Shown here one piece after another: positions 1 through 64,000 of a stretch of 64,000 bases of DNA (its first letter is position 1; each line of letters opens with the position of its first letter). This stretch comes from Candidatus Uhrbacteria bacterium. Lineage in GTDB: Bacteria; Patescibacteriota; Patescibacteriia; 2-12-FULL-60-25. The translations under genes were made by a program, and so were the position numbers. The stretch spans positions 248,001-312,000 of the forward strand of contig JACRQE010000003.1 of NCBI GenBank assembly GCA_016222815.1, read 5' to 3'. The notes under the pieces were generated by a model. It ran no database searches. It saw only the letters and a list, made by a program, of their open reading frames with translations, and was not told the origin of the DNA.

Positions 1-1025
1 TGGCTTATTATGCCGCGCTTACCGCCCTGTACTTCATCGTGCGGTTCGGTGCTCGGACTAAAGATTGGTTAGTGTTCAGCCGCATATCCTGCGTGGTCGC
101 TATATTGGTTTCAGTCTATGGTTTCCTGCAATGGCTTGGCCTGGATTTTGACGGTCTGGAACGCGCATTTCCGCTTTACGGCCGAACCGGTCCGACGCGC
201 GCTTTCGCCACACTCGGACATCCTAACTTCCTCGGTACGTATCTCGCGCTCTTTGCTCCTTTTGGTGTCTATGTCTGGCTTAAGGACTCCCGCAAAGTCT
301 GGCGCTTCCTTGGGGGTCTGGCAGTCGCATCTTCCGCCATCGCGGTTACGCTGACGTATTCCCGCGGCGCTTGGCTGGCATATCTCGGAGGGCTGGCTGT
401 AGTCTGGTTTTTATGGGAACAGGGGAGATTTAGGAAATCAAAGAAAATCATCCTCGGATTTGGTCTGCTGTTGCTCATCGCAACAGGGCTGTTCGTGGCT
501 GTTTATCCGCGATTGTTAAAATCCGACAACTCTTTTGTCTATCGGATAGCCTCGTCATTTGATTTCAGGCAAGGTTCCACGCTGGCACGGGTTTCGGAGT
601 GGAAATACGCTTTGGGTTTGATCCTCCAGCGTCCAATCCTGGGTTATGGTATGGATACCTATGTCAATCATGCGATTAACCGGACTAAGGATCCCTTGGA
701 GCGGAACCGAGACTGGCAGGAAGCCGACCCCTCGGTGGCCGATCGTTTGCATAACCTCTTTTTCGACATTGCCTGGTCTTCCGGTCTGGTCGGCCTGGCC
801 GCCTTCTTCTTTCTCTTAGCCACCGTTTTACAAAGGTTAAGGAAGGTGTTCAAACAGCGCACTGAATTGCGTCATTGGATGGTTGCATTGTCAGGCACGC
901 TGTTCGCCTACCTTCTTTCCAACCTAACCGGCTTTGACTTCAGTGCTTCAGGTTTATGGTTTTATCTGGTTTTAGCCGGAATTGTCGGATCAGAATATCA
1001 CCAAAATTCTTACAATTCAGCTTAA
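1..1025 (+). CDS. O-antigen ligase / Wzy-like membrane protein, C-terminal part (5' end outside window)
   Basis: The reading frame is open from the first bases of the window, so the true start lies upstream; the GTG at 39 is internal. The visible part is a polytopic membrane protein with about seven hydrophobic segments. The motif GHPNFLGTYLALFAPF near residue 60 and the RVSEWKYAL...YGMDTY...RLHNLFFD block are typical of the O-antigen ligase (Wzy_C) family, which joins or polymerises lipid-linked glycans on the outer face of the cytoplasmic membrane. The periplasmic loop with the conserved Arg and His sits around residues 175-250. In a CPR cell the likely role is surface polysaccharide or glycoprotein decoration. 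The substrate cannot be read from sequence. The gene ends with TAA at 1023-1025 and no terminator hairpin follows. Confidence 0.75.
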   Translation, partial: AYYAALTALYFIVRFGARTKDWLVFSRISCVVAILVSVYGFLQWLGLDFDGLERAFPLYGRTGPTRAFATLGHPNFLGTYLALFAPFGVYVWLKDSRKVWRFLGGLAVASSAIAVTLTYSRGAWLAYLGGLAVVWFLWEQGRFRKSKKIILGFGLLLLIATGLFVAVYPRLLKSDNSFVYRIASSFDFRQGSTLARVSEWKYALGLILQRPILGYGMDTYVNHAINRTKDPLERNRDWQEADPSVADRLHNLFFDIAWSSGLVGLAAFFFLLATVLQRLRKVFKQRTELRHWMVALSGTLFAYLLSNLTGFDFSASGLWFYLVLAGIVGSEYHQNSYNSA

Positions 1026-1043
1026 TTGAGCCAAGCGATACGC

Positions 1044-1099
1044 TTGACAATCTCGCCTGTATTTGCTAGCTTTTTATATTCCTTCGAATGGTCGGAGGA
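1044..1099 (+). promoter_or_regulatory. Sigma70 promoter and 5' stem-loop for the 1128/1862 gene pair
   Basis: The -35 TTGACA (1044-1049) and -10 TAGCTT (1067-1072) are separated by exactly 17 bases. The predicted start site is near 1079. Immediately after it, TCCTTCGA (1080-1087) pairs with TCGGAGGA (1092-1099) around an ATGG loop, with one G-U pair. The promoter and leader resemble those at 5942-5996. Confidence 0.75.
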
Positions 1100-1127
1100 T
1101 TGGCCTTTAACATCTAGAGGCAAGTAA

Positions 1128-1865
1128 ATGAGTTCTAAACCGGAACGAGATCACCAACATCGGGCTACCCTGAACGAAGCCCACAAGCTTCTGCAAGGGA
1201 GATTGCTCCATAAGCGCGTGGCCAATTGTGATGAACCAAAGAAGGTCACCGAGCTGGTACGCCATCTCTACAGTCTCGTGCCGCGCGGCACAATCGTCAA
1301 ACTCTCGGGTATCGACGGCGGAATCCTCGGCCATTACAAACTTGGCTTGAGGTTCCCCGACGTCGTCCGCATGGTCGCCCTGCTCCTGGTCGCCGATGAA
1401 ATCCTGAAGGCGCGTGAACGGGGAACCCTGGAAGAGTTCGACTACCGTCGCCCAGCCAAGAAATTGGACGGCAAGAAGGTCGTCCTCGATGACATCGATC
1501 TATACAAACCGGGACGAACGCAGACGGGTTTGTCGACCAAGAAGTCCGACGAGGCGGCTGTATCACGGCCTGAAGTTGCCGCTTTGCCAAGCCCTACCAA
1601 AACCCTGCCGCCCAACATCATCGGGGCCCATCTCATCGCCCTCCGCGGTGCGGCAGACGCCTTCCGCGAGATGGTGAAGTTCGGCCAGGTACAGTTGCGG
1701 CCGGAAGACCGTGATCAGCTGGCCAGGATCGCCATCGCCCTGATCCGCCTGGGCAAGCTCGACTCCGAAGTCTTCGTCCGCGTACTCCGCGGCGAACCCC
1801 TTCTTGATGAGGACAAATCAGTGCTCGGTGTACTCAAGGCCTTTGGCCAAGGGAGAAAATCATGA
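1128..1865 (+). CDS. Unrecognised protein, first gene of the GHKL pair
   Basis: I do not recognise the family. The 245-residue product is soluble and charged, with no signal peptide or membrane segment. Residues about 40-100 are predicted mostly helical and could form a small helix-turn-helix-like unit, but this is only an impression. A proline- and serine-rich linker (about 130-165) separates it from a second helical region. The ATG at 1128 follows an AGAGG ribosome site at 1116-1120. The stop overlaps the next start by four bases (ATGA at 1862-1865), so the two genes are translationally coupled and the proteins probably act together. It has its own strong promoter. Confidence 0.8.
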   Translation: MSSKPERDHQHRATLNEAHKLLQGRLLHKRVANCDEPKKVTELVRHLYSLVPRGTIVKLSGIDGGILGHYKLGLRFPDVVRMVALLLVADEILKARERGTLEEFDYRRPAKKLDGKKVVLDDIDLYKPGRTQTGLSTKKSDEAAVSRPEVAALPSPTKTLPPNIIGAHLIALRGAADAFREMVKFGQVQLRPEDRDQLARIAIALIRLGKLDSEVFVRVLRGEPLLDEDKSVLGVLKAFGQGRKS

Positions 1866-3394
1866 CGCCACTGAAGGTCAGCCATAGCGAGGAGCTTTAC
1901 CGGGACCAGCTGGCAAGCCAGTTGTACCTGGACATCGCCGCCCTGCTCTGGGAGATCGTGCGCAACCACTGCATCGGATGCATGGTCGATTCCAAGACCT
2001 GGAACCCGGACAACGTCCACGTCGAGATCCAGCTGGTGACCGACTGGCAACCTCCGAGCGAAATTCCCTGGACCAAGCTCAACGGCGGTCGGTGCCTGTT
2101 CATCTTCGATAGCGGACACGGTTTCCGCGATGAGGACTTCAGGCGCTTCGCCCATGTCGGACCGCTCAAGGGCGAGGACCGCGACCGGTTCGGCGGAGGT
2201 TCGCAAAAGAACATGGGCCGCTTCGCCGGCATCCCGCTGAACCTCTCGAGCAAGGACGACACGCGCTGCGGTTACATGGAGTACACCCGGACAGCCGCAA
2301 CCGGCCCGGTAATCGCCATGGAGGCCACGGCCGTCGGTTTCTCGGAGGGCTACCTGCCCCGCCGCGAAATCCCGGCCGACAGTCCTGAACTGGGGCCGTA
2401 CCGCAACTACAAGGGTTCATTCTCGCTGACCGTGATTCCGAACTGCGTGTTCGAATCCCACGAACAGATCGTCGACGGGCTCTGTTGGTACATGCCCTGC
2501 AAGCGCAACCGGACCATCAAAGTCCTGGTCGCCGGCAAGAAGCTGGTGGCTCCGCCATTGGCCGACGAGCATGCCATTGTCCACGGCGGGATCGAGGCAT
2601 TTCTGGAGAAGCATACGGACAAGGACCGGAAGGGCGGCATCTGGCTCTGCGATGCCGAATCCGGTTTGCGCTGTGCCTACGCTCCGGCTATGTCCATGAT
2701 GTTGCCGTGGCCGTTGGGCAAGGAAAGCCTGAGCGGCGTCATTTTCGGCCAGGGCTGGTACAAGAACCAGAACACATCGCGCAGCGGATTCCAGTCAGAC
2801 TACTTCAGGACCAAGGCCTGGAAAGCCGCCTTCGCCACCCTGCAGCTCAAGGTCGTCCCTTTCGCCACCAGCCTGCTGGACCTGGACGAGGAAACGTTCG
2901 GCGATTCCAGCGGACTTGACCGCGCCGTCCAAAGCGTGGCCGGCATCTTCGCCCAGTGTTGGGGGATGCCGGTCAAGCCTGGTCCCGGAGTTTGGGAAAT
3001 CGATGGCGGGGTAGTCGTACCGCCCGGTCCTCCTGGCCCGCCGCGGCCACCGGGTCCACCCGGTCCTCCTGGCCCGCCGCGGCCACCGGGTAAGCCCCGC
3101 CGCGGCTCCATCCCGATCAACATCGAAGGCAAGACGTACTACCTGGGCAAGCTGCGGATGGACGAGCATGTGTTCGCCGCCCTGGCGAGCGACGAACGCA
3201 CCATCAACATCAACCCGGCGTATAGCGCGCTTCCGACAAGGTCTGGTGCCCAGAGCGAACACATCATCCTCGGCGTCCTGCGCGCCGTTGCCGAAGCCGA
3301 GAACCGGTTCTACGCCGACGCTCGGGAAGCCTCAAAGCTGGTCGCCGAGCTTCGCGCCAAGCTCAAGACAGCAGCCAAGAATCCCAAGCCCTGA
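1862..3394 (+). CDS. GHKL (HSP90/gyrase-type) ATPase with collagen-like linker
   Basis: The 510-residue protein carries the GHKL ATP-binding signatures near its start. An N box has Glu31 and Asn35 in LWEIVRN, a G1 box is IFDSGHGF with Asp83, Gly85 and Gly87, and a glycine-rich lid is GGGSQKNMGRFAG at about 111-123. This places it with HSP90, MutL, MORC and histidine-kinase type ATPases rather than P-loop enzymes. No histidine kinase phosphoacceptor or gyrase transducer domain is visible. Residues about 387-411 form a Pro-Gly-rich collagen-like linker, followed by a C-terminal domain of about 100 residues with no known match. It overlaps the preceding gene by four bases and ends just before a strong terminator. 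GHKL ATPases are common in anti-phage and chromatin-like systems, but no substrate is evident. Confidence 0.7.
   Translation: MTPLKVSHSEELYRDQLASQLYLDIAALLWEIVRNHCIGCMVDSKTWNPDNVHVEIQLVTDWQPPSEIPWTKLNGGRCLFIFDSGHGFRDEDFRRFAHVGPLKGEDRDRFGGGSQKNMGRFAGIPLNLSSKDDTRCGYMEYTRTAATGPVIAMEATAVGFSEGYLPRREIPADSPELGPYRNYKGSFSLTVIPNCVFESHEQIVDGLCWYMPCKRNRTIKVLVAGKKLVAPPLADEHAIVHGGIEAFLEKHTDKDRKGGIWLCDAESGLRCAYAPAMSMMLPWPLGKESLSGVIFGQGWYKNQNTSRSGFQSDYFRTKAWKAAFATLQLKVVPFATSLLDLDEETFGDSSGLDRAVQSVAGIFAQCWGMPVKPGPGVWEIDGGVVVPPGPPGPPRPPGPPGPPGPPRPPGKPRRGSIPINIEGKTYYLGKLRMDEHVFAALASDERTININPAYSALPTRSGAQSEHIILGVLRAVAEAENRFYADAREASKLVAELRAKLKTAAKNPKP
3023..3091 (+). repeat. Tandem 36-bp repeat encoding a PGPPGPPRPPGP linker
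   Basis: Two consecutive copies of a 36-base unit start at 3023 and 3059 and are identical over 33 bases. Each encodes twelve residues of Pro-Gly-Pro type. The repeat lies between the ATPase half and the C-terminal domain of the GHKL protein and should be prone to slippage by whole units. Confidence 0.9.
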
Positions 3395-3416
3395 CCAAAC
3401 AGGGCAGACAAACTTA

Positions 3417-3448
3417 AAAGCCGGTCCGAGAGTCTTCGGACCGGCTTT
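3417..3448. terminator. Bidirectional intrinsic terminator
   Basis: A perfect 13-bp stem (3417-3429 with 3436-3448) with a six-base loop and A/T tracts on both sides lies between the convergent GHKL gene and the coiled-coil gene. Confidence 0.9.
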
Positions 3449-3452
3449 ATCG

Positions 3453-5852
3453 TTATTTGAGGTAGGTAAGGAACCACTTCTTGAAGTCCGCGACTTCCTG
3501 TCCAGTCAGGAGTGCGGCGGTATCCCAGGGGAGCGGCCGCTGCATCCTGACGAACGAGTTCTTGGTCGTGGAACTGCGTAGATATTGGTCGATTTGGTGG
3601 AGCTCCTGGGCATCGCCCCGCCAGTGTCCGTGAAGCACTTCCTGGACCTGCTTGTCGCTCCAGCCGAATCGCTGGATGATGTTGGCGCAGGCCGCAGCAT
3701 GCATCAGGCGGTCGAGCGGGTAAGGGATCCGTTTGCCCGGGACGATCTCGTAGAGAGCGGCGATGAGCACAGCTTGCGGACTGATTCCGCACTCCTTCGA
3801 CAATCGCTTGAGCGATGGGTGGATTCCCTGTGCGCCCTGTGGCGGTTCAGGCTGGCACCCGGCTGTCTGTTCCGGTTGAGTTGGCGGTTCAGGCGCGGCA
3901 TCGGTCTCGTTCGCCGGGGTTTCCGCTTCGACCTGTACCGGCATGATCAGCTCCGGGATTTCCGGAAGCTTCGCACCCATCAGTCCCTTGGGCAAACCCT
4001 TGTGGATCAGGCGCTCGGCGTCCAACAGGCGTTGGAGATGCGTCCGTTGCGATGACAGCTCCTCCTTGATTTCCTGGACTCCTTCCAGCCAGGACAAGAG
4101 CCTGCCGTATTCTGCCTGTGAGTCGTTGAGCCGGGTTTCATCCGCCGGGGATTTGTCCGGCAATCTCTTCAGGGCGCCGATTTCAGACGCCAGACGCTCA
4201 AGCATCTCATTGGCGTCGGCTTCGCGCTCTTCCACCAGCACCAGGTGTTGGCGCCTGCGTTCCAGCTCGCTTTCGAGCCCCTTCGGATCGTAGGGGAGGC
4301 TTCTGGTCTGTGGCTGGGATTGCACGGATTGTCCAGGATTGAGCAGCGCCCTCAATGCGTCTACGGACGCCTGCATCCCGACTACGGCCTGTTCGGCAGC
4401 GGCTCGGGCTTGGGCTAGGATCTCGGCTTGGGCCAGATTTTCGGCCAGGGTTTGTTTCAACCCTTCAACCTCGGCCTCGGCATTTTCAATCCGTTCCAGC
4501 AGCGATTGCGCCTCTGACTCAGCATCTTCGCGCGCTGCATCGGTCGCTGCCAGTTTGTCCGCGGCGGCGCTGTTCGCGTCACGCAGGGCCTGGATCTCGA
4601 GTCCCAACCGACGATTCTCGCCGGTCGTTTCTTCGAGCCTGTCTTCTGCATCCAGCATCTGCTTCTGATGCTCTTCTCGGGCATCAGACAGGGACTGCGC
4701 CGTTTGCGTCAGCTTGACCTGCGTTTCCCTTGCTTGTCGTTCGAGCTCGGTCAATCGGGAGTTGCACTCATCGATAGTCTTGCGCAATTGGCCGACTTCC
4801 GTCTCCAACGCACGCTTCTTAGCGTCGAGTGCGGTGACGAGCCCTCCAGACTCCTGGATGGTTGCCGCGTACCTGCCGACCAGCTCGTCCTGTTCCTTGA
4901 GCTTGTCGTTCAACTCGGCAATGCGCTCGTTGAGCTTCCTGACCTCGTCCGTCGTTGCTGTGGCGTCGGCGCTCGTCTGTGTCGTCCCGCCAGGCGCCGT
5001 AAGGTTCTCCAACAACGCCTCGTATTCCGCCAGCCTCTCTTTGTTTTCCTGCAGAGCTTTCTCGGCTCTGTGCAAGTCCTGGCCAAGATCACGCTTGGCC
5101 GCCTCCTGCGACTCCAACAATCTGCGGAGCTCGGTGATGGTCGCCGTCGCTTCCTCGAGGCGCTTGGCTTCTTCTTCGAGCCGCTGGATATGCGTACGGA
5201 AGTCGCCGTTCTCCTCGCGCAGCCTTGCGGTCTCGTGGTGGAGATCGTTGATCTGGATATTCAACTCCCTGATCTTCTTGTTGCGCTCTACCATCTCCAA
5301 GTCGAGGGCGACAATCCTGCTCTTTGCGGCTTCGGAGTTTTCCCACCTGCGGTAGGCGCTCAACTCGCGCCCGAGTTCTTCGGCCTTAGCCGACTGTTCC
5401 GCCAGCTTGTCCTCACGGTCTTTCAGTTGCCGCATCAACTCATCGAACTTCGCTTGTCCGGTAGTTGATTTTTCCTCAAGCTGGATGATCAGCGCCAGAC
5501 TCTGGTCGAGCCGCTGTTGCAGCAGCGCTTCCGCAGCCGAAGATGCGGAAGGCGGTGCGCCTCGGTTCCGGCAGTCGAAGTTTGCAAGTTCACGAGCTAG
5601 GTTGAAGACCGCGCTATCGATCAAGTGGCGGCCGCCGTCCAGGCTGATGAGCAAAGTGTGTATGCGTTGTGAAAGGACGTCTGCCTGGCCGCCGTCGACC
5701 AAGGAGTTCCGAAGGTTGGCTTCGAAACCTGTCCTTGCTGCCTCCACGTTTGCCGCCAGCTGTTTGATGCTGATTGGCGTCGGGGTGGCTGGTTGCGGCG
5801 GCTTAGCCGGCTTCGGTGCAGAGTGGCTACCGGGCTTTCGGTTGTGTTCCAT
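3453..5852 (-). CDS. Long SMC-like coiled-coil protein, no ATPase motifs
   Basis: The 799-residue protein begins with a basic, proline-rich tail (residues 1-30) and a globular part (about 30-110). Near-continuous heptad coiled coil follows to about residue 620, rich in Glu, Leu, Ala and Lys. A Pro/Glu-rich linker (about 640-685) leads to a helical C-terminal domain of about 115 residues ending in FKKWFLTYLK. No Walker A or B motif is present, so it is not an SMC or Rad50 ATPase itself; it would be a filament, scaffold or tether. The ATG is preceded by AAGGAGG and by a good promoter. It is convergent with the GHKL gene and divergent from the 6019 gene. No homologous family was recognised. Confidence 0.8.
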   Translation of the reverse strand: MEHNRKPGSHSAPKPAKPPQPATPTPISIKQLAANVEAARTGFEANLRNSLVDGGQADVLSQRIHTLLISLDGGRHLIDSAVFNLARELANFDCRNRGAPPSASSAAEALLQQRLDQSLALIIQLEEKSTTGQAKFDELMRQLKDREDKLAEQSAKAEELGRELSAYRRWENSEAAKSRIVALDLEMVERNKKIRELNIQINDLHHETARLREENGDFRTHIQRLEEEAKRLEEATATITELRRLLESQEAAKRDLGQDLHRAEKALQENKERLAEYEALLENLTAPGGTTQTSADATATTDEVRKLNERIAELNDKLKEQDELVGRYAATIQESGGLVTALDAKKRALETEVGQLRKTIDECNSRLTELERQARETQVKLTQTAQSLSDAREEHQKQMLDAEDRLEETTGENRRLGLEIQALRDANSAAADKLAATDAAREDAESEAQSLLERIENAEAEVEGLKQTLAENLAQAEILAQARAAAEQAVVGMQASVDALRALLNPGQSVQSQPQTRSLPYDPKGLESELERRRQHLVLVEEREADANEMLERLASEIGALKRLPDKSPADETRLNDSQAEYGRLLSWLEGVQEIKEELSSQRTHLQRLLDAERLIHKGLPKGLMGAKLPEIPELIMPVQVEAETPANETDAAPEPPTQPEQTAGCQPEPPQGAQGIHPSLKRLSKECGISPQAVLIAALYEIVPGKRIPYPLDRLMHAAACANIIQRFGWSDKQVQEVLHGHWRGDAQELHQIDQYLRSSTTKNSFVRMQRPLPWDTAALLTGQEVADFKKWFLTYLK

Positions 5853-5882
5853 GTTCCTCCTTTTTGTTGCATGGAATGCTTT

Positions 5883-5911
5883 ACTTAAGCGAAAATCGGC
5901 GCATTTGTCAA
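5883..5911 (-). promoter_or_regulatory. Promoter of the coiled-coil gene
   Basis: On the minus strand, -35 TTGACA (5906-5911) and -10 TTAAGT (5883-5888) are 17 bases apart, about 30 bases before the start codon and its AAGGAGG site. A short GCAT/ATGC hairpin lies at 5869-5879. Confidence 0.65.
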
Positions 5912-5941
5912 GCCCTGGACCGGCGTTGGGTCCAGTATTTC

Positions 5942-5996
5942 TTGACGATTTATCCGGTTTTTGCTAGTTTCACCTATTCCTTGCATGGGGCAAGGA
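5942..5996 (+). promoter_or_regulatory. Promoter and 5' stem-loop of the 6019 gene
   Basis: The -35 TTGACG (5942-5947) and -10 TAGTTT (5965-5970) have a 17-base spacer. The predicted transcript begins near 5977 and immediately folds TCCTTGC (5978-5984) onto GCAAGGA (5990-5996). The block from CTTGAC through TTTGCTAG and TATTCCTT to ATGG matches the 1044-1099 promoter at about 30 of 50 positions. Confidence 0.75.
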
Positions 5997-6018
5997 CCGT
6001 ACGTTGATAAGGAAAAAC

Positions 6019-7641
6019 ATGCTGTCCAAAGAGTTCGTGGTCGGTCAACTCGTGGATCTGCTGGCCAGCCGCATGGATCCGGCATTAGCCCTTGCCGCCA
6101 CCCTCGGCGGCAACGGTTTGGAAGTCGGTGTCTGGCTGGAAAAAGGCATCAAGCCCGAATTCGGCTGGCTCATCGAGCGGAGTGAGGCGCGTGTCCGCAG
6201 GCTGATGCGCAACAGCCGCGGTTTCCATCTCATGCAAGGTAACCTGGCCCGCTTTCCCGAAGTATTTCGTTCCAGCTTCGGGGATCAGGGCGGCCTGGAT
6301 ATGTTCCATTGGGACCTGTGCGGCACGGTCGAACCTGCGATCGATGAGATCTGCGGCGTCTTGCCGCTTTTGGCCCAAGGCCACGGCCGGCTCCTCGGCG
6401 TGACCGTGGCCGACTCGCGCGTGAATCGCCAAACGCGTTCGTTCGTCTATTCCCAGGATATTTGCCGTTCGTTCTACGGTCCTGGTTGGGATGATCTCCG
6501 TCAAGCGCTTGAGACGCTGTTCCTCGAAGAGTCGCGTTATCGGGCGTTCGACGTCGACAAAGCGATCCTGCGCGAAGCGGGCACGCTGATGTACCTGGCG
6601 CTGGCCATGGCCACCGTCGAGGTAGGCGGAGCGAACTTTCAGACTCGGCCCGGACATCTCCCGCTCAGTTCCTTCCTCGACCTTTTGCGCCGGCAGGGGA
6701 GTCGGGATGAATTCAACCGCCTGTTCGCTGAAGTTGGATTCTGCTTGATGCCCGTGTACCTGGAGCGTTACAGTTACGCATCCGACATTTCCGGTTTCAG
6801 GATGCGGACCTACTTCATCGGCCTGCAGACGTCCAAACGCAAGTTGACGCTTCGGATAATGGCCAAACGGTTGGTCGAACTGCTCCAGGCAGCGCCGTCG
6901 TACGTCGTGGACGGCGAACAGCGCGTATTGACTTGGCCTCAACCCCGGCTCGCCGCGGCGAGTCCGATCCAAACCGAACAAGCATCGCAAGGAGCGGAAG
7001 CTCCGGTCACCACAGGAGGAATCGAGAAAGTCATGAGCACAAGAACCGTCGCCCAGATCCGCGAAGCGTTTGCGCAGGTCCTCGCGCTTCCGCTGCCCAA
7101 TATCAAGGAGGACTTCGAAACCCTCTGCCAGCTGGCAGAAGTCGGTGCCCAGGCCCAGGGCAAGATGAAGGCTGCGTCCGACCTTCTGACCATGGTCCAG
7201 CACGCTCTGAACGGGACGGCCTCGACTGTCAGTGTCGAAAACGATCAGGGTGCGGAGGCCGAACCTGTCGCCGGTCAAGCCGCTGACGTCGGAGGAGGGG
7301 AACCTGTCCCCGGTCCCACCCTCAGCCCTTCGAAGCTGAAGAAACTCCAAGACCTGGCCATGAAGGACCAGGCCCGCCTCGAATTGCTCACGGCCAAGCT
7401 GGAGGGTGATGCGGCCTTCGCCAAGAAGCGCAAGGAGATCGTCAAACGCCTTGGAATCAGGGGCAAGCCCGGCCACAAGCTGGGTTCCATCATGGCCTTC
7501 ACCAGCGGCAAGTTCCGTGGAGCGTTCGTGGCGCGCGTCATCGCCCAGGGTCGCTGCGACCTCGAGGAACTGGGCAAGCTCCTCAACGAGTCTGCTGTGC
7601 TCCTGATGCGCGAAGCCCGCGCCGCCGGCTACCAGGGCTGA
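6019..7641 (+). CDS. Unrecognised protein with Rossmann / methyltransferase-like N-terminus
   Basis: I chose the ATG at 6019 (540 residues) because an AAGG ribosome site precedes it at the right distance; an in-frame TTG at 6004 is less likely. The first 130 residues have the order of a class I methyltransferase fold: a glycine loop in LGGNGLEVG, an acidic strand end in LIERSE, GNLARF, and a strand ending in FHWDLCG. These suggest a SAM- or nucleotide-binding Rossmann domain, but the catalytic motif of a known class is not clear. The middle (about 130-300) is unrecognised. A low-complexity Gln/Glu/Ala linker leads to a basic helical C-terminal region (about 430-540). It is a single-gene unit with its own promoter and terminator. 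Confidence 0.7.
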   Translation: MLSKEFVVGQLVDLLASRMDPALALAATLGGNGLEVGVWLEKGIKPEFGWLIERSEARVRRLMRNSRGFHLMQGNLARFPEVFRSSFGDQGGLDMFHWDLCGTVEPAIDEICGVLPLLAQGHGRLLGVTVADSRVNRQTRSFVYSQDICRSFYGPGWDDLRQALETLFLEESRYRAFDVDKAILREAGTLMYLALAMATVEVGGANFQTRPGHLPLSSFLDLLRRQGSRDEFNRLFAEVGFCLMPVYLERYSYASDISGFRMRTYFIGLQTSKRKLTLRIMAKRLVELLQAAPSYVVDGEQRVLTWPQPRLAAASPIQTEQASQGAEAPVTTGGIEKVMSTRTVAQIREAFAQVLALPLPNIKEDFETLCQLAEVGAQAQGKMKAASDLLTMVQHALNGTASTVSVENDQGAEAEPVAGQAADVGGGEPVPGPTLSPSKLKKLQDLAMKDQARLELLTAKLEGDAAFAKKRKEIVKRLGIRGKPGHKLGSIMAFTSGKFRGAFVARVIAQGRCDLEELGKLLNESAVLLMREARAAGYQG

Positions 7642-7665
7642 CATCGCATCCGTTCCTTCTTCAAC

Positions 7666-7694
7666 AACGCCCCGATGGCCATCGGGGCGTTTCC
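7666..7694 (+). terminator. Intrinsic terminator after the 6019 gene
   Basis: An 11-bp perfect stem (7666-7676 with 7681-7691) closes a GGCC loop and is followed by TTT. Confidence 0.85.
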
Positions 7695-7736
7695 ATTTCC
7701 TGAAATCCGCGTTTGACGCGGTTTTTGGTATCAAGT

Positions 7737-8561
7737 CTATTCGCTGACCGCTAATTGCTGTTTTGGAATCTTCGAAATAATCGCGACAATGGCGAAAACC
7801 GCCATCCCGCACAACACGATCGTGGCACCGGCCGGCAGGTTCAGGAAAACGGAAAGTACCAGTCCGAGCACAACGTCTAAATCGGCGATTATCACTGTAG
7901 ACCACATCAGGCCGTGGAAAGATCTGGCGGTCAGTTTGGCGGTCGATACCGGGATGATGAGCAAGGCGCTGACCAAAATGATGCCAAGCAACTTCATGCC
8001 CAGGACCACGGTCACAGCAATTGAGATATACAGGAGGGTGCGGTACAAGTCGATGCGCACGCCGTTCACGTAAGCCGTCTCCGGGTTCAGGATGAACAGC
8101 GCGATAAGTTTGTGCCGAGCCAAGATGAAGCCCGCGATGAGCGCGCTCAAGCCGGCCATCAGGATCACGTCCGTCCACTGCAGAGAAAGGATATTACCGA
8201 ACAGGTAGCTGGTCAGCTCCGGGCGATAGCCGCTACCGAACGACAGCAGGATGATGCCCAGGGCCATGCCTGAAGTGAAGATGAGTCCGATGATTGCGTC
8301 AGACGACAACTTGGTCCGTTTTTCCACCTGCGCGATGATGGCTGCGAAGACTGCTGAAAAACCGATTGCCGTGAACAGGGGATTGGAACCCAACAGGACT
8401 CCGGCCGCCACGCCGGAAAGCGAGGCATGGGCGATGCCGTCGCTGAAGAAGGCCATGCGGCGCAAGATCACGAAAATGCCGATGAGCGACAGCAGGCTGC
8501 CTAAGAGCAAACCGGCGACGAGCGCCCGTTGCATGAAGGGGTAGGTTAGGAGTTCCAGCAT
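7737..8561 (-). CDS. znuB: Zinc/manganese ABC transporter permease
   Basis: The 274-residue product is a polytopic membrane protein of the ABC-3 family with about eight hydrophobic segments. The motifs FFSDGIAHASLSGVA and SSDAIIGLIFTSGMALGI are characteristic of ZnuB/MntB permeases that move Zn or Mn into the cytoplasm. It is the last gene of a three-gene operon, starting seven bases after the ATPase gene. ZnuB and MntB cannot be separated by sequence alone. Confidence 0.9.
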   Translation of the reverse strand: MLELLTYPFMQRALVAGLLLGSLLSLIGIFVILRRMAFFSDGIAHASLSGVAAGVLLGSNPLFTAIGFSAVFAAIIAQVEKRTKLSSDAIIGLIFTSGMALGIILLSFGSGYRPELTSYLFGNILSLQWTDVILMAGLSALIAGFILARHKLIALFILNPETAYVNGVRIDLYRTLLYISIAVTVVLGMKLLGIILVSALLIIPVSTAKLTARSFHGLMWSTVIIADLDVVLGLVLSVFLNLPAGATIVLCGMAVFAIVAIISKIPKQQLAVSE

Positions 8562-8568
8562 ATGGCTT

Positions 8569-9264
8569 TCAATGAATGTGCATGTCGATCCGCGAACCGT
8601 AGAGCTTTTTCAACGTCTCTTTGTCCAAGACTTTGTCCGGAGGTCCATGGCAGACCAGGTCGCGGTTCAGGCAGATGACTTTATGGGCGAAACCATAGAC
8701 GAAGTTCACCTCGTGGCTGATCAGCAGTACGGTCACTTTATGTTCTCGGTTAAGATGCTCGACCAAGTCGTAGAAAGCCTTGGCTCCCTGGATATCGATG
8801 CCTGAAGCTGGTTCGTCCAAAAGCAGCAGCTTGGGTTTCTTGAACAAGGCTTGGGCAATCAAGACCCTTTGGAGCTGTCCTCCGGACAGCTCGCCGATAA
8901 GTTTGTCCTCCAAAGCATCCACCCGGACTTCGCGGCAGAGTTCTTCGGTCTCTTTGGACGTAAGTTTGGGTTTGGCGAACGAGAGGAACTCTTTGACCGT
9001 GATGGGTATGGTCCGGTCGAAATCAAAATACTGGGGGACGTAGCCCACGCTCGACAGGACTTTTTCGATCGGGGAGCCGAGGACCGAGATTTTGCCAGAG
9101 TAGGGAACCAACCCAAGGATGGCGCGGAACAATGTGGATTTGCCTGAACCATTAGGACCTATGATTGCGGCAATCTCGCCATCTTCAACATCCAGGCTTA
9201 TCTGCTCAAGTACCCGTTGGTTGCCCAGGGTCACGTCAAGGTTCCGTATCTTAAGGGCGCTCAT
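8569..9264 (-). CDS. znuC: Zinc/manganese ABC transporter ATP-binding protein
   Basis: This 231-residue ABC ATPase has a Walker A GPNGSGKST, a signature LSGGQLQR, a Walker B LLLLDEPASGID and an H-loop LLISHE. Its length fits ZnuC/MntA ATPases. The start codon overlaps the stop of the binding-protein gene by four bases, so the two are coupled. It powers uptake through the permease encoded next. Confidence 0.92.
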   Translation of the reverse strand: MSALKIRNLDVTLGNQRVLEQISLDVEDGEIAAIIGPNGSGKSTLFRAILGLVPYSGKISVLGSPIEKVLSSVGYVPQYFDFDRTIPITVKEFLSFAKPKLTSKETEELCREVRVDALEDKLIGELSGGQLQRVLIAQALFKKPKLLLLDEPASGIDIQGAKAFYDLVEHLNREHKVTVLLISHEVNFVYGFAHKVICLNRDLVCHGPPDKVLDKETLKKLYGSRIDMHIH

Positions 9265-10175
9265 AGTGATTCAGCGATGGTCAGCGCGTTATTCACCAGC
9301 ATTTCTGCATAATTAGATGCGCCACTACTGCCTTCCGGGTCAATCGTCTGCACCATAAGGCTCAGGTCTTTGGCCAAGGAAGATACCGTTTCTTTGGAAA
9401 GCTCGGGTTCAATGAACAAGGTTTTTATCCTTTCTTTTTTTATGATGTCCTGTAAGCCCATCATTTCATTCGCTGTCAGTTCCTGCCCCGGGCTTGGTTC
9501 TATGGTAGCCACTATCACCAGACCGTATGCCGAAGCGAAATACTGCCAGGCATTGTGGTGTGTCAGGATCGCATTGTTCACCTTATCCTTGAATAGCTGT
9601 TTGATTTGCGTATCCAAATCGACCATCCGTGATGAAAAATCCTTTAATCTCTGGTCAATCGCCGCGGTTCTGGCTGGGTTTAGGCGTTTGAGCTCCGCAG
9701 CGATGTCTGCAGCTATGAACTTGCCATTCAACGGTGTCAGCCAATAATGGGGATCGACCGGCAAATCATCTGGCGCTTCTGCCCCTGAACCGAACGTCGC
9801 AACACGCGGAGTGTTTTTTAGTTTAATCCCTTTATCCACGGTCACGAGCTGGATTCCAGGCGCGTTCTTGGCCAAATCAGCCGCCCAATCATCCAGTCCG
9901 TGGCCGATCATGAATATGGCTTCTGCATCTTTAAGCCGGATCAAGACTTCCGGAGTTGGTTCGAACGTATGCGGGCTGGCGCCGGCTGGCAAAATGTTCA
10001 CTACATCAAAATCCTCGCCTGCGATCTCTTTGGCGATCATCTCGAGGGGCTTGATGGTGGTTGCCACGGTCTGCTTCCCTGACTTCTCCGTCACGAATCT
10101 CGGATTGGATGAGATTACGGCCACGGCTGTCGCCAAGACCAGACCTGCGATAAACAATAGTATTGCCCATTTCAT
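9261..10175 (-). CDS. znuA: Zinc/manganese ABC transporter substrate-binding protein
   Basis: The 304-residue protein starts with a hydrophobic export or anchor segment and continues as a cluster A-I metal-binding protein. The metal ligands are recognisable in PAGASPHTFEP, DPHYWLTP, LTHHNAWQYF and FIEPELSKET. The long His-rich loop of many ZnuA proteins is absent. I chose the ATG at 10175 because a GGAG lies eight bases upstream; an in-frame ATG at 10181 has a GGAG only two bases away. The first gene of the operon, it is divergent from the 10255 gene. An extended -10 (TGC then TACACT on the minus strand) lies in the gap. No convincing Zur-type palindrome is visible. Confidence 0.88.
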   Translation of the reverse strand: MKWAILLFIAGLVLATAVAVISSNPRFVTEKSGKQTVATTIKPLEMIAKEIAGEDFDVVNILPAGASPHTFEPTPEVLIRLKDAEAIFMIGHGLDDWAADLAKNAPGIQLVTVDKGIKLKNTPRVATFGSGAEAPDDLPVDPHYWLTPLNGKFIAADIAAELKRLNPARTAAIDQRLKDFSSRMVDLDTQIKQLFKDKVNNAILTHHNAWQYFASAYGLVIVATIEPSPGQELTANEMMGLQDIIKKERIKTLFIEPELSKETVSSLAKDLSLMVQTIDPEGSSGASNYAEMLVNNALTIAESL

Positions 10176-10237
10176 GCTCATAGCTCCATTGTGGTTCGGG
10201 CATAGTGTAGCATGAAAAGATGTTTGTAAAACCCGGT

Positions 10238-10248
10238 TGTGATAAAAT
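10238..10248 (+). promoter_or_regulatory. Extended -10 element placed for a leaderless transcript
   Basis: TGT followed by GATAAAAT ends at 10248, six bases before the ATG at 10255. Transcription would start at or within about two bases of the start codon, and no Shine-Dalgarno site is present. Confidence 0.55.
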
Positions 10249-10254
10249 ACCCGC

Positions 10255-11877
10255 ATGACAAAAAAACTTATGTCCTCCAAGTCCATAGTCTTCCTTTCGT
10301 TGTTTTTGATGGTTGCCCCAATCGGAGCCGGAGCCGCTACGCTCCAACAGATATATGGGAATGCCGTCAAAGCCACTTTCCAAAAGGGCGAACCGCTTCG
10401 TGTCGATGCCAAAGCTGACCTTGGCCTGACCGTCACCCCGCAAAAAGGCGCCAAGACCCAGACCGACACCCAGCTCCGTCTGATGTTGCGCTATCGCAAA
10501 CAGCAAGGGACGCGTCAAGACAGCGAAGGTCGGCTGGTGTTCGAAAGGATCAAGACGAACGATCCTAAATCCAGTTTGCCGGATACCCTCGGAATGCCTT
10601 TGGCTATCGAATGGAAGCACCTGGACAAGATGGCTTATTTCAGGCTGAAAACCCAGGAACCGATTCCTGAACTCGAGAAACAGCTCGGTCCGGATGCCGC
10701 CAAGTTCTTAGGACAATGGTTGAGCGTGGAAGGCTCCGAAGGCAGTCAGGATGTGAAATCCCTGACCACGACCTCATTGCCGACTGCCGGCAGCATGTTC
10801 CAAAGTTCGACCTCAAATGATTTGTTGGACCTGAAAGTGGTAAAAGCCGAAAAGACCATGCGCCGGCCGAATGGTGACGTTGTTTACCGGATGCGCCTCG
10901 CTATCGATCCAGCGACCATCACCAAACGTCAGAACGCCCGTCTCGCCGCGCTCAAGACCATGAAGGATTCCGCCACCAAGCGCAACCAGGTCGCAGAAAT
11001 CAAAAAAGATGCTGCCGAACAGCGGGCTGCCGCCAAGCACACCTGGATCGTGGCCGAGGTCAACCAAACCAAAAACACGCTCGAGCGGTTGGAGCTCCAA
11101 GGATGGACGGACTCATCCAAGACGAATTTTTTCAACAACGAAAAATCAAAAGAGACGCTTAAGTTCAAGGCCGGAATAACTTTCATGCGCGACGGCGATT
11201 GGGAAGTCGCAGCCCCTGCAAACTCGCTGGACCTTAAGGAAGTCTTATCATCCCTTCTGAGCCAGATGTTCGCCCAAGCTGCCTCCAGCTCTTCCTCGGC
11301 CATGCCCTATGTCGAAGGCGAAAATCCCTCAGCCCAACCGGCGGTGAGCGGCGAGGTGCCAGCCTGGATTGTCTCGACTTTGAGGCAGCTGTATATAGAT
11401 AATGCGAACGGCTTCAGCGTCCATTACAAAGACGGCTGGAACATGCAGCAGCCTGATGCTGATTCGGTCCTGTTCTTCAGCGATACAGCCGAGAAAGGTA
11501 TCGTGCCCTCGATGAGTATCCAAGCTTTGGCCGCCAGCACCACCTTGGACGTGACCGGCAATATCAACTCTATCTGGAATGACGTCTATGGAGCCTTGCT
11601 CCAATCGACTATCGAGAAGGATGGCGCCAAACAGATGGGGACGATCCAAATCGGCGCCAGCCCGGTCATCACTGATAAAGGCCAGACGGTACAAGCCTCG
11701 CGTTATATCCTGGCCCGTGAAACATCTGAAGGCTGGGTCTCCGATTATGTACTGATTTTTCCGAACGCTACATCCGGTAAATACCTGGTCTACATGTTCG
11801 AAGAGCCTGAACAGCCGTCTGACGCTCTCCTGAATATCCGCGATGCCATGCGCCAATCCCTCCGCATCTTGGAATAA
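10255..11877 (+). CDS. Secreted protein of unknown function with PsbP-like C-terminal region
   Basis: The 540-residue product begins with a clear signal peptide (basic start, hydrophobic core to about residue 25, cleavage after GAGA). The mature part resembles an extracellular beta-rich lipoprotein-like fold at about 30-250, with several basic KAxLGL-type segments. A helical middle contains an Asp/Lys-rich stretch. The last 160 residues begin NGFSVHYKDGW and resemble PsbP/DUF1795-type domains found in secreted bacterial proteins. No lipobox cysteine is present. It is divergent from znuA and predicted to be leaderless. No enzymatic motif is evident; a role in envelope maintenance or surface binding is only a guess. 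Confidence 0.75.
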   Translation: MTKKLMSSKSIVFLSLFLMVAPIGAGAATLQQIYGNAVKATFQKGEPLRVDAKADLGLTVTPQKGAKTQTDTQLRLMLRYRKQQGTRQDSEGRLVFERIKTNDPKSSLPDTLGMPLAIEWKHLDKMAYFRLKTQEPIPELEKQLGPDAAKFLGQWLSVEGSEGSQDVKSLTTTSLPTAGSMFQSSTSNDLLDLKVVKAEKTMRRPNGDVVYRMRLAIDPATITKRQNARLAALKTMKDSATKRNQVAEIKKDAAEQRAAAKHTWIVAEVNQTKNTLERLELQGWTDSSKTNFFNNEKSKETLKFKAGITFMRDGDWEVAAPANSLDLKEVLSSLLSQMFAQAASSSSSAMPYVEGENPSAQPAVSGEVPAWIVSTLRQLYIDNANGFSVHYKDGWNMQQPDADSVLFFSDTAEKGIVPSMSIQALAASTTLDVTGNINSIWNDVYGALLQSTIEKDGAKQMGTIQIGASPVITDKGQTVQASRYILARETSEGWVSDYVLIFPNATSGKYLVYMFEEPEQPSDALLNIRDAMRQSLRILE

Positions 11878-11888
11878 CTTTCGCGTGT

Positions 11889-11917
11889 TTGACCGTACTG
11901 ACCGTTTGGTTTATGTT
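11889..11917 (+). promoter_or_regulatory. Leaderless-type promoter for the 11926 gene
   Basis: TTGACC (11889-11894) and TATGTT (11912-11917) are 17 bases apart, and the ATG follows after eight bases, too close for a Shine-Dalgarno site. Confidence 0.65.
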
Positions 11918-11925
11918 GGCTGCCT

Positions 11926-12375
11926 ATGCTGACTGAATTCGCGACCATCCAATTCAACCGAGAAGAGTTGCTCGAACTCCATCGTTCGCTTCTTTTGGCT
12001 GCCATGGTCGAGGATGAGTTGCGCCATGAGCGAGGCCTCGAGAAGGTTGGTCAGCACCCCTTGCTCGACAAGATCGAGGCGTTGTTGGGCATCAAGGAAG
12101 ACAAGCTCCATGCTTTGGACCACCAGGTTGAGGATGAGATGTGGGAGTTCGCCTGGTACGCTTTCACCGACGAATGGGCTTGGACCCGTGCCGCCCAAGA
12201 CGTCGAGAAAGAACTGTCTGAATCCTCGACCAAGCCGTCGGATGCTGACCGGAAGACCCTGGTCGAAACCCGCTACCGCGAAAGATTCGACGCTTACGTG
12301 GCTGAAGTCGATATGCGGGAATCCAAAAAAGAGAAATTCAGCCCCGCCAAACAAAATAAGAAACCGTCTGCCTAG
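11926..12375 (+). CDS. Small helical protein of unknown function
   Basis: This 149-residue acidic, strongly helical protein has no signal peptide and a Lys-rich C-terminal tail. Residues 14-75 (REELLELHRSLL through the LLDKIEALLGIKEDKL block) look like paired helices. I do not recognise the family. Its promoter places the transcription start at the start codon. Its terminator overlaps the coding end, with the TAG stop codon forming the loop of the hairpin. Confidence 0.75.
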   Translation: MLTEFATIQFNREELLELHRSLLLAAMVEDELRHERGLEKVGQHPLLDKIEALLGIKEDKLHALDHQVEDEMWEFAWYAFTDEWAWTRAAQDVEKELSESSTKPSDADRKTLVETRYRERFDAYVAEVDMRESKKEKFSPAKQNKKPSA

Positions 12376-12391
12376 GGCAGACGGTTTTTCC
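12361..12391 (+). terminator. Intrinsic terminator with stop codon in its loop
   Basis: A perfect 12-bp stem (12361-12372 with 12376-12387) encloses only the TAG stop codon of the preceding gene and runs into a T tract. Confidence 0.9.
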
Positions 12392-12413
12392 ATCTAGTCG
12401 CTGCGGAGGGCGC

Positions 12414-12656
12414 TTAAATCCTCACCGTCGTCTCTTGTATCTCTTGGTTTTTCGGAGCTGCGAGTATCGGCTTGATCCGATCCATCGGATTGAAGAAGCT
12501 CATGGCCAAGGCGGCTACGATATATGAAACCAAAAATACCGCAATCAGCCTGACGAACGAACTCTCCTCCTCCATGGCATCCGAGAGGAAATGTTTGATG
12601 GTCAGGGCAAAGACCATGATGACGGCAGCGATGGCGAGGTTGATCAGGTCGAACAT
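12414..12656 (-). CDS. Small membrane protein with two hydrophobic segments
   Basis: The 80-residue protein has hydrophobic helices at about 5-24 and 35-55, with an acidic turn between them and a polar tail. No family is recognised. On the minus strand an extended -10 (TGC then TAAACT) ends 12 bases before the ATG, so the leader would be only a few bases long. It lies alone between two plus-strand genes. Confidence 0.65.
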   Translation of the reverse strand: MFDLINLAIAAVIMVFALTIKHFLSDAMEEESSFVRLIAVFLVSYIVAALAMSFFNPMDRIKPILAAPKNQEIQETTVRI

Positions 12657-12715
12657 AGGGGAGAATCGAGTTTAGCAGGCGCTTTACAAACGTTCAAGAT
12701 TCGCTGGTCGGGGTC

Positions 12716-12744
12716 TTGAAAAAAAGGGGATTCAATGGTGTAAT
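12716..12744 (+). promoter_or_regulatory. Leaderless promoter deciding the 12752 start
   Basis: TTGAAA (12716-12721), a 17-base spacer and TGTAAT (12739-12744) are followed by seven bases and then ATG at 12752. This arrangement excludes the upstream in-frame TTG (12716) and ATG (12743) as starts, since both overlap the promoter. Confidence 0.75.
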
Positions 12745-12751
12745 GGCCGGC

Positions 12752-14323
12752 ATGAACGCCTTGTCCAAAGGTATCGTGAATCAGCTGTTGAATGCGCTGA
12801 AAACACCTGGAAAACAGGAGATACCTGAAGAAGCCAGGATCAATGTCCACCACGCGGTCAGCCGTTTTTCTGTCCTCTACGAAAAGATCCGCAACGCCGT
12901 GGATTACAAGGATGAACACCTCCTCCGCAAATCTGCGATCAAGCGCATCTTGAGCCGCCAGCTGCTCCTCGAGAACGACTCGCAAGTCATTGCCTTGAAC
13001 CTGGTCCGCGAACTCATCGGCGCGCGTTATCTGCCGAACAACGAATTGCCCGACTATATCATCGGCCAAGTAGCTGTCAGGGTCGCCAAGTATCTGGCCA
13101 TCCAGCGGGCGAAGGTCGGTTCCGAAAAGCACTACGCCTGGTTGCGCGGTATCCTGTCCGTCGAAATCGAAGAAGTACTGGTGGATGCGACGCAAGAGAA
13201 GGCTCTTGTCACATTCCTCTACGAACGTCTGGCCGATCGCGTTAGGGTGCAGGGCGTGGCCATGGAGTCAGCCGAAGTCCGTCTCCAGCTCTACTTGGCG
13301 TGCTATCGCTGCCTGGTCAAAGCCGATGAGGAGACCCTGGGCTTCAAGCTTCTCCGCGCCTATCTGCCGGAGTGGCTTCGTCCCGAAGGTTGGCTGTCTG
13401 AACCTCAGGGCATGGCGGAACGCATGATCGGCGTGGAGAGGCGTATACGTTTGAGCCTTACCCATCCATTGGCCTTGAAGTTCCAGCGCGTAGTCAAACC
13501 CTGGGCTGTCTCTTTGAACGTTTTGCGCGAAGCTCTTCTTGAAAAGCCGGATGAAGCCAAAACTTTGTTGGATAATCCCGAGAGCTTGAACGCTGTCGTA
13601 TCCAGGATTGCCGAACGCCGCTACAAGCAGTCCAAGGCGAAATTGCGCCGTGGGGCGGTTCGGGCGACGATCTATCTCTTGCTCACGAAAATGCTCCTGG
13701 CGTTCGTCCTCGAAGTCCCGATGGAGTGGTATTGGTACGGCGGCGTGTCTTATGCCGCGCTCCTGATCAACATGCTATTCCCGCCGGTTTTCATGTTCAC
13801 GGTTTCGCTCTTCATCCGCATCCCGGGCAAGGACAATACGGACCGCATCAAGGGCGGCGTGAACACGCTCCTCTCGACCGAGGGTTTGCCGCTCCGCGAG
13901 ATCCGCATTCCGCCAAGGCGGGGAGGGGAGGCACGGATGCTCTTCACCCTGCTTTACGCGACAATGTTCCTCGTGACCTTCGGCGGCATCGGGCTCATCC
14001 TGGCCCAGTTGGAATTCACCTGGTTTTCGGCCGCCATATTCTACTTCTTCCTGTGCGTGGTCAGCTTCTTCGCCTTCCGTCTGCGCCAGAACGCCCGCGA
14101 GAACGTGATCGTCGAAGGCAAAGCCAGGCTCCATAACCTGGTCCTGGACTTCGTCGCCCTCCCCATCCTGCGCGCCGGCTCCTGGCTCTCCCAAAGCATC
14201 AGCCGCATCAACGTCTTCCTGTTCATCTTCGACTTCCTCATCGAGGCGCCGTTCAAGATATTCCTGACCGTATTGGAGGAATGGTTCTCGTTCATGAAGG
14301 AAAAGCGCGAAGAGCTCCAATAA
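12752..14323 (+). CDS. Large membrane protein of unknown function
   Basis: The 523-residue protein has a cytoplasmic-type helical N-terminal half (about 1-300) with many charged residues. The C-terminal half contains about five hydrophobic segments, including a stretch near 305-365 and one near 395-450. The end is amphipathic, with an LIEAPFKIFLTVLEEWFSF motif. I do not recognise the family. The start is fixed by a leaderless promoter. The stop is two bases before the TVP38-like gene, so the two are probably co-transcribed, and tgt follows in the same unit. Confidence 0.8.
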   Translation: MNALSKGIVNQLLNALKTPGKQEIPEEARINVHHAVSRFSVLYEKIRNAVDYKDEHLLRKSAIKRILSRQLLLENDSQVIALNLVRELIGARYLPNNELPDYIIGQVAVRVAKYLAIQRAKVGSEKHYAWLRGILSVEIEEVLVDATQEKALVTFLYERLADRVRVQGVAMESAEVRLQLYLACYRCLVKADEETLGFKLLRAYLPEWLRPEGWLSEPQGMAERMIGVERRIRLSLTHPLALKFQRVVKPWAVSLNVLREALLEKPDEAKTLLDNPESLNAVVSRIAERRYKQSKAKLRRGAVRATIYLLLTKMLLAFVLEVPMEWYWYGGVSYAALLINMLFPPVFMFTVSLFIRIPGKDNTDRIKGGVNTLLSTEGLPLREIRIPPRRGGEARMLFTLLYATMFLVTFGGIGLILAQLEFTWFSAAIFYFFLCVVSFFAFRLRQNARENVIVEGKARLHNLVLDFVALPILRAGSWLSQSISRINVFLFIFDFLIEAPFKIFLTVLEEWFSFMKEKREELQ

Positions 14324-14325
14324 AC

Positions 14326-15027
14326 ATGCGGAAATTCATCAGCGGTAACATCGGCAAGATCGTGGTTGGCCTCATCTGGGTCGTAGCTTTGATTTCGGCG
14401 TATCGTTGGTTCCTGGATTCCGACATTCCCATGCGCCAGGTCCCGCGCGCCCTCAAAGGCATCGTGGCATCATACGGTATTTGGGGGCCGGCGGTCATCC
14501 TCGGCCTGCATGCGGCGCGGAGCTTTTTCTTTTTGCCCAGTATGCCGCTCGTGCTGGTCGCTGGTTCGCTGTATGGCCCATGGTGGGGTATGGCGCTGAC
14601 CATCGCCGGCGACAATATCTCGGCCAACATCAGCTTCGTCCTGGGGCGCTTCTTCGGTCGCCGTTACGTCAAACAGACCGAACGTGGTTGGCTGAAGAAA
14701 TACGACGAACTTTTGACCCGCGATGGCTTTATGGCCGTATTGCTCATGCGTCTTCTGTATTTCCCTTTCGATGTGGTGAACCTGGGCAGCGGCCTGTCAG
14801 GTATCCCGTATCGTCAGTATCTGGTCGCGACGTTCATCGGCCTGATACCGGCTATCGTGACCTTCACCTTCTTGGGCGACGCATTCGTCAATCCGCGCGC
14901 TTTTATCGTCTTCGCCATCCTCTTCGTATTGACGCTGGTTTGCGCCTGGCTCATCAAGCGATCGCGTTGGGCCCAAAAGATGCTGCTCCACCCCAAACAC
15001 CATGACTCAATCTTCGAAGAGCTTTGA
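14326..15027 (+). CDS. TVP38/TMEM64 (DedA-superfamily) membrane protein
   Basis: The 233-residue protein has an N-terminal hydrophobic anchor and about five further membrane segments. The block LVLVAGSLYGPWWGMALTIA followed by ISFVLGRFFGRRYV and MRLLYFPFDVVNLGSGLSGI is the signature of the VTT domain. Bacterial members are thought to be lipid scramblases or undecaprenyl-phosphate flippases. The ATG at 14326 is chosen because it follows the previous stop by two bases. The last 26 bases overlap tgt in another frame. Confidence 0.85.
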   Translation: MRKFISGNIGKIVVGLIWVVALISAYRWFLDSDIPMRQVPRALKGIVASYGIWGPAVILGLHAARSFFFLPSMPLVLVAGSLYGPWWGMALTIAGDNISANISFVLGRFFGRRYVKQTERGWLKKYDELLTRDGFMAVLLMRLLYFPFDVVNLGSGLSGIPYRQYLVATFIGLIPAIVTFTFLGDAFVNPRAFIVFAILFVLTLVCAWLIKRSRWAQKMLLHPKHHDSIFEEL

Positions 15028-16144
15028 TCTGCTCCAGACCTCGATATCCTCCCGTGCCAGGCGCGGCGTTTTGCATACCTCCCACGGCGATCTGCAGACC
15101 CCATTCTTCATGCCCATCGCCACCAAAGGCGCGGTCAAGACGCTTTCGTCCTTGGATGTCGAAAACCTCGGCAGTCCCATCCTGCTCTCCAACACCTACC
15201 ATCTGTATCTCCGTCCCGGAGTCGATGTCTTCAAAGAATTCGGAGGCTTGCACAGGTTCATGTCCTGGGATGGCGCCATTCTGACAGATTCTGGCGGATA
15301 CCAGGTATTTTCGCTCGGGGCAATGCGCAAGATCACCGAGGACGGTGTGGTCTTCGCCTCGCATATCGACGGTTCGCGGCATGAACTCACTCCCGAAAAA
15401 TCCATCCAGATCCAGCAGGCCATCGGCAGTGATATCCAGATGGTATTGGACGAATGTACACCTTCCGGTTCGACTCTCGATTATCTGACGGACTCTGTCG
15501 CCCGTACCACGCGCTGGGCTGAACGCTGCAAAGTTGAATTCCAGAAGGGGAGGGAAGAATCGAATAATCCTGGTTCTTTGCTCTTCGGCATCAACCAGGG
15601 CGGGATCGTCGACGATCTTCGCGTCGAGCACGCCCGCCAGATGTCCAGGATCGGTTTTGATGGATATGCCATCGGCGGTCTGTCGGTCGGCGAACAATTC
15701 GTCGATTCATGCCGCATCGTGGCTGCCCTGGACCAGAACCTCCCGACAGATGCCGCGCGTTATTTCATGGGCGGTGCCCAACCGCATGAGATCGTGGAAT
15801 ATGTGAAACGGGGAGTTGATATGTTCGACTGCGTCCTGCCGACCAGGAACGCCCGCCACGGTCTGCTGTACCGTTTCCGCCACCATGACCTGTCGAGTCC
15901 CGACTTCTACGAAACCGTGCATGTGACCAATGAGCAATTCAAATACTCAAAGGAACCGCTCGTCGTAGCTGAAGAAAGCGATTCCGTTTCTCAAGAACTC
16001 TCACGTTATAGCCTCGGTTACGTCCGCCATCTTTTTACGGTCGAAGAAATGCTCGGCCAAAGGTTGGTTACCCTGGCCAATGTCCGGTTTTATCTTGAAC
16101 TTATGCGTCGCATCCGTTCGGCTATCGCGGACGGTCAGCTTTGA
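15002..16144 (+). CDS. tgt: Queuine/preQ1 tRNA-ribosyltransferase lacking the usual zinc cysteines
   Basis: The 380-residue protein matches bacterial Tgt along its whole length. Asp96 in TDSGGYQVFS, Asp150 in MVLDECTP, the GGIVDDLR loop and the nucleophile Asp276 in FDCVLPTRNARHG are all kept. The enzyme swaps guanine-34 of tRNAs with GUN anticodons for preQ1 or queuine. The zinc site, normally CxCx2C plus a distant His, is altered: the three positions read Ser328, Ser330 and Leu333, and only His343 remains. The ATG at 15002 overlaps the preceding gene by 26 bases, implying coupled translation. No queuosine-synthesis genes are in the window, so substrate may be scavenged. Confidence 0.93.
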   Translation: MTQSSKSFDLLQTSISSRARRGVLHTSHGDLQTPFFMPIATKGAVKTLSSLDVENLGSPILLSNTYHLYLRPGVDVFKEFGGLHRFMSWDGAILTDSGGYQVFSLGAMRKITEDGVVFASHIDGSRHELTPEKSIQIQQAIGSDIQMVLDECTPSGSTLDYLTDSVARTTRWAERCKVEFQKGREESNNPGSLLFGINQGGIVDDLRVEHARQMSRIGFDGYAIGGLSVGEQFVDSCRIVAALDQNLPTDAARYFMGGAQPHEIVEYVKRGVDMFDCVLPTRNARHGLLYRFRHHDLSSPDFYETVHVTNEQFKYSKEPLVVAEESDSVSQELSRYSLGYVRHLFTVEEMLGQRLVTLANVRFYLELMRRIRSAIADGQL

Positions 16145-16147
16145 TTA

Positions 16148-16198
16148 TTGCCCAAAAAGGAGAACCGGAGTATTCTCCTGGGACGACCAAAACCCAGG
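16148..16198 (+). promoter_or_regulatory. Promoter and leader hairpin of the 16208 gene
   Basis: TTGCCC (16148-16153) and TATTCT (16171-16176) have a 17-base spacer. CCTGGG (16177-16182) can pair with CCCAGG (16193-16198) at the 5' end of the transcript, just before the AGGGGGT ribosome site. Confidence 0.6.
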
Positions 16199-16207
16199 GG
16201 GTAACCC

Positions 16208-16414
16208 ATGAGCACGCGTCCTATCATCAGGTCCCACAGTTCTTTTCCGCCATCCGGCCAGCCCGGCCGAGGCATCATCCGGGCGCACCGCAACGCCTTC
16301 GTCACGCCAGAGGACGAAGCGAATATGTTCGAAGCCGCGGCCCAAGACTCGGCGCGTCAAGCCGATGCCGCCCACTTGGCCCAGCTCTTGGCTGATGAGC
16401 CATACAAAGGCTGA
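16208..16414 (+). CDS. Small ORFan protein
   Basis: This 68-residue hydrophilic protein has a basic, Ser/Pro/Gly-rich first half and an acidic Ala-rich helical second half (from about PEDEANMFEAAAQ). No family is recognised. Coding status rests on a good promoter, an AGGGGGT ribosome site eight bases before the ATG, and a strong terminator downstream. Confidence 0.65.
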   Translation: MSTRPIIRSHSSFPPSGQPGRGIIRAHRNAFVTPEDEANMFEAAAQDSARQADAAHLAQLLADEPYKG

Positions 16415-16468
16415 TACCGAGTCTTCCGGCAGCCGCATTCGGCACCTGCCTGGGGCAGGATCTCATGC

Positions 16469-16500
16469 GAGAGGATCAACGGATCCTCTCTTGTTTTTTT
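16469..16500 (+). terminator. Intrinsic terminator
   Basis: A 9-bp stem (16469-16477 with 16482-16490) is followed by TTGTTTTTTTT. Confidence 0.93.
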
Positions 16501-16514
16501 TGTAAAAACACATC

Positions 16515-16570
16515 TTGACGGAAATCGCGAAAGGTGATAATCTCGCCACTCGTTATCGTCATTCGACGAT
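16515..16570 (+). promoter_or_regulatory. Promoter and 5' hairpin of the 16603 gene
   Basis: TTGACG (16515-16520) and TAATCT (16538-16543) are 17 bases apart, with a TG one base before the -10. The transcript would start near 16550. ATCGTC (16555-16560) then pairs with GACGAT (16565-16570) around a four-base loop. The upstream in-frame ATG at 16534 lies inside the promoter and is excluded. Confidence 0.8.
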
Positions 16571-16602
16571 CAACAACGTTCCTTCCAAGGAGAAGAGGAC
16601 AC

Positions 16603-17934
16603 ATGCAGACCACGATCGTGACCAGCGATACCGATCCGCGGATTTCTGTTCCCGAAGAGAAACTTATCTATGCCGAACTCGACCTCGACGGCATCGATCC
16701 CGAAGGCGCCGAGATCTACCGCGAAGGCGCCAGGCTCTCCGAGTCGTACATCGCGCTGGAACCCGAACGCCAGGTCTACTGGAACGCCAATCCCTGCGTA
16801 CCGAAACTCTTCACGTGTATGGACGAGAAAGAGCAGGACACGGAACTGGCGCTCGGTTTGCCCAACGGGCTGGCGAACGTCTACCAGACGGCAGGCAACA
16901 AGCTCGGCGACACGAATCTGGTGCTCCGCCGCGAGTTCCAGTCCGGCATCGACCGCGCTTTCGCCGCCGGCAAACGGGTACTTGTCCTGTTCGTGACTCA
17001 TGAATCCAAGTGCGATCCGGACCACGATTCCTGCGCCGCCTGGTCGCATGACGGTCGAGCCGCGGACGAGAACGCCATTCGTCAGGTCCGTCGCTTCAAC
17101 CGCGACTACGTGGACCGCGGTGCCCATCTCGAAGTCGTCCAACGCCACGTCATTGCCGTGCGCCTCAAGTCGTATACCGATTTCGAGACACGCGTCTGGC
17201 ATGGCGAGACTGCTTGCATCGACCCGTTGGAGTATATGCCCCGGAACGGCGGTCCCATCGACGATAAGGCACTGTTTCCGAAAGTGCTGCGCCATTTCAG
17301 CGACGTTTTCCCGCAGCGTGACCCGCGTTTCAGCGGTCTCCATGCCCACGAATGGTCCGCGGTGTTGGGCCAGATGTCGCACATGTTCCTGGCGAATATC
17401 CATTTTGCCCATGACGTGGCGACCGGCAAGACCAAGTCTACCAAGGCTGGCCACCGGGGAAGGTGCGTGCTCGTCGGTCGTGGCGCCTGGGGCAACTTCA
17501 TCGAAGTGAACCGGTACTTCAAAGTATCGGACTTCACGCCCGACATGCTCCGCGAGTGCCGCATCGCCGGCAAGTATGTGGCCAAGAACGCCATCCTTGA
17601 CCTCATGCGGCGCGACGACACGCGGTTGTCCGTACCATTCCACGTCAACGTCCCGTATGACCTGATACGTCCCGGCGACCGCTGCAATTCCATAGCTCAT
17701 GCCGTGGATCTTGCCCGGGCTATCAAGCATGACTGGGACGAGAGGTTGTCCGGCCGGGAGCCACGCTTGCGGTTCCTTACCGAGCTCGTAGATGCGTTGA
17801 AGCACGATGATGTGAATCCTCTGGAAATCCCGTCCCTGGACATTCTGAGTCCAGACAGTTTCCGCTATTACGTCTCCGTCTCTCCGCGTGAAACCCGCCG
17901 GCCCGAACTCGTGGCCACAGGAGGTGATCTTTGA
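16603..17934 (+). CDS. ORFan protein with His/Cys-rich segment
   Basis: The 443-residue soluble protein has no signal peptide or membrane segment, and I do not recognise its family. A predicted strand VLVLFVTH leads into a His-Cys segment (HESKC, then DHDSC, then WSHDG) that could bind a metal or form an active site. A later HAHEW motif and IHFAH may supply more ligands. The C-terminal third contains a basic GRCVLVGRGAWGNF strand-turn. The start at 16603 is supported by GGAG and GAGG upstream and by the promoter position. A terminator follows. It is a single-gene unit between tgt and the DNA-repair genes. Confidence 0.75.
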   Translation: MQTTIVTSDTDPRISVPEEKLIYAELDLDGIDPEGAEIYREGARLSESYIALEPERQVYWNANPCVPKLFTCMDEKEQDTELALGLPNGLANVYQTAGNKLGDTNLVLRREFQSGIDRAFAAGKRVLVLFVTHESKCDPDHDSCAAWSHDGRAADENAIRQVRRFNRDYVDRGAHLEVVQRHVIAVRLKSYTDFETRVWHGETACIDPLEYMPRNGGPIDDKALFPKVLRHFSDVFPQRDPRFSGLHAHEWSAVLGQMSHMFLANIHFAHDVATGKTKSTKAGHRGRCVLVGRGAWGNFIEVNRYFKVSDFTPDMLRECRIAGKYVAKNAILDLMRRDDTRLSVPFHVNVPYDLIRPGDRCNSIAHAVDLARAIKHDWDERLSGREPRLRFLTELVDALKHDDVNPLEIPSLDILSPDSFRYYVSVSPRETRRPELVATGGDL

Positions 17935-17982
17935 AACCAGGACTCTGATGGCCTAGCCGTCCCATTCAGCTAAGCCACCCTC

Positions 17983-18018
17983 AAGCCCCGTTGCCGATTC
18001 TCGGTACGGGGCTTTCGT
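17983..18018 (+). terminator. Intrinsic terminator after the 16603 gene
   Basis: AAGCCCCGT (17983-17991) pairs perfectly with ACGGGGCTT (18006-18014) and is followed by TTCG. Confidence 0.75.
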
Positions 18019-18036
18019 TTATGTTATCGTCTCCTG

Positions 18037-18822
18037 ATGCTGAAAGACTTTAAGCGCTTCCTCTCGAAACTAGGGAAAATCCACGGACTGCAAGGCTGGT
18101 GGCCGCGTCTTATCCGTCACGAGGTGCGAAGTACGCGGCACGCGGCACGATCCAGCGTCCTCCATCACCCCGGTCCTAAGTCGCGTTGGCTCTCCAAAGT
18201 CCCAGCTGACCAGGCCTTCGAAATCGCAATCGGCGCCATCCTGACCCAGAACACGTCTTGGACCAATGTCGAGAAAGCTCTCATTTGCCTCGCGGAAAAG
18301 GGGATGGTGACGTCCAAGTCGCTTGCTCGAGCGCAATCTTCGTCCATCGAATCCTGCGTGCGGTCATCAGGCTATTATCGGCAGAAGGCGAAGAAGCTGA
18401 AACTTTTCGCCAAGTTCGTCCAAGATGAATTGGGAGGGGATTTGTGGAAAATTATAAATCGTCGTCCTGAGCGCAGCGCAGCGAAGTCGAAGGATCTTTT
18501 TTGGTCGGCCTCCATTCAGGACGACGGAATAGGTCAGGCTCGCGAACTCCTTCTCTCCCTCTGGGGCATTGGTCCCGAGACCGCAGATACGATCCTGCTC
18601 TACGGCCTCAACCGTCCGATCTTCGTGGTCGACGCCTACACCCGCCGCCTGCTCGTGCATCTCTCTGGTGACACTGCGTGGCTGAAACGTCCCTACGACG
18701 AAGTCCGTCAGTTCTGCGAATCAGCTTTAGTTTCTCAGTCAAGAAAGGTTCAAAAGTTTCAAGAATCCCACGCCCTTATCGTCCGCTGGGGCAAGGATAA
18801 CTCTCGATTGCGCATCTCATGA
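18037..18822 (+). CDS. Endonuclease III-like DNA glycosylase (MagIII type) with in-frame repeat insertions
   Basis: The 261-residue protein is a HhH-GPD glycosylase. IAIGAILTQNTSW, the hairpin LWGIGPETAD and the catalytic aspartate in FVVDAYTRRLL are clear. The hairpin has Glu where Nth has its catalytic Lys, and the C-terminal four-cysteine iron-sulfur cluster is missing. Both features fit MagIII-type 3-methyladenine glycosylases rather than true Nth. Two stretches look foreign: residues about 27-50 (basic, from a GCGGCAC-repeat region) and the peptide from 18460-18526, encoded by a 67-bp palindromic repeat. Both lie in linkers, so the enzyme may still work. The ATG at 18037 has a possible -10 (TTATCG) seven bases upstream. 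Confidence 0.85.
   Translation: MLKDFKRFLSKLGKIHGLQGWWPRLIRHEVRSTRHAARSSVLHHPGPKSRWLSKVPADQAFEIAIGAILTQNTSWTNVEKALICLAEKGMVTSKSLARAQSSSIESCVRSSGYYRQKAKKLKLFAKFVQDELGGDLWKIINRRPERSAAKSKDLFWSASIQDDGIGQARELLLSLWGIGPETADTILLYGLNRPIFVVDAYTRRLLVHLSGDTAWLKRPYDEVRQFCESALVSQSRKVQKFQESHALIVRWGKDNSRLRIS
18460..18526. repeat. Family A palindromic repeat inserted in frame in the glycosylase gene
   Basis: The 67-bp element has perfect 11-bp terminal inverted repeats (CGTCGTCCTGA at 18460-18470 and its complement at 18516-18526). Its interior carries GTCGAAGGATCTTTTTT. It encodes a peptide containing PERSAAKSKDL and keeps the reading frame. Related copies are at 36469, 45131, 48828 and 56096. Confidence 0.85.
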
Positions 18823-18836
18823 CAAACCGATAAACT
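18808..18836 (+). promoter_or_regulatory. Leaderless promoter of the uvrD-like gene
   Basis: TTGCGC (18808-18813), a 17-base spacer and TAAACT (18831-18836) are followed by seven bases and ATG 18844. The promoter lies inside the 3' end of the glycosylase gene. Confidence 0.7.
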
Positions 18837-18843
18837 CGGGCGC

Positions 18844-21819
18844 ATGGAAGACCTTCTCCAAGGCTTGAATGACGAACAGCTCAAAGCCGTAACGCACGGT
18901 CTTGGCCCTCTTTTGATCGTTGCCGGCGCCGGTACGGGCAAGACCATGGCTCTGACGCGACGCTATGTCCATTTGTTGTCATCAAAAGGTAGGGGCGAGG
19001 TTACCTCGCCCCTACTTACCCCGGACAACATCCTTGCCCTGACCTTCACCGAGAAAGCGGCAGGCGAGATGGAGGACCGCATCCTCCAGCTCCTGCCGAA
19101 CGGTACATACGATTTTTGGATCTCCACCTTCCACGGATTCTGCCAGCGTATCCTCGAAAAGTACGGCCTCGAGATCGGACTGCCGACCCATTTCAAGCTT
19201 TTGAACGAGACCGATGCCTGGCTCCTGCTCAAGCGTCACATCACCGAACTGCCGCTCGACCATTACCGACCGTTAGGCAATCCGGTAAAATTCCTGTCCG
19301 AACTGCTTAAACATTTTTCCCGCGCCAAGGACGAAGGCGTCTCTCCGGAACAGTATCTCGAGTTCGCGGAAAACTCTGTCCTGGACGGTGATTCCGAGTT
19401 CGTGACAGGGGAGCGCAAACGTCTGAAGGAACTCGCTGACTGTTTCTTCGCCTACCGCCGCATCCTGCGCGAGGAAGGCGCTTTGGACTTCGGCGACCTT
19501 ATAATCGAGACACTACGCCTCCTCAAAGAGCGGCCGCGTGTCCTGAAAGAGCTCCAGACGCAGTTCAAATACGTCCTGGTCGATGAATTCCAAGACACGA
19601 ACTGGGCGCAGTACGAACTCATAAAGCTCCTGGCAGGTGACGCCAAGAATCTCACGGTCGTCGGCGATGACGACCAGTCCATTTATAAATTTCGCGGCGC
19701 CAGCCTGGCTAATATCCTGCAGTTCCGAGATGACTTCCCTGATGCGGTCACGGTCATGCTGACCCAGAATTACCGCTCGCACCAGGAGATTTTGGATACG
19801 GCCTACCGGTCAATCGAAAAGAACAACCCCAATCGTCTCGAAGTCCGCCTGGCCGACACAGGTTTGAGCAAGAAGCTCTTGAGTGCCCGCGGCGACGGCG
19901 GTTTGGCCGACGTCATTTGGTTCAAGACCCTGGAAGACGAGGCTGACGGCGTGGCTGCGCGGATCAAGGAGCTCAAAGCCGCTGACCCTGATCTGACCTG
20001 GAACGATGTCGCCATCCTCTCGCGTTCCAACGACGGCGCTGAACCGTTCATCCGGGCCCTCGAACGCCACGCGATTCCGTTCCGCTTCTACGCCCTGCGC
20101 GGACTGTACTCCAAGCCGCTCATCGTTGACCTGACTGCGCTCTTTTCGCTCCTCGACGGTTACCACGAGTCTTCTGCTGTCTGGCGGGCCATGACCGCTC
20201 CGTGTTACTCGTTTCCGCCACGCGACATCGCGGCTTTCATCCAATACGCCAACCGCAAGGGTATTCCGCTCTGGCAAACGCTGCGCGAAGCCCGGCTCAT
20301 ACCCGGCATCGAAGAGAACGCCGAACGGCGCGCCTCCCGTCTCGTGGCCCATATCGAGAACCTGGCCGAAACCGCCAGGCGCGAGCGGCCGCTGAAGGTT
20401 TTCCAACTCCTGCTCGAGAAGACCGAATATCTCGCCCATATCCTGAAACTCCCAGAACAGGAGAAAGTCGAAGCTATCGGCCTCCTGAACGGCTTCGCCA
20501 ACCGCATCAAACGCTACGAGCAGTCCACTCATGGGCCCACGCTCCGCGGTTTCCTCGAAGAGCTAAAGACTGAAATCGACAGTGGTGAGGAGGGAGCGCT
20601 CCATGCCGACCCGGACGAAGGCCCGGAGCTGGTCAAGATCCTGACTGTCCATGCGTCCAAAGGCCTGGAGTTCAAACATGTGTTCATTGTCTCCATGGTG
20701 GACCAGCGATTCCCCACGCGTCCCCGGGGAGAATCCATCCCTCTGCCAGACGGTCTCGTGAACGAACGCTTGCCCGAAGGAGACGCCCATGTCGAAGAAG
20801 AACGCCGTCTGTTCTACGTGGCCGTCACCCGAGCTAAAGAGAGTGTGACCTTCACCGGCGCCGAGGACTACGGCGGCACGCGCAAGAAGAAGCCCTCGGT
20901 CTTCCTCGGTGAAGCCGGGTTCGATGTCTCTCCGCAGGAAGCTCGGACCTCCTCTGAACTCTTGAGCCTGGTCCCGCCGGTCATGTCCCCAGAGGATGAA
21001 GAGGCGGCCAACCGCGAGGTCTTCGAACTCAAACGCCGCTTCTCCTTCACCCAGCTGGCCGCTTTCCGGAGCTGTCCTTTGCAATACAAATTCGCTCACG
21101 TCTACCGGATCCCCATCCTCGGCTCGTACCACAAGAGCTTCGGCAATTCCATCCACCACGCCTTCAAGGAATTGTTGGAGCTCCATCTCAAGCGCAGCCG
21201 ATCGGTCCAAACCGACCTCTTTTCCGCTCCATCTCCTCGTTCCTCATCGACCGGTTTCAACGTGACAGAGGATGAGGCTTTGGCCATATTCGAAAGCAAC
21301 TGGATTGACGAATGGTATCCTGACCGGAGCCGCCACGATGAATATAAGAAAGAGGGGAGGGACGCGGTCAAACGCATGGTCAAACAGTGGACCGAGCATC
21401 CTCCGAATATCGCGTTCATCGAACAATCATTTGACTGGCGCATCGGTGACCATTCGCTCAAGGGCTCGGTGGACCGCATCGACTCCTTACCGAACGGTGG
21501 TCACGCTATCTACGATTACAAGACCAGCGAACCCAAATCTTCCGATGATCTCGCCAAAGAGAATAAAGAACAGCTCTGGATTTACCAGCTCGCAATGGAG
21601 GAAAAAGGCCTTGATATCCGCAAATTGGCATATTTATTCGTCCGTTCCGGTGAGGAGGCTGAAGTAGAGCTCCTGCAGGGCGAAAAGCGCGATGCCTTCC
21701 GCGACGAGATAGCCAGGCGCATGCAGGAAATCCTGGCCTCGCGTTTCGAACCCAAAGCATCCTCATTCGTCTGCCGGTTCTGCGATTTCAAGGATATCTG
21801 CGAATTCCGGAAATTGTGA
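18844..21819 (+). CDS. UvrD/PcrA-type helicase fused to a RecB-type nuclease
   Basis: The 991-residue protein starts with a superfamily 1A helicase: Walker A AGAGTGKT (27-34), LALTFTEKAA, the DEXX box VLVDEFQDTN, GDDDQSIYKFRGA, QNYRS, and the late motifs TVHASKGLEF and RRLFYVAVTRA. After about residue 720 comes a PD-(D/E)XK nuclease with RSCPLQYKF, GSVDRID, IYDYKTS and a final CRFCDFKDIC. The four cysteines probably hold an iron-sulfur cluster as in AddB. It likely unwinds and trims DNA ends in recombination or repair. Residues about 49-57 (GRGEVTSPL) come from an in-frame palindromic repeat. A leaderless promoter supports this start. Confidence 0.92.
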   Translation: MEDLLQGLNDEQLKAVTHGLGPLLIVAGAGTGKTMALTRRYVHLLSSKGRGEVTSPLLTPDNILALTFTEKAAGEMEDRILQLLPNGTYDFWISTFHGFCQRILEKYGLEIGLPTHFKLLNETDAWLLLKRHITELPLDHYRPLGNPVKFLSELLKHFSRAKDEGVSPEQYLEFAENSVLDGDSEFVTGERKRLKELADCFFAYRRILREEGALDFGDLIIETLRLLKERPRVLKELQTQFKYVLVDEFQDTNWAQYELIKLLAGDAKNLTVVGDDDQSIYKFRGASLANILQFRDDFPDAVTVMLTQNYRSHQEILDTAYRSIEKNNPNRLEVRLADTGLSKKLLSARGDGGLADVIWFKTLEDEADGVAARIKELKAADPDLTWNDVAILSRSNDGAEPFIRALERHAIPFRFYALRGLYSKPLIVDLTALFSLLDGYHESSAVWRAMTAPCYSFPPRDIAAFIQYANRKGIPLWQTLREARLIPGIEENAERRASRLVAHIENLAETARRERPLKVFQLLLEKTEYLAHILKLPEQEKVEAIGLLNGFANRIKRYEQSTHGPTLRGFLEELKTEIDSGEEGALHADPDEGPELVKILTVHASKGLEFKHVFIVSMVDQRFPTRPRGESIPLPDGLVNERLPEGDAHVEEERRLFYVAVTRAKESVTFTGAEDYGGTRKKKPSVFLGEAGFDVSPQEARTSSELLSLVPPVMSPEDEEAANREVFELKRRFSFTQLAAFRSCPLQYKFAHVYRIPILGSYHKSFGNSIHHAFKELLELHLKRSRSVQTDLFSAPSPRSSSTGFNVTEDEALAIFESNWIDEWYPDRSRHDEYKKEGRDAVKRMVKQWTEHPPNIAFIEQSFDWRIGDHSLKGSVDRIDSLPNGGHAIYDYKTSEPKSSDDLAKENKEQLWIYQLAMEEKGLDIRKLAYLFVRSGEEAEVELLQGEKRDAFRDEIARRMQEILASRFEPKASSFVCRFCDFKDICEFRKL
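18989..19015. repeat. Family B palindromic repeat inside the helicase gene
   Basis: Thirteen bases (18989-19001, GTAGGGGCGAGGT) form a perfect inverted repeat with 19003-19015 around one base. The element is read in frame just after motif I of the helicase. Partial copies occur at 44018-44040 and 44209-44232. Confidence 0.85.
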
Positions 21820-21847
21820 GTCAGTGCCTCAAAAATTTTTTTTCTTC

Positions 21848-22153
21848 ATGCCTTTCGATTCCCTCAAGTACATCCTCTCAAAACGAGCAGCCGCTGATCC
21901 ACGGCTGAAGGATTTGGAGATAGCCCGCATCTTCGATATCTCACAGAAAGTCTTGCGCGGGTTCTGGGGGGCGGAGCGCGCCGCTTTCATCCGCCCCATA
22001 TCCTTCAAGGAAGGTCAGCTAAAGCTCGAGTCGTCGTCACCGGCCGCCCAACAGCAATTCAAGACCGAAGAGCTGCGTATCCGGAACGAAATCAACCGAC
22101 AGCTTGGGCGGTTGTCCGTGCGCACGACCATGGTCGTGTCCAAAGGTTTTTGA
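21848..22153 (+). CDS. DUF721 (DciA-like) protein
   Basis: The 101-residue protein has the DUF721 layout. An amphipathic start (FDSLKYILSKRAAADP) is followed by a helical ARIFDISQKVLRGFWG segment, a RPISFKEGQLKLES beta hairpin, and an Ala/Gln/Lys/Glu helix ending in RNEINRQLG. The family includes DciA, which helps load the replicative helicase; some CPR members are annotated only as DUF721. I prefer the ATG at 21848 over a GTG at 21824, which is preceded by no ribosome site. It lies 28 bases after the helicase-nuclease gene. Confidence 0.7.
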   Translation: MPFDSLKYILSKRAAADPRLKDLEIARIFDISQKVLRGFWGAERAAFIRPISFKEGQLKLESSSPAAQQQFKTEELRIRNEINRQLGRLSVRTTMVVSKGF

Positions 22154-22157
22154 GCCA

Positions 22158-22166
22158 TGGTATAAT
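22158..22166 (+). promoter_or_regulatory. Extended -10 TGGTATAAT for a leaderless transcript
   Basis: A consensus TATAAT (22161-22166) with TGG before it ends seven bases before ATG 22174. The -35 region is poor, which an extended -10 can compensate. Confidence 0.7.
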
Positions 22167-22173
22167 ACGCGGG

Positions 22174-22563
22174 ATGTCATTCCGGACTTACATATATCTG
22201 ATGGCGCTTGGGACCCTCATGGCTTGGGTGGGTTGGGGGATTGTGGTCTTGAACGTCAACCCGAAAGAGTCCGGTCTCCTGGGCTTCGGCATGTTCTTCC
22301 TGACCTTGCTCATGGGTCTCCTGGGTTTCATCACCCTGGTCGAGCTTCTGATCCGGCTCTATGCCCTGAAGCGCCACGAGGTCGTAATCCGAGAAGTCAA
22401 AGTCTCTTTCAGGCATGCGGTCTGGCTCTCGCTGATTTCCATCCTGTCACTGATTTTCTCCTCGCAGGGGTGGCTTTCGTGGTGGATACTTATTGTGTTC
22501 ATAGTCGTCGCCGGCATCCTCGAATACGTCTCATTGATTATTCAATACTCGCGTCGCGGTTAA
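22174..22563 (+). CDS. Small four-helix membrane protein
   Basis: The 129-residue protein has hydrophobic segments near residues 7-27, 38-62, 86-102 and 104-124, with a basic loop (RLYALKRHEVVIREVKVSFR) between the second and third. The start at 22174 is chosen from the consensus -10 seven bases upstream; an in-frame ATG at 22150 precedes the promoter. No function is recognised. It sits immediately upstream of mreB. Confidence 0.75.
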   Translation: MSFRTYIYLMALGTLMAWVGWGIVVLNVNPKESGLLGFGMFFLTLLMGLLGFITLVELLIRLYALKRHEVVIREVKVSFRHAVWLSLISILSLIFSSQGWLSWWILIVFIVVAGILEYVSLIIQYSRRG

Positions 22564-22578
22564 GGGGATATCCAGCCC

Positions 22579-22608
22579 TTGCCGAAAACCCGTTCGGGAG
22601 CGTAAGAT
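22579..22608 (+). promoter_or_regulatory. Probable promoter of the mreB operon
   Basis: TTGCCG (22579-22584) and TAAGAT (22603-22608) are 18 bases apart. The ATG of mreB follows nine bases later, predicting a leader of about two bases. Confidence 0.5.
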
Positions 22609-22617
22609 TGGTCCGAT

Positions 22618-23664
22618 ATGAGGCCATCTTTTTTTGGTCGTTTCTCTAATGACCTGGGTATCGACCTGGGTACGGCGAATACTTTGGTTTACGCCAAAGG
22701 CCGCGGCATCCTGATCCAGGAGCCGTCGGTCGTCGCCATCAATATCCGGAACGGCCAGGTCATTGCCGTGGGCAGTGATGCCCGCGCCATGATCGGCAAG
22801 ACGCCGCCGCACATCCAGGTCACGCGTCCGCTCCAGCGAGGCATCATCGCCGACTTCGAAGTCAGCGAAAAGATGTTGAAATATTTCATCGATAAAATAC
22901 ACCGCGACAGCTCTGCCCTCATCCCCAGGCCGCGCGTCGTCATCGGCGTACCGCTCGACATCACTGAAGTGGAACGCAAAGCAGTCGGCGACGCTGCTAC
23001 CTCTGCTGGAGCCCGCAAAGTCTATATCGTCGAAGAACCGGTGGCTGCGGCGGTCGGCATCGGTCTGCCCATCTCCGACCCGGTCGGCAATATGGTCGTG
23101 GATTTCGGCGGCGGCACCACCGAAATCGCGGTCATCTCTTTGAACGGAGTCGTGACGGCCAAATCCATCCCCATCGCTGGAGACGAGCTCAACCGGAACA
23201 TCATCCAATACGCCCGCGACGTCTTCAATATGCTGTTGGGCGAACGCGTGGCCGAAGAAGTGAAGATTGCGGCCGGGTCGGCCATGCCGCTGTCCGAGCG
23301 CATCGAAGTCCCGTTGCGCGGCCGAGACCTGCTTTCCGGTCTGCCGCATGAAATCATGGTCAACGACGGCCAGATCCGCGAAGCCTTGTCCCGTTCCATC
23401 AAGACCATCATGGACCACATCAAATCCATCCTGGAGATCACTCCGCCGGAACTCGTAGCCGACATCTACCGCCGCGGCATCGTCATCACCGGCGGCGGAG
23501 CCCTCTTGCGCGGCATTGACCGGGCAATCACCGAAGGCACGGGCTTGCCCGTCCGGGTCGCCGAGGATCCGCTTACAGCTGTGGCTCGCGGTGCCGGTAT
23601 GCTGTTGGAGAACCCGTCCCTGCTCGAAGACGTCACCCTGCCTTCGACCGACCGCATGTCATAG
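22618..23664 (+). CDS. mreB: Rod-shape-determining actin homologue MreB
   Basis: The 348-residue protein is a full-length MreB: phosphate loop DLGTANTLVYAKGRGI, EEPVAAAVGIGLPI, the second phosphate motif MVVDFGGGTTEIAVISL and adenosine motif GGGALLRGID. MreB polymerises under the cytoplasmic membrane and positions the elongation machinery. The order mreB-mreC-mreD-mrdA follows, as in many rod-shaped bacteria; rodA is not adjacent. There is no Shine-Dalgarno site, and the transcript may be leaderless. Confidence 0.97.
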   Translation: MRPSFFGRFSNDLGIDLGTANTLVYAKGRGILIQEPSVVAINIRNGQVIAVGSDARAMIGKTPPHIQVTRPLQRGIIADFEVSEKMLKYFIDKIHRDSSALIPRPRVVIGVPLDITEVERKAVGDAATSAGARKVYIVEEPVAAAVGIGLPISDPVGNMVVDFGGGTTEIAVISLNGVVTAKSIPIAGDELNRNIIQYARDVFNMLLGERVAEEVKIAAGSAMPLSERIEVPLRGRDLLSGLPHEIMVNDGQIREALSRSIKTIMDHIKSILEITPPELVADIYRRGIVITGGGALLRGIDRAITEGTGLPVRVAEDPLTAVARGAGMLLENPSLLEDVTLPSTDRMS

Positions 23665-23692
23665 GTCGGTCAGGAATAACCCTGATTGAACC

Positions 23693-24502
23693 ATGTCCCG
23701 TCGTATCCCATTGGTCGTTACCCTGGTAGGAGCGGTCCTGGCCATCGCTATTTTGTATGCCATTGGTGCGTTGCGGCCGATCCAGGACGGTCTTCGATAT
23801 GTCCTTATGCCAGTCGCCCGCGTCCTATCCATGATCGGGACGAGCGTGGGTTTGGATACATACGGTTCGGATATCAATGCGTTGCGCGCCCAGGTCAAAG
23901 ACGACGAAGCCAGGCTTGCGGCCATCAGCGTGGACTACGTCAAATTGAGGAGCTTGGAGGAAGAGAACCGGCTGCTGCGCGAAACATCCAAATTCCTGTC
24001 CACCTCCGGATACGATCATGTCGGCGCTCGCATTATCGCCAGGAATATCCAGGGTAGCTCGGCAACCGTACTCATCGACCGCGGGACGGATGATGGGCTC
24101 GAAAAGGGGATGGCGGTCATCGTCGGCGATGGCATCTTCATCGGCAAACTGACCTCGTTGAGCCGGAACGTCTCGACCGTCACCCTGCTCTCAGACAGCC
24201 AGAGTCGGGTCGCTGCCTCGCCTCTCTCATCCAAGCACCTGTTCGGTTTGGTTCAGGGCATGGGCAATGGCGTGTCCAAACTCACCCTTGTGCCCCAGAC
24301 CGAAGAGTTGAAGCATAACGACGTATTGGTCACAGCCGGCACCGAAGAAAAAGTCCCGGCAGACTTGGCTATCGCCTTGGTGGATGAAGTCGAAGGCAAG
24401 CCTACTGATCCTTTCAAGACCTCCTCTCTCGTCCCTCTGGCGCGCGTGGACCAATTGAGCTTGGTCGTGGTCCTGCGGCCTGCGGCATTACGTCCTAAAT
24501 GA
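23693..24502 (+). CDS. mreC: Rod-shape-determining protein MreC
   Basis: The 269-residue protein has one N-terminal membrane anchor (about residues 7-26), a coiled coil (about 60-100, ending EEENRLLRETSKFL) and an extracytoplasmic beta-rich MreC domain with GLEKGMAVIVGDGIFIGKL. MreC links MreB filaments with PBP2 outside the membrane. It starts 28 bases after mreB and is followed closely by mreD. Confidence 0.93.
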   Translation: MSRRIPLVVTLVGAVLAIAILYAIGALRPIQDGLRYVLMPVARVLSMIGTSVGLDTYGSDINALRAQVKDDEARLAAISVDYVKLRSLEEENRLLRETSKFLSTSGYDHVGARIIARNIQGSSATVLIDRGTDDGLEKGMAVIVGDGIFIGKLTSLSRNVSTVTLLSDSQSRVAASPLSSKHLFGLVQGMGNGVSKLTLVPQTEELKHNDVLVTAGTEEKVPADLAIALVDEVEGKPTDPFKTSSLVPLARVDQLSLVVVLRPAALRPK

Positions 24503-24512
24503 TCATGAGCGT

Positions 24513-25043
24513 ATGAGATATCCAAAGTACGCATTCGTCGCTGTGGTGGGCATCGCCGCCGGTTTGTTCGAGAGTGTTTTTGTTACCTTCCTGGGAGGTT
24601 GGACATCCTGGGTGCGTCCAATTATCCCTCTGGTGGTATTCCTGGTCGTGCTCGAACGCCGTAACTTCGCTTTGTTTTTTTGCCTGTCTGCCGGTTTGGT
24701 CATGGATGCCTTCATCCTCGGCCCGCCGACCTTGGCTGTCTGGCGTCTGTTGCTGGCCGCTGCCGTGATGTCCGCCGTGGCCGACAAAGTGCTGACCAAC
24801 CGTTCAGTCTATGCCGCGGCCATGTTGGTGGTCCTGGGCAGGCTGGTGGATTTCAGCTGGCTCTGGCTCGAGCAGCTGTTGTTTGATCTGCGCGGCATCC
24901 CGGCCGATCTGGTCCCTGCCAGGTCTGAAGCTTTAGGCATTCTGGTTTGGGATCTGGGTTTGACCGTAGGTCTCTTCCTGTTCGGCATGTATGTCTTGCG
25001 TCATTATCTAAGGCCGCGTCGCATGCTCAATCGGTATGTCTGA
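24513..25043 (+). CDS. mreD: MreD-like membrane protein
   Basis: The 176-residue protein has about five hydrophobic segments and the position expected for MreD between mreC and mrdA. The sequence is poorly conserved, as MreD usually is; SAGLVMDAFILGPPTLAVWR fits the family's Gly/Asp-Pro-rich turn. It ends eight bases inside the PBP2 start, implying coupling. Confidence 0.75.
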   Translation: MRYPKYAFVAVVGIAAGLFESVFVTFLGGWTSWVRPIIPLVVFLVVLERRNFALFFCLSAGLVMDAFILGPPTLAVWRLLLAAAVMSAVADKVLTNRSVYAAAMLVVLGRLVDFSWLWLEQLLFDLRGIPADLVPARSEALGILVWDLGLTVGLFLFGMYVLRHYLRPRRMLNRYV

Positions 25044-27009
25044 ACGAGACGGACGGCATCTCTTCCCGTTGCAGGAAGACGGATTGGGCCTGCATGTGGA
25101 CCGCGCCAAGGCAGGCACGTTGGCGCACGAGGTCCTCTTCGAAGACGATTACGTCAGCGTCAAAGACCGCCCAGTCTTTCTGGGTCCCGCTCTGCCGAAC
25201 AATCGTTATGTGCTGGCCAGGTTCGTGGTCATGGCTCTGGCCATCATCCTGCTTGGCCGTGCATTCTGGATGCAGGTCGCCGCCCCAGCGCCTTACCAAT
25301 TGCGCGCCGAACAAAATCGCCTGCGCCACGAATACGTCCCGGCGCGGCGCGGCATCATCCGTGATCGGCAAGGGGAAGTGTTGGCCGAAAACGTTCCGTC
25401 ATTCGACCTGCGCGTCATCCCGTGGCTCCTGCCCCGCGAAGCCGAGTCCCGTGATGAGTTGTTGGGTAAAGTCGGCAGGGAAATCGGTTTGGGGCTCCAG
25501 GATATCCAGACCACGATCTCCTCTTCAACCAATCCGGCAGAAAGTTTGGTCTTGGCGCGGGATATCCCGTACAGCCGGGCTTTGGCTGTCGAAATCCTGG
25601 TCGGTGACGACCCCTCGCTCCATATCGTCATCGGCAACAAACGTCACTACCTGCATTCATCCGAAACGCCCACTCTATCCCATATCCTCGGGTACATCGG
25701 TCCCATCTCCTCCAAGGAGCTTGAGAATGACACGACGCAGACTTACCGTCAGACCGACGTCATCGGCAAGACAGGCGTGGAATATTCCTACGAGTCCGCT
25801 CTACGCGGCCAAGCAGGTGAGCGGGTTTATGAAGTCGATGCCCAGAATAAAGTGACTACCTTGGTCGACGAGCGTCTGGCCGTGGACGGTTCGGACCTCA
25901 AGCTATCCATCGACCTCAAGCTCCAGATTGCAGTCGAAAAAGCGTTGCGCGAAGGTATCGAAAAGGCGAAAATCAGACGCGGAACCGCTATCGCCATGGA
26001 TCCGCGCGACGGTTCGATCCTGGCCATCGCTTCCTGGCCAGCATATGACGACAATAACTTCTCGGGCACCGTGTCTTCGACGTATTACTCCCAGCTCCTG
26101 AATGACGAAGATCGCCCGCTTTTGGCCCGTGCCTGGGCCGGCATGTACCCATCTGGTTCCACGGTTAAGCCAGTGGTCGCCACAGCTGCTTTGGCCGAGG
26201 ACGTGATTACACCGAATACGACCGTGAACTCGACCGGTGGATTGCGTTTGGGGCAGACGTTCTTCCCTGACTGGAGAGCCGGCGGCCACGGCATCACCAA
26301 CGTTCGGCGTGCCATCGCTTGGTCGGTCAACACCTTTTTCTACACCGTGGGCGGCGGTTACGAGTCGTTCGTCGGTTTAGGTATCGATCGCCTGACGGAC
26401 TGGATGCGCAGATTCGGTTTAGGTTCGGAGACAGGGTTGGATTTGCCCGGCGAAAGTTCAGGCTTTGTGCCGTCAAAAGAATGGAAAGAGAGGGTAAAGG
26501 GCGAGCGCTGGTACGTCGGAGATACCTACAACCTTTCGATTGGACAGGGCGATTTGTTGGTCACACCTCTCCAGGTCGCGGCTTTCACCGCTGATGTGGC
26601 TAACGGAGGCCGTAAGATTGTCCCGCACGTCGGTCTCGATCCCGTTGCCGAATCCATTTCCCAAGCCTCAACGACCCAGCTTGCTGATCCCTCGATTATC
26701 CAGACCGTCAGGTTAGGCATGCGTGATACTGTGGTCTACGGTTCGGGCAAAGCGCTCTCATCGCTGCCGTTCACGTCAGCCGGTAAGACGGGTACGGCCC
26801 AGTGGCGGAGCGATAAACCTAACCATGCCTGGTTCACCTGTTTTGCTCCGTTCGAAGGACCGGAAATCGTGGTCACGGTCATGCTCGAAGAGGGAGTCGA
26901 GGGCTCGGTCACGGCGTTGCCTGTAGCCCAAAAGATCTTAAGCGAGTGGAATGGCCTCAAGAACGGTATATCCTCCCCGGCGACCTCAACCCCGGATATC
27001 AAACCTTGA
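25036..27009 (+). CDS. mrdA: Penicillin-binding protein 2 (elongation transpeptidase)
   Basis: The 657-residue protein has a charged cytoplasmic tail of about 50 residues, longer than usual, and one membrane segment (about 58-77). A pedestal/dimerisation domain with RRGIIRDRQGEVLAEN is followed by a class B transpeptidase domain. The active-site serine and lysine are in SGSTVKP, the SxN motif is WSVNTFF and the KTG motif is SAGKTGTAQW. It cross-links peptidoglycan during cell elongation with RodA and MreC. It overlaps mreD by eight bases and ends the operon. Confidence 0.95.
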   Translation: MSERDGRHLFPLQEDGLGLHVDRAKAGTLAHEVLFEDDYVSVKDRPVFLGPALPNNRYVLARFVVMALAIILLGRAFWMQVAAPAPYQLRAEQNRLRHEYVPARRGIIRDRQGEVLAENVPSFDLRVIPWLLPREAESRDELLGKVGREIGLGLQDIQTTISSSTNPAESLVLARDIPYSRALAVEILVGDDPSLHIVIGNKRHYLHSSETPTLSHILGYIGPISSKELENDTTQTYRQTDVIGKTGVEYSYESALRGQAGERVYEVDAQNKVTTLVDERLAVDGSDLKLSIDLKLQIAVEKALREGIEKAKIRRGTAIAMDPRDGSILAIASWPAYDDNNFSGTVSSTYYSQLLNDEDRPLLARAWAGMYPSGSTVKPVVATAALAEDVITPNTTVNSTGGLRLGQTFFPDWRAGGHGITNVRRAIAWSVNTFFYTVGGGYESFVGLGIDRLTDWMRRFGLGSETGLDLPGESSGFVPSKEWKERVKGERWYVGDTYNLSIGQGDLLVTPLQVAAFTADVANGGRKIVPHVGLDPVAESISQASTTQLADPSIIQTVRLGMRDTVVYGSGKALSSLPFTSAGKTGTAQWRSDKPNHAWFTCFAPFEGPEIVVTVMLEEGVEGSVTALPVAQKILSEWNGLKNGISSPATSTPDIKP

Positions 27010-27022
27010 CCGTTTATTCAGC

Positions 27023-27051
27023 TTGACAGCCCTCTGGTCCCCGTTTTATCC
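27023..27051 (+). promoter_or_regulatory. Promoter of greA
   Basis: A consensus TTGACA (27023-27028) is 17 bases from TTATCC (27046-27051). The transcript would begin near 27058 and carry a 40-base leader with a hairpin. Confidence 0.7.
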
Positions 27052-27062
27052 TAGATTCAAGA

Positions 27063-27095
27063 ACGCGCTGACATTTGTGAGCGCGTCTTTCATCT
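27063..27095 (+). promoter_or_regulatory. Leader hairpin with T-rich tail between mrdA and greA
   Basis: ACGCGCT (27063-27069) pairs with AGCGCGT (27080-27086), followed by CTTTCATCTTT. It could end the mreBCD-mrdA transcript or attenuate greA, whose start codon follows 11 bases after the stem. Confidence 0.55.
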
Positions 27096-27097
27096 TT

Positions 27098-27562
27098 ATG
27101 GCGGACAAGATCTCTTACGTGACTACCGAAGGCTTGGAAAAACTCAAGTCTGAATTGGATTACCTCAAGACCACGCGGCGGCGTGAATTGGCCCAGCGCA
27201 TCGAAACGGCCAAGAATATGGGCGATCTGTCCGAGAATGCCGAATACCATGACGCCAAGGAGGCATTGTCATTCACCGAAGGCCGTGTCCGCGAAATCGA
27301 AGAGATGCTCAAAAACGTCTCGGTCATCCCGGCGAGTGAGACGGGCGGCAAGGTCCGTATCGGCACGACTGTCGAAGTCGAAGTCCGCGGAATCAAGAAG
27401 AGTTATAAGATAGTTGGCGCCAGCGAATCCAATCCCATGGAGGGCCTCATCTCTAACGAGTCGCCGTTAGGCTCCGCTTTTTTGGACCGCACGGTAGGGG
27501 AGAACGTCGAAGTTGAAACGCCTGGCGGCACCACGACGTATAAGATTTTGGGCGTAAGCTGA
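27098..27562 (+). CDS. greA: Transcription elongation factor GreA (first copy)
   Basis: The 154-residue protein matches GreA in full: an N-terminal coiled coil whose tip has the acidic DLSENAEY motif, and a C-terminal FKBP-like domain with SPLGSAFLD. GreA enters the RNA polymerase secondary channel and stimulates transcript cleavage in stalled complexes. I start it at ATG 27098 because upstream in-frame codons overlap the promoter and the preceding gene. A second greA is at 54936. Confidence 0.95.
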   Translation: MADKISYVTTEGLEKLKSELDYLKTTRRRELAQRIETAKNMGDLSENAEYHDAKEALSFTEGRVREIEEMLKNVSVIPASETGGKVRIGTTVEVEVRGIKKSYKIVGASESNPMEGLISNESPLGSAFLDRTVGENVEVETPGGTTTYKILGVS

Positions 27563-27572
27563 AAAGACGACG

Positions 27573-28832
27573 ATGGAGAATTTCGACGTCATCATCGTGG
27601 GCGCAAGCTTCTCTGGTTTGTCCTTGGCCCACCACTTACCGCGCTATTTGCGCGTTTTGGTTTGTGACGTCAAACCCACGGTCGGGTCGAGCGTCGAATC
27701 CACGGGACTCATCACCACCCGGACTCGGGAAGAGCTCGCGTCATTCTATGCCGTCGACAGTCATATTACGAATGCCATCAAGTCGATCTGCGTCGTGGCT
27801 CCGGGCTTCAAGGATCATTTCATTTCTAAAGTCGAAAGTCCCTGGATTTTCCAGACTGACACGTGTGCCTTGGTCGCCGGATTGGCGGCAGCGCTCCCAT
27901 CAAATGTCACGGTCATGCCCGGCACATGTCTGGTCGGTGTCAGACAGACAGCCGATGGCGTCCAAAACGTCAGGCTCCTGAAGGACGGCGTGAATCTCGA
28001 AGTAGGCACGCGCTTCCTGGTTGGCGCAGACGGCGGACGCTCCAAAGTCGCGAGCCTTATTCCGGGCCTGGATCGCAACCGTCGCTTCCTGTTCGGCCAT
28101 GAAAGGGTGGTACCGGGCGAGGTCCTGCTCGGCGACACGCCCGAAGAGACGATTTATCATTACTGGTTCGGCGAATTCTCTTTGGGTTACGGCGGTTGGT
28201 TGTCGCCGACCTACGTCCTGGGTCGCAAAGCCTTCCGCGTGGGTCTGGCTAAAGACATGCGCGACAGGGGAGATGCAGCGATTTTGACTGATGCGTTCTT
28301 GGAAAAACTCCAGGAAGTCGGACACATCAAACTCGATCCGGGCGGTGCTGTCGGTTCCTACTCTTTCGGCGGCCTGATCCCCATCGGTGGGACTCTCCGT
28401 CGCATCTCGAAGAAGAATGTTCTGCTCATCGGTGACGCAGCCGGTTTTTGTGGAGCATTCGCTGCTGACGGCATCAAGGGTTCGGTCATATCCGGTAAAG
28501 AAGCCGCCCCGCTCATCCAGAGTTACCTCAATGGCCAGTCTCGAGCTCCAGCACGCCTCCCAATTGCCATGCAGAAACACGGCGGCCTGTTGTCCTATTA
28601 CCGCCGCCAACTGCGGTACCGTTGGATTTGGGACTTGATGCGCCGTGACCAAACATTCCGCGCCATGTTCGATGTCATTGCTGCGGAGAAGGATGGTTTC
28701 CTGGCGCAATTCTGTGACAGCAAGGATAAGCGCCGGAGTCTGGTTTCCATCGTGCTTAAACCGCGCCATCTTTTACGGCTTTTGGACTATGTCTGGAACC
28801 TGTCTAAGGACCGTTTTGTCGGCGCTGCGTGA
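27573..28832 (+). CDS. FAD-dependent oxidoreductase, geranylgeranyl-reductase-like
   Basis: The 419-residue flavoprotein has an N-terminal dinucleotide motif IIVGASFSGLSLA, a mid-protein FLVGADGGRSKVA segment and the FAD-contacting LLIGDAAGFCGAFAADGIKGS. This architecture is shared by geranylgeranyl reductases and related monooxygenases. The substrate is not readable; isoprenoid or lipid double-bond reduction is a family-based guess. It begins ten bases after greA and is likely in the same transcript. No ribosome site is visible. Confidence 0.8.
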   Translation: MENFDVIIVGASFSGLSLAHHLPRYLRVLVCDVKPTVGSSVESTGLITTRTREELASFYAVDSHITNAIKSICVVAPGFKDHFISKVESPWIFQTDTCALVAGLAAALPSNVTVMPGTCLVGVRQTADGVQNVRLLKDGVNLEVGTRFLVGADGGRSKVASLIPGLDRNRRFLFGHERVVPGEVLLGDTPEETIYHYWFGEFSLGYGGWLSPTYVLGRKAFRVGLAKDMRDRGDAAILTDAFLEKLQEVGHIKLDPGGAVGSYSFGGLIPIGGTLRRISKKNVLLIGDAAGFCGAFAADGIKGSVISGKEAAPLIQSYLNGQSRAPARLPIAMQKHGGLLSYYRRQLRYRWIWDLMRRDQTFRAMFDVIAAEKDGFLAQFCDSKDKRRSLVSIVLKPRHLLRLLDYVWNLSKDRFVGAA

Positions 28833-28882
28833 AACTTCTTGTCGCCGATGTCGGGTACGACTACCACTCTCGACACTGGGGG

Positions 28883-28911
28883 TTGATTGTGTTGCGACTT
28901 AAGGCTAGTAT
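28883..28911 (+). promoter_or_regulatory. Promoter of the 28926/28985/serS unit
   Basis: TTGATT (28883-28888) and TAGTAT (28906-28911) are 17 bases apart, placing the transcript start near 28918, eight bases before a 20-codon reading frame. Confidence 0.55.
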
Positions 28912-28925
28912 TGACGCGAGCTTAT

Positions 28926-28988
28926 ATGATTGATGAAATCGAGGCCATGGCGGAAAAAGCGGCGATTCGCCCTGAACAAAACTTATGA
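28926..28988 (+). CDS. 20-residue leader ORF overlapping the next gene
   Basis: ATG 28926 opens a 20-codon frame (MIDEIEAMAEKAAIRPEQNL) whose TGA overlaps the start codon of the 28985 gene as ATGA. It directly follows a predicted transcription start. It is either a small coupled peptide or a device that brings ribosomes to the next gene; that gene has no ribosome site of its own. Confidence 0.4.
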   Translation: MIDEIEAMAEKAAIRPEQNL

Positions 28989-29449
28989 AAAAGATCGTGA
29001 TGTGTTTCGGTTCCTTCGACGGCCTGCATGCGGGCCATGAAGATTACTTCCGCCAGGCCAAAGACCAGGGCGACGAGCTTATAGTGGTCGTGGCTCGCGA
29101 CACGACGATCATGGAGTTGAGGGGCAACCTTCCGGCACGTAACGAACTGGATCGCCTGGGCGTGGTGAGCGGACATCCCTTGGTCGATGAAGCCCGGCTC
29201 GGCTATCTTGATGATCGGTATAAGATCATCGAAGAAATCCGCCCGGACATCATCTGTCTCGGTTTCGATCAGGAGGCTTTCACCGAGAATCTGGATAATG
29301 AATTGGCGCGACGCGGACTTTCCGCCTCCATCCTGCGCTGCGAGCCTTACGAACCGGCGCCGCCCAAAGGTTTCGCCATGCCGACTTTCGATAATGACGA
29401 GAACGATTTCGCTGAAGCCGAATACGACGAAAGGGGACTGCCTCTCTAA
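28985..29449 (+). CDS. Cytidylyltransferase-like nucleotidyltransferase
   Basis: The 154-residue protein starts with the HxGH-superfamily block CFGSFDGLHAGHEDYF and has RPDIICLGFDQ later, as in TagD, RibL and other cytidylyltransferase-like enzymes that transfer a nucleotide to phosphorylated small molecules. The HxxH reads HAGH. The usual ISTS/TR motif region is weakly conserved, and the acidic C-terminal tail is unusual. Archaeal FAD synthase (RibL) and glycerol-3-phosphate cytidylyltransferase are the closest comparisons. It ends three bases before serS. Confidence 0.75.
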   Translation: MKKIVMCFGSFDGLHAGHEDYFRQAKDQGDELIVVVARDTTIMELRGNLPARNELDRLGVVSGHPLVDEARLGYLDDRYKIIEEIRPDIICLGFDQEAFTENLDNELARRGLSASILRCEPYEPAPPKGFAMPTFDNDENDFAEAEYDERGLPL

Positions 29450-29452
29450 AAT

Positions 29453-30721
29453 ATGTTGGATCCCAAATACATCCGCGAACACGCGGAAGAAGTCAAAGCC
29501 AATTGCCTGAACCGCAACGTCAAGCTGGACGTCGATGCCTGGTTGGCGACCGACGGGGAGCGGCTCGGTTTGATGCGTGAAGTCGAGGAACTACGTGCCG
29601 CCAGGAATTCCGTAGCCGAGAAGATGAAGAACGCGACAGCCGAAGAGCGTCCTGCACTGATCGAAACCGGTAAATCCTTGAAAGACGATATTTCGGTCAA
29701 GGAATCCGCATTGGAATCCGTTGATGCGGCCTGGAAGCAGGGGTTGATGGCTTTCCCGAATCTGACGCATCCGGATTCACCTGTTGCGCTGACCGAGGAC
29801 GGAAGCGTCGAGGTCCGTGTGGTGGGAGAGGTCACGAAGCTCGATGATCCTCTGGATCACGTCGCGTTGGCAGAAAAATACGACCTTATTGACTTCAATC
29901 GCGGCGCCAAGGTCGCGGGCGCTAAATTCTATTTCCTCAAGAACCAAGCCGCAATCCTTGAACAAGCCCTGACTCGCTACGCTTTCGAATATCTGACCAA
30001 GGAAGGTTTCATTCCCATCTCCACCCCGGATGTCGCGCGCGATGAAGTCCTGCTCGGCACCGGCTACCAGCCGCGCGGTCCGGAGACCCAGATTTACTCC
30101 CTTGAAGGCACAGACTTATCGCTCGTCGGAACGGCTGAAATCCCGTTGGGCGGTTACCACAAGGACGAGGTGCTTGATTACGCGTCTTTGCCGCTCAAAT
30201 ACGTAGGCCTCTCACACTGTTTCCGCACCGAAGCCGGTTCGTACGGCAAGGAATCATACGGTCTCTACCGAGTCCACCAATTCACCAAGATCGAGATGTT
30301 CGTCTTCTGTACTCCGGACCAATCTGAAGCACTGCACGCCGAGCTCCTGCGGCACGAAGAGAATCTCTTCAAATCACTCAACATCCCATTCCGCGTCCTG
30401 GATATCTGTTCCGGCGACCTTGGCGGACCTGCCTACCGGAAATACGATCTCGAAGCCTGGATGTGGGGCAGGAACGACGGAAAAGGGGATTGGGGAGAGG
30501 TTACGTCTGCATCGAACTGCACCGATTTCCAGGCACGCCGACTGAATGTCAGGTTCAAGAATGAGCAGGGGAATCTCGAATATGCCCATACGTTGAATGG
30601 CACGGCTTTCGCGATTTCGCGCGCTCTCATCGCTTTGCTGGAGAATAATCAACGACCTGACGGAACAATCGAAATCCCAACGCCTTTGATACCGTATTGC
30701 GGATTTTCGAAGATTGGATAA
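29453..30721 (+). CDS. serS: Seryl-tRNA synthetase
   Basis: The 422-residue enzyme has an N-terminal coiled-coil arm for the tRNA long arm (about 28-100) and a class II catalytic core: TAEIPLGGYH, motif 2 FRTEAGSYGKESYGLYRVHQ, and motif 3 NGTAFAISRALIALLENNQ. Length and order fit bacterial SerRS. It charges tRNA-Ser in the cytoplasm. It is co-transcribed with the cytidylyltransferase-like gene. Confidence 0.97.
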   Translation: MLDPKYIREHAEEVKANCLNRNVKLDVDAWLATDGERLGLMREVEELRAARNSVAEKMKNATAEERPALIETGKSLKDDISVKESALESVDAAWKQGLMAFPNLTHPDSPVALTEDGSVEVRVVGEVTKLDDPLDHVALAEKYDLIDFNRGAKVAGAKFYFLKNQAAILEQALTRYAFEYLTKEGFIPISTPDVARDEVLLGTGYQPRGPETQIYSLEGTDLSLVGTAEIPLGGYHKDEVLDYASLPLKYVGLSHCFRTEAGSYGKESYGLYRVHQFTKIEMFVFCTPDQSEALHAELLRHEENLFKSLNIPFRVLDICSGDLGGPAYRKYDLEAWMWGRNDGKGDWGEVTSASNCTDFQARRLNVRFKNEQGNLEYAHTLNGTAFAISRALIALLENNQRPDGTIEIPTPLIPYCGFSKIG

Positions 30722-30727
30722 TCAAAG

Positions 30728-30743
30728 TGTTCAATATTGAACA
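30728..30743. promoter_or_regulatory. Perfect 16-bp palindrome, possible operator
   Basis: TGTTCAATATTGAACA is a perfect palindrome between serS and alr, seven bases after the serS stop. It lacks a T run, so it looks like a binding site for a dimeric regulator rather than a terminator. No regulator gene is nearby. Confidence 0.5.
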
Positions 30744-30854
30744 TGCGGCAAAACCCTTATGAACTATAAAGGTGCTCTTTTTGCTATTCCTCTTCGGGCA
30801 TGACTATTTGGTGGATACTGGACTTATGGCCGAAAAACAGTGACAATATGAGGC

Positions 30855-32027
30855 ATGGAAAAACAAAAATCCAAAGCATGGGTCGAAATTTCAAGACAGG
30901 CATTGACCTCTAACATCAAAGCATTCCGCTCCCATCTTGGCGATGCTACGTCCATCATGGCAGTGGTCAAATCTAACGCGTACGGCCACGGATTGGTTGA
31001 GACCGCACGCATTGCAGATAAAGCCGGTGCAGCCTGGTTTGGGGTTGATAACGTCGATGAAGGTCTGGAACTGCGCCGCAACGGTATTAATAAGCCGATT
31101 CTCATACTCGGCTACACTCTAGATTCCAGGCTTAAAGATTGTGTGCTTAATGGGCTATCATTCGTGGTTTATAACCAAAGTACGGTTAAATCTTTACGTG
31201 CTTTGAAGCTCAAACCGTTCGGCAATCATCCGTCCAAAAATGCCAAAGCCGCTTACGTCCATCTTAAGATTGAAACTGGAACAACTCGCCAGGGTGTCGC
31301 CGGAGACGAATTGCGCGCATTGGTAAAAGCACTCAAAAAAACACCGGGAGTCGTCATCGAAGGTGCTTCAACGCATTACGCGAACATCGAAGACACGACC
31401 GATTCGAGCTATGCCGAACTTCAGCTCAAGCGCTACACCGAAGGCCTGGCACTACTGAAGTCCGAAGGCATCGATCCGCCTTGGAAACACACGGCCTGCA
31501 GCGCCGCCGCCATCTTATATCCTGAGACGTATTTCAACTTGGCGCGCGTCGGTATCGCCATGTATGGCCTATGGCCCTCAAAAGAAACTTTGGCCGTAGC
31601 TAAGCGCCAAAAGAACGAATTGATATTGGAACCGGTCCTGACCTGGAAAACAGTCGTTGCCCAAATAAAATCAGCCAAAAAAGGCACCCCGGTCAGTTAC
31701 GGATTGACCGAAAAAGTTGCACGTAATGCGAAGCTCGCTGTCCTACCTATCGGTTATTGGGACGGTTTTGATCGGCGCGGCCTCTCCCAGGTGGGACAGG
31801 TCCTGGTCCGCGGCCGTCGCTGTAAAGTCGTCGGACGAATCTGCATGAACATGTGCGTCATCGACGTCACAGACGTCCCCGGTGTCAAAGTCGAGGACGA
31901 GGTCGTGTTGCTGGGAAAACAGGGGAAAGAGCGCATCACCGCCGAGGATTTAGCGGGAAAGATCGGGACGATCAATTATGAGGTTGTTACGCGTATAAAC
32001 CCTGTGTTGCCGAGGATAGTTGTCTGA
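30855..32027 (+). CDS. alr: Alanine racemase
   Basis: The 390-residue enzyme has the PLP-binding lysine in MAVVKSNAYGHG near the N-terminus and the C-terminal beta domain with GRICMNMCVIDVTDVP. It interconverts L- and D-alanine for peptidoglycan. The upstream element TGA then CAATAT (30841-30849) ends five bases before the ATG, so the mRNA may be leaderless. ftsQ follows 13 bases later, forming a cell-wall/division pair. Confidence 0.95.
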   Translation: MEKQKSKAWVEISRQALTSNIKAFRSHLGDATSIMAVVKSNAYGHGLVETARIADKAGAAWFGVDNVDEGLELRRNGINKPILILGYTLDSRLKDCVLNGLSFVVYNQSTVKSLRALKLKPFGNHPSKNAKAAYVHLKIETGTTRQGVAGDELRALVKALKKTPGVVIEGASTHYANIEDTTDSSYAELQLKRYTEGLALLKSEGIDPPWKHTACSAAAILYPETYFNLARVGIAMYGLWPSKETLAVAKRQKNELILEPVLTWKTVVAQIKSAKKGTPVSYGLTEKVARNAKLAVLPIGYWDGFDRRGLSQVGQVLVRGRRCKVVGRICMNMCVIDVTDVPGVKVEDEVVLLGKQGKERITAEDLAGKIGTINYEVVTRINPVLPRIVV

Positions 32028-32040
32028 TTGGTTTTAATCT

Positions 32041-32874
32041 ATGCGAAAGAGGGAAGACGGGACATTCAGCATAACCAGGACTGGGCTCGTCAAATCCAGC
32101 CGTCTGTTGACTGCTTCATTATTGGCTTCATTCGTATTTTTTGGTTTAGCTTGGTTTGTTTTGGTTTCAGGATATTTTTTCATAAAAGACGTACAGACTA
32201 ATGAGCTCTTCGGCCTGGATAGGGAAGACGTCTCAACAGCGACTATGGAGATCCTGGAGCAGGGGAGGTGGACTCCTTGGAAGAAGGCGAATATTCTTTT
32301 TATCGATAAAGATGAACTCGCAAAGCAGCTCAAAGCGCGTTTATTTGCAGAAAACGTGGTTGTGGATAAAATCTATCCGAATATTTTACGACTCATGATT
32401 TCAGAGCGGCAGAGGAGTGTGGTTTTAGTCTCAAAGGACCAAGTGTTGATGGTCGACATGAACGGTCTGGTCACTAATGACATCGATAACAGTGCGGCGA
32501 CTGATACGGCCTCTATCCTTGATGGCAAACTACTCGCCGACAATAAACATCCTCCGGTCATCGTCTGCGATTTGCCTGAACTGGCCACGGCTGGTTACCA
32601 GATAACCGATCAAAATGGAATCAAGACGTGGATTGAAGCCTATAGGTCATTGGTAGATGCTAATCTGAAGTTCAGATACCTGAAGCTGTCAGAGCCTAAC
32701 TCCCAGAGCCTCAAAATGGTCTCAGAAGCCGGTTACGAGGTCATCTATGACCTAGAGGAGCCCCTAGAATCGCAAATCGAGGCGTACAAGAAGTTCATCC
32801 AGTCCAAGCCTAAGGATCTTAAGATAAATAAATACTTAGACGTCAGGGTACCTGGAAAGATCTACGTGAACTGA
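32041..32874 (+). CDS. ftsQ: FtsQ/DivIB-like cell division protein
   Basis: The 277-residue protein has a short cytoplasmic tail, one membrane segment (about 22-46), then a POTRA/FtsQ-type region. NILFIDKDELAKQLKARL, VVVDKIYPNILRLMISERQR and the C-terminal YLDVRVPGKIYV are the usual FtsQ landmarks. FtsQ links FtsB/FtsL with the division machinery outside the membrane. Sequence identity in this family is low, so the call depends on layout and on the alr neighbour. Confidence 0.7.
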   Translation: MRKREDGTFSITRTGLVKSSRLLTASLLASFVFFGLAWFVLVSGYFFIKDVQTNELFGLDREDVSTATMEILEQGRWTPWKKANILFIDKDELAKQLKARLFAENVVVDKIYPNILRLMISERQRSVVLVSKDQVLMVDMNGLVTNDIDNSAATDTASILDGKLLADNKHPPVIVCDLPELATAGYQITDQNGIKTWIEAYRSLVDANLKFRYLKLSEPNSQSLKMVSEAGYEVIYDLEEPLESQIEAYKKFIQSKPKDLKINKYLDVRVPGKIYVN

Positions 32875-33289
32875 TGCGAGATACTGTATTGGTTCTGCCT
32901 CCCAAAACAGGCCTGCATTTTACGTACGCTAACAGCGTCGTAACAATGCAGCCCACGTTATCCGGCTCATGGCCATCCATGTGCCGCATAACATATATTG
33001 TGCGACGCTTGATTTTATGGACTTAGGCCGGCTTTCCGACCTTCCACTCCTCTACCCTTCCGCAAAAAATGAAAATTTTTGTATTTCAAAAATTTCCTCG
33101 AAATGCGCTAGTGATAAAATTTTTTAAGATTCTATCTCAATTCTCTGTTTGATTTTCAGAAAGTCAAAAATAATCTTTCTTCATGTTTGCATTGACCTCT
33201 TCGCCACAATGCTCCAAATATCTCAATTTTAGCTCTTTTAAGCCCATCCTCCCCTCTTTACCCTGCTCGTTGGCAATTTTACTTCCATC
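32875..33289. other. AT-rich non-coding stretch with one long imperfect hairpin
   Basis: No convincing gene is seen. TGCATT (32914-32919) pairs with AATGCA (32945-32950) and inner segments TTACG/CGTAA extend the stem. From about 33060 to 33230 the sequence is much richer in A and T than its neighbours, with T and A tracts, ending just before the promoter at 33290. Confidence 0.5.
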
Positions 33290-33318
33290 TTGACGCATTC
33301 TTCGTTATCGAGTACCCT
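33290..33318 (+). promoter_or_regulatory. Promoter of the 33355 gene
   Basis: TTGACG (33290-33295) and TACCCT (33313-33318) have a 17-base spacer, with about 30 bases of leader. Confidence 0.65.
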
Positions 33319-33354
33319 TGCGGCTCACGTCCTTTCTCAAACCCTGGGGGCAAG

Positions 33355-33738
33355 ATGTCCGATTCCGTCAGTTCTGAATTCTCGTCGTTCCTGCGGCTTT
33401 TGGCCGGTGATAACCACTGCGCCTACATCGAAGACGCAAAAAAGTTGATGAAATCCGTCAGATCAGCGTCAGAACAAGACTTGAGCCAAGGCGAGCGCAA
33501 GAAGAGGCTTGATGCGCTGTCCGGGCTGTGCCGCGATCTTGTCCGGCGCTTGGATGAGGATCGGACCATGGATTACCGCTTCCGCATCCCGATTTCCGTC
33601 CGCGAGATGAGTCTCATGACGCTCGACCTGAACGTCAGGCTCGCCCTGCTCGGCAATTTCGAGATTGCGGTCTGGCGCTTCGAACATCCGGAACCTTATC
33701 GGCGACCGAAGTGCTCTGACGCACCGCCCGCCGTCTGA
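33355..33738 (+). CDS. ORFan soluble protein
   Basis: The 127-residue charged, helical protein has no signal or membrane segment and no recognised family. A GGGGGCAAG sequence directly precedes the ATG. The unit has its own promoter and a strong terminator. Confidence 0.7.
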   Translation: MSDSVSSEFSSFLRLLAGDNHCAYIEDAKKLMKSVRSASEQDLSQGERKKRLDALSGLCRDLVRRLDEDRTMDYRFRIPISVREMSLMTLDLNVRLALLGNFEIAVWRFEHPEPYRRPKCSDAPPAV

Positions 33739-33776
33739 TTTCGGCCGCTTTCTTCCTTCTGGGTTTGTCCTGCACC

Positions 33777-33812
33777 ACCGCCCGACGCGTACAGCTTCGG
33801 GCGGTCTTCTTT
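33777..33812 (+). terminator. Intrinsic terminator after the 33355 gene
   Basis: ACCGCCCGA (33777-33785) pairs perfectly with TCGGGCGGT (33797-33805), followed by CTTCTTT. Confidence 0.85.
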
Positions 33813-33825
33813 ATCCGTAACCGTA

Positions 33826-33874
33826 TTGACCTGACGGCAATTTCAGGATATAACTTTTCGGTTCTTTCTAACCG
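33826..33874 (+). promoter_or_regulatory. Promoter and 5' hairpin of the 33884 gene
   Basis: TTGACC (33826-33831) and TATAAC (33849-33854) are 17 bases apart. CGGTT (33859-33863) pairs with AACCG (33870-33874) at the predicted 5' end, directly before the GGAG ribosome site. Confidence 0.75.
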
Positions 33875-33883
33875 GAGAATGTG

Positions 33884-34294
33884 ATGCACAACCGACCTTC
33901 TCCTCCTGGGGAGTTATCCAGTTTCGTCGAGATGGTCATGAGCGAGCGGACCTTCGAGCTATATCGGCACGATGTCAGCAAGCTTTTGGTTCTATTGACC
34001 AAGACGCTGTGTCAGTCACCGCTTAAGCCTTGGTACAGGGGGCGCCACGATCCGCTGGGTGAATATTGTCATTACCTGGTGGTCAAGATGTCATACGATC
34101 ATCGAAAGCGTGTTGTTGAGGGCATCCCGTCATGGCTGAATGTTCTAGCGGGCGGGTATGATGCGCCAGGATTCGGCAACGAATCCGGTAAGGTAAGGGC
34201 ATTCTTGGGAATCGCTGCAGAGATCCAGCTGGTCACCAAAAAATACGGGCCAGACTCTGCTCCAACAATGCGCCCTCCTCCAGGCGTCGAATGA
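33884..34294 (+). CDS. ORFan soluble protein
   Basis: The 136-residue protein has a Pro-rich start and a helical middle (SFVEMVMSERTFELYRHDV), with no family recognised. The ATG at 33884 is preferred over the adjacent GTG at 33881 on spacing from GGAG. It is a one-gene unit between two terminators. Confidence 0.7.
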   Translation: MHNRPSPPGELSSFVEMVMSERTFELYRHDVSKLLVLLTKTLCQSPLKPWYRGRHDPLGEYCHYLVVKMSYDHRKRVVEGIPSWLNVLAGGYDAPGFGNESGKVRAFLGIAAEIQLVTKKYGPDSAPTMRPPPGVE

Positions 34295-34308
34295 CGCTAA
34301 TCCAACTC

Positions 34309-34340
34309 AGACCGGGTGTCCTCATCCCGGTCTTGTCGTA
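34309..34340 (+). terminator. Intrinsic terminator after the 33884 gene
   Basis: AGACCGGG (34309-34316) pairs with CCCGGTCT (34326-34333), then TGTC; it also separates the convergent sanA-like gene. Confidence 0.75.
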
Positions 34341-34356
34341 TCTGACGGATGACTGA

Positions 34357-34959
34357 CTAAACCGGCGGATTGGGTGCCCAGATATTCACGTCCCACCAGG
34401 CTTTTAGGCTGGCGGCCAGGTCGCGTGTCCAGAAAAAAATGATATCCGTATAGCTTCGTTTGTCGGCCGCGATGCCGTAGGTGTCTATGCCCATCCGGTT
34501 GCACAGGTATAAAGACCTTCCCAAATGGAATCGCTGGGTCACGACCGTCATCTTCTTTATGCCGGCCTGCGCCGCGTTTTTGCAGCTTTCATAAGTCCGG
34601 TAACCATGTCCATCTTCTTTGATGTCTGCCGCCGCCACGCCTAAGCTGATCAGATAGGGTCGCATGACCGCGATTTCGTCCGTATGGTATGCGCCGTCAT
34701 CACCGGTGAGCAGTATGGTCTTGGCTTTCTCATGCCGATATATCTCCAAACCTGTCTCTAACCTGTCTGCGAGGGCGTCAGACGGCGTGCCGTCGTTTTT
34801 GACGCTCGCTCCCAGGACCATGGTCACATCGGCCTGCGGCAGGCTTCTTATGTCTTCTACGATGCGATCCGCATATCTAAACTGCACATCGGCTAAAGCT
34901 AAACCCGCGGTTGCGAACCCGACCGCTCCAAGGATGAATAACGTTCTTTTGATGCTCAT
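34357..34959 (-). CDS. SanA/YdcF-like DUF218 protein
   Basis: The 200-residue protein has an N-terminal membrane anchor and a DUF218 domain with VLGASVKNDGTPSDALADRL, ILLTGDDG and VTQRFHLGRSLYL. SanA-type members affect envelope permeability to vancomycin; the biochemical activity is unknown. It starts 19 bases after rmuC and is probably in its operon. Confidence 0.85.
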   Translation of the reverse strand: MSIKRTLFILGAVGFATAGLALADVQFRYADRIVEDIRSLPQADVTMVLGASVKNDGTPSDALADRLETGLEIYRHEKAKTILLTGDDGAYHTDEIAVMRPYLISLGVAAADIKEDGHGYRTYESCKNAAQAGIKKMTVVTQRFHLGRSLYLCNRMGIDTYGIAADKRSYTDIIFFWTRDLAASLKAWWDVNIWAPNPPV

Positions 34960-34978
34960 CAGGATGGGCTGTCGTTTT

Positions 34979-36031
34979 TTAACCCTCCAGATCCGGTTTA
35001 ACTAATTGTTCGGCTGAATAGCCGGTCGCTGTACCGGTCAAGCGTAATACATCTTTATCTATCTTGGCGAATTCCTTGTCAGCCAGGTTGTATTTGTTCA
35101 CTACTGTGGCCAGATTCGATCCCAGACCCTTGAAATGCGTCTCGTAAGCCATCATATGCTTCCCGAGCTCGTCCACCCGTTTAATGACCTCTTTGGCCTG
35201 GTCCTCGATCTGCATGGCCCGTAAGCCCTGGAGCACGGTCTGCAGATAGGCCAAGAAAGATGTCGGTGAGACAATCACCACGTGGTACTTGGCTGCCGCC
35301 CGCTGGATTATGCTCTCCGTATCTTCGCCGATGGCTCCAATTTTGTTTATCAGCAAATCATAGTAGATAGCTTCATGCGGGATGAACATGAACGCGAAAT
35401 CCATGGTTCCCTCCGATGGTCGGATATACTTCGCCGTTTCCTGTACGCGCATCTTCAGGTCGTTGACGAACACCTTTTCCAGCTTCTCCCGCTCGGCTGG
35501 ATTCTCCTCTACGGCCAAACGATTGTAGTTCTCCAGACTGAATTTCGAGTCCACCGGTATCACCTTGTCTTTGACGAACACCGCGGCGTCCACGATCTCC
35601 CCATCCGCGAACCGGTACTGCATCTGGAAGTTCTCCGGCGGCAAAACGTTCTTCAGCAGAGTCTCCAGGAAATATTCACCCAGAACACCTCTCTGTTTGG
35701 GGTTCTTGAGTATCTGCTGGAGTTTTTGGAGCTCATTCGTCTCGGTCAGCACCTGTCTCGATATCTCCTCGACTTTGGTCATCCGCTCTGTCACGTCGCG
35801 CACCAAGCCGGCCGAAGCCGCGAAACTCTGGCGTACGGTCTCATGCGTCTGTCCCATCCTGTCGCCAAGGTCTTTCTGCAGCTGGGCCATCTGGTTCTGC
35901 ATCATGTTGATGACCTGGCTGTCAGCCCCGCCGCCCCCTTGTTTTCCCCGCCGTAGCTCTAAAATCAACCAGACCATCAGGATGCCCAAGATGGCCAGTC
36001 CGGCGAAAATAATGATTTGCCACATCTCCAT
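34979..36031 (-). CDS. rmuC: DNA recombination protein RmuC homologue
   Basis: The 350-residue protein has an N-terminal membrane anchor (about 3-22), a coiled coil (about 40-110) and the RmuC domain with RGVLGEYFLETLLKNVLPPE, VIPVDSKFSLENY, and MFIPHEAIYYDLL. RmuC is a predicted restriction-endonuclease-fold protein that limits inversions at short repeats. I start it at ATG 36031, giving MEMWQII directly at the anchor; the longer frame to 36070 has a basic extension without support. Confidence 0.9.
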   Translation of the reverse strand: MEMWQIIIFAGLAILGILMVWLILELRRGKQGGGGADSQVINMMQNQMAQLQKDLGDRMGQTHETVRQSFAASAGLVRDVTERMTKVEEISRQVLTETNELQKLQQILKNPKQRGVLGEYFLETLLKNVLPPENFQMQYRFADGEIVDAAVFVKDKVIPVDSKFSLENYNRLAVEENPAEREKLEKVFVNDLKMRVQETAKYIRPSEGTMDFAFMFIPHEAIYYDLLINKIGAIGEDTESIIQRAAAKYHVVIVSPTSFLAYLQTVLQGLRAMQIEDQAKEVIKRVDELGKHMMAYETHFKGLGSNLATVVNKYNLADKEFAKIDKDVLRLTGTATGYSAEQLVKPDLEG

Positions 36032-36106
36032 AGTGACTCTTAGCCTGCCACGCGCGCACCCATCGGGCAACCGTTCGAAGCCCCTTGACAGGCATAATTA
36101 TCCACA

Positions 36107-36135
36107 TTCACTTTTAAAAACGCGTTTGGTATCTT
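36107..36135 (+). promoter_or_regulatory. Possible promoter of the 36159 gene
   Basis: TTCACT (36107-36112) and TATCTT (36130-36135, preceded by TGG) are 17 bases apart; the ATG follows 23 bases later. Confidence 0.4.
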
Positions 36136-36158
36136 TTTATCTGCTAAACACATAAATT

Positions 36159-36455
36159 ATGCTCAATTTCGAATATCTGAACATACCCAGGGAAGACTCT
36201 GATTTCGAGGAAGAACCGGAAGACGAGCTTGCTTCCGCCGGTTTTCGCGTGATCAATAACGACGGTGACGAAGACGAGGAAGTTGTGGTCGTGGATGGCG
36301 TCGAAAAGGAGCTTGAAGATGCCGCCGAGGTCGTTGAAGACGATGAAGACGAGGAGGATGATGAAGATGGGCCGGTCGACGGCTTGGCGGAACTCGAAGA
36401 ACTCGAAAAAGGCGTAGCTGATATCCCGATCGGTTTCGACCAGGATGAGGATTGA
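36159..36455 (+). CDS. Small very acidic protein
   Basis: The 98-residue protein is about half Asp and Glu, with runs such as EDDEDEEDDEDG. It is likely disordered, and no family is assigned. Such acidic tails are often RNA-polymerase or ribosome associated or act as DNA mimics, but nothing here shows which. No ribosome site is present. It is followed by a palindromic repeat. Confidence 0.6.
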   Translation: MLNFEYLNIPREDSDFEEEPEDELASAGFRVINNDGDEDEEVVVVDGVEKELEDAAEVVEDDEDEEDDEDGPVDGLAELEELEKGVADIPIGFDQDED

Positions 36456-36468
36456 ATTGAGCAGCTGT

Positions 36469-36513
36469 CCTTCGAGGGCCTCAGGACCTGATATTCCCTG
36501 AACTTGTCGAAGG
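36469..36513. repeat. Family A palindromic repeat at the 3' end of a membrane-protein gene
   Basis: CCTTCGAGGGCCTCAGG (36469-36485) is an imperfect inverted repeat of CCTGAACTTGTCGAAGG (36497-36513). The minus-strand gene at 36481 ends inside it, so its last dozen residues and its stop codon come from the repeat. Confidence 0.75.
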
Positions 36514-37194
36514 GATGCTTGTGGCGTTCAGACCAATCGTCAAATTTTGCTGTTGTTCGCGCTTCTCCACGCCTGCCGGGACCAGTGCTTTGCCAATGTT
36601 CGAACCGACGCTGCCCGTGATAGCCGCCATGGCTATCCACCAGACCAAAGTGGCTATGGCCCACGGACGCCTGTATTTTGCGCAATAAGCCATGCCGGCG
36701 CCTAAGCCATAGATGGGGAGCGAAAGCGATATCACCCAGTCATTCCGATCCATGGCATTTAGGTCTGCATTATGTCCAAGATGGAAGATGGCGGCCAGCT
36801 TCAAAATCAGCGGATATATGAGGAGCGTGGCCAAAAGCACGACGAGCCAGGTCGGACCCAGGGCGTATAGCGCGTTGGCGATCAGGGTTTTTGCCCCGTG
36901 GGTCAGCAGTGTCCTGACCACGAACGGCAGCGAGATGAAGACCCCGAGAAATGGCGTGAAAAGCACCCAGAAAGCCCAGCGTTTCCAAACGTACCAGTAC
37001 CAGATGGCCGAACTTGGGTTTATGAACATGGCCAGCGACCAGTAGATGCGCTGGTCAGTCCTGGCTTTTGGCGTGGATGCCGCGTGGACCATCCCCCAAA
37101 TCCAAAAAAACGTGTACACCACGGAAGAAAAGGCTAGGATTGCGTAAGCCGCGATATATCCGATGGGTAGGCGATCAAGAAAATCAAATAGCAT
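36481..37194 (-). CDS. Membrane protein of unknown function
   Basis: The 237-residue protein has about five hydrophobic segments (first at about 10-32, with WIWGMVHA). The middle FINPSSAIWYWYVWKRWAFWVLF is rich in Trp and Tyr. The start at 37194 is preferred to a GTG at 37224; TGC then TATGCT lies upstream as a possible -10. The final residues SIPSTSSGNIRS are encoded by the palindromic repeat at 36469-36513, so the natural C-terminus has been replaced or extended. Confidence 0.7.
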   Translation of the reverse strand: MLFDFLDRLPIGYIAAYAILAFSSVVYTFFWIWGMVHAASTPKARTDQRIYWSLAMFINPSSAIWYWYVWKRWAFWVLFTPFLGVFISLPFVVRTLLTHGAKTLIANALYALGPTWLVVLLATLLIYPLILKLAAIFHLGHNADLNAMDRNDWVISLSLPIYGLGAGMAYCAKYRRPWAIATLVWWIAMAAITGSVGSNIGKALVPAGVEKREQQQNLTIGLNATSIPSTSSGNIRS

Positions 37195-37230
37195 ATACGT
37201 CAGGAATCGGCGCGAGCATAGCACGAAAAC

Positions 37231-37791
37231 TCAAAAATCTAAACCCTCTCTTGCGCCCACGCCCGAATAATAATAATGCTTGACCAGTGTCATTTCGGTC
37301 ACCAAGTCTGCCAAATCACGGAAGGCCTGCGGAGCGTCCCGGCCGGTCATCACGAGCTCGATGGTCTCGGGTTTGGTTTCTAAGATTCCAAGGACCTCTT
37401 TTTCATCCAAGATACCCAGCGAGGTCGAAGAGTTGATTTCATCCAACACCACAAGATCCGCTTTCTCATCGGAGAACGCCTGTTTCATCAACTCTAACCC
37501 ACGCCTCCCCTCCTCCCTGTCCTCATCCGTCACGCCCATTCTGAATTTTCCCGTTACTGCGTCGATCCGATCCAGCCCTGTGACGTCCAACCTAATCTCC
37601 GGGAATCTCTCGCGGATGGTATTCCGTTCAGAATAATGGCTCTCCCCGCCTTTATCGAAAGCGATCCAAACCACCCGCTTCCCCGCTCCGACGGCGCGAA
37701 CGGCCAAACCTAAAGCGGCTGTTGTCTTGCCTTTGCCGTTGCCCGTGTACACCTGGGTCAGACCCCATTTTTTCGGTCTTGTTTCTGCCAT
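37231..37791 (-). CDS. cobO: Cob(I)yrinic acid a,c-diamide / cobalamin adenosyltransferase
   Basis: The 186-residue protein has the CobO/BtuR P-loop GNGKGKTTAALGLAVRA and a conserved LVVLDEI strand, and its length fits the family. It attaches the adenosyl group of ATP to reduced corrinoid, producing adenosylcobalamin. No corrin-ring synthesis genes are in the window, so it probably serves salvage. The B12-dependent ribonucleotide reductase encoded about 1 kb upstream is the obvious consumer of its product. Confidence 0.92.
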   Translation of the reverse strand: MAETRPKKWGLTQVYTGNGKGKTTAALGLAVRAVGAGKRVVWIAFDKGGESHYSERNTIRERFPEIRLDVTGLDRIDAVTGKFRMGVTDEDREEGRRGLELMKQAFSDEKADLVVLDEINSSTSLGILDEKEVLGILETKPETIELVMTGRDAPQAFRDLADLVTEMTLVKHYYYSGVGAREGLDF

Positions 37792-37792
37792 G

Positions 37793-38176
37793 TCAGAACC
37801 TATTTTGGATGTCTATGACGTTTATGCCCATGGCCTGCAATTCCTCGTCGTATGGCAGTTTATCGTCCCACTTGTTCAATGCATAGAGCGTCTTACCCAA
37901 AGCCATGGCCATGCCGAGCTGGAGGAAGGTGTTGGGGCCGATATAGCCCTGGATGCCGTTGCGCGTCCGATCATTCACCACCAGTACGGCATCGCATTGT
38001 TTGATTTGGTCGTACATGCCGCGCATGAATTCGTTCTTGGCTTGGACATGGTCAGCGAAACGGTCGCCCGAAACATCCAGCGGAGTCAGTACTTTGCGGC
38101 CTTTTTGCTTAAGCTGTCCAGCGATGTCCTGGATGCGGTCGTATTCGCGCATGGAGCCGATCACACATGTGGTCAT
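37793..38176 (-). CDS. Nucleoside 2-deoxyribosyltransferase-like protein
   Basis: The 127-residue protein starts with the strand TCVIGSMREYDRI and contains DAVLVVND and GYIGPNTFLQLGMAMALGK, the usual features of the NDT/DUF4406 fold that binds nucleosides or nucleotides. Catalysis is not proven: family members are base-exchange hydrolases or nucleotide binders. The longer frame to 38233 is possible but adds residues before the domain. It ends next to cobO, and the pair fits nucleotide metabolism around nrdJ. Confidence 0.65.
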   Translation of the reverse strand: MTTCVIGSMREYDRIQDIAGQLKQKGRKVLTPLDVSGDRFADHVQAKNEFMRGMYDQIKQCDAVLVVNDRTRNGIQGYIGPNTFLQLGMAMALGKTLYALNKWDDKLPYDEELQAMGINVIDIQNRF

Positions 38177-38212
38177 AGAATATTCCCCGAGCACGGTCGA
38201 GGGATTACCGAT

Positions 38213-38241
38213 TTGATGGTTAACATGATTCATGATAAATC
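38213..38241 (+). promoter_or_regulatory. Promoter of the 38277 gene
   Basis: TTGATG (38213-38218) and TAAATC (38236-38241, preceded by TGA) are 17 bases apart. Confidence 0.55.
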
Positions 38242-38276
38242 ATTTGCTGAACCTTCTCAAACCAGGGAGAGACAAA

Positions 38277-38750
38277 ATGCGCCTCGCGTCAACCATTGCC
38301 TTCGCCCTCTGCCTTTCTGCCTGTGCATCGCTCAGCCAGCGCCCGACCGACCTCCAGCCGGCCATGGTCGTGGCCATGGAGACGTCGCCTCCGCCCAAGC
38401 CCCGACCCGAGCCCCAGTGGGACGAATGTTTCAACGAGGCGTTGAAGGCGTCGCCAGGATTGATCCCCGAGCAAGCCCAGGACTGCTGCAATAAAACCCA
38501 AGCTCCGTCCGAGGTCCTGAAATGGTGCACTCGCCACGCCCTCGCGGTCAGGGAATTCAATGAGAAGTACCAAACTTCTGAATTCTATCTGATCCGTCGC
38601 GTGGCCTGGGAACACGATTTCTGCCATCTGCTCATGGGCTTGCCGCGCAATGGTGATACTCCTCTCGCCGTGCCGCCCACCGGGATCGAAACTTCGATCC
38701 AGTGCAAGATATCCAACTCCCTGATGCGCCCTGGGGCGCTGGAGGAATGA
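38277..38750 (+). CDS. Lipoprotein of unknown function
   Basis: The 157-residue product has a signal peptide ending in a lipobox LSAC, so it should be lipid-anchored on the outer face of the cytoplasmic membrane. The mature part contains several cysteines (WDECF, QDCCN, WCTRH, DFCHLL and a late IQCK), suggesting disulfides. A GGGAGA site precedes the ATG at 38277. No family is recognised. It has its own promoter and a strong terminator. Confidence 0.75.
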   Translation: MRLASTIAFALCLSACASLSQRPTDLQPAMVVAMETSPPPKPRPEPQWDECFNEALKASPGLIPEQAQDCCNKTQAPSEVLKWCTRHALAVREFNEKYQTSEFYLIRRVAWEHDFCHLLMGLPRNGDTPLAVPPTGIETSIQCKISNSLMRPGALEE

Positions 38751-38772
38751 CGCTTCTCCCCTACCTCAATCA

Positions 38773-38806
38773 AAATCACCCGGCTCTCCCCCGGGTGATT
38801 TCGTAA
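38773..38806 (+). terminator. Intrinsic terminator after the lipoprotein gene
   Basis: AAATCACCCGG (38773-38783) pairs perfectly with CCGGGTGATTT (38791-38801). It may act in both directions for convergent nrdJ. Confidence 0.85.
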
Positions 38807-38844
38807 TCTTTCATCTCGACCAGCGCGGAGAAATCTCTGTCGCT

Positions 38845-41800
38845 TCAGGAGCACCCGCTCGTCGCTCCGCAGTTCAAACACTTATAACAGGCCGCGTTCC
38901 TGACCATGATCGATCCGCAGGTGTCGCAGGCCGGGGCGTCGGACTGGTTGTCGATGGTCGAGGTCAAAAGCGATGAACCGTGCGCGTCAGCTTCGGCTTG
39001 GCGGTCGAGCAAGCTGGGCTGGTGTTCGCTCGTCTCGAACTGCTTGGCGGCCAGATGCTCCATCTTGGCCTCTTCGGTCTCGATGATTGCTGGAGGCTCA
39101 AAATTGACGCCTAGGGCCGCGCATTCATCCGCATCCAGGAACTTCACGGCCAACCAGCGGAAGATGTAATCGATGACCGATTTGGCTACGCGGATATTCG
39201 GGTTCTGGGTGAAGCCGGATGGTTCGAAGCGCACGTGCGAGAATTTGCTGACCAGCGTCTTGAGCGGCACGCCGTACTGCAGGCCGATTGAGACCGAAGT
39301 CGCAAAAGCATCTAACATGCCGCGCAGCGTGCTCCCCTCCTTGGACAGCGTGATGAAGATCTCGCCCGGCGTCCCTTCATCGTACAAACCGACTGTGATG
39401 AATCCCGAATGCGAACCGATCTTGAATTTGTGGGTGATGGATTTGCGTTCGTCCGGCAATCTCCGTCTGCGGGCATAGGTAAGCTCCTGTGGGGTCAGGA
39501 CGGGCGCTGGCGCCGCTTTAGCCTCCACCTTGTCGCTGACTTCCTGTTTCGTCGTGGTGAGCGGCTGGGCGCGCTTGCAGCCGTCGCGGTAGATGGCGAC
39601 TGCTTTGAGCCCCAGGCGCCAGCTCTCCAGATAAACCTCCATGATGTCTTCGACCGTGGCCTCCGTGGGCAGATTGACCGTCTTCGAGATAGCTCCCGAC
39701 AGGAAAGGTTGGACCGCGGCCATCATGTGGATGTGTCCTTTGTAGTTGATCGAGCGCAGGCCTTTGGCCGGTTTGAAAGCGCAGTCGAAGACCGGCAGGT
39801 GCTCGAGCTTCAGGTGCGGCGCCCCTTCGATGGTGTCGTGTTCGTCGATGAACGTCAGGATGTCGCGGATCTGGAGTTCGTTGTAGCCCAGGCTGTGCAG
39901 AGCTTCCGGTACGGTCCGGTTCACGATCTTGAGCATGCCTCCGCCGACCAGCCATTTGTAGCTCACGAGCGAGATAGCCGGCTCCACGCCGGTCGTGTCG
40001 CAATCCATCATGAAACCGATGGTTCCCGTGGGCGCCAGGACCGAAATTTGGGCGTTGCGGTAGCCGTGTGCTTCGCCTCGCGCCAAAGCCTCGTCCCACG
40101 CGGTCCGTGCCCGGGTGGCCAGCTCCGAGGGGACTGCGGTGTAGTCCTGGGCATAGGCCGCACTGCGGTGCATGGCCATGACCTGCAGCATGGGCTCGCG
40201 GTTAGTCGCATAGCCGTTGAACGTCCCGAGGTTTTCGGCCACGTACGTCGATTGCTCGTAGGCCGTGCCCGACATGACCGAAGTGATGGCCGCGGCCACG
40301 TTCCTCCCCTCCGTCGAGTCGTATGGCAGGCCCATGGCCATGAGGAGCGCTCCCAGGTTGGCGTAGCCCAAGCCTAACGGTCGGTACTCATGCGAGTTCT
40401 GTTCGATGGCCGGCGTCGGATAGCTCGAGAACCCGACCAGGATTTCTTGCGCCGTTATCATGATGCGGCAGACGTGCTCAAAAGCTTTGACGTCGAATTT
40501 CCCTGAAGCGTCACGGCACTGCATCAGGTTTACTGAAGCCAAGTTGCACGAAGAATCGTTCAGGAACATGTATTCGGAGCAGGGGTTCGAGGCGTGGATG
40601 CGGTCCGTGTTCGAGCAGGTGTGCCAGTTGTTGACCGTGGTGTCGTACTGCATGCCCGGGTCGCCGCACTCCCAAGCCGCTTGGGCCACGTCGCGCAATA
40701 ATTGTTTAGCCTCGTATTTGTCGCACGGTTCACCGCCCAAAATATTCTTGGTCCAGAAGTCGCGTCCTTCTTCGGCTGCTTTCATGAACTCATCGGTCAC
40801 GCGCACCGAGTTGTTGGCGTTCTGGAAGAAGACCGAGGAATAAGCTTCGCCGTTGATGCCGCCGTCGAATCCTGCATCTATCAGGGCATGGGCCTTCTTC
40901 TCTTCTTTGGCTTTGCACCAGATGAATTCCTCGATGTCCGGATGGTCGATGTTCAGGATGACCATCTTGGCCGCCCGGCGCGTCTTGCCGCCGCTCTTGA
41001 TCACGCCGGCGAAAGCATCGAAGCCGCGCATGAAGCTGACCGGTCCGGATGATTTTCCCGAAGAGTTGCCGAGATTCTCCTTCGAAGAGCGCAAGCTCGA
41101 CAGGTTGGAGCCCGTTCCCGAGCCGAACTTGAACAGCATGCCTTCGGTCACGGCCAGGTTCAGGATCGAACGCATGTCATCCTGCACCGAGTTGATGAAA
41201 CAAGCCGAGCACTGCGGATGCGGGTTCACACCCACGTTGAACCACACCGGGCTGTTGAATGCGGCGCGCTGGTTTATCAAAATCGACGTCAGTTCCGCCT
41301 CGAACGTGTCCGCATCAGCCGCGGTCTTGAAGTATCCGCCCAAGCGTCCCCACTGGGCCATGGTCTTGGCCAACCGGTCCACCACCTGCCGCATCGAAAC
41401 CTCGCGTTCCGGCGTCCCTAAGCGGCCGCGGAAATATTTTGAGACGATGATGTTGGTCGCGGTCTGGCTGTAGCTCTTCGGCATCTCGACTTTTTTCTGC
41501 TCGAAGATGACCTTGCCTTTCTCGTTGGTTATCGAAGCGTCGCGAACCTCCCACTCGATCTCGTCGTATGGATGCACGCCTGCTTTGGTATAGAAACGAT
41601 CGACCGTCAGGCCGTTGCCGTATTTCGGTTCTCCTTCCGCGGTTTTGGCCTCGGACCGATATCCCAGATAGCGCTTCGCGGCATGCAGTAGGTTGTGGTC
41701 GATGAACGCCAATCCTGCGATTTCGCGCAGATTGTCCGTACTCGGGATGGTGTGGCCGTCGAACTGGCGCTTGAGCCTAGAGAGGATGCTGTCAATCAGG

Positions 41801-42021
41801 CGTTTGACCGTCTGTTCCTGCTCGACGCCGGCCGCTTTGCAGGCTGCCTTGACCGAGCGCGCTAATTTGTCGGGATTGAAGTCATCAACCCTGCCGTCGC
41901 GTCTACGGATCTTCTTGACTGTCGTGACGTGCGCCCACACCGCGTCGACCGCGGCCTGTGCCAATCCCTCTGCGTCCTTTTCTTGGGACGCACCTAAAAC
42001 AGCGGACTCATTGGTAGCCAT
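38845..42021 (-). CDS. nrdJ: Adenosylcobalamin-dependent (class II) ribonucleotide reductase
   Basis: The 1058-residue protein begins with an ATP-cone-like domain (RRDGRVDDFNPDKLARSVKA). The catalytic barrel follows with QCSACFINSV, NPCSEYMFLNDSSCNL and the late catalytic segment LAPTGTIGFMMDCDTTGVEP. A C-terminal zinc ribbon reads CDTC...CYKCLNC. These match NrdJ of the B12-dependent class. It reduces ribonucleotides to deoxyribonucleotides using a cobalamin-derived thiyl radical, which needs the product of cobO nearby. The operator upstream carries two NrdR boxes flanking the -10, with a leader of about 140 bases. Confidence 0.95.
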   Translation of the reverse strand: MATNESAVLGASQEKDAEGLAQAAVDAVWAHVTTVKKIRRRDGRVDDFNPDKLARSVKAACKAAGVEQEQTVKRLIDSILSRLKRQFDGHTIPSTDNLREIAGLAFIDHNLLHAAKRYLGYRSEAKTAEGEPKYGNGLTVDRFYTKAGVHPYDEIEWEVRDASITNEKGKVIFEQKKVEMPKSYSQTATNIIVSKYFRGRLGTPEREVSMRQVVDRLAKTMAQWGRLGGYFKTAADADTFEAELTSILINQRAAFNSPVWFNVGVNPHPQCSACFINSVQDDMRSILNLAVTEGMLFKFGSGTGSNLSSLRSSKENLGNSSGKSSGPVSFMRGFDAFAGVIKSGGKTRRAAKMVILNIDHPDIEEFIWCKAKEEKKAHALIDAGFDGGINGEAYSSVFFQNANNSVRVTDEFMKAAEEGRDFWTKNILGGEPCDKYEAKQLLRDVAQAAWECGDPGMQYDTTVNNWHTCSNTDRIHASNPCSEYMFLNDSSCNLASVNLMQCRDASGKFDVKAFEHVCRIMITAQEILVGFSSYPTPAIEQNSHEYRPLGLGYANLGALLMAMGLPYDSTEGRNVAAAITSVMSGTAYEQSTYVAENLGTFNGYATNREPMLQVMAMHRSAAYAQDYTAVPSELATRARTAWDEALARGEAHGYRNAQISVLAPTGTIGFMMDCDTTGVEPAISLVSYKWLVGGGMLKIVNRTVPEALHSLGYNELQIRDILTFIDEHDTIEGAPHLKLEHLPVFDCAFKPAKGLRSINYKGHIHMMAAVQPFLSGAISKTVNLPTEATVEDIMEVYLESWRLGLKAVAIYRDGCKRAQPLTTTKQEVSDKVEAKAAPAPVLTPQELTYARRRRLPDERKSITHKFKIGSHSGFITVGLYDEGTPGEIFITLSKEGSTLRGMLDAFATSVSIGLQYGVPLKTLVSKFSHVRFEPSGFTQNPNIRVAKSVIDYIFRWLAVKFLDADECAALGVNFEPPAIIETEEAKMEHLAAKQFETSEHQPSLLDRQAEADAHGSSLLTSTIDNQSDAPACDTCGSIMVRNAACYKCLNCGATSGCS

Positions 42022-42144
42022 AGGGTTTCAAAAATTAGGAAAAATTTGTTTTCTTTCTTGCGCGGACTCGGAATCCCAGGCTTTACCCGACCGAGAGGTC
42101 AGGTGAGTGCGTGCTCGACCTAAGTTGTTCCGTTAGACCGTGCA

Positions 42145-42194
42145 ACCACTACATTTTGTGGTCGCTTTCGGATTATACCACAAGATATAGTGGT
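42145..42194 (-). promoter_or_regulatory. Two NrdR boxes around the nrdJ promoter
   Basis: Two 18-bp near-palindromes, ACCACTACATTTTGTGGT (42145-42162) and ACCACAAGATATAGTGGT (42177-42194), have centres 32 bp apart, about three helical turns. This matches paired NrdR operators. The minus-strand -10 TATAAT (42172-42177) lies between them, and box two fills the spacer to the -35 region. Confidence 0.85.
42172..42177 (-). promoter_or_regulatory. -10 box of nrdJ
   Basis: A consensus TATAAT on the minus strand is preceded by TGG (extended -10). The -35 is poor (CCTGCG). The transcript starts near 42165, leaving box one (42145-42162) just inside the transcribed region. Confidence 0.7.
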
Positions 42195-42223
42195 CGCAGG
42201 TCTAAACTGTTTGGGGATAACTC

Positions 42224-42805
42224 TTATAGTCCAAGCGATAAGTTAAGGGGTGTGGCTTGTTTAGTTTCTGGCGGCAGAATCGGCATCGGTACTTGTTGTT
42301 TTTGGCCTAGTCGGTCAAAGAAATAGACACACGAGTTGGTCAGGGCATGCTCGTACACGTCCCGCGTAACCCTGACGTCCTGTAGGCAGTACTCGCGGAG
42401 CTTGTCGATCTCCCCTTTCTTCCAGAATTCCACGGCCATTAACCCATGCCCGCTCTTCCCCACCCCGAGCGTCGCGTGCGCCACGTCATCCAGCTTGACC
42501 CGGTGTCCGATGCGCTTCTCGATCTCCAGCATGATGTCCACGGTCGGGATGCGTTTCAGGTCGCCAGTATAATACGACTGCATGCAGGGATAGTCGAATC
42601 CGAACAGGTTGTAGCCGATCACCCGGTCAGCCCGTTCCAGCCGCGGCCAAAGTTTTGGCAAATCAGCTTCCAGGAACGATTCGAAAGTATCCGTTTCGTA
42701 GAAGTAGCATCCGACAAGCGAAATCTGCAGAAGCGTCGGATTATATGCTCCTACGTCCTGGAACGTGTTTTGGGTTTCGATGTCAAGGACGACTTCGCGG
42801 CGCAT
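42224..42805 (-). CDS. DEDD-type 3'-5' exonuclease (RNase H-like)
   Basis: The 193-residue protein has Exo I LDIETQ, Exo II VIGYNLFGFDYP and Exo III YCLQDVRVTRDVY, the motifs of the DEDDy family. Length fits the stand-alone RNase_H_2/YprB-like exonucleases. It would trim DNA or RNA 3' ends with two metal ions. On the minus strand CATAAT ends eight bases before the ATG, so the transcript is probably leaderless. Confidence 0.85.
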   Translation of the reverse strand: MRREVVLDIETQNTFQDVGAYNPTLLQISLVGCYFYETDTFESFLEADLPKLWPRLERADRVIGYNLFGFDYPCMQSYYTGDLKRIPTVDIMLEIEKRIGHRVKLDDVAHATLGVGKSGHGLMAVEFWKKGEIDKLREYCLQDVRVTRDVYEHALTNSCVYFFDRLGQKQQVPMPILPPETKQATPLNLSLGL

Positions 42806-42889
42806 GTTTGTGGATTATGGATTCGAAATATTAAGTCGAGTGCGACTTTAACATACGGAAACCGAACGCGTAAGGGGTATATCTTCGGC

Positions 42890-42918
42890 TTGCGTTTTTC
42901 CGCATTTTTCATTAAGGT
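42890..42918 (+). promoter_or_regulatory. Possible promoter of the 42978 gene
   Basis: TTGCGT (42890-42895) and TAAGGT (42913-42918) are 17 bases apart. Confidence 0.45.
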
Positions 42919-42977
42919 TATCCGGCTCTTTTCTCCGTTTCCTGCGATAAGGAGGTAGTGCCATCGGGACACAGCAT

Positions 42978-43580
42978 ATGGCGCTGTTCCCTAGCGGACA
43001 GCCCGTCACACCCAAGAACCGCGACCTTTGTTCCGCTTTGCTCCTGCATTGCGGCGCAGACATCCTGCGTTTTTTGGACGGCCCCTGGTCGTCCCAAGAA
43101 CAGTTCATCCGCTATATCGTCCGGTTCGATGAAATCGTGAGCGGCCAAGTGCCGCCGTTCGTCGTCCTGACGCGGACCAACCCTCTCGGACTCGTGGTCA
43201 CCAACGTCCGCAGGCGCCTGTGCCAGGTGTTCGTCAACCTAAAACTGGCGCTCTGGGTGATTTATGTCGATCCGGATGAGGATCCGTTCTTCTTCGCCAA
43301 TGCCGCGCGCTTGGGGACATTCGATCATCTTGATGGAATGGATTCCAGGAGCGAACCGGTCAGGGTTTGGTCCCCTATCGAACAGCCTGCCGACGGGGCA
43401 GAACGATATGTGATTTTAACGCCTCAAACCGTTAGCGACGATAGTCTGCGCAAACGGGTGGCCGAACTCTGGGGCGAATCCCAGGCAATACCGGCTGAAC
43501 CCGTTTCGGCGACACGGCTTCGCGCTGAGCTCTTTCCGCTGGATGACGTGCCCACCAGCCGTCGCCGCACTTCCAGATGA
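42978..43580 (+). CDS. ORFan soluble protein
   Basis: The 200-residue protein has no recognised family, signal peptide or membrane segment; the middle contains a hydrophobic strand block (VVLTRTNPLGLVV, LALWVIYVDPDEDP). The ATG at 42978 lies 22 bases after a perfect AAGGAGGT, which is too far; an in-frame ATC at 42963 is at the right distance, so a non-standard start is possible. A strong terminator follows. It is a single-gene unit. Confidence 0.7.
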   Translation: MALFPSGQPVTPKNRDLCSALLLHCGADILRFLDGPWSSQEQFIRYIVRFDEIVSGQVPPFVVLTRTNPLGLVVTNVRRRLCQVFVNLKLALWVIYVDPDEDPFFFANAARLGTFDHLDGMDSRSEPVRVWSPIEQPADGAERYVILTPQTVSDDSLRKRVAELWGESQAIPAEPVSATRLRAELFPLDDVPTSRRRTSR

Positions 43581-43584
43581 AAAA

Positions 43585-43620
43585 ACGCCCCACCATTCCT
43601 GGTGGGGCGTCTATTTTTTT
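43585..43620 (+). terminator. Intrinsic terminator after the 42978 gene
   Basis: ACGCCCCACC (43585-43594) pairs perfectly with GGTGGGGCGT (43601-43610), followed by CTATTTTTTT. Confidence 0.92.
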
Positions 43621-43749
43621 ATTCTTGTTTTTGTTGTAGACCCGTTCGACGGGTTTCCTCCCCTTGAACATCCGAAGCGTTTCGGAGACTCGAGGGGAGA
43701 AGGGACCGAAGGATTCGGTCCCGGTGAGATGCTGGCTCGGTGGAGGGGG
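43615..43749 (-). other. Hairpin-rich 3' end of the small-protein operon
   Basis: On the minus strand, successive stem-loops can form: GGGACCGAA with TTCGGTCCC, CTCCCCT with AGGGGAG and ACCCGT with ACGGGT. They follow the last gene of the minus-strand operon and may protect or terminate its transcript. Confidence 0.6.
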
Positions 43750-43929
43750 TCAGCTCGTGTAGATGACGCCGGGCGCAATCGGCCGTCGTTCCGGCTCGAC
43801 CGTCTTGATGTAATCCGCGTCGACGCCCCGTTCGCGCATGAGCTTTTCTGCTTGCTCCTGCGAATCAGCCAACACGATGATGTCATATCTTAGGACGCCT
43901 TGTCTGAATCGATATATGAAAACGTGCAT
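43750..43929 (-). CDS. 59-residue basic protein, last gene of the small-protein operon
   Basis: ATG 43929 follows a GGAGG site on the minus strand. The 59-residue product has a basic start (MHVFIYRFRQGVLRYD), a helix ADSQEQAEKLMRERGV and a Pro-rich end. No family is recognised; the fold could be a small ferredoxin-like or ribosome-associated peptide. It is the fourth gene of an operon read from 45112 down. Confidence 0.7.
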   Translation of the reverse strand: MHVFIYRFRQGVLRYDIIVLADSQEQAEKLMRERGVDADYIKTVEPERRPIAPGVIYTS

Positions 43930-43937
43930 CTATGGCC

Positions 43938-44232
43938 TCCGGCTTGGAGCTTCGAAGCGTGATTGCCTCGAACTCCCAAGGGGAGAGGGAACGTCGAGGA
44001 TGACGTTCCCGGTTTTGTAGGGGCGAGATTGCCTCGCCCTGGCTAAGCGCTGAGGTGGTACATCGCCCGCGCGCCGAGTGAAATCAGCGCAGTTACTGCT
44101 ACGATTCCGATAAACAGATACATTTATCTTCCTCCGGCTTGGAGTTCCGAGCGAAATTGCTCGGGTTCCCAAGGGGAGAGGGAACGTCGAGGATGACGTT
44201 CCCGGTTTTGTAGGGGCGAGGTTGCCTCGCCT
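43938..44232. repeat. Duplicated inter-gene spacer of about 100 bp
   Basis: The spacer 43938-44040 and the spacer 44131-44232 are close copies: both carry the block from CCCAAGGGGAGAGGGAACGT through ACGTTCCCGGTTTTGTAGGG (44 bases identical) and a family B palindrome. Each sits directly upstream of a GGAGG ribosome site on the minus strand. The copies flank the 26-residue gene. Confidence 0.85.
44043..44123 (-). CDS. 26-residue membrane peptide
   Basis: ATG 44123 is preceded by GGAGG and encodes MYLFIGIVAVTALISLGARA plus six residues, a single transmembrane helix. It lies between two hairpin-rich duplicated spacers in an operon with two larger small membrane proteins. Size and single helix are reminiscent of toxin-like or regulatory membrane peptides, but this is unproven. 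Confidence 0.65.
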   Translation of the reverse strand: MYLFIGIVAVTALISLGARAMYHLSA

Positions 44233-44236
44233 TATG

Positions 44237-44572
44237 TTATGCGCCGACGATTGCGCACAGGCCCCAGAGCACCCCGATGATTCCGAGGTACATGGCCAGG
44301 AGGACGAAGAAGAAGACTCCGCCCACGATGGTGACCCAGAGGATCCCGAGGCCGATGCCTCCGAGACCGCCCTGGACCAGATTCGTCGCCGCTCTCCGAC
44401 CGAAGGCCGGAGGCGGGAGTTCACCCGGGTCGTACCAGATCTCTACACCGGGCGGGATGGCGACCGTGGTCGCTGAGCTGATGCTAATCTCTGGGCCGCC
44501 CAGTGGTGCTCCTTTGCCGGAGGAGCCCTTCCCAGACGAACCCGATGAACCGCTGTTACCTCTTCGTGACAT
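44237..44572 (-). CDS. 111-residue protein: Ser/Gly-rich N-terminus and two hydrophobic segments
   Basis: ATG 44572 is preceded by GGAGG. Residues 1-30 are Ser/Gly/Lys low-complexity (GNSGSSGSSGKGSSGKG). A middle stretch ISSATTVAIPPGVEIWYDPGE leads to hydrophobic segments at about 75-90 and 92-108. The length (111) and layout match the neighbour at 44777. Family unknown. Confidence 0.75.
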   Translation of the reverse strand: MSRRGNSGSSGSSGKGSSGKGAPLGGPEISISSATTVAIPPGVEIWYDPGELPPPAFGRRAATNLVQGGLGGIGLGILWVTIVGGVFFFVLLAMYLGIIGVLWGLCAIVGA

Positions 44573-44776
44573 GGAACCTCCTAGGTTCGATTTGTAAGGT
44601 CCCCCGGTCTTGCCGTGGGACGACATTAGTTTTGTCATTCCCCGGTTGAACCGGGGAACCTCGTTTGGCTAGAATGTACGACTGACACCGGCGAATTCCG
44701 GCTGGAGCGTCCGGATTTTCATCCAGGCGTTCCAGGGGAATCGGGACAGCAGAACGCTGTCCCGTGGAGAAGGTGG
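44573..44776 (-). other. Structured spacer in the small-protein operon
   Basis: On the minus strand at least three hairpins can form: GGGACAGCG with CGCTGTCCC, GGTTCCCCGGTT with its complement around CA, and the segment near 44690-44745. The spacer lies between two translated genes in the same operon, so the structures are within mRNA. Confidence 0.6.
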
Positions 44777-45112
44777 CTAGCCCAGCGACATGAGGAGCTC
44801 ATGGGCTCCGATGAGGCAGACCCATGTCGTGAGCAGAACCGCGAGGAGAACTCCGCCGAAGAGCAGGATCGCACCGCCGAGCAGTACGCCGCCCTTGCCG
44901 AGCGTCTTGTAGATCGGCGGCTCGAGCTCCGAGCCCTTCCTGATGTAGGTGGCCGTTAGGACCACCGGGATCCGAGCCATTGCGGCCGTCGGAGCGGCAG
45001 GAGTCGGGGTAGGCGCAGCAGCAGGAGCGGCGGGGGTTGCAGGAGCCGCAGGAGCCGCGGGTGCTGCTGGGACGGGACGGGCTACCAGACCGGGACGACG
45101 GGGAGCAGGCAT
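44777..45112 (-). CDS. 111-residue protein: Ala/Pro-rich N-terminus and hydrophobic C-terminus
   Basis: ATG 45112 follows a GGAGG. The first 60 residues are Ala/Pro repeats (PAAPAAPATPAAPAAAP). The remainder has two hydrophobic segments with LGKGGVLLGGAILLFGGVLL and WVCLIGAHELLMSLG. It is the first gene of a minus-strand operon that continues through 44237, 44043 and 43750. The Pro/Ala linker may span the cell wall; both 111-residue proteins could form an envelope complex. Family unknown. Confidence 0.75.
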   Translation of the reverse strand: MPAPRRPGLVARPVPAAPAAPAAPATPAAPAAAPTPTPAAPTAAMARIPVVLTATYIRKGSELEPPIYKTLGKGGVLLGGAILLFGGVLLAVLLTTWVCLIGAHELLMSLG

Positions 45113-45130
45113 GGGACCTCCTTGAATTTG

Positions 45131-45190
45131 CGTCATCTTGAGCTTGTCGAAAGACCTTTTTAAGGTCCTTCGATCCCACTCAGGACGACA
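45131..45190. repeat. Family A palindromic repeat in the 5' leader of the small-protein operon
   Basis: CGTCATCTTGAG (45131-45142) pairs imperfectly with CTCAGGACGAC (45179-45189); inside, TCGAAAGACCTT pairs with AAGGTCCTTCGA. The element is transcribed as part of the leader of the 45112 operon, 19 bases upstream of its first start codon, where it would form a long hairpin. Confidence 0.8.
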
Positions 45191-45223
45191 GCGGTTTAGA
45201 TACAATGAGCGATTTAACTAACC

Positions 45224-45252
45224 AGAATAACACAAAATAAGCATTTTGTCAA
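45224..45252 (-). promoter_or_regulatory. Promoter of the small-protein operon
   Basis: On the minus strand -35 TTGACA (45247-45252) and -10 TATTCT (45224-45229) have a 17-base spacer. The sequence TTGACAAAA...TTTTGTGTTAT is shared with the oppositely directed promoter at 45343. Confidence 0.85.
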
Positions 45253-45367
45253 GGATAAGGCTAACACAAAAATCGCTTACTTAAGCCAAATTATTTTTGC
45301 TAAATTTACGTAAAATTTCAGTACATAATCAGCGTTTATCCATTGACAAAAGTAAGGTTTTGTGTTA
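45228..45367. promoter_or_regulatory. Three copies of TTTTGTGTTA between divergent promoters
   Basis: The 10-mer occurs at 45228-45237 and 45262-45271 on the minus strand and at 45358-45367 on the plus strand. Two copies lie inside the spacer and -10 of the two divergent promoters, one is between them. They could be operators for a common regulator. Confidence 0.6.
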
Positions 45368-45412
45368 TCTTTTTATGTTTACGGAGTGTAAAACCACGCC
45401 GTCAAACGGCGT
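45343..45412 (+). promoter_or_regulatory. Promoter and leader hairpin of the 45444 gene
   Basis: TTGACA (45343-45348) and TATCTT (45366-45371) are 17 bases apart. In the leader, ACGCCGT (45396-45402) pairs with ACGGCGT (45406-45412) around CAA. Confidence 0.85.
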
Positions 45413-45443
45413 TCCTTCCAACCAAAAGAAAGGCAGGTATTGA

Positions 45444-46871
45444 ATGTCGAAGCTGAATTTGGGGCTCAACCGCCACGTGGAGAACATCTTCCGGGCGTTG
45501 GCTCCCGATATCGCCGCTTGGCGCATCATCGGCACTGCGGAAGGCCCGGGCCACTGCGCCTGCGGCCATCACGTCACCCTGGGTAGTTTCGTCCTGAAGC
45601 GCCCTGGAGATGAGAAGGAAGTTTGCATCGGCCAGAGTTGCATCCTCCAAACTCTCCCCTTCCTCCAGCAGATGACCGGGAGCGACAAGTCCGAGGCTGT
45701 AGAGAACTGGCAGGAGCAGCTGCTCGAGTGGCGCCGCCAGCGTGCGCTCAAGGCAGGTGAGGAAAGGCTCCGCGCCATCCTCCCCACAGCCGCGGCGTTC
45801 GACCTCTGGTTCGCCGAAGCCAAACAGCGTCTGATGGGCTACGGCTTGCCGCCGTACTTCCACGATCGCGCGGAACGTCGGTTGGGTGAGTTGGCCCGCG
45901 AGTCGATTCCCGGCCAACGGGCTGAACGAGTAAAGCTGAACATGGCCGGATTCCGAAACCATGCTCCCCTGCTCATCAGCGACGCCAAGGCCAAAGGTAT
46001 CGAGCTCGGCGAACTTCCGGACATGCCGCCGGCCGACGACGCCTGGATGCTGCTCCGGCTCCAAGCCGAAGATCTGCGCCACTGCTTAATCGCCGCAACA
46101 GCCTGGAAAGTGCTGGCGGACGATGAGCGGCGGTTGGTCTACGGCATCCTGCCGGCGACTGCGGAGGATCTCGAGATCTGGCTCATGCTGGCTCGCGAGC
46201 TCGATACCCAGCTCGCCTCCGCCTCCGATGTCCTGACCGATATCCAGGCCAGGATGGAAGCGGCCCAAGGCGAGGCGCTGGACGAACTCTCGGTTCTCCA
46301 GTCTGCGAGTAAGCCGAATCTCGACGAGCGCATTTCTGTCTGGTTGGACCGGGCGCGCAAGCTCCTCGAATCCACGCCTGACGTAGCCTCACTCGTCGCT
46401 CTCGCGGAACAGAAACGGCAGGTGCGCGAATCGGAGCGGAAGCAGAAGCGCGCAGAGGCTGAAGCCGCACGTCAGCGACAGCTGGCAGCAGCGGTTTGCC
46501 GCGATGCCCTGCTCAAGGCTGCCGAGGCCGGACAGCGCCGTTACGACCTCGAGCGACGGATCGCCGAAGTCCAAGCGTTCATCCAGAACGCGGCGAACGA
46601 TGCGTGCTATCGCTTGAGTTTCGAGATTGCGCGCAACCCCAAGAGCCAGGTGCTCGAGCTCGAAGCCAAGTCACCCGACCAGCATACGATTTACATCCTG
46701 GCGCGGCGCGATATTCACTTGGTCAAGCCTGGCGACGTCTGCCTGTGTGACCAGCAGAGGATCCTCCACGATTCACCGCAGCTGCGTGTCCTGCTCGTGG
46801 GTCTGCGAGCCAACATCTCTGCCAACGATCGCCTCGTTTCCAGCCTCCAGGCACGGCTGCAAGTCGCCTGA
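45444..46871 (+). CDS. ORFan protein with N-terminal zinc-binding-like motif and coiled coil
   Basis: The 475-residue soluble protein carries CACGHH and VCIGQSC near residues 38-69, a CxC...C...C arrangement typical of small treble-clef or ribbon zinc sites. The middle is helical, with an Arg/Glu/Ala-rich coiled coil at about 330-400. The C-terminal 85 residues contain IYILARRDIHLVKPGDVCLC. No family is recognised. An AAAGG precedes the ATG. It is divergent from the small-protein operon with a nearly identical promoter, and a strong terminator follows. Confidence 0.75.
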   Translation: MSKLNLGLNRHVENIFRALAPDIAAWRIIGTAEGPGHCACGHHVTLGSFVLKRPGDEKEVCIGQSCILQTLPFLQQMTGSDKSEAVENWQEQLLEWRRQRALKAGEERLRAILPTAAAFDLWFAEAKQRLMGYGLPPYFHDRAERRLGELARESIPGQRAERVKLNMAGFRNHAPLLISDAKAKGIELGELPDMPPADDAWMLLRLQAEDLRHCLIAATAWKVLADDERRLVYGILPATAEDLEIWLMLARELDTQLASASDVLTDIQARMEAAQGEALDELSVLQSASKPNLDERISVWLDRARKLLESTPDVASLVALAEQKRQVRESERKQKRAEAEAARQRQLAAAVCRDALLKAAEAGQRRYDLERRIAEVQAFIQNAANDACYRLSFEIARNPKSQVLELEAKSPDQHTIYILARRDIHLVKPGDVCLCDQQRILHDSPQLRVLLVGLRANISANDRLVSSLQARLQVA

Positions 46872-46876
46872 ATCTC

Positions 46877-46926
46877 AAAACCGCCGGCAATCTCCCGTCC
46901 TGGGATCGATTGCCGGCGGTTTTCAA
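46877..46926. terminator. Bidirectional intrinsic terminator
   Basis: AAAACCGCCGGCAAT (46877-46891) pairs perfectly with ATTGCCGGCGGTTTT (46909-46923), between the 45444 gene and convergent typA. Confidence 0.92.
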
Positions 46927-46943
46927 ATTGTCGCGAATATTTC

Positions 46944-48746
46944 TTACCCTTGTCCCGCAGCCCTTCTGCGTTCGTAATCCTTCAGAAGAGTTTTGCGGAT
47001 ACGGATATTTTTCGGGGTGACCTCCACCAATTCGTCGTCGCCGATGTATTCCAAGGCATCTTCCAGCCCCATGATGCGCGGCACATCCAGCGCCAAAGCC
47101 ACGCCATCGCCTTTGGAGCGCATGTTGGACAGGCGTTTTTCTTTGCAGAGGTTGACCACCAAATCTTCAGGTTTGGCGTTCTGGCCGATCACTTGCCCTT
47201 CGTAAATCATGATTCCCGGGTTGATGAACAGTTGTCCCCTTTCCTGCGCCATCTTCATGCCGTAGGAATTGGATTCTCCGCTCTCATGCGCGATAAGCGA
47301 GCCGTGTCCGATGTTGCCCAAATCGCCGCAGTACGGACGGTAGCCGATGAACAGCGTGTTCAGGATGCCCTGGCCGCGCGTGTCCATCATGAATTCGTTG
47401 CGGTAACCGATCAGGCCGCGCGTCGGAATCACGAACTCCATGAATGAGACGCCGTTGTCCGCCTTCATGTCCTTAAGCTCGCCTTTGCGTTTGCCGAGCT
47501 TCTCGATGACTGTCCCGGCCATGTTCTCCGGTACCTCAATCGAAACTTCCTCGAACGGTTCCTGCTTCTCTCCGTTGATTGTTTTGTAGATGACTTGCGG
47601 ACGCGAGACCTGGAGTTCGTAACCCTCGCGGCGCATCTTTTCGATCAAAATCGCCAGGTGCAACTCCCCTCTTCCGGACACGATGAAACCCTCGGTTTGG
47701 GAGTCGGTTTCTACGCGCAGGGCCACGTCGTTCTGGAGCTCACGGTCCAAACGGTCCTTGATGTTCCGGGATGTCGTGTACTGGCCTTCCTGCCCGCCCA
47801 GCGGCGAGGTGTTCACCGCAAAGGTCATCTTGACCGTCGGTTCCTCGATCTTCAGAACAGGTAATGCTTCCGGGTTGGCCGGATCCGCCAGCGTCTCGCC
47901 GATGTTGACGCCTTCGATGCCTGCGAACGCGACGATTTCACCCGCCGGAGCCTCCGTGACTTCGATGCGGCCCATGCCGTCGAATATCATGACGCTCGTG
48001 ACTTTGGCCGGTGCGACTTTACCGTCGCGGTTAATCCAAGCCACGTTGCCGGGTTTGAACACGCCGCGCCGTACGCGGCCGATGCCCATTTTCCCTTTGT
48101 AGTTGTCGTAAGAAACGTTGGCTACCGAAACCTGCAACGAACCGTTCGGGTCAGCCGAAGGTGCGGGAATCTCTTCGATGATTGTCTGGAAAAGCGGCTT
48201 GATGTCGGTCATGACCCCAAGATTCGGTTCCCAACCGGCTTTGGCCTGTTTAGCCGAAGCGTAGATGACCGGGAAGTCGGTCTGCTCGTCCGAAGCTCCC
48301 AAGGCCACGAACAGATCAAAAGTCTGGTTCAACACCCAGTCCGGTCTGGCATCCGGCTTGTCTATCTTATTGATTACCAAAATTATTCGATGCCCGGCCT
48401 CGAGCGCCTTTTTGAGCACAAATCTTGTCTGCGGCATGGGCCCCTCCTTGGCGTCCACCAGCAACAGGCAGCCGTCCACCAGGTTCATGATGCGCTCCAC
48501 TTCGCCGCCGAAGTCAGCGTGACCCGGGGTGTCCACGATGTTGATCTTCACGCCGCCGTAAATCACAGCTGCATTTTTGGACAGAATCGTAATTCCCCGC
48601 TCGCGTTCGAGTGGGTTGGAGTCCATGATCGTCTCGCCTTCCAGCCCCTTTTCCCGGAAAGTTTCGGATTGCTTCAAAAGAGAGTCAACCAACGTGGTTT
48701 TCCCGTGGTCGACGTGCGCGATGATGGCGATATTGCGGAGTTCCAT
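46944..48746 (-). CDS. typA: Ribosome-associated GTPase TypA/BipA
   Basis: The 600-residue protein has the translational GTPase G1 AHVDHGKTTLVDSLL, the switch region DTPGHADFGGEVER and NKIDKPDA. Domains II-III follow, and then the BipA C-terminal domain with MDTRGQGILNTLF and GYRPYCGDL. Length fits BipA. It binds ribosomes and helps assembly of the large subunit under stress. A minus-strand promoter TTGACT-17-TAAACT ends 11 bases before the start, giving a leader of only a few bases. Confidence 0.96.
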   Translation of the reverse strand: MELRNIAIIAHVDHGKTTLVDSLLKQSETFREKGLEGETIMDSNPLERERGITILSKNAAVIYGGVKINIVDTPGHADFGGEVERIMNLVDGCLLLVDAKEGPMPQTRFVLKKALEAGHRIILVINKIDKPDARPDWVLNQTFDLFVALGASDEQTDFPVIYASAKQAKAGWEPNLGVMTDIKPLFQTIIEEIPAPSADPNGSLQVSVANVSYDNYKGKMGIGRVRRGVFKPGNVAWINRDGKVAPAKVTSVMIFDGMGRIEVTEAPAGEIVAFAGIEGVNIGETLADPANPEALPVLKIEEPTVKMTFAVNTSPLGGQEGQYTTSRNIKDRLDRELQNDVALRVETDSQTEGFIVSGRGELHLAILIEKMRREGYELQVSRPQVIYKTINGEKQEPFEEVSIEVPENMAGTVIEKLGKRKGELKDMKADNGVSFMEFVIPTRGLIGYRNEFMMDTRGQGILNTLFIGYRPYCGDLGNIGHGSLIAHESGESNSYGMKMAQERGQLFINPGIMIYEGQVIGQNAKPEDLVVNLCKEKRLSNMRSKGDGVALALDVPRIMGLEDALEYIGDDELVEVTPKNIRIRKTLLKDYERRRAAGQG

Positions 48747-48757
48747 ACAGTCGGCTG

Positions 48758-48786
48758 AGTTTACAGCAAATTTCGAAATTAGTCAA
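48758..48786 (-). promoter_or_regulatory. Promoter of typA
   Basis: On the minus strand -35 TTGACT (48781-48786) and -10 TAAACT (48758-48763) are exactly 17 bases apart. The start codon follows 11 bases after the -10. Confidence 0.75.
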
Positions 48787-48827
48787 AGGCGACAGTGTTG
48801 ATTGTCGTTGTATGGCCTAAAAGCAAA

Positions 48828-48889
48828 CTCTGAGTCTGTCGAAGGGTACCCGAATTCATTCCGCTGGCAGTCCTTCGATAAACTCAGGA
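48828..48889. repeat. Family A palindromic repeat, intergenic copy
   Basis: CTCTGAGTCTGTCGAAGGG (48828-48846) is an imperfect inverted repeat of TCCTTCGATAAACTCAGGA (48871-48889). It is the only copy wholly outside genes and leaders, between typA and the glycoside-hydrolase gene. Confidence 0.75.
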
Positions 48890-48903
48890 ACTATATTTTA
48901 TCT

Positions 48904-49920
48904 CTATTTTATGCGGCTCTTCCAGAATTCCTTCGCCGCTTCGATGAACTCCGGATGGCCCTGTTTCTCTTTCATCCAAACCCACCACTCTATTCCCCAG
49001 AAATCCACGGCATCCAAACCCATGCGCTCCGCGAACGAGAAATTCTTACGCATCTGCGTGGCGTCCATGCTCGTCAGCTGGTCTTTGATGGGCGTATCCT
49101 GCAGCGCTTTGTTGCTCCACGGTTCCATCTGGAACTCGCTGACGTACAGATCCTTGACTCCCAAAGGCCGCAACAGCATCGCCTTCCTCATGTATAAGTA
49201 GGGGGGCACGAACCAATAGCGGAAATTGATGTTTCCCAGTACCGGGTTGCGTACGACTCGGTAAACGCTTATGCCCAACCGGTCCACGAATACGCCGAGC
49301 GTCATCCAAAGCGACAGCTCGCCCGAATCCGTGGTGTAGACCGGGCGTGTCGGATCCAGGCCGCGCACGAACTCGGTCTCGCGTCGTATGAAAAGGTAGT
49401 CCGGAGCGGGGCAATCCCCGTAACTGAAGTGCGGTTCGTTCTCCACCTGCCAGGCCAGGATGGCCGGGTTATCTCGGTAGCGGGTCACGACCGTCTCGAT
49501 GTATCGCAAGGTATTCTGTCTCTGTTCCTCGCGCGGCATTTTCTTCCACCAATCCGGTCCCCAGCACTCGGGCCATCGCGGCAGCTTCTCCCCGACCGCC
49601 AAAACGACTTTGCCTCCGCGCGATCCCACTGCCCTGATGTCATTATCCAAATCCCTGAAATCCCACCCCCCTTTGTTTGGCTCCAACAACTTCCAATACG
49701 CAGCAAGCCTGAAACGTCGGATACCGACATCATCCAACGCTGTAGCTAGCGTCGCATCCGGATCAAGCCCTAACTCTTCGGCATACGGTCGGCTGAACGT
49801 CATTCCGTAGGTCACGTTTTTTGTCTTTGTCGGCCAACCTACGAAAAGGAATGCCAAAATGAACGCCGCAAACAAACCGAGAAGAGCCAGCATAAACTTG
49901 AGCAGGGCGGTTAGGGTCAT
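48904..49920 (-). CDS. Membrane-anchored glycoside hydrolase (TIM barrel, clan GH-A-like)
   Basis: The 338-residue protein has an N-terminal signal/anchor segment (about 8-27) and a barrel with the acid/base Glu in LAWQVENEPHF and the probable nucleophile Glu in LYVSEFQMEPW, as in GH5, GH39 and GH42 relatives. Conserved WxWE-type late motif FWGIEWWVW is also present. It would act on polysaccharide outside the membrane. The substrate is not readable. It overlaps the EamA gene by four bases. Confidence 0.8.
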   Translation of the reverse strand: MTLTALLKFMLALLGLFAAFILAFLFVGWPTKTKNVTYGMTFSRPYAEELGLDPDATLATALDDVGIRRFRLAAYWKLLEPNKGGWDFRDLDNDIRAVGSRGGKVVLAVGEKLPRWPECWGPDWWKKMPREEQRQNTLRYIETVVTRYRDNPAILAWQVENEPHFSYGDCPAPDYLFIRRETEFVRGLDPTRPVYTTDSGELSLWMTLGVFVDRLGISVYRVVRNPVLGNINFRYWFVPPYLYMRKAMLLRPLGVKDLYVSEFQMEPWSNKALQDTPIKDQLTSMDATQMRKNFSFAERMGLDAVDFWGIEWWVWMKEKQGHPEFIEAAKEFWKSRIK

Positions 49921-50846
49921 ACGAGTAGATACATCCCGACAGCGGTCAGAGCCAACGCCACGGCCTTCACGGCAAGCGTCTTGCGGCTCAAATCCTCCCC
50001 CAGGATCTGTTTGGCTTTGTCGCGGAGCAGCAGTGCGATGACCACCAGAAGCGCGTATTGGATGGCCTGGAGCGCATTGACCAGTGACGCACTGCCGCGC
50101 GAAATCGCCAGCTGTACCAAGACAAATCCGACGGCGCCTAAAGACTGTCCCACGAGCGCCAGGAGCACGGCGATCTTACCAGGTTGTTTGTGCTTGGACG
50201 TAGCGGTCCGTTGTTCGGGTCTGATCATGGACATGGCTTCACGTCCCGCCGCTCTGTCGATCACGACCAGCAGGAGTAGCGCTGTCGAAGCCGCCGCCAA
50301 ACGGGTTGCGATGAACCCTCCCAAGAATCCAACCTGGTCATAAATGGCCTTCCCTGTCACCGATGAAACTGCGAACAGGAGCGCGGACATCACGGCTAAC
50401 CAAATGGTCTGGTGACTTGGCCTGTGGATTTTACCGCTGCTTGATAACAGGATAGTCGCCACGATCAGCAGGCCGAAACCTACGAAATTCCGGTCAGCGA
50501 GTCGTTCGGCCAAAAACGCGAAAGCACCGGCCAGGGTGAAAATCGGGATAAGGGATCCGACGATAGGGACCACACGGCTGGCCTCCGCTCTGGCAAGCGC
50601 TGCGAAGAACGCCCATAGTGCCAGAATGAAAGTACTGCCGCTTATGAACGCCAAAGTCCATCCTCCCCAGCCTTGCGGCCAGTAAGAAACGAACGGCATG
50701 GCGAAAATAACCACGCATGAAAGGATGCCTACCAGGCCGGCATACGTCGCACTGCGCGAGAAGGCTGTTTTTAGCAGGGCCTTATCGATCGCGAACGCGA
50801 TTCCGTTGGCCAGATGGCCGATGATTGCGTAAATTAGCCAGGACAT
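49917..50846 (-). CDS. EamA/DMT-family transporter
   Basis: The 309-residue protein has about ten hydrophobic helices in two repeats, as in EamA (drug/metabolite) exporters, with the EamA-like segments RVVPIVGSLIPIFTLAGAF and LVNALQAIQYALLVVIAL in the two halves. A Lys/Arg/Gln-rich cytoplasmic loop (about 200-220) separates the repeats. The substrate is unknown. Coupled by overlap with the hydrolase gene downstream, it could export or import a sugar or lipid precursor. Confidence 0.8.
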   Translation of the reverse strand: MSWLIYAIIGHLANGIAFAIDKALLKTAFSRSATYAGLVGILSCVVIFAMPFVSYWPQGWGGWTLAFISGSTFILALWAFFAALARAEASRVVPIVGSLIPIFTLAGAFAFLAERLADRNFVGFGLLIVATILLSSSGKIHRPSHQTIWLAVMSALLFAVSSVTGKAIYDQVGFLGGFIATRLAAASTALLLLVVIDRAAGREAMSMIRPEQRTATSKHKQPGKIAVLLALVGQSLGAVGFVLVQLAISRGSASLVNALQAIQYALLVVIALLLRDKAKQILGEDLSRKTLAVKAVALALTAVGMYLLV

Positions 50847-50854
50847 AGTTCAGA

Positions 50855-52204
50855 TTAAATCTCGATCGTTTCGTCGAATTTTGGCGCCTCGGCCGGAATC
50901 TTCAGATCTTCTTTCAGCCGTGTCGCCAATGCCACCGCTGCACCCTCGTCGCCATGGACGCAGTAGACCGAACTTGGCAGCTTTTCTGCCGATTTTATCC
51001 AGTCCATTATTTGTCTTTGGTCGGCATGGGCGCTGTAAGAACCTATGGCTTTGATTTTTGCTTTGACCTCAACCCTTTCGCCCAGGACTTCGACCCGTTT
51101 ATCCCCTTCATACAGGCGTCGCCCCAGAGTGCCGTCGGCCTGGTAGCCGATAATCAGAACGGTCGATCGCTTATCGCTAAGGTATCTGATCAGATGGTGG
51201 AGTATCCTTCCGCCGTTCATCATGCCGGATCCGGCGATTATGACCTTTGGCCGGGGAGCTTCATTGATGATTTTTGAATCATCGCGCGACAGGGTTTTAT
51301 GCAGTCCTGGGAAAACAAACAAATCGTCCCCTCCAGCTACCTGACGCAGTGCCGTTTTGTTATAGTCCTCTGGGAATTCTTGCATGACTGCCGAAGCTTT
51401 TATCGCCAGTGGGCTGTCCAGGTATATGTCCACTGGGGGTATCAGACGGTTCTCGACCAAGTGGTTCAACTCAAAGAGTAATAATTGTGTCCTTTCGATA
51501 GCGAATGCTGGAATAAGGAGTACTCCATTTTGTTTAAGCGTTTCGGTGATGCATTTGCGGAGCTCGATTTCGCGCGTTTCCATCTTTTCGTGGAGGCGGT
51601 TGCCGTAGGTTGACTCGACGATCAAAACATCTTGTCCTGCCAACTGCGCAGTGGGCTTAAGGATTTGGTCCGGTACATTGCCTAAATCGCCGCTGAACGC
51701 GATGCGCGGACCGTCGGCCTCGTCCATTTCGATGAACGCGCTGCCGAGGATGTGCCCTGCGTCCCGATACCTGAAAGATAGGCCGTCCAGCTTTACGCGC
51801 CTTGAATAATCGGCAAGTACGATTTTGGCCACAGTCCTGTCCACGTCTTCCCTCTCGAACAGTTTCGGCCTGAAATTCCGTCGGTACTCGTCTTCCATCA
51901 CCTGTTCGGCATCTTCCAGGACGAGTTTGGCGAGTTTTGCCGTAGGCGGAGTCATATAAATCTTACCCTTGAAACCCTCCTTCACGAGTTTGGGTAAGCG
52001 TCCTATATGATCCAGGTGGGCGTGGGTTACGACTACGACGTCGATTGATTTTGGATCGAAACAAAAGTCGCGGAAATTTTTGGCATCCGCAAAGGCCGAA
52101 CCCTGGAACATGCCGCAGTCTAAAAGGACGCGCGAATTATCGGTTTGGACCAGATGGCAGGATCCGGTGACTTCACGCGCCGCACCGCAAAATGTTACTT
52201 TCAT
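50855..52204 (-). CDS. Metallo-beta-lactamase/beta-CASP RNA nuclease
   Basis: The 449-residue protein has the zinc motif THAHLDHIG, ESTYGNR, SGDLGN, a beta-CASP domain with SGMMNGGRILHHL, and SAHADQRQIMDW near the end. This is the signature of CPSF73/Ysh1-like RNA endonucleases or exoribonucleases. It likely processes or degrades RNA. The ATG at 52204 is preferred to an upstream frame start; TGC then TAAAAT ends ten bases before it, giving a nearly leaderless mRNA. Confidence 0.9.
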   Translation of the reverse strand: MKVTFCGAAREVTGSCHLVQTDNSRVLLDCGMFQGSAFADAKNFRDFCFDPKSIDVVVVTHAHLDHIGRLPKLVKEGFKGKIYMTPPTAKLAKLVLEDAEQVMEDEYRRNFRPKLFEREDVDRTVAKIVLADYSRRVKLDGLSFRYRDAGHILGSAFIEMDEADGPRIAFSGDLGNVPDQILKPTAQLAGQDVLIVESTYGNRLHEKMETREIELRKCITETLKQNGVLLIPAFAIERTQLLLFELNHLVENRLIPPVDIYLDSPLAIKASAVMQEFPEDYNKTALRQVAGGDDLFVFPGLHKTLSRDDSKIINEAPRPKVIIAGSGMMNGGRILHHLIRYLSDKRSTVLIIGYQADGTLGRRLYEGDKRVEVLGERVEVKAKIKAIGSYSAHADQRQIMDWIKSAEKLPSSVYCVHGDEGAAVALATRLKEDLKIPAEAPKFDETIEI

Positions 52205-52214
52205 ATCCGGAGGG

Positions 52215-52232
52215 ATTTTAGCATGATATACT
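52215..52232. promoter_or_regulatory. Overlapping divergent -10 boxes
   Basis: Plus strand: TGA then TATACT (52227-52232), ten bases before ATG 52243. Minus strand: TGC then TAAAAT (52215-52220), ten bases before ATG 52204. The two start regions share 38 bases in total. Confidence 0.6.
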
Positions 52233-52242
52233 CCTCGCATCT

Positions 52243-52461
52243 ATGAGAGTTCATCTCTTCAGTCTGGCGCTTGTCGCCGTCCTTCTGGGCACTGGCTGCG
52301 CCAAAACGCCTGAAACCGGACCGGCGCCGTCGCCAGCGCCGCCGACGACTGCATCAGCCGACGCTGAAAAGCGCATCACGGCCACTCCCCTGACCCAGCC
52401 TGTAGCTGAACCCGAGATTCCATCTTCAGCCAAGAACGTCCCTCGGCCGGTAATCAAATAG
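52243..52461 (+). CDS. Small lipoprotein
   Basis: The 72-residue product has a signal peptide with lipobox LGTGC, leaving a 53-residue mature peptide rich in Pro, Ala, Thr and Ser. It is likely anchored on the outside of the cytoplasmic membrane; no domain is visible. Its -10 lies ten bases upstream. A GGGCGG run with an eight-T tract follows at about 52497-52510. Confidence 0.7.
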   Translation: MRVHLFSLALVAVLLGTGCAKTPETGPAPSPAPPTTASADAEKRITATPLTQPVAEPEIPSSAKNVPRPVIK

Positions 52462-52509
52462 AACAGAGCTGGTCTATTCGTTTCCGTTTAGAAAGATGGG
52501 CGGTTTTTT

Positions 52510-52878
52510 TTAGTTCCAGGAGGCATACGAACTCATCAGTACGTATGACTCGAGGAGCAATAAACAGATTCCGCAAAAAATCAGTACCCTATAAGAAATG
52601 TCGGGCTTACCGAATGTTTCCCGGAAACCAGGCTCGAATATCCAGATTCTTCCCCGTAAAAAAGCCTCAAATAGCATGACTATTATCATCGCCGTTCCGC
52701 CGAAGACGAAGGGTAGGATGGAGATTGCGCCCATTAACTGGCTGGCGATATAGGCCACCATGAAGCTTGTCATAGTCAAAGCCGCCCAGACCATGATGCG
52801 CAATTGTTCAAGCCTGTCGGCGTGTGTTACCGGAGGCGTCTTATTCTTTTTGGCCGCTGTCCGGACTTTCCGCTTCAT
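52510..52878 (-). CDS. Small membrane protein with basic N-terminus
   Basis: The 122-residue protein has a Lys/Arg-rich tail (MKRKVRTAAKKNK) and three to four hydrophobic segments, with an EPGFRETFGKPD loop. No family is recognised. It ends in TAA at 52510, right beside the T tract following the small lipoprotein. Confidence 0.7.
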   Translation of the reverse strand: MKRKVRTAAKKNKTPPVTHADRLEQLRIMVWAALTMTSFMVAYIASQLMGAISILPFVFGGTAMIIVMLFEAFLRGRIWIFEPGFRETFGKPDISYRVLIFCGICLLLLESYVLMSSYASWN

Positions 52879-52929
52879 GTCTTGATTATATCAAAATTAA
52901 TCCATGGTGTCTTTTGTTTCGTGAAACAA

Positions 52930-52959
52930 AAATCCCTCGCGGTTAATGGCGAGGGATTT
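52930..52959 (-). terminator. Intrinsic terminator of the cupredoxin gene
   Basis: On the minus strand AAATCCCTCGC (52949-52959) pairs with GCGAGGGATTT (52930-52940), followed by TTGTTTC. Confidence 0.85.
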
Positions 52960-52972
52960 GGTTCTGATCGTT

Positions 52973-53509
52973 TCAGTACACGTACACCGTTCCGTGCATG
53001 TTCGGGTGGCTGCCGCATGAGTAGGGGTAGGTACCGACTGCTTTGAATACATGGCGATAGCTGCCGCCCGGCTGGATCGAGCCTGAATCCCAGAGCAACG
53101 TCCCATCTGATTTGGTTGTATGAACCACGGTGTCCTTGTTCGTCCAGACTACTGTTCCGCCGGCTTTGACTGTTATGACCTGTGGCGAGAACGCTCCGTC
53201 TTTGATCGTGACATAGCTGGTTGCCGGCGCTAACTGGTTGGCGATTTGTTCCTGCTGCGTCGTCGGTTTGGCGGTCGGTGCCGGGGCCGTTGCTGTCTTT
53301 TTTGGTGCAGCCGGTTTAACGGTTGGAGAGGCAACCTCTTTCTGGGCTTCGGGCTGCGTCGGCGTGGCCGTGGGGTTCACGACCGTCACGGATTGCGTTA
53401 CTTCGCTTGACGTCGCTTGGGGTGCTGCAGGCGGAGTCTTGGCGCAACCGGCGGCAGTCAGACAGAATGTTGAACTTAGGGCAATCAAAGCCGAAATAGT
53501 TATTTTCAT
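52973..53509 (-). CDS. Plastocyanin-like copper lipoprotein
   Basis: The 178-residue protein has a signal peptide with lipobox AAGC, a Pro/Ala/Thr-rich linker (about 25-85), and a cupredoxin domain. Copper ligands are a His in DTVVHTT and the CGSHPNM loop (Cys, His, Met), as in plastocyanin and similar blue copper proteins. It may carry electrons or bind copper at the membrane surface. The substrate partner is not in the window. Confidence 0.85.
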   Translation of the reverse strand: MKITISALIALSSTFCLTAAGCAKTPPAAPQATSSEVTQSVTVVNPTATPTQPEAQKEVASPTVKPAAPKKTATAPAPTAKPTTQQEQIANQLAPATSYVTIKDGAFSPQVITVKAGGTVVWTNKDTVVHTTKSDGTLLWDSGSIQPGGSYRHVFKAVGTYPYSCGSHPNMHGTVYVY

Positions 53510-53533
53510 ATAATTGTTAGGATTATAGCGTAT

Positions 53534-54043
53534 CTATCCCATCAGCTCCATTGTCTTTTTGATTTCATCCGGTATGCCCGATATGCAGGGCAGACTTATT
53601 GCTTCATCTGCATTTGCCCAGATGGAACCGGAAAAAGAACCGCTTTCCAGCTTTACCTCTCCGGACAGATAGCGCGCCGCTAGTTTGACCATGACCACAG
53701 GGATCCCGTCTGGTCGGATGTACGCCACGCTGTTGATGTAGGCGTATGGTCCGCATATTTCGATCCCTGCCTCCTCGCGTGTTTCGCGCTTGAGCAAATC
53801 CTCCAATGCGTCCTCGAAGTCGATGACGTCGCCGTTCATCCGTGTCGGATGGCTGATGTCCAGGTCTTTCCATTCCAACTTCCCTCCCGGAACGGCATAT
53901 TTCCCCGGATGGACCTTTTCCGTTTCGCTCCGCTTCAAGAGTAAGCACCGCCTGTCGCTTTCCCGGTAAACCACGACGTTGGCAACGAAATAGAAAAGCT
54001 TGTCGTTTTTGGCTTTATCCAAGCTTATCTCCGAAGCCGGCAT
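53534..54043 (-). CDS. NUDIX hydrolase
   Basis: The 169-residue protein has the NUDIX box, with GGKLEW then, after an insertion of about 23 residues, LLKRETREEAGIEI. The REx2EE core is complete. NUDIX enzymes cleave nucleoside diphosphates linked to another group; the insertion between the Gly and the core is unusual. Substrate unknown. Confidence 0.85.
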   Translation of the reverse strand: MPASEISLDKAKNDKLFYFVANVVVYRESDRRCLLLKRSETEKVHPGKYAVPGGKLEWKDLDISHPTRMNGDVIDFEDALEDLLKRETREEAGIEICGPYAYINSVAYIRPDGIPVVMVKLAARYLSGEVKLESGSFSGSIWANADEAISLPCISGIPDEIKKTMELMG

Positions 54044-54052
54044 AACTGTTGG

Positions 54053-54580
54053 TTATAAGCCCAGGAATTGGACGTTTGTCGGCAATTCGAACTTAGAATC
54101 CTCGATTGTCGCAGGCTTGCAGCGCTCCTTCTTTTCCTCCAGTTTGCTGATTACGTCATCCGTCGAATGGATTTCCTTATCCCCCATTTTTGGCGCATTC
54201 CCGTCCTTGGGTTGTTTGAGGTCGATGATCAAACCCTTGTCCGACGCATCGCTCCACATGTACATCTTGTCGTCCGTGATGATGCCTTTGACCTTCTGTA
54301 CCTCCAAGCCTGTCTCGCCACCCGTCTTAAGGTCCTCTTCGAGGAAGATTTTCTTGTTCTTGATGTAAGTCACGGTAGTATTGCCGGCTTCGTCAAGGTA
54401 GTCGCAGCGTAAGGTTATCGAGTTGTTGAAAGCATCTTTGATGGACGAAAAAATACCTTTCTTCTCTTCAGGTTGGCCTGCTGCCGTTTGTGCCTGATTG
54501 CTTTTTCCGCACCCAGCACCGAAAAGCATAAGGGCTGACATGGCTAAAGTCGCGGGGACAAGGTATGTTCTCATGTTCAT
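54053..54580 (-). CDS. Lipoprotein of unknown function
   Basis: The 175-residue product has a signal peptide with lipobox FGAGC, then a Gln/Lys/Glu linker and a predicted beta-rich domain with two cysteines (LRCDYL and ERCKP) that could pair. A second in-frame ATG lies two codons downstream. No family is recognised. Confidence 0.75.
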   Translation of the reverse strand: MNMRTYLVPATLAMSALMLFGAGCGKSNQAQTAAGQPEEKKGIFSSIKDAFNNSITLRCDYLDEAGNTTVTYIKNKKIFLEEDLKTGGETGLEVQKVKGIITDDKMYMWSDASDKGLIIDLKQPKDGNAPKMGDKEIHSTDDVISKLEEKKERCKPATIEDSKFELPTNVQFLGL

Positions 54581-54648
54581 GGAATGAAGATTGATTGGCC
54601 AATTATAGACTAAGCCCTGACCCAGGGCAAACTCGGTTAGCGTTCATC

Positions 54649-54804
54649 TCACTTTGTTTTCTTTGCTGTATTGAAGACCTGTTTGCTTTCTTTCATCCCC
54701 TTCCGGCAATCGCAGCAGCATTCGCATTTGCTGGGGTCGCATGGGCACTTGTTCTCATCCGTAAACAGCATTTTGCAGCAGGAACATAATTTTGCTGCTT
54801 TCAT
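54649..54804 (-). CDS. Cysteine-rich 51-residue protein, possible metal-binding peptide
   Basis: Ten of 51 residues are Cys, in CSCC, CPC and CECCCDC groups, among many Lys and Glu. I start it at ATG 54804; a longer frame to 54864 exists. A -10 TATTCT lies about 15 bases upstream on the minus strand. The spacing resembles metallothioneins and small zinc- or copper-binding proteins, but no family is matched. Confidence 0.6.
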   Translation of the reverse strand: MKAAKLCSCCKMLFTDENKCPCDPSKCECCCDCRKGMKESKQVFNTAKKTK

Positions 54805-54935
54805 AACGAAATAATAAAGAATAGGGCACGTGCACAGATTACTCCTTGCCTGAAATGTAGGCAATAACTTGGCCAGTTCAGCAGGATGGCTAAAGCGCTA
54901 GATAACTGGTAGCATAGGTAGCATAAAAGCTGATT

Positions 54936-55442
54936 ATGCAAGTACCCAAACGCCGTTCCCAGATGCTCCAGAAGCGCGAAGAGCAGGATCATTACATCAC
55001 TGCCGATAAACTCGAAAGGATGAAGCGTGATCTTTATGAGCTAGAAAAGCTCCAACGGCCTAAAGTAGTCGAAGATTTGGCGTTTGCACGTGAACAAGGA
55101 GACCTTTCAGAAAACGCAGAATACCAAGATGCTAAGGCAAAACTCGGACGGATAGATGGCCGAGTGTTCAGTATCAAGGAACGGATCAAGAACGCCATCA
55201 TCATCGAACATACTTCTGATTCATCGGGTCGTATCCAGATCGGTTCGACGGTCGTACTGTCCTCTAAAGGCAAAGAGAGGACGTACCAGATTGTCGGTTC
55301 CCAGGAATCCAACCCGTCCAGAGGCATGATTTCGCGCCATTCCCCTCTCGGTTCTGCTCTCCTCGGCCATGAGGCTGGGGAGTTGGTGACGGTCGAAGTG
55401 GATGGGAATTCAATCGAATACAAGATAATCCAAGTCACATGA
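54936..55442 (+). CDS. greA: Transcription elongation factor GreA (second copy)
   Basis: The 168-residue protein has a basic N-terminal extension (MQVPKRRSQML), the coiled coil with tip DLSENAEYQDAK, and the FKBP-like domain with SPLGSALLG. It overlaps the next gene by four bases (ATGA). The two greA copies differ in length and context; this one belongs with a flavoprotein rather than with the rod operon. Confidence 0.93.
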   Translation: MQVPKRRSQMLQKREEQDHYITADKLERMKRDLYELEKLQRPKVVEDLAFAREQGDLSENAEYQDAKAKLGRIDGRVFSIKERIKNAIIIEHTSDSSGRIQIGSTVVLSSKGKERTYQIVGSQESNPSRGMISRHSPLGSALLGHEAGELVTVEVDGNSIEYKIIQVT

Positions 55443-56731
55443 AAATCGCCATTATCGGAGGCGGTGCAGCCGGCACGATGGCTGCCGCCGCGGCCCACGA
55501 GACCGATCCGCAAGCTGAAATCATAATTCTTGAGAAGAATGACGGTTTGGGTAAGAAAGTCATCATCTCCGGCGGCGGCCGTTGCAACCTCACGACCGGG
55601 ATCAAGGACATCAAAACTGTGCTCACCAAGTATCCCCGCGGCGGAAAGTTCCTGACTAAAGCGATGCACAGGTTCTCTCCTGAATCGGTCTGGGCCTGGT
55701 TCGAGTCGCACGGCGTGCCGCTTAAGGTCGAAAAAGACCTGCGCGTCTTTCCCGTCTCGAATGACGGAAAAGATGTGGTGGGCGTATTCGGGAAGATCTT
55801 TCGGGATCCAAAGATCAACGTCCGTTTCAAGGTCCAGGTCATGGGAATCAAGAAAGAGCCCGACGGTTTCGAAATTTTGGTTAAAGAGGGTAAGCCCTTC
55901 AGCGTCGACAAGGTTATCCTGACGACCGGCGGACAGGCGTATCGCCAAACCGGCTCGACCGGTGATGGCTATGCCTTCGCCCAATCCCTTGGCCATTCGC
56001 TTACGCCCCTCGCCCCGAGTTTGAGCGCCTTGTTCACCCGCGAAAAATGGGTCGCCGACTTGGCTGGGGTTTCCATCGAGAGAGCTGGGTTGGCCTGTCG
56101 TCCTGAACGAAGCGGAGCGGAGTTGAAGGATCTTTCTAAAAAAGGTCCTTCGGCAAGTTCAGAACGACATTCGGTTGTTGGCCCCTTCATCTTCACGCAC
56201 AAAGGCATCAGCGGACCGGCTGTCTTCGCTCTCTCCTCCCTTATCGCTTTCGAACCGATATCGTCAGACGACCCTCTCCCCGTCTCTATTGATTTCTTCC
56301 CGGACCGAAAACTCCCCGAGGTGTTGGAAAGCGTTTGGTTCCACTTGGATAAATATCCGAAAAAGAGCTTGACCAACGTAATCGGCGCGTTACTGCCCAA
56401 ATCCCTGGCTTTCCGCGTCTGCCTGTCTGCCGGTCTCGATCCTGAATCCCCTGCCTCTGCATGCAACAAAAAGGGTGCTGAACGTTTGGCTCAAATCATG
56501 AAAGGGTTTATGCTCCATACCATATCCCGCTCGCCCGGCGAAGAGTTCGTCACGGCCGGCGGCGTGGATCTTAAAGAAGTCGATCCTTCGACCATGGAAT
56601 CAAAAATCTGCCCCGGCTTATATCTGGCCGGGGAGATCCTGGATATCGACGGTTTCACCGGAGGCTTCAACCTCCAATCCGCCTGGGCGACCGGACGGCT
56701 TGCTGGTGAATCCGCAGTTTCTATTCACTAA
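55439..56731 (+). CDS. BaiN/HI0933-like flavoprotein with in-frame repeat insertion
   Basis: The 430-residue FAD-binding oxidoreductase has GGGAAGTMAAAAA, ISGGGRCNLT, TTGGQAYRQTGSTGDGY, FTHKGISGPAVF and a final GLYLAGEILDIDGFTGGFNL, all landmarks of the family. Members may reduce steroid or bile-acid-like double bonds or act in other redox steps. The stretch encoded by 56096-56169 (starting CRPERSGAELKDL) is a 74-bp palindromic element inserted in frame between two conserved blocks. The function of the core may be preserved. Confidence 0.88.
   Translation: MKIAIIGGGAAGTMAAAAAHETDPQAEIIILEKNDGLGKKVIISGGGRCNLTTGIKDIKTVLTKYPRGGKFLTKAMHRFSPESVWAWFESHGVPLKVEKDLRVFPVSNDGKDVVGVFGKIFRDPKINVRFKVQVMGIKKEPDGFEILVKEGKPFSVDKVILTTGGQAYRQTGSTGDGYAFAQSLGHSLTPLAPSLSALFTREKWVADLAGVSIERAGLACRPERSGAELKDLSKKGPSASSERHSVVGPFIFTHKGISGPAVFALSSLIAFEPISSDDPLPVSIDFFPDRKLPEVLESVWFHLDKYPKKSLTNVIGALLPKSLAFRVCLSAGLDPESPASACNKKGAERLAQIMKGFMLHTISRSPGEEFVTAGGVDLKEVDPSTMESKICPGLYLAGEILDIDGFTGGFNLQSAWATGRLAGESAVSIH
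56096..56169. repeat. Family A palindromic repeat inserted in frame in the flavoprotein gene
   Basis: TGTCGTCCTGAAC (56096-56108) is an inverted repeat of GTTCAGAACGACA (56157-56169) with one mismatch. Inside, AAGGATCTTT and AAAGGTCCTT pair. It encodes a peptide with PERSGAELKDL, like PERSAAKSKDL in the glycosylase, because both copies are read in the same frame and orientation. Confidence 0.88.
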
Positions 56732-56740
56732 TCTATTAAT

Positions 56741-57073
56741 ATGAGCGAAATGTTCAAACAGCCGAGCCCCGAAATGCAACAGCCTAAGTCCCCGGAACAG
56801 ATTTCCGTGGAACAGAAACAGCATGAAAGCATGTGCACGGCCCGTTTTCTCGGCGAGTACATCACGGGCACCGGCAAACTCTCGCCCGAACATGAAGCTT
56901 TTGTCACTGAATACATGAAAACCCACCCAGGCATGTGGGAAAAATACGACGACGATGAGGTGTATCTCTCAAAAGCCAGGCTTGAGGGCAATAAGCTTCA
57001 CCTGGACTTCTGCCAAGTCATCGAAGGTCAGCCGTTCAACCTGCAAGAAGAAGTCATCGAACTGCCTGTCTAG
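56741..57073 (+). CDS. Small soluble protein of unknown function
   Basis: The 110-residue acidic protein begins with a Pro/Gln-rich stretch and continues with a helical region (PEHEAFVTEYMKTHPGMWEKYDDDEVYL). It lies nine bases after the flavoprotein gene with no ribosome site and is probably translated from the same mRNA. Family unknown. Confidence 0.65.
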   Translation: MSEMFKQPSPEMQQPKSPEQISVEQKQHESMCTARFLGEYITGTGKLSPEHEAFVTEYMKTHPGMWEKYDDDEVYLSKARLEGNKLHLDFCQVIEGQPFNLQEEVIELPV

Positions 57074-57075
57074 CT

Positions 57076-57660
57076 TTATAGCCTCTCCAAGACTTTCTTG
57101 GCCAAAGCACTCTCGATATCGAGGTGCTTTTGTTTATCCGTATTGCCGAAACCAAGCCCGATATCGATGCCGAATTGGACTCCTTTGTTTTTTACCAAAA
57201 CGTGAGTTCCTTTGCCTAGTCCCAACCCGCTGCCGCCGTAATAGGCTTCGTCGCCAAGACCCGTGACCGGTTCAGTTCCTTCTAACAGCTGTTTTTCGTC
57301 GTAATACATCTTTTCGGCAGACAAGCCGCCGCTCCGGACCGTTGCCGACATGTCAGCCGTCGCGATAATCGAAAGTTGGACGAACTTCATGTCATCGCCG
57401 ATATCGAAGAAGCAGATGCGCTGTCCGACCGGATTCGGTATATTGCTCTTGTCGTCCTTGACCGTGATTGTTTCGTTCGGATAAAAAGCCTTAACGTCAT
57501 CCACAGTCAGCAGGGCGCAGGGATCATAAGCTTTACCGACCACGGCACTTTCGACTGTTTTACCGCCATCCGTTGTTTGCGTTGTCGAATTTCCGCAACC
57601 AGCTCCAAATAGTGATATAAAAATTCCTGATATCAAAATAGCCTTGATCGAAGTATTCAT
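57076..57660 (-). CDS. DUF3558-like lipoprotein
   Basis: The 194-residue product has a signal peptide with lipobox FGAGC and a domain containing DPCALLTVDDVKAFYPNE and QRICFFDI, whose paired cysteines match the layout of DUF3558 lipoproteins. Surface localisation is likely; function is unknown. It converges with the 56741 gene with only two bases between them. Confidence 0.75.
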   Translation of the reverse strand: MNTSIKAILISGIFISLFGAGCGNSTTQTTDGGKTVESAVVGKAYDPCALLTVDDVKAFYPNETITVKDDKSNIPNPVGQRICFFDIGDDMKFVQLSIIATADMSATVRSGGLSAEKMYYDEKQLLEGTEPVTGLGDEAYYGGSGLGLGKGTHVLVKNKGVQFGIDIGLGFGNTDKQKHLDIESALAKKVLERL

Positions 57661-57715
57661 ATTTTTTCTTTAGTTTATTGGTCTGGAGACCAAGGGTCAA
57701 GCCGTCTGACGGCTT

Positions 57716-59182
57716 TCAGCTCGTTTTCAGCGTCCCTAAATCCAGCGTCTCGTCGAATTTGATTTGGCTCACGAAATCCGGGATGTGGCTGACCATGATG
57801 AGTGCGCCCTTATAGTCTTGGATGGCTTTGGCGATGACCGGCAAATGGCGAAAGTTGATGTGGTTGGTCGGTTCGTCGAGGATAAGCAGTCCTGGTTTCT
57901 GTAATACGAATCTGGCATAGCACAAAAGTCCTTTTTGCCCTTCCGAGAGCGAGCCGATTTTGTTCTTCAGCAGATCCGAAGTCAGCAGGAACTCTGACGC
58001 CACTGCGCGTAGTCTCTCGTTGGACTTGAGCTCCATCACCGCATCCAGAGCTTCGTATGGTGTCTGGTCGAAATCCAGACCAGAGAAGTCCTGGGCATAA
58101 TAACCCACTTTGACTTCCGGGTTGATGGTCGCGTTCGGGTCCTTGCCTCCGGCCAAGGTCCTCAAAAGCGTACTCTTCCCGATCCCGTTCGGTCCGGCGA
58201 TGAGCAGCCGATAGCCTCGACGCAACGCGATATCCACTTCAGCCTGGTGCGGTTCATGGTTCTTGATCACGCGGACCGAAGAGATCTTCACCATCACGTC
58301 CGGGAACTCTTGGGCGGGAATCGTGAAATCACGGATGGTCTTGTCGTCGCGCCGCACATCCACCATCTCCTCCTCCGCCACTTCCACCTGGTCGCGAAGT
58401 TTGCTGGCCAAGCGCCGCATTTTACCTCCTTTGTTCGAAAAGAAGTTTATCTTATCTTTGCGGTCCTGGATGTCTTTCAGCAGCCGCGCGTTCTTCATCC
58501 TCTCGCGTTCCAACCGAGCCGCAATCTCCTCCACCACGTTGAAATAGTTGCCCACGTATTGTTCCACCTTGCCCGTGAATACATCCAAATGCAGGACTCC
58601 CTCGGTGAACGCATTCAAAAAGTCCGCGTCATGCGAGATGACCAGCACGGTCTTGGGATACATCATCAAAAAACCGGTCAGATGCTCTATGCCCTGTTGG
58701 TCCAAGTTATTGGTCGGTTCGTCGAGCAGTAAGATGTCCGGGTTCTGGATCAGAGCATAAGCCAGGAGTAGACGTGCCTGTTGGCCGCCCGAGAAGTCGC
58801 GGATTTTCTTGTCTAACGGCGCCGGCATGTTCACGGTCTCGAGTGCATCCGCGATGCGTTTGTTGATGTCGTACGGTTTCTCGCCCAAAGCGTGGACAAA
58901 GAAATCCAGCACCGTGTCGTCCATCCTGTCGCGCGGCACGACCTGCAAGGATGTCGCGATCGTCGCTCCGGCCCGGATATGGATTCCGCCTTCCGAGGGC
59001 TTGAGTATGCCGGTCAGGAGCTTGAAAATCGTGCTCTTCCCTGCACCGTTCTGGCCCATGAGCGTGATTTTAGAGTTTTCGCGTACCGAAAAATCCGCCT
59101 CATCCAGGATGGGATTCTCCTCGTCGTAGCCGAATGTGACTCCGCTGAAACGGATGATTACGTCGCCGTGGTCCAGTGCCAT
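57716..59182 (-). CDS. ABC-F family ATPase (first of a divergent pair)
   Basis: The 488-residue protein has two ATP-binding domains: GQNGAGKST and FSGGQQARLLL with LLLDEPTNNLD, then GPNGIGKST and LSEGQKGLL with LILDEPTNHI. A linker of about 75 residues between the domains (around the KINFFSNKGGKMRRL segment) is of the ABC-F type. These proteins act on the ribosome, often relieving stalling or antibiotic block; no membrane domain is present. It is divergent from the second ABC-F gene, 68 bases away. The C-terminal domain's signature is degenerate (SEGQ rather than SGGQ). Confidence 0.9.
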   Translation of the reverse strand: MALDHGDVIIRFSGVTFGYDEENPILDEADFSVRENSKITLMGQNGAGKSTIFKLLTGILKPSEGGIHIRAGATIATSLQVVPRDRMDDTVLDFFVHALGEKPYDINKRIADALETVNMPAPLDKKIRDFSGGQQARLLLAYALIQNPDILLLDEPTNNLDQQGIEHLTGFLMMYPKTVLVISHDADFLNAFTEGVLHLDVFTGKVEQYVGNYFNVVEEIAARLERERMKNARLLKDIQDRKDKINFFSNKGGKMRRLASKLRDQVEVAEEEMVDVRRDDKTIRDFTIPAQEFPDVMVKISSVRVIKNHEPHQAEVDIALRRGYRLLIAGPNGIGKSTLLRTLAGGKDPNATINPEVKVGYYAQDFSGLDFDQTPYEALDAVMELKSNERLRAVASEFLLTSDLLKNKIGSLSEGQKGLLCYARFVLQKPGLLILDEPTNHINFRHLPVIAKAIQDYKGALIMVSHIPDFVSQIKFDETLDLGTLKTS

Positions 59183-59214
59183 AAAGGTGGCTAATTAAAC
59201 CACGAAAATCCGTT

Positions 59215-59243
59215 TTGCGCAAGAGGTTGGGGTGTGCCATAAT
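59215..59243 (+). promoter_or_regulatory. Leaderless promoter of the second ABC-F gene
   Basis: TTGCGC (59215-59220) and CATAAT (59238-59243, preceded by TGC) are 17 bases apart. Seven bases then separate the -10 from ATG 59251. Upstream in-frame codons fall inside the promoter. Confidence 0.75.
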
Positions 59244-59250
59244 CCGGCGC

Positions 59251-61056
59251 ATGGCCTCGACCGTGCTCCAGCTCCAGTCCATCACCAAATCCTTCGGCAC
59301 GCGTTTGCTGTTGGACGGGGCTTCGGTTTCGGTCACCGAGGGGCAGAAAATCGGACTCATCGGCGCCAACGGCTCGGGCAAGACGACCCTTCTCCGCATC
59401 GTCCTTGGACAGGAATCACCTGACACCGGCGAAGTAACCATCTATCCGCATACCCGCCTCGGCTATCTGGAACAGCAAGAAATCTTCCCTGCGGGCGAGA
59501 CGGTCATGGAGTACCTTATCCGCACCTCCGGCCGCGAACCCTGGGAATGCGCCAAGATGGCCGCTATGTTCGAGCTCAAGAACGATAAGCTCGAGATGCC
59601 CTTCCTTTCCCTCTCCGGCGGCTATCAGATGCGCGTCCGTCTCACGAGCCTCCTGGTCAAAGATCCGAATCTTCTGCTCCTGGACGAACCCACTAACTAT
59701 CTCGACCTGCAGACCGTTCTCTTGCTCGAAGAAGCTCTGCGCCAATATCGCGGCGCTCTCCTTCTCGTCTCCCATGACCGTGAATTCCTCAAAAACGTCT
59801 GTACCCATACTTTGGAGCTTGAACACCAGAAGCTGACGCTCTACCCCGGCGATATCGAATCGTACTTCGGCCACAAAGCGGTCAAACTCGAAGAGACGCG
59901 GCGCCACAACAAAAAAATCCAAGCCCAACAGCGCCATCTCCAGGAATTCGTGGATCGTTTCCGCTATAAAGCCTCTAAAGCGACCCAGGCACAGTCAAAG
60001 CTGAAACAGCTCGAGAAGCTAAAAACTATCGAAATAAAACATTCCCTGCGCACGGTGCGCATCAACATCCCCTGTGCTGAACAGCGCAAAGCCGTGGCGC
60101 TTGAATGTCATGATTTGGGCGTCGGATACGTGGAGGGCAAGCCTATCCTCTCGCACGTCGATTTCGAGCTCAATCGCGGAGAGCACTTGGCCGTGCTAGG
60201 TGAGAACGGGCAAGGCAAATCCACACTGCTCAAAACCCTGGCCGGTGAGCTTCCTGTCCTCGATGGCCGCTTCAAATGGGGCCACAACCTACGCGTCGCC
60301 TACTACGCCCAGCATATACCGCAGATGCTTCCCACCGAAGGCACGGCCGGGAACTACCTTTCCTACATCGCCCCATCCGCACTCCCCGAGGATCTTCTGC
60401 GCATGGCCAGCAACTTCCTGTTCAATCAGGACGATCTCGACAAACCAATCTCCGTGCTCTCCGGCGGCGAGAAAGCGCGTCTGTGCCTGGCTTCCATCTG
60501 TCTCGGCAAATACGACGTGCTCCTCATCGACGAACCGACCAACCACCTCGACTTCGATACGGTCGAGGCTCTTGGCGAAGCCCTTTCCGAATTCCCGGGC
60601 ACGGTCATCTTCGTGAGCCACAGCCGGACCTTCGCGTCCCAAATCGCCACCGATATCCTCGAGATCAAGGACGGTCATGCTACCCGCTATCCGTATCCCT
60701 ACGACATCTACGTCTACGAGCTCAAGACCCACGAGAAGTTCATCCCACCTACGGACGACGAGCCGTTCATCCAAGGCCAAGTCCCCTATTCCCGGACCAA
60801 GACCGATATTTATCAAGATATCCAAAAAGAGAAACGCGCACTCAAGCGTCTCGAAGACGAGCTCACGGAACTCACCAAAGAGAAAGACGGCATCCTCGCC
60901 TATTTCATCGCCAACCCAACGGTCGTCAATGTCGACAAGGCGAAGCGCCTCAAAGAAATCGACGCCGAACTCATAAGCCGCGAAGCTGATTGGTTCGTAT
61001 TCCAAGATAAGATAGATGCGCTCGGTCAGGAGCTTAAGACGGCGAAAGAGGAATAG
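59251..61056 (+). CDS. ABC-F family ATPase, Uup-like (second of the pair)
   Basis: The 601-residue protein has two ATP-binding domains (GANGSGKTTL, LSGGYQMRV, LLLDEPTNYLD; then GENGQGKSTLLK, LSGGEKARL, LLIDEPTNHLD), a basic inter-domain linker with KASKATQAQSK, and a C-terminal coiled coil with KEKRALKRLEDELTELTKEK. The coiled-coil tail resembles Uup, which acts on branched DNA or ribosomes. The start is fixed by the leaderless promoter. It is divergent from the first ABC-F gene. Confidence 0.92.
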   Translation: MASTVLQLQSITKSFGTRLLLDGASVSVTEGQKIGLIGANGSGKTTLLRIVLGQESPDTGEVTIYPHTRLGYLEQQEIFPAGETVMEYLIRTSGREPWECAKMAAMFELKNDKLEMPFLSLSGGYQMRVRLTSLLVKDPNLLLLDEPTNYLDLQTVLLLEEALRQYRGALLLVSHDREFLKNVCTHTLELEHQKLTLYPGDIESYFGHKAVKLEETRRHNKKIQAQQRHLQEFVDRFRYKASKATQAQSKLKQLEKLKTIEIKHSLRTVRINIPCAEQRKAVALECHDLGVGYVEGKPILSHVDFELNRGEHLAVLGENGQGKSTLLKTLAGELPVLDGRFKWGHNLRVAYYAQHIPQMLPTEGTAGNYLSYIAPSALPEDLLRMASNFLFNQDDLDKPISVLSGGEKARLCLASICLGKYDVLLIDEPTNHLDFDTVEALGEALSEFPGTVIFVSHSRTFASQIATDILEIKDGHATRYPYPYDIYVYELKTHEKFIPPTDDEPFIQGQVPYSRTKTDIYQDIQKEKRALKRLEDELTELTKEKDGILAYFIANPTVVNVDKAKRLKEIDAELISREADWFVFQDKIDALGQELKTAKEE

Positions 61057-61060
61057 CCGG

Positions 61061-61089
61061 TTGACCGTCAGGGTGTTTTCTGGCTAAGT
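61061..61089 (+). promoter_or_regulatory. Possible promoter of the 61122 gene
   Basis: TTGACC (61061-61066) is 17 bases from CTAAGT (61084-61089), with the start codon 32 bases downstream. Confidence 0.4.
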
Positions 61090-61121
61090 GCCATCGTCTA
61101 CATCGTGAAACGAGGTGTTTG

Positions 61122-61808
61122 ATGTTGGATTCGCTCTTTGACCTCCATGGCTTGAACGTCCTCTCCGGTCTCGTCGATGCTAGTGCCTATCCCTGGGAGT
61201 GGTTAGAGGCGCTCTGTGTATATATCAGCGAGAATTGTCGCGGGGCTTGCGAACTCCCTTCTGATGGCGTCAGATATGACTGGAGCAAAGGCCCGATCTT
61301 CATCAGTGAGGGCGCGCGTGTCCAGACTGGGGCTGTGGTATACGGCCCTGCTTACATCGGCCCAAACTGCGTCATTGGCCACAATGCCCTAGTCCGTGGC
61401 GGCGCCATGATTCTTGACGGCTGTGAACTCGGCCATTGCGTTGAGGTCAAACACTCGATCCTTCTCCCCGGCGCTCACTGCGGCCACCGCAACTACATCG
61501 GCGACACGGTCATCGGCCGCGGCGTGAACTTCGGTGACGGCAGCGGTACGGCTAACCTGCGCGCCGACCGTAATCCCAAGAAGACGATCAAGGTGACCTG
61601 GGACGGCCAGGTCGTGGACACCGGCTTGCGCAAGTTCGGCGCCCTGGTCGGCGACGGATCGAGCATCGGCTGCCGCGCCACCCTAAACCCGGGAACTATC
61701 CTGGGCAAAGAGTGTCTCGTGCTCTCGAATGTCTCGGTCAGCCGGACGCATCCAGCCCGGAGCCAATTCTCCAATCCGGAGCCAAAAGTGACGCAGAGGA
61801 AGAGCTGA
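61122..61808 (+). CDS. Left-handed beta-helix (hexapeptide) transferase-like protein
   Basis: The 228-residue protein has hexapeptide repeats over about residues 65-205 (IFISEGARVQTGAVVYGPAY, YIGPNCVIGHNALV, IGRGVNFGDGS, LVGDGSSIGCRA), resembling the C-terminal acetyltransferase half of GlmU and related sugar-nucleotide enzymes, without the nucleotidyl domain. It may acetylate or bind a sugar. ATG 61122 follows GAGG. The C-terminal tail after about 210 is unrelated and basic. Confidence 0.8.
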   Translation: MLDSLFDLHGLNVLSGLVDASAYPWEWLEALCVYISENCRGACELPSDGVRYDWSKGPIFISEGARVQTGAVVYGPAYIGPNCVIGHNALVRGGAMILDGCELGHCVEVKHSILLPGAHCGHRNYIGDTVIGRGVNFGDGSGTANLRADRNPKKTIKVTWDGQVVDTGLRKFGALVGDGSSIGCRATLNPGTILGKECLVLSNVSVSRTHPARSQFSNPEPKVTQRKS

Positions 61809-61826
61809 CTGAATCTCTCACCTCAG

Positions 61827-61853
61827 AACCCCGACCATCTGGCCGGGGTTTGT
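61827..61853 (+). terminator. Intrinsic terminator after the beta-helix gene
   Basis: AACCCCG (61827-61833) pairs with CGGGGTT (61844-61850), followed by TGTC. A second hairpin follows at 61863. Confidence 0.7.
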
Positions 61854-61862
61854 CTATTAACG

Positions 61863-61886
61863 AACACCCGATAGCTATCGGGTGTT
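61863..61886. terminator. Second bidirectional hairpin
   Basis: AACACCCGAT (61863-61872) and its perfect complement (61877-61886) enclose AGCT. It lies at the 3' end of the convergent 61894 gene. Confidence 0.75.
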
Positions 61887-61893
61887 GAGGAGT

Positions 61894-62100
61894 TCAGTCT
61901 ACCGGGGTTCGCCGAGGTTGGCGAACCTCGCAGGGCACCTGCCGTAGCCAACCGATGGCGTTCACGTCACTATCATGCGCGGCTTTGCGCATCAGTTCGG
62001 CCGCGATTCTCTTGAACTCATCCGGGTCTTCCTCCATGAGTTCGAGCGGTGATTTGGGTTGGTCTCTGCGCATGACTGTAAGGATCGTCTTGTCTGCCAT
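61894..62100 (-). CDS. Small ORFan protein
   Basis: The 68-residue protein has an acidic helix (PLELMEEDPDEFKRIAAEL) and no recognised family. A GGAG site lies seven bases before the ATG on the minus strand, and a promoter-like TTGGGT-16-TAATCT is upstream. Terminator hairpins follow. Confidence 0.65.
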   Translation of the reverse strand: MADKTILTVMRRDQPKSPLELMEEDPDEFKRIAAELMRKAAHDSDVNAIGWLRQVPCEVRQPRRTPVD

Positions 62101-62164
62101 TCGTTAACTCCGAAGGTTCGAGATTACTTGCATACCCATTTTACCCAATAAAATCGGAAATGCG

Positions 62165-62189
62165 AAGACCTCCTTTGCGGGGAGGTCTT
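62165..62189 (-). terminator. Intrinsic terminator of the DUF362 gene
   Basis: On the minus strand AAGACCTCC (62181-62189) pairs with GGAGGTCTT (62165-62173) about ten bases past the stop codon. Confidence 0.85.
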
Positions 62190-62200
62190 GGGAGATGCGG

Positions 62201-63292
62201 TCAGAACGCTCGATGGTTGATTCCGAGCTTCTTTTGCAGGCTTTCGAAAAGGCTGGCAGGCATGTTGTGTCCGATCAGGGCCGTCGGCCTTTCGCCTAGT
62301 TTGAGCTCAAGCTGGCGTGCGATGACGGGATTTGTCCAGATGTCGTAGCCCGGCAACCTGATCCGGCCGTTCACCGTCACCATGATCCATTGCAGGAATC
62401 TGCGGAACCACGGCGTGCGCTCGTAGCATTCGAAGAGGAAGGCCAGGGCTGTGGCGTCTGCCGCCACCTGGTCGTCAGAGGCGATGATGAGCCCGGTCTC
62501 AGGCTCCAGGACACAGGACTTGAACAAGCCGATGCGCCCGAAGAACGTCAGCAGATGCTTGTTCGGACCAAGCGTGGTCTGCACCTTAGTCGCCGCGAAC
62601 AGCGTGCCACGCAGCTTGTGGCGGAAGGCCAATGCCAGCTCGGCGATCATCTCGTCGAAGTGACGTTCCTGGCTTTTTGCTGGAAGCTTTTCGCTGCTTC
62701 CCATCTTGATCCATCGGATGTACCAGTAAAGGGGCCCTTGCGCGTGGAACTGGTACCGGTCGTTGCGGTACAGCGCGCCGACCCAGTTCTTGGCGCCGAG
62801 CGATTCGCTGGCCTGTCCGTGTCCGCTGATCCGCGGCAGGTTGATGATATGGTCGACCTGCAGCAGCAGGCGCGACACCCTGAATCCGTCTGGCCAGTGC
62901 GCGGCTTCTTTGATCATGAGTCGCTCAAAGCCGTGGTTCTCCAGGGCCAGGAACTTTTCCCCGCATTCGGCCATGCCGGACTTCCCGAAGCAGTACTCGG
63001 ACGGGCTCGTCAGCGCATTCCCCTCCTTGTCATACTCGATGCCCGACTGGTCCGCGACCACGACTCGCCCGCCCCGCATCTGGATCTCGTCGGCGACGGC
63101 CCGAATCGCCCGCCAGTCGGTCGTAGCCGGATGCGGATCTTTTGAGTTCAGCGCCACCTTGAGCCAGACGGCTTCTCCGGGCATGAGCCAGGAAAAACCA
63201 TCGAAAGCGTAATTCGCTGTTTGCCGGATGCTCTTGATGGTTTCGTCATCCGTACTTCCTCGCATGACGCTGAAAATATGGACTTTGGACAT
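62201..63292 (-). CDS. DUF362 domain protein
   Basis: The 363-residue protein has the DUF362 layout: VWLKVALNSKDPHPATTDW, GGRVVVADQSG, a mid-protein LQVDHIINLPRISGHG with AKNWVGAL, and GLIIASDDQVAADATALAFL. No iron-sulfur cysteine clusters are present, unlike longer family members. Function is unknown. An AAGGAA site and the promoter TTGAAC-17-TAATAG are upstream. Confidence 0.8.
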   Translation of the reverse strand: MSKVHIFSVMRGSTDDETIKSIRQTANYAFDGFSWLMPGEAVWLKVALNSKDPHPATTDWRAIRAVADEIQMRGGRVVVADQSGIEYDKEGNALTSPSEYCFGKSGMAECGEKFLALENHGFERLMIKEAAHWPDGFRVSRLLLQVDHIINLPRISGHGQASESLGAKNWVGALYRNDRYQFHAQGPLYWYIRWIKMGSSEKLPAKSQERHFDEMIAELALAFRHKLRGTLFAATKVQTTLGPNKHLLTFFGRIGLFKSCVLEPETGLIIASDDQVAADATALAFLFECYERTPWFRRFLQWIMVTVNGRIRLPGYDIWTNPVIARQLELKLGERPTALIGHNMPASLFESLQKKLGINHRAF

Positions 63293-63326
63293 AATACTGT
63301 TCCTTCATGGGTAATGTACTTGCTTT

Positions 63327-63355
63327 CTATTATCATACGAATCCCGAATGTTCAA
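63327..63355 (-). promoter_or_regulatory. Promoter of the DUF362 gene
   Basis: On the minus strand TTGAAC (63350-63355) and TAATAG (63327-63332, preceded by TGA) are 17 bases apart. Confidence 0.7.
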
Positions 63356-63371
63356 GGGCAAGGCCATAAAA

Positions 63372-63402
63372 ATACTGCCGGGCATGGCCCGGCAGTATAT
63401 TT
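63372..63402 (-). terminator. Intrinsic terminator of the pentapeptide gene
   Basis: TACTGCCGGGC (63387-63397 on the minus strand) and its perfect complement (63373-63383) enclose three bases, and a TTTTTA tract follows. Confidence 0.85.
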
Positions 63403-63413
63403 GTCAGATTCTG

Positions 63414-64000
63414 TTATTCAAGATGGCCTTCGCAGGTGCCCGCGTTATCTTCGCTGTTTGTACCGTCCGGACAGGTTGTATTGCTCCACACCAAGCCGAT
63501 TCTCTCTTTTGAACCCAGACCGACAGCGGCGTATAAGTTGGCGTCCGTAAAATTGACGTTCGTTAGGCTTGCATTGGTGAAGTTGACCTCATATAAAGAC
63601 GTGCCGGTGAAATCGACGCTGGATAAGAGTGCGCCCTGGAAGTCGGCGATATTCTCTTGCTGGCTGCCGCGGGAAAAATCGGAATATGTGAGATTTACGT
63701 TCGTCAGGAATGAATTGGTGAACAAGACGCCCGAGCCCATGGAGTAGCTAAGATCCGTGCCGGTCAGCGTTGCGCCTTCGAACATGGCGTCTTTCAGCAT
63801 CGTGTGGGACAAATCAGCGCCTGTCAGCGTGGTGTCGTTGAACGATACTTTTTCGATGTCGGCTTGGCAGAGCTGGGCGTTCGTCAAATCGCGGCCTTGG
63901 AACGTTTCGTTTGTCACCATCTCGCCATAATGGTCCAAAGAGAGGTTGCAGTTCGGGCACATGTATGGGAATTCCGTGCCGTTTTCCGGGCCGACGCGCC
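63414..64000 (-). CDS. Pentapeptide-repeat protein (5' end outside window)
   Basis: The reading frame runs to the window edge, so the ATG at 63962 may be internal; the residues before it (RVGPENGTEFPY) connect smoothly to MCPNCNLSL. The visible part has more than twenty A(D/N)Lxx pentapeptides (DLTNAQLCQADIEKVSF, LTGADLSHTML, VDFTGTSLYEVNF) that form a right-handed quadrilateral beta helix. A CPNC motif precedes the repeats. Roles range from gyrase mimicry to surface structure; none is supported here. The domain ends in a Cys-containing tail (TTCPDG, GTCEGH). Confidence 0.8.
   Translation of the reverse strand, partial: RVGPENGTEFPYMCPNCNLSLDHYGEMVTNETFQGRDLTNAQLCQADIEKVSFNDTTLTGADLSHTMLKDAMFEGATLTGTDLSYSMGSGVLFTNSFLTNVNLTYSDFSRGSQQENIADFQGALLSSVDFTGTSLYEVNFTNASLTNVNFTDANLYAAVGLGSKERIGLVWSNTTCPDGTNSEDNAGTCEGHLE

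Follow-up and report, generated by a model that had tools for sequence, protein, structure and literature searches.

Can a bacterial tRNA-guanine transglycosylase (Tgt) remain a working enzyme after losing its structural zinc site? Tgt has been studied intensively as a tRNA enzyme and proposed as a drug target. Its zinc residues have been described as highly conserved (PMC4425180), and the zinc site as a part of the tRNA-binding scaffold (PMC6165067). The question is raised by a tgt gene at positions 15002-16144 (plus strand) of the window, that is, of the whole 64,000-nucleotide stretch of Candidatus Uhrbacteria DNA analysed here. The open reading frame is intact, with 380 codons in an open frame throughout, and its product scores 403.2 bits against TIGR00430, where the curated equivalog cut-off is 306.75, and 430 bits against PF01702; no other Pfam model matched. 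The TIGR00432 model of archaeal TgtA/ArcTGT gave 108 bits, under its cut-off of 350 and below the TIGR00430 score, and no DNA-modification context was seen among the checked genes flanking tgt. Identity as DpdA or ArcTGT was rejected, since TIGR00432 falls below its cut-off, TIGR00430 fits better and the only Pfam match is PF01702. The gene is the sole PF01702 match in its source, a 1.30-Mb, 98%-complete Patescibacteria genome, in which the same profile search found no second, zinc-type tgt; 37 of 38 relatives also have tgt.

The zinc ligands of the Zymomonas mobilis enzyme, which we take to be C318, C320, C323 and H349, serve as the reference, with the fourth lying 26 residues beyond the third Cys. 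Three Cys and one His are arranged in the same way in human QTRT1 (PMC6165067). When the window Tgt is read without gaps from the conserved YxxHL block, back from H343, the place of the CxCx2C knuckle is taken by residues 328-333 (SVSQEL; 15983-16000, plus strand), and the canonical Cys positions by Ser328 (15983-15985), Ser330 (15989-15991) and Leu333 (15998-16000), the same residues that had been named in a first-pass annotation of this DNA. Phmmer put the three-residue loop gap elsewhere, yet no Cys appears under any placement. All cysteines of the protein are at positions 152, 176, 237 and 277, with none after residue 277, and a compensating cysteine set, which that annotation had allowed for, is absent from the window Tgt. 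The annotation also held that His343 was the only ligand kept. The residue is indeed present (16028-16030, plus strand), but it corresponds to Zymomonas H333, which belongs to the dimer hot spot (PMC5395182) and is not a ligand; the true place of the fourth ligand, aligned with Zymomonas H349, is Ala359 (16076-16078, plus strand), outside the interval 15950-16040 to which the annotation was confined. Among 229 aligned Tgts, column 359 holds His in 168/168 zinc-type and 13/61 zinc-less sequences, and column 343 in 166/168 and 58/61, respectively. Column 359 is taken as that of the ligand His because it covaries with CxCx2C, whereas the His of column 343 is found in both classes. Early mutagenesis of the E. 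coli enzyme is said to have proposed the residue equivalent to His343 as a possible ligand. As judged by alignment, four of the four zinc ligands are lost in the window Tgt, and the family hallmark, C-x-C-x2-C ... H, is missing from it. Positions 328, 330 and 359 vary freely within the window's family, and the conserved replacement is Leu at 333: this third position (Cys3) is Leu in 21 of 23 family members and in 45 of the 61 zinc-less sequences. The fourth ligand (His4) is replaced by Asn, Ala, Val, Gln, Met, Ile or Trp among the zinc-less sequences.

Outside the zinc site, the catalytic and preQ1-pocket residues are intact. The catalytic aspartates, called intact at first pass, are all in place: Asp96 (15287-15289), equivalent to the general acid/base D102 of Zymomonas, and Asp276 (15827-15829), equivalent to the catalytic nucleophile D280, are invariant in 229/229 sequences, and Asp150 is found in the Asp150-Glu151-Cys152 segment (15449-15457; all on the plus strand), in which D150 aligns with the base-recognition residue D156 and C152 with C158. 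The base-recognition set of Z. mobilis, D156, Q203 and G230, is matched by D150, Q199 and G226. Residues D96, S97, D150, Q199, G225, G226, D276 and R282 are invariant in 61/61 zinc-less sequences, and the catalytic and pocket residues are identical between zinc-less and zinc-type sequences. Positions C158 and V233 of the Zymomonas enzyme are associated with specificity for preQ1 rather than queuine (PMC3660597); their matches in the window Tgt are Cys152 and Val229, as expected of an enzyme that would use preQ1. The aromatic hot spot of the Zymomonas homodimer, F92/W326/Y330/H333 (PMC5395182), is kept as F86, Y336, Y340 and H343, with Tyr in place of W326, as in many zinc-type Tgts; going by these residue equivalents, the dimer contact appears to be preserved.

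Modelling of the loop, proposed at first pass, gave a confident prediction of the canonical fold, a (beta/alpha)8 barrel with the inserted C-terminal subdomain. The AlphaFold model has a mean pLDDT of 94.9 (average of 81 for residues 321-330 and 96 for residues 331-340), from an input alignment that is mostly zinc-type and in a model that does not include metal and does not prove stability. A helix is predicted at 328-333, the position of the former knuckle. The best Foldseek match is Zymomonas TGT 1q2r (360 residues, 1.7 A, TM 0.90), and VIA-align gave a Z of 50.7, about 50 for Zymomonas and Thermotoga TGT. The model of an Akkermansia homologue that also has no CxCx2C (L055) reaches a pLDDT of 94.1. 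In six pairs from within the window's family, dN is 0.07-0.25 over the whole gene and 0.09-0.43 in the zinc subdomain, which evolves faster than the rest in some pairs, and synonymous change is saturated or nearly so (proportion 0.74-0.84). Because dN is low against saturated synonymous change, the family's tgt is under purifying selection, a little weaker in the zinc subdomain.

How widespread is the loss? We sampled Tgts from relatives, from about one genome per family across the class and likewise across the phylum, and from 80 named bacterial loci, the last picked by similarity to the window, so that proportions are no census of bacteria. Sequences in which one extra residue precedes H343 are misread when ligands are called by column, and for this reason a CxCx2C at any position within the 34 residues ahead of H343 was counted. 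The motif is absent from 23/23 sampled genomes of the window's family, which confirms a clade-wide loss. Across the class 22/65 families lack it, and in the rest of the phylum 5/58; it is also absent from Akkermansiaceae, two other Verrucomicrobiota, one Bacteroidota (Sunxiuqinia) and one Balneolota locus. To call the site almost invariant, as the first-pass annotation did, was thus too strong, with about one third of the sampled families of the class lacking it. Among named relatives, Candidatus Uhrbacteria are the closest to show a normal site, at 52-54% identity; at three loci of this sister group (L008, L043 and L162) the site is partial or missing and, by its sequence, looks like an intermediate.

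A tree of 229 sequences was built by a quick method without bootstrap from barrel columns 8-286 only, and therefore the zinc region cannot drive it; one odd outlier, L113, was excluded. On this tree the zinc-site trait needs about 19 changes, and shuffled labels need at least 48; the minimum is 12 changes once branches with SH-aLRT support below 95 are collapsed. Strict loss, of both CxCx2C and His4, needs at least 9 changes, and Cys3 to Leu at least 10. Treekit found 12 independent contrast pairs on supported branches; on average, His4 loss parallels Cys loss in 6.7 of the 12, and it never goes in the opposite direction. Parsimony alone is unable to separate gain from loss, and the changes are read as losses because the site is common to eukaryotic TGTs (PMC3660597). 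A single ancestral loss is not favoured, given at least 12 supported changes on a barrel tree made without bootstrap. The excluded L113 (G034, family f12) is a Tgt homologue that has diverged: its Cys pattern is scrambled (CHGWCC) and its YxxHL block altered, and its sequence suggests that it may be a different TGT paralogue. In three Akkermansiaceae loci (L055, L048 and L089), on which that clade rests, the knuckle is replaced by a conserved T/A-H-P-H-V motif and His4 is retained, possibly a swap of ligands towards a His-based metal site instead of zinc loss. Since the His-rich motif together with His4 could bind metal, Akkermansiaceae are not counted as firmly zinc-free.

The window genome also has queA and queH, and queH shares a contig with tgt at a distance of about 19 kb. 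QueC and Vut_1/QPTR were both not found in this genome; de novo preQ1 synthesis and QPTR salvage were rejected on that basis, in a search that had QueD, QueE, QueF and QueT outside its range. Because these two were not found, preQ1 is probably salvaged by another route. Neither an Rfam scan of the window, preQ1 riboswitches included, nor a tRNA scan returned a match. A gene for a VTT-domain (TVP38/TMEM64/DedA-like) membrane protein (14281-15027, plus strand; PF09335, 100.7 bits) overlaps the start of tgt by 26 nt and adjoins tgt in 13 of 22 loci of the window's family. In a genome without QueC and QPTR it is a speculative candidate for uptake of preQ1 or preQ0, with its link to queuosine drawn from this context; of the four family genomes with QPTR, three lack the VTT neighbour, too few for significance. 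Elsewhere, queA and rpmE (the gene of bL31) are divergently adjacent across much of the window's family (G000:C1:155737-156992, locus L334, in the window genome; also G003, G004, G008 and G013). Downstream of tgt, a 466-aa ORF (16534-17934) matches the carboxysome shell carbonic anhydrase catalytic domain at 19.6 bits, below the cut-off of 21.5, and is possibly a distant carbonic anhydrase.

What, then, became of the metal? An error of sequencing or assembly, or a frameshift in the zinc region, which the first-pass annotation had named as a way to be wrong, is next to inconceivable: the frame is open, the flanking YxxHLF and LxNxxFY blocks are in register, and the loss is common to 23 separately assembled genomes. 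It is also improbable that the site simply decayed by drift under relaxed constraint, leaving a weakened, destabilised or inactive enzyme. Many of the sampled losses do fall in Patescibacteria with small genomes, and the partial sites of the sister group could be seen as stages of decay; however, neither the pocket nor the catalytic residues change over 23 family members and all the zinc-less sequences, dN stays low where dS is saturated, nearly all relatives retain the gene, and the replacement is convergent (Cys3 to Leu) and not random. Somewhat easier to defend, if still unlikely, is the idea that other residues have built a replacement metal site, so that the protein would still be a metalloprotein. 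The family-specific hairpin insert at residues 293-303 (15878-15910, plus strand) has H294 and D296 in 23/23 members of the window's family and H307 accompanies them in 19/23; the conserved HPH and His4 of Akkermansiaceae would be another such case. Yet a zinc-type homologue with a full CCCH site, L003, has a hairpin much like it, H and D included, so the H294-x-D296 hairpin is not specific to zinc loss, and as a substitute metal site it was judged unlikely. Nor do the old positions suggest new ligands, as 328, 330 and 359 are free to vary in the family and the conserved residue at 333 is Leu, which is no ligand; zinc-less clade B likewise has Leu and Asn, and no new conserved Cys.

Selection by low zinc in small, probably host-dependent cells is a proposal about why the site was lost, and it does not conflict with a functional metal-free Tgt. 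Zinc limitation was the explanation offered at first pass; it is possible, but we regard it as doubtful and not established. In its favour, bL32 has lost its zinc cysteines in the window's family members that were read, and uS4 of the window genome (G000) is likewise zinc-less; in Verrucomicrobiae and most Bacteroidetes, kin of other lineages with zinc-less Tgt, most zinc ribosomal proteins are zinc-less as well (PMC3087516). On the other hand, bL36 is zinc-type in 27/27 genomes and in each family genome examined, as are bL31 and uS14 in all family members for which a complete protein was read, G000 included; genome-wide zinc avoidance was rejected, as these three proteins keep their ligands. 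In two other members of the class (G024 and G031), the Tgt site is lost and bL32 is still zinc-type, and the window genome has no zinc-type tgt duplicate to switch with. The bL32 of the window genome itself is locus L309 (G000:C8:22847-22993, minus strand), with its zinc cysteines lost. The bL32 proteins of L299, L306, L308 and others have a His/Asp-rich C-terminal tail (HDHDHDHAGHDH-like), which perhaps binds metal.

We therefore consider it quite probable that the window gene encodes a functional Tgt which inserts preQ1 with no structural metal, hydrophobic packing having replaced the zinc knuckle. The first-pass proposal of a zinc-independent variant is well supported by inference from the loss of four ligands with no cysteine set in their stead and the core kept, purifying selection, clade-wide and recurrent loss and a confidently predicted fold. 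Such an enzyme would exchange G34 for preQ1 in tRNAs with GUN anticodons, metal-free, using a barrel, catalytic Asp pair, preQ1 pocket and dimer hot spot that appear unchanged at the level of sequence and predicted fold. The knuckle that ties the C-terminal subdomain to the barrel would have become a short helix or turn, with Leu at the former Cys3 and Ala, Val, Ile, Met or Asn at the former ligand His, and apolar packing and hydrogen-bonding side chains would hold the subdomain in place; QueA and QueH would then complete queuosine on the tRNA. The replacement would have arisen repeatedly and become fixed in the window's family. It also seems likely, if a little less securely, that zinc-free Tgts arose convergently at least about 10 times (Leu for Cys3, and an apolar residue or Asn for His4), and that zinc is dispensable for preQ1 insertion.

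No report of a zinc-less Tgt was found in the literature searched, which is weak evidence, as most subscription journals were outside its coverage. Natural zinc-free Tgts with repeated Cys to Leu replacement offer a direct test of the role of the metal in fold, dimer and tRNA binding, and the verrucomicrobial versions, found in the gut genus Akkermansia, bring the question to a culturable organism.

Compared with known systems, the window protein is a Tgt orthologue that fails one family hallmark. With the bacterial enzymes of Zymomonas mobilis and E. coli (TIGR00430) it shares the barrel, the Asp pair, base recognition, the C152/V229 pair and the hot spot, and its gene is single-copy and accompanied by queA and queH; unlike the Z. 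mobilis enzyme, it has lost C318, C320, C323 and H349, with Leu333 and Ala359 at the places of Cys3 and His4, and its loop before the knuckle is longer. The eukaryotic queuine insertase QTRT1/QTRT2 belongs to the same superfamily, and QTRT2 is another deviating TGT; however, both of its subunits retain three Cys and one His (PMC3660597, PMC4425180), and the deviation of QTRT2 is the reverse one, as it lost catalytic residues, whereas the window Tgt keeps these and loses the zinc site. The TGT barrel is also common to archaeal TgtA/ArcTGT and DpdA, from which the window Tgt is set apart by its profile scores and by its checked flanks. Finally, the recurrent loss of a structural Cys/His zinc site in a protein that is itself retained is familiar from the C+/C- forms of the ribosomal proteins S4, L32 and L36 (PMC3087516); the window Tgt differs from these in having no paired zinc-type paralogue in its genome, and it extends the zinc/zinc-free theme of ribosomal proteins to a tRNA-modifying enzyme.
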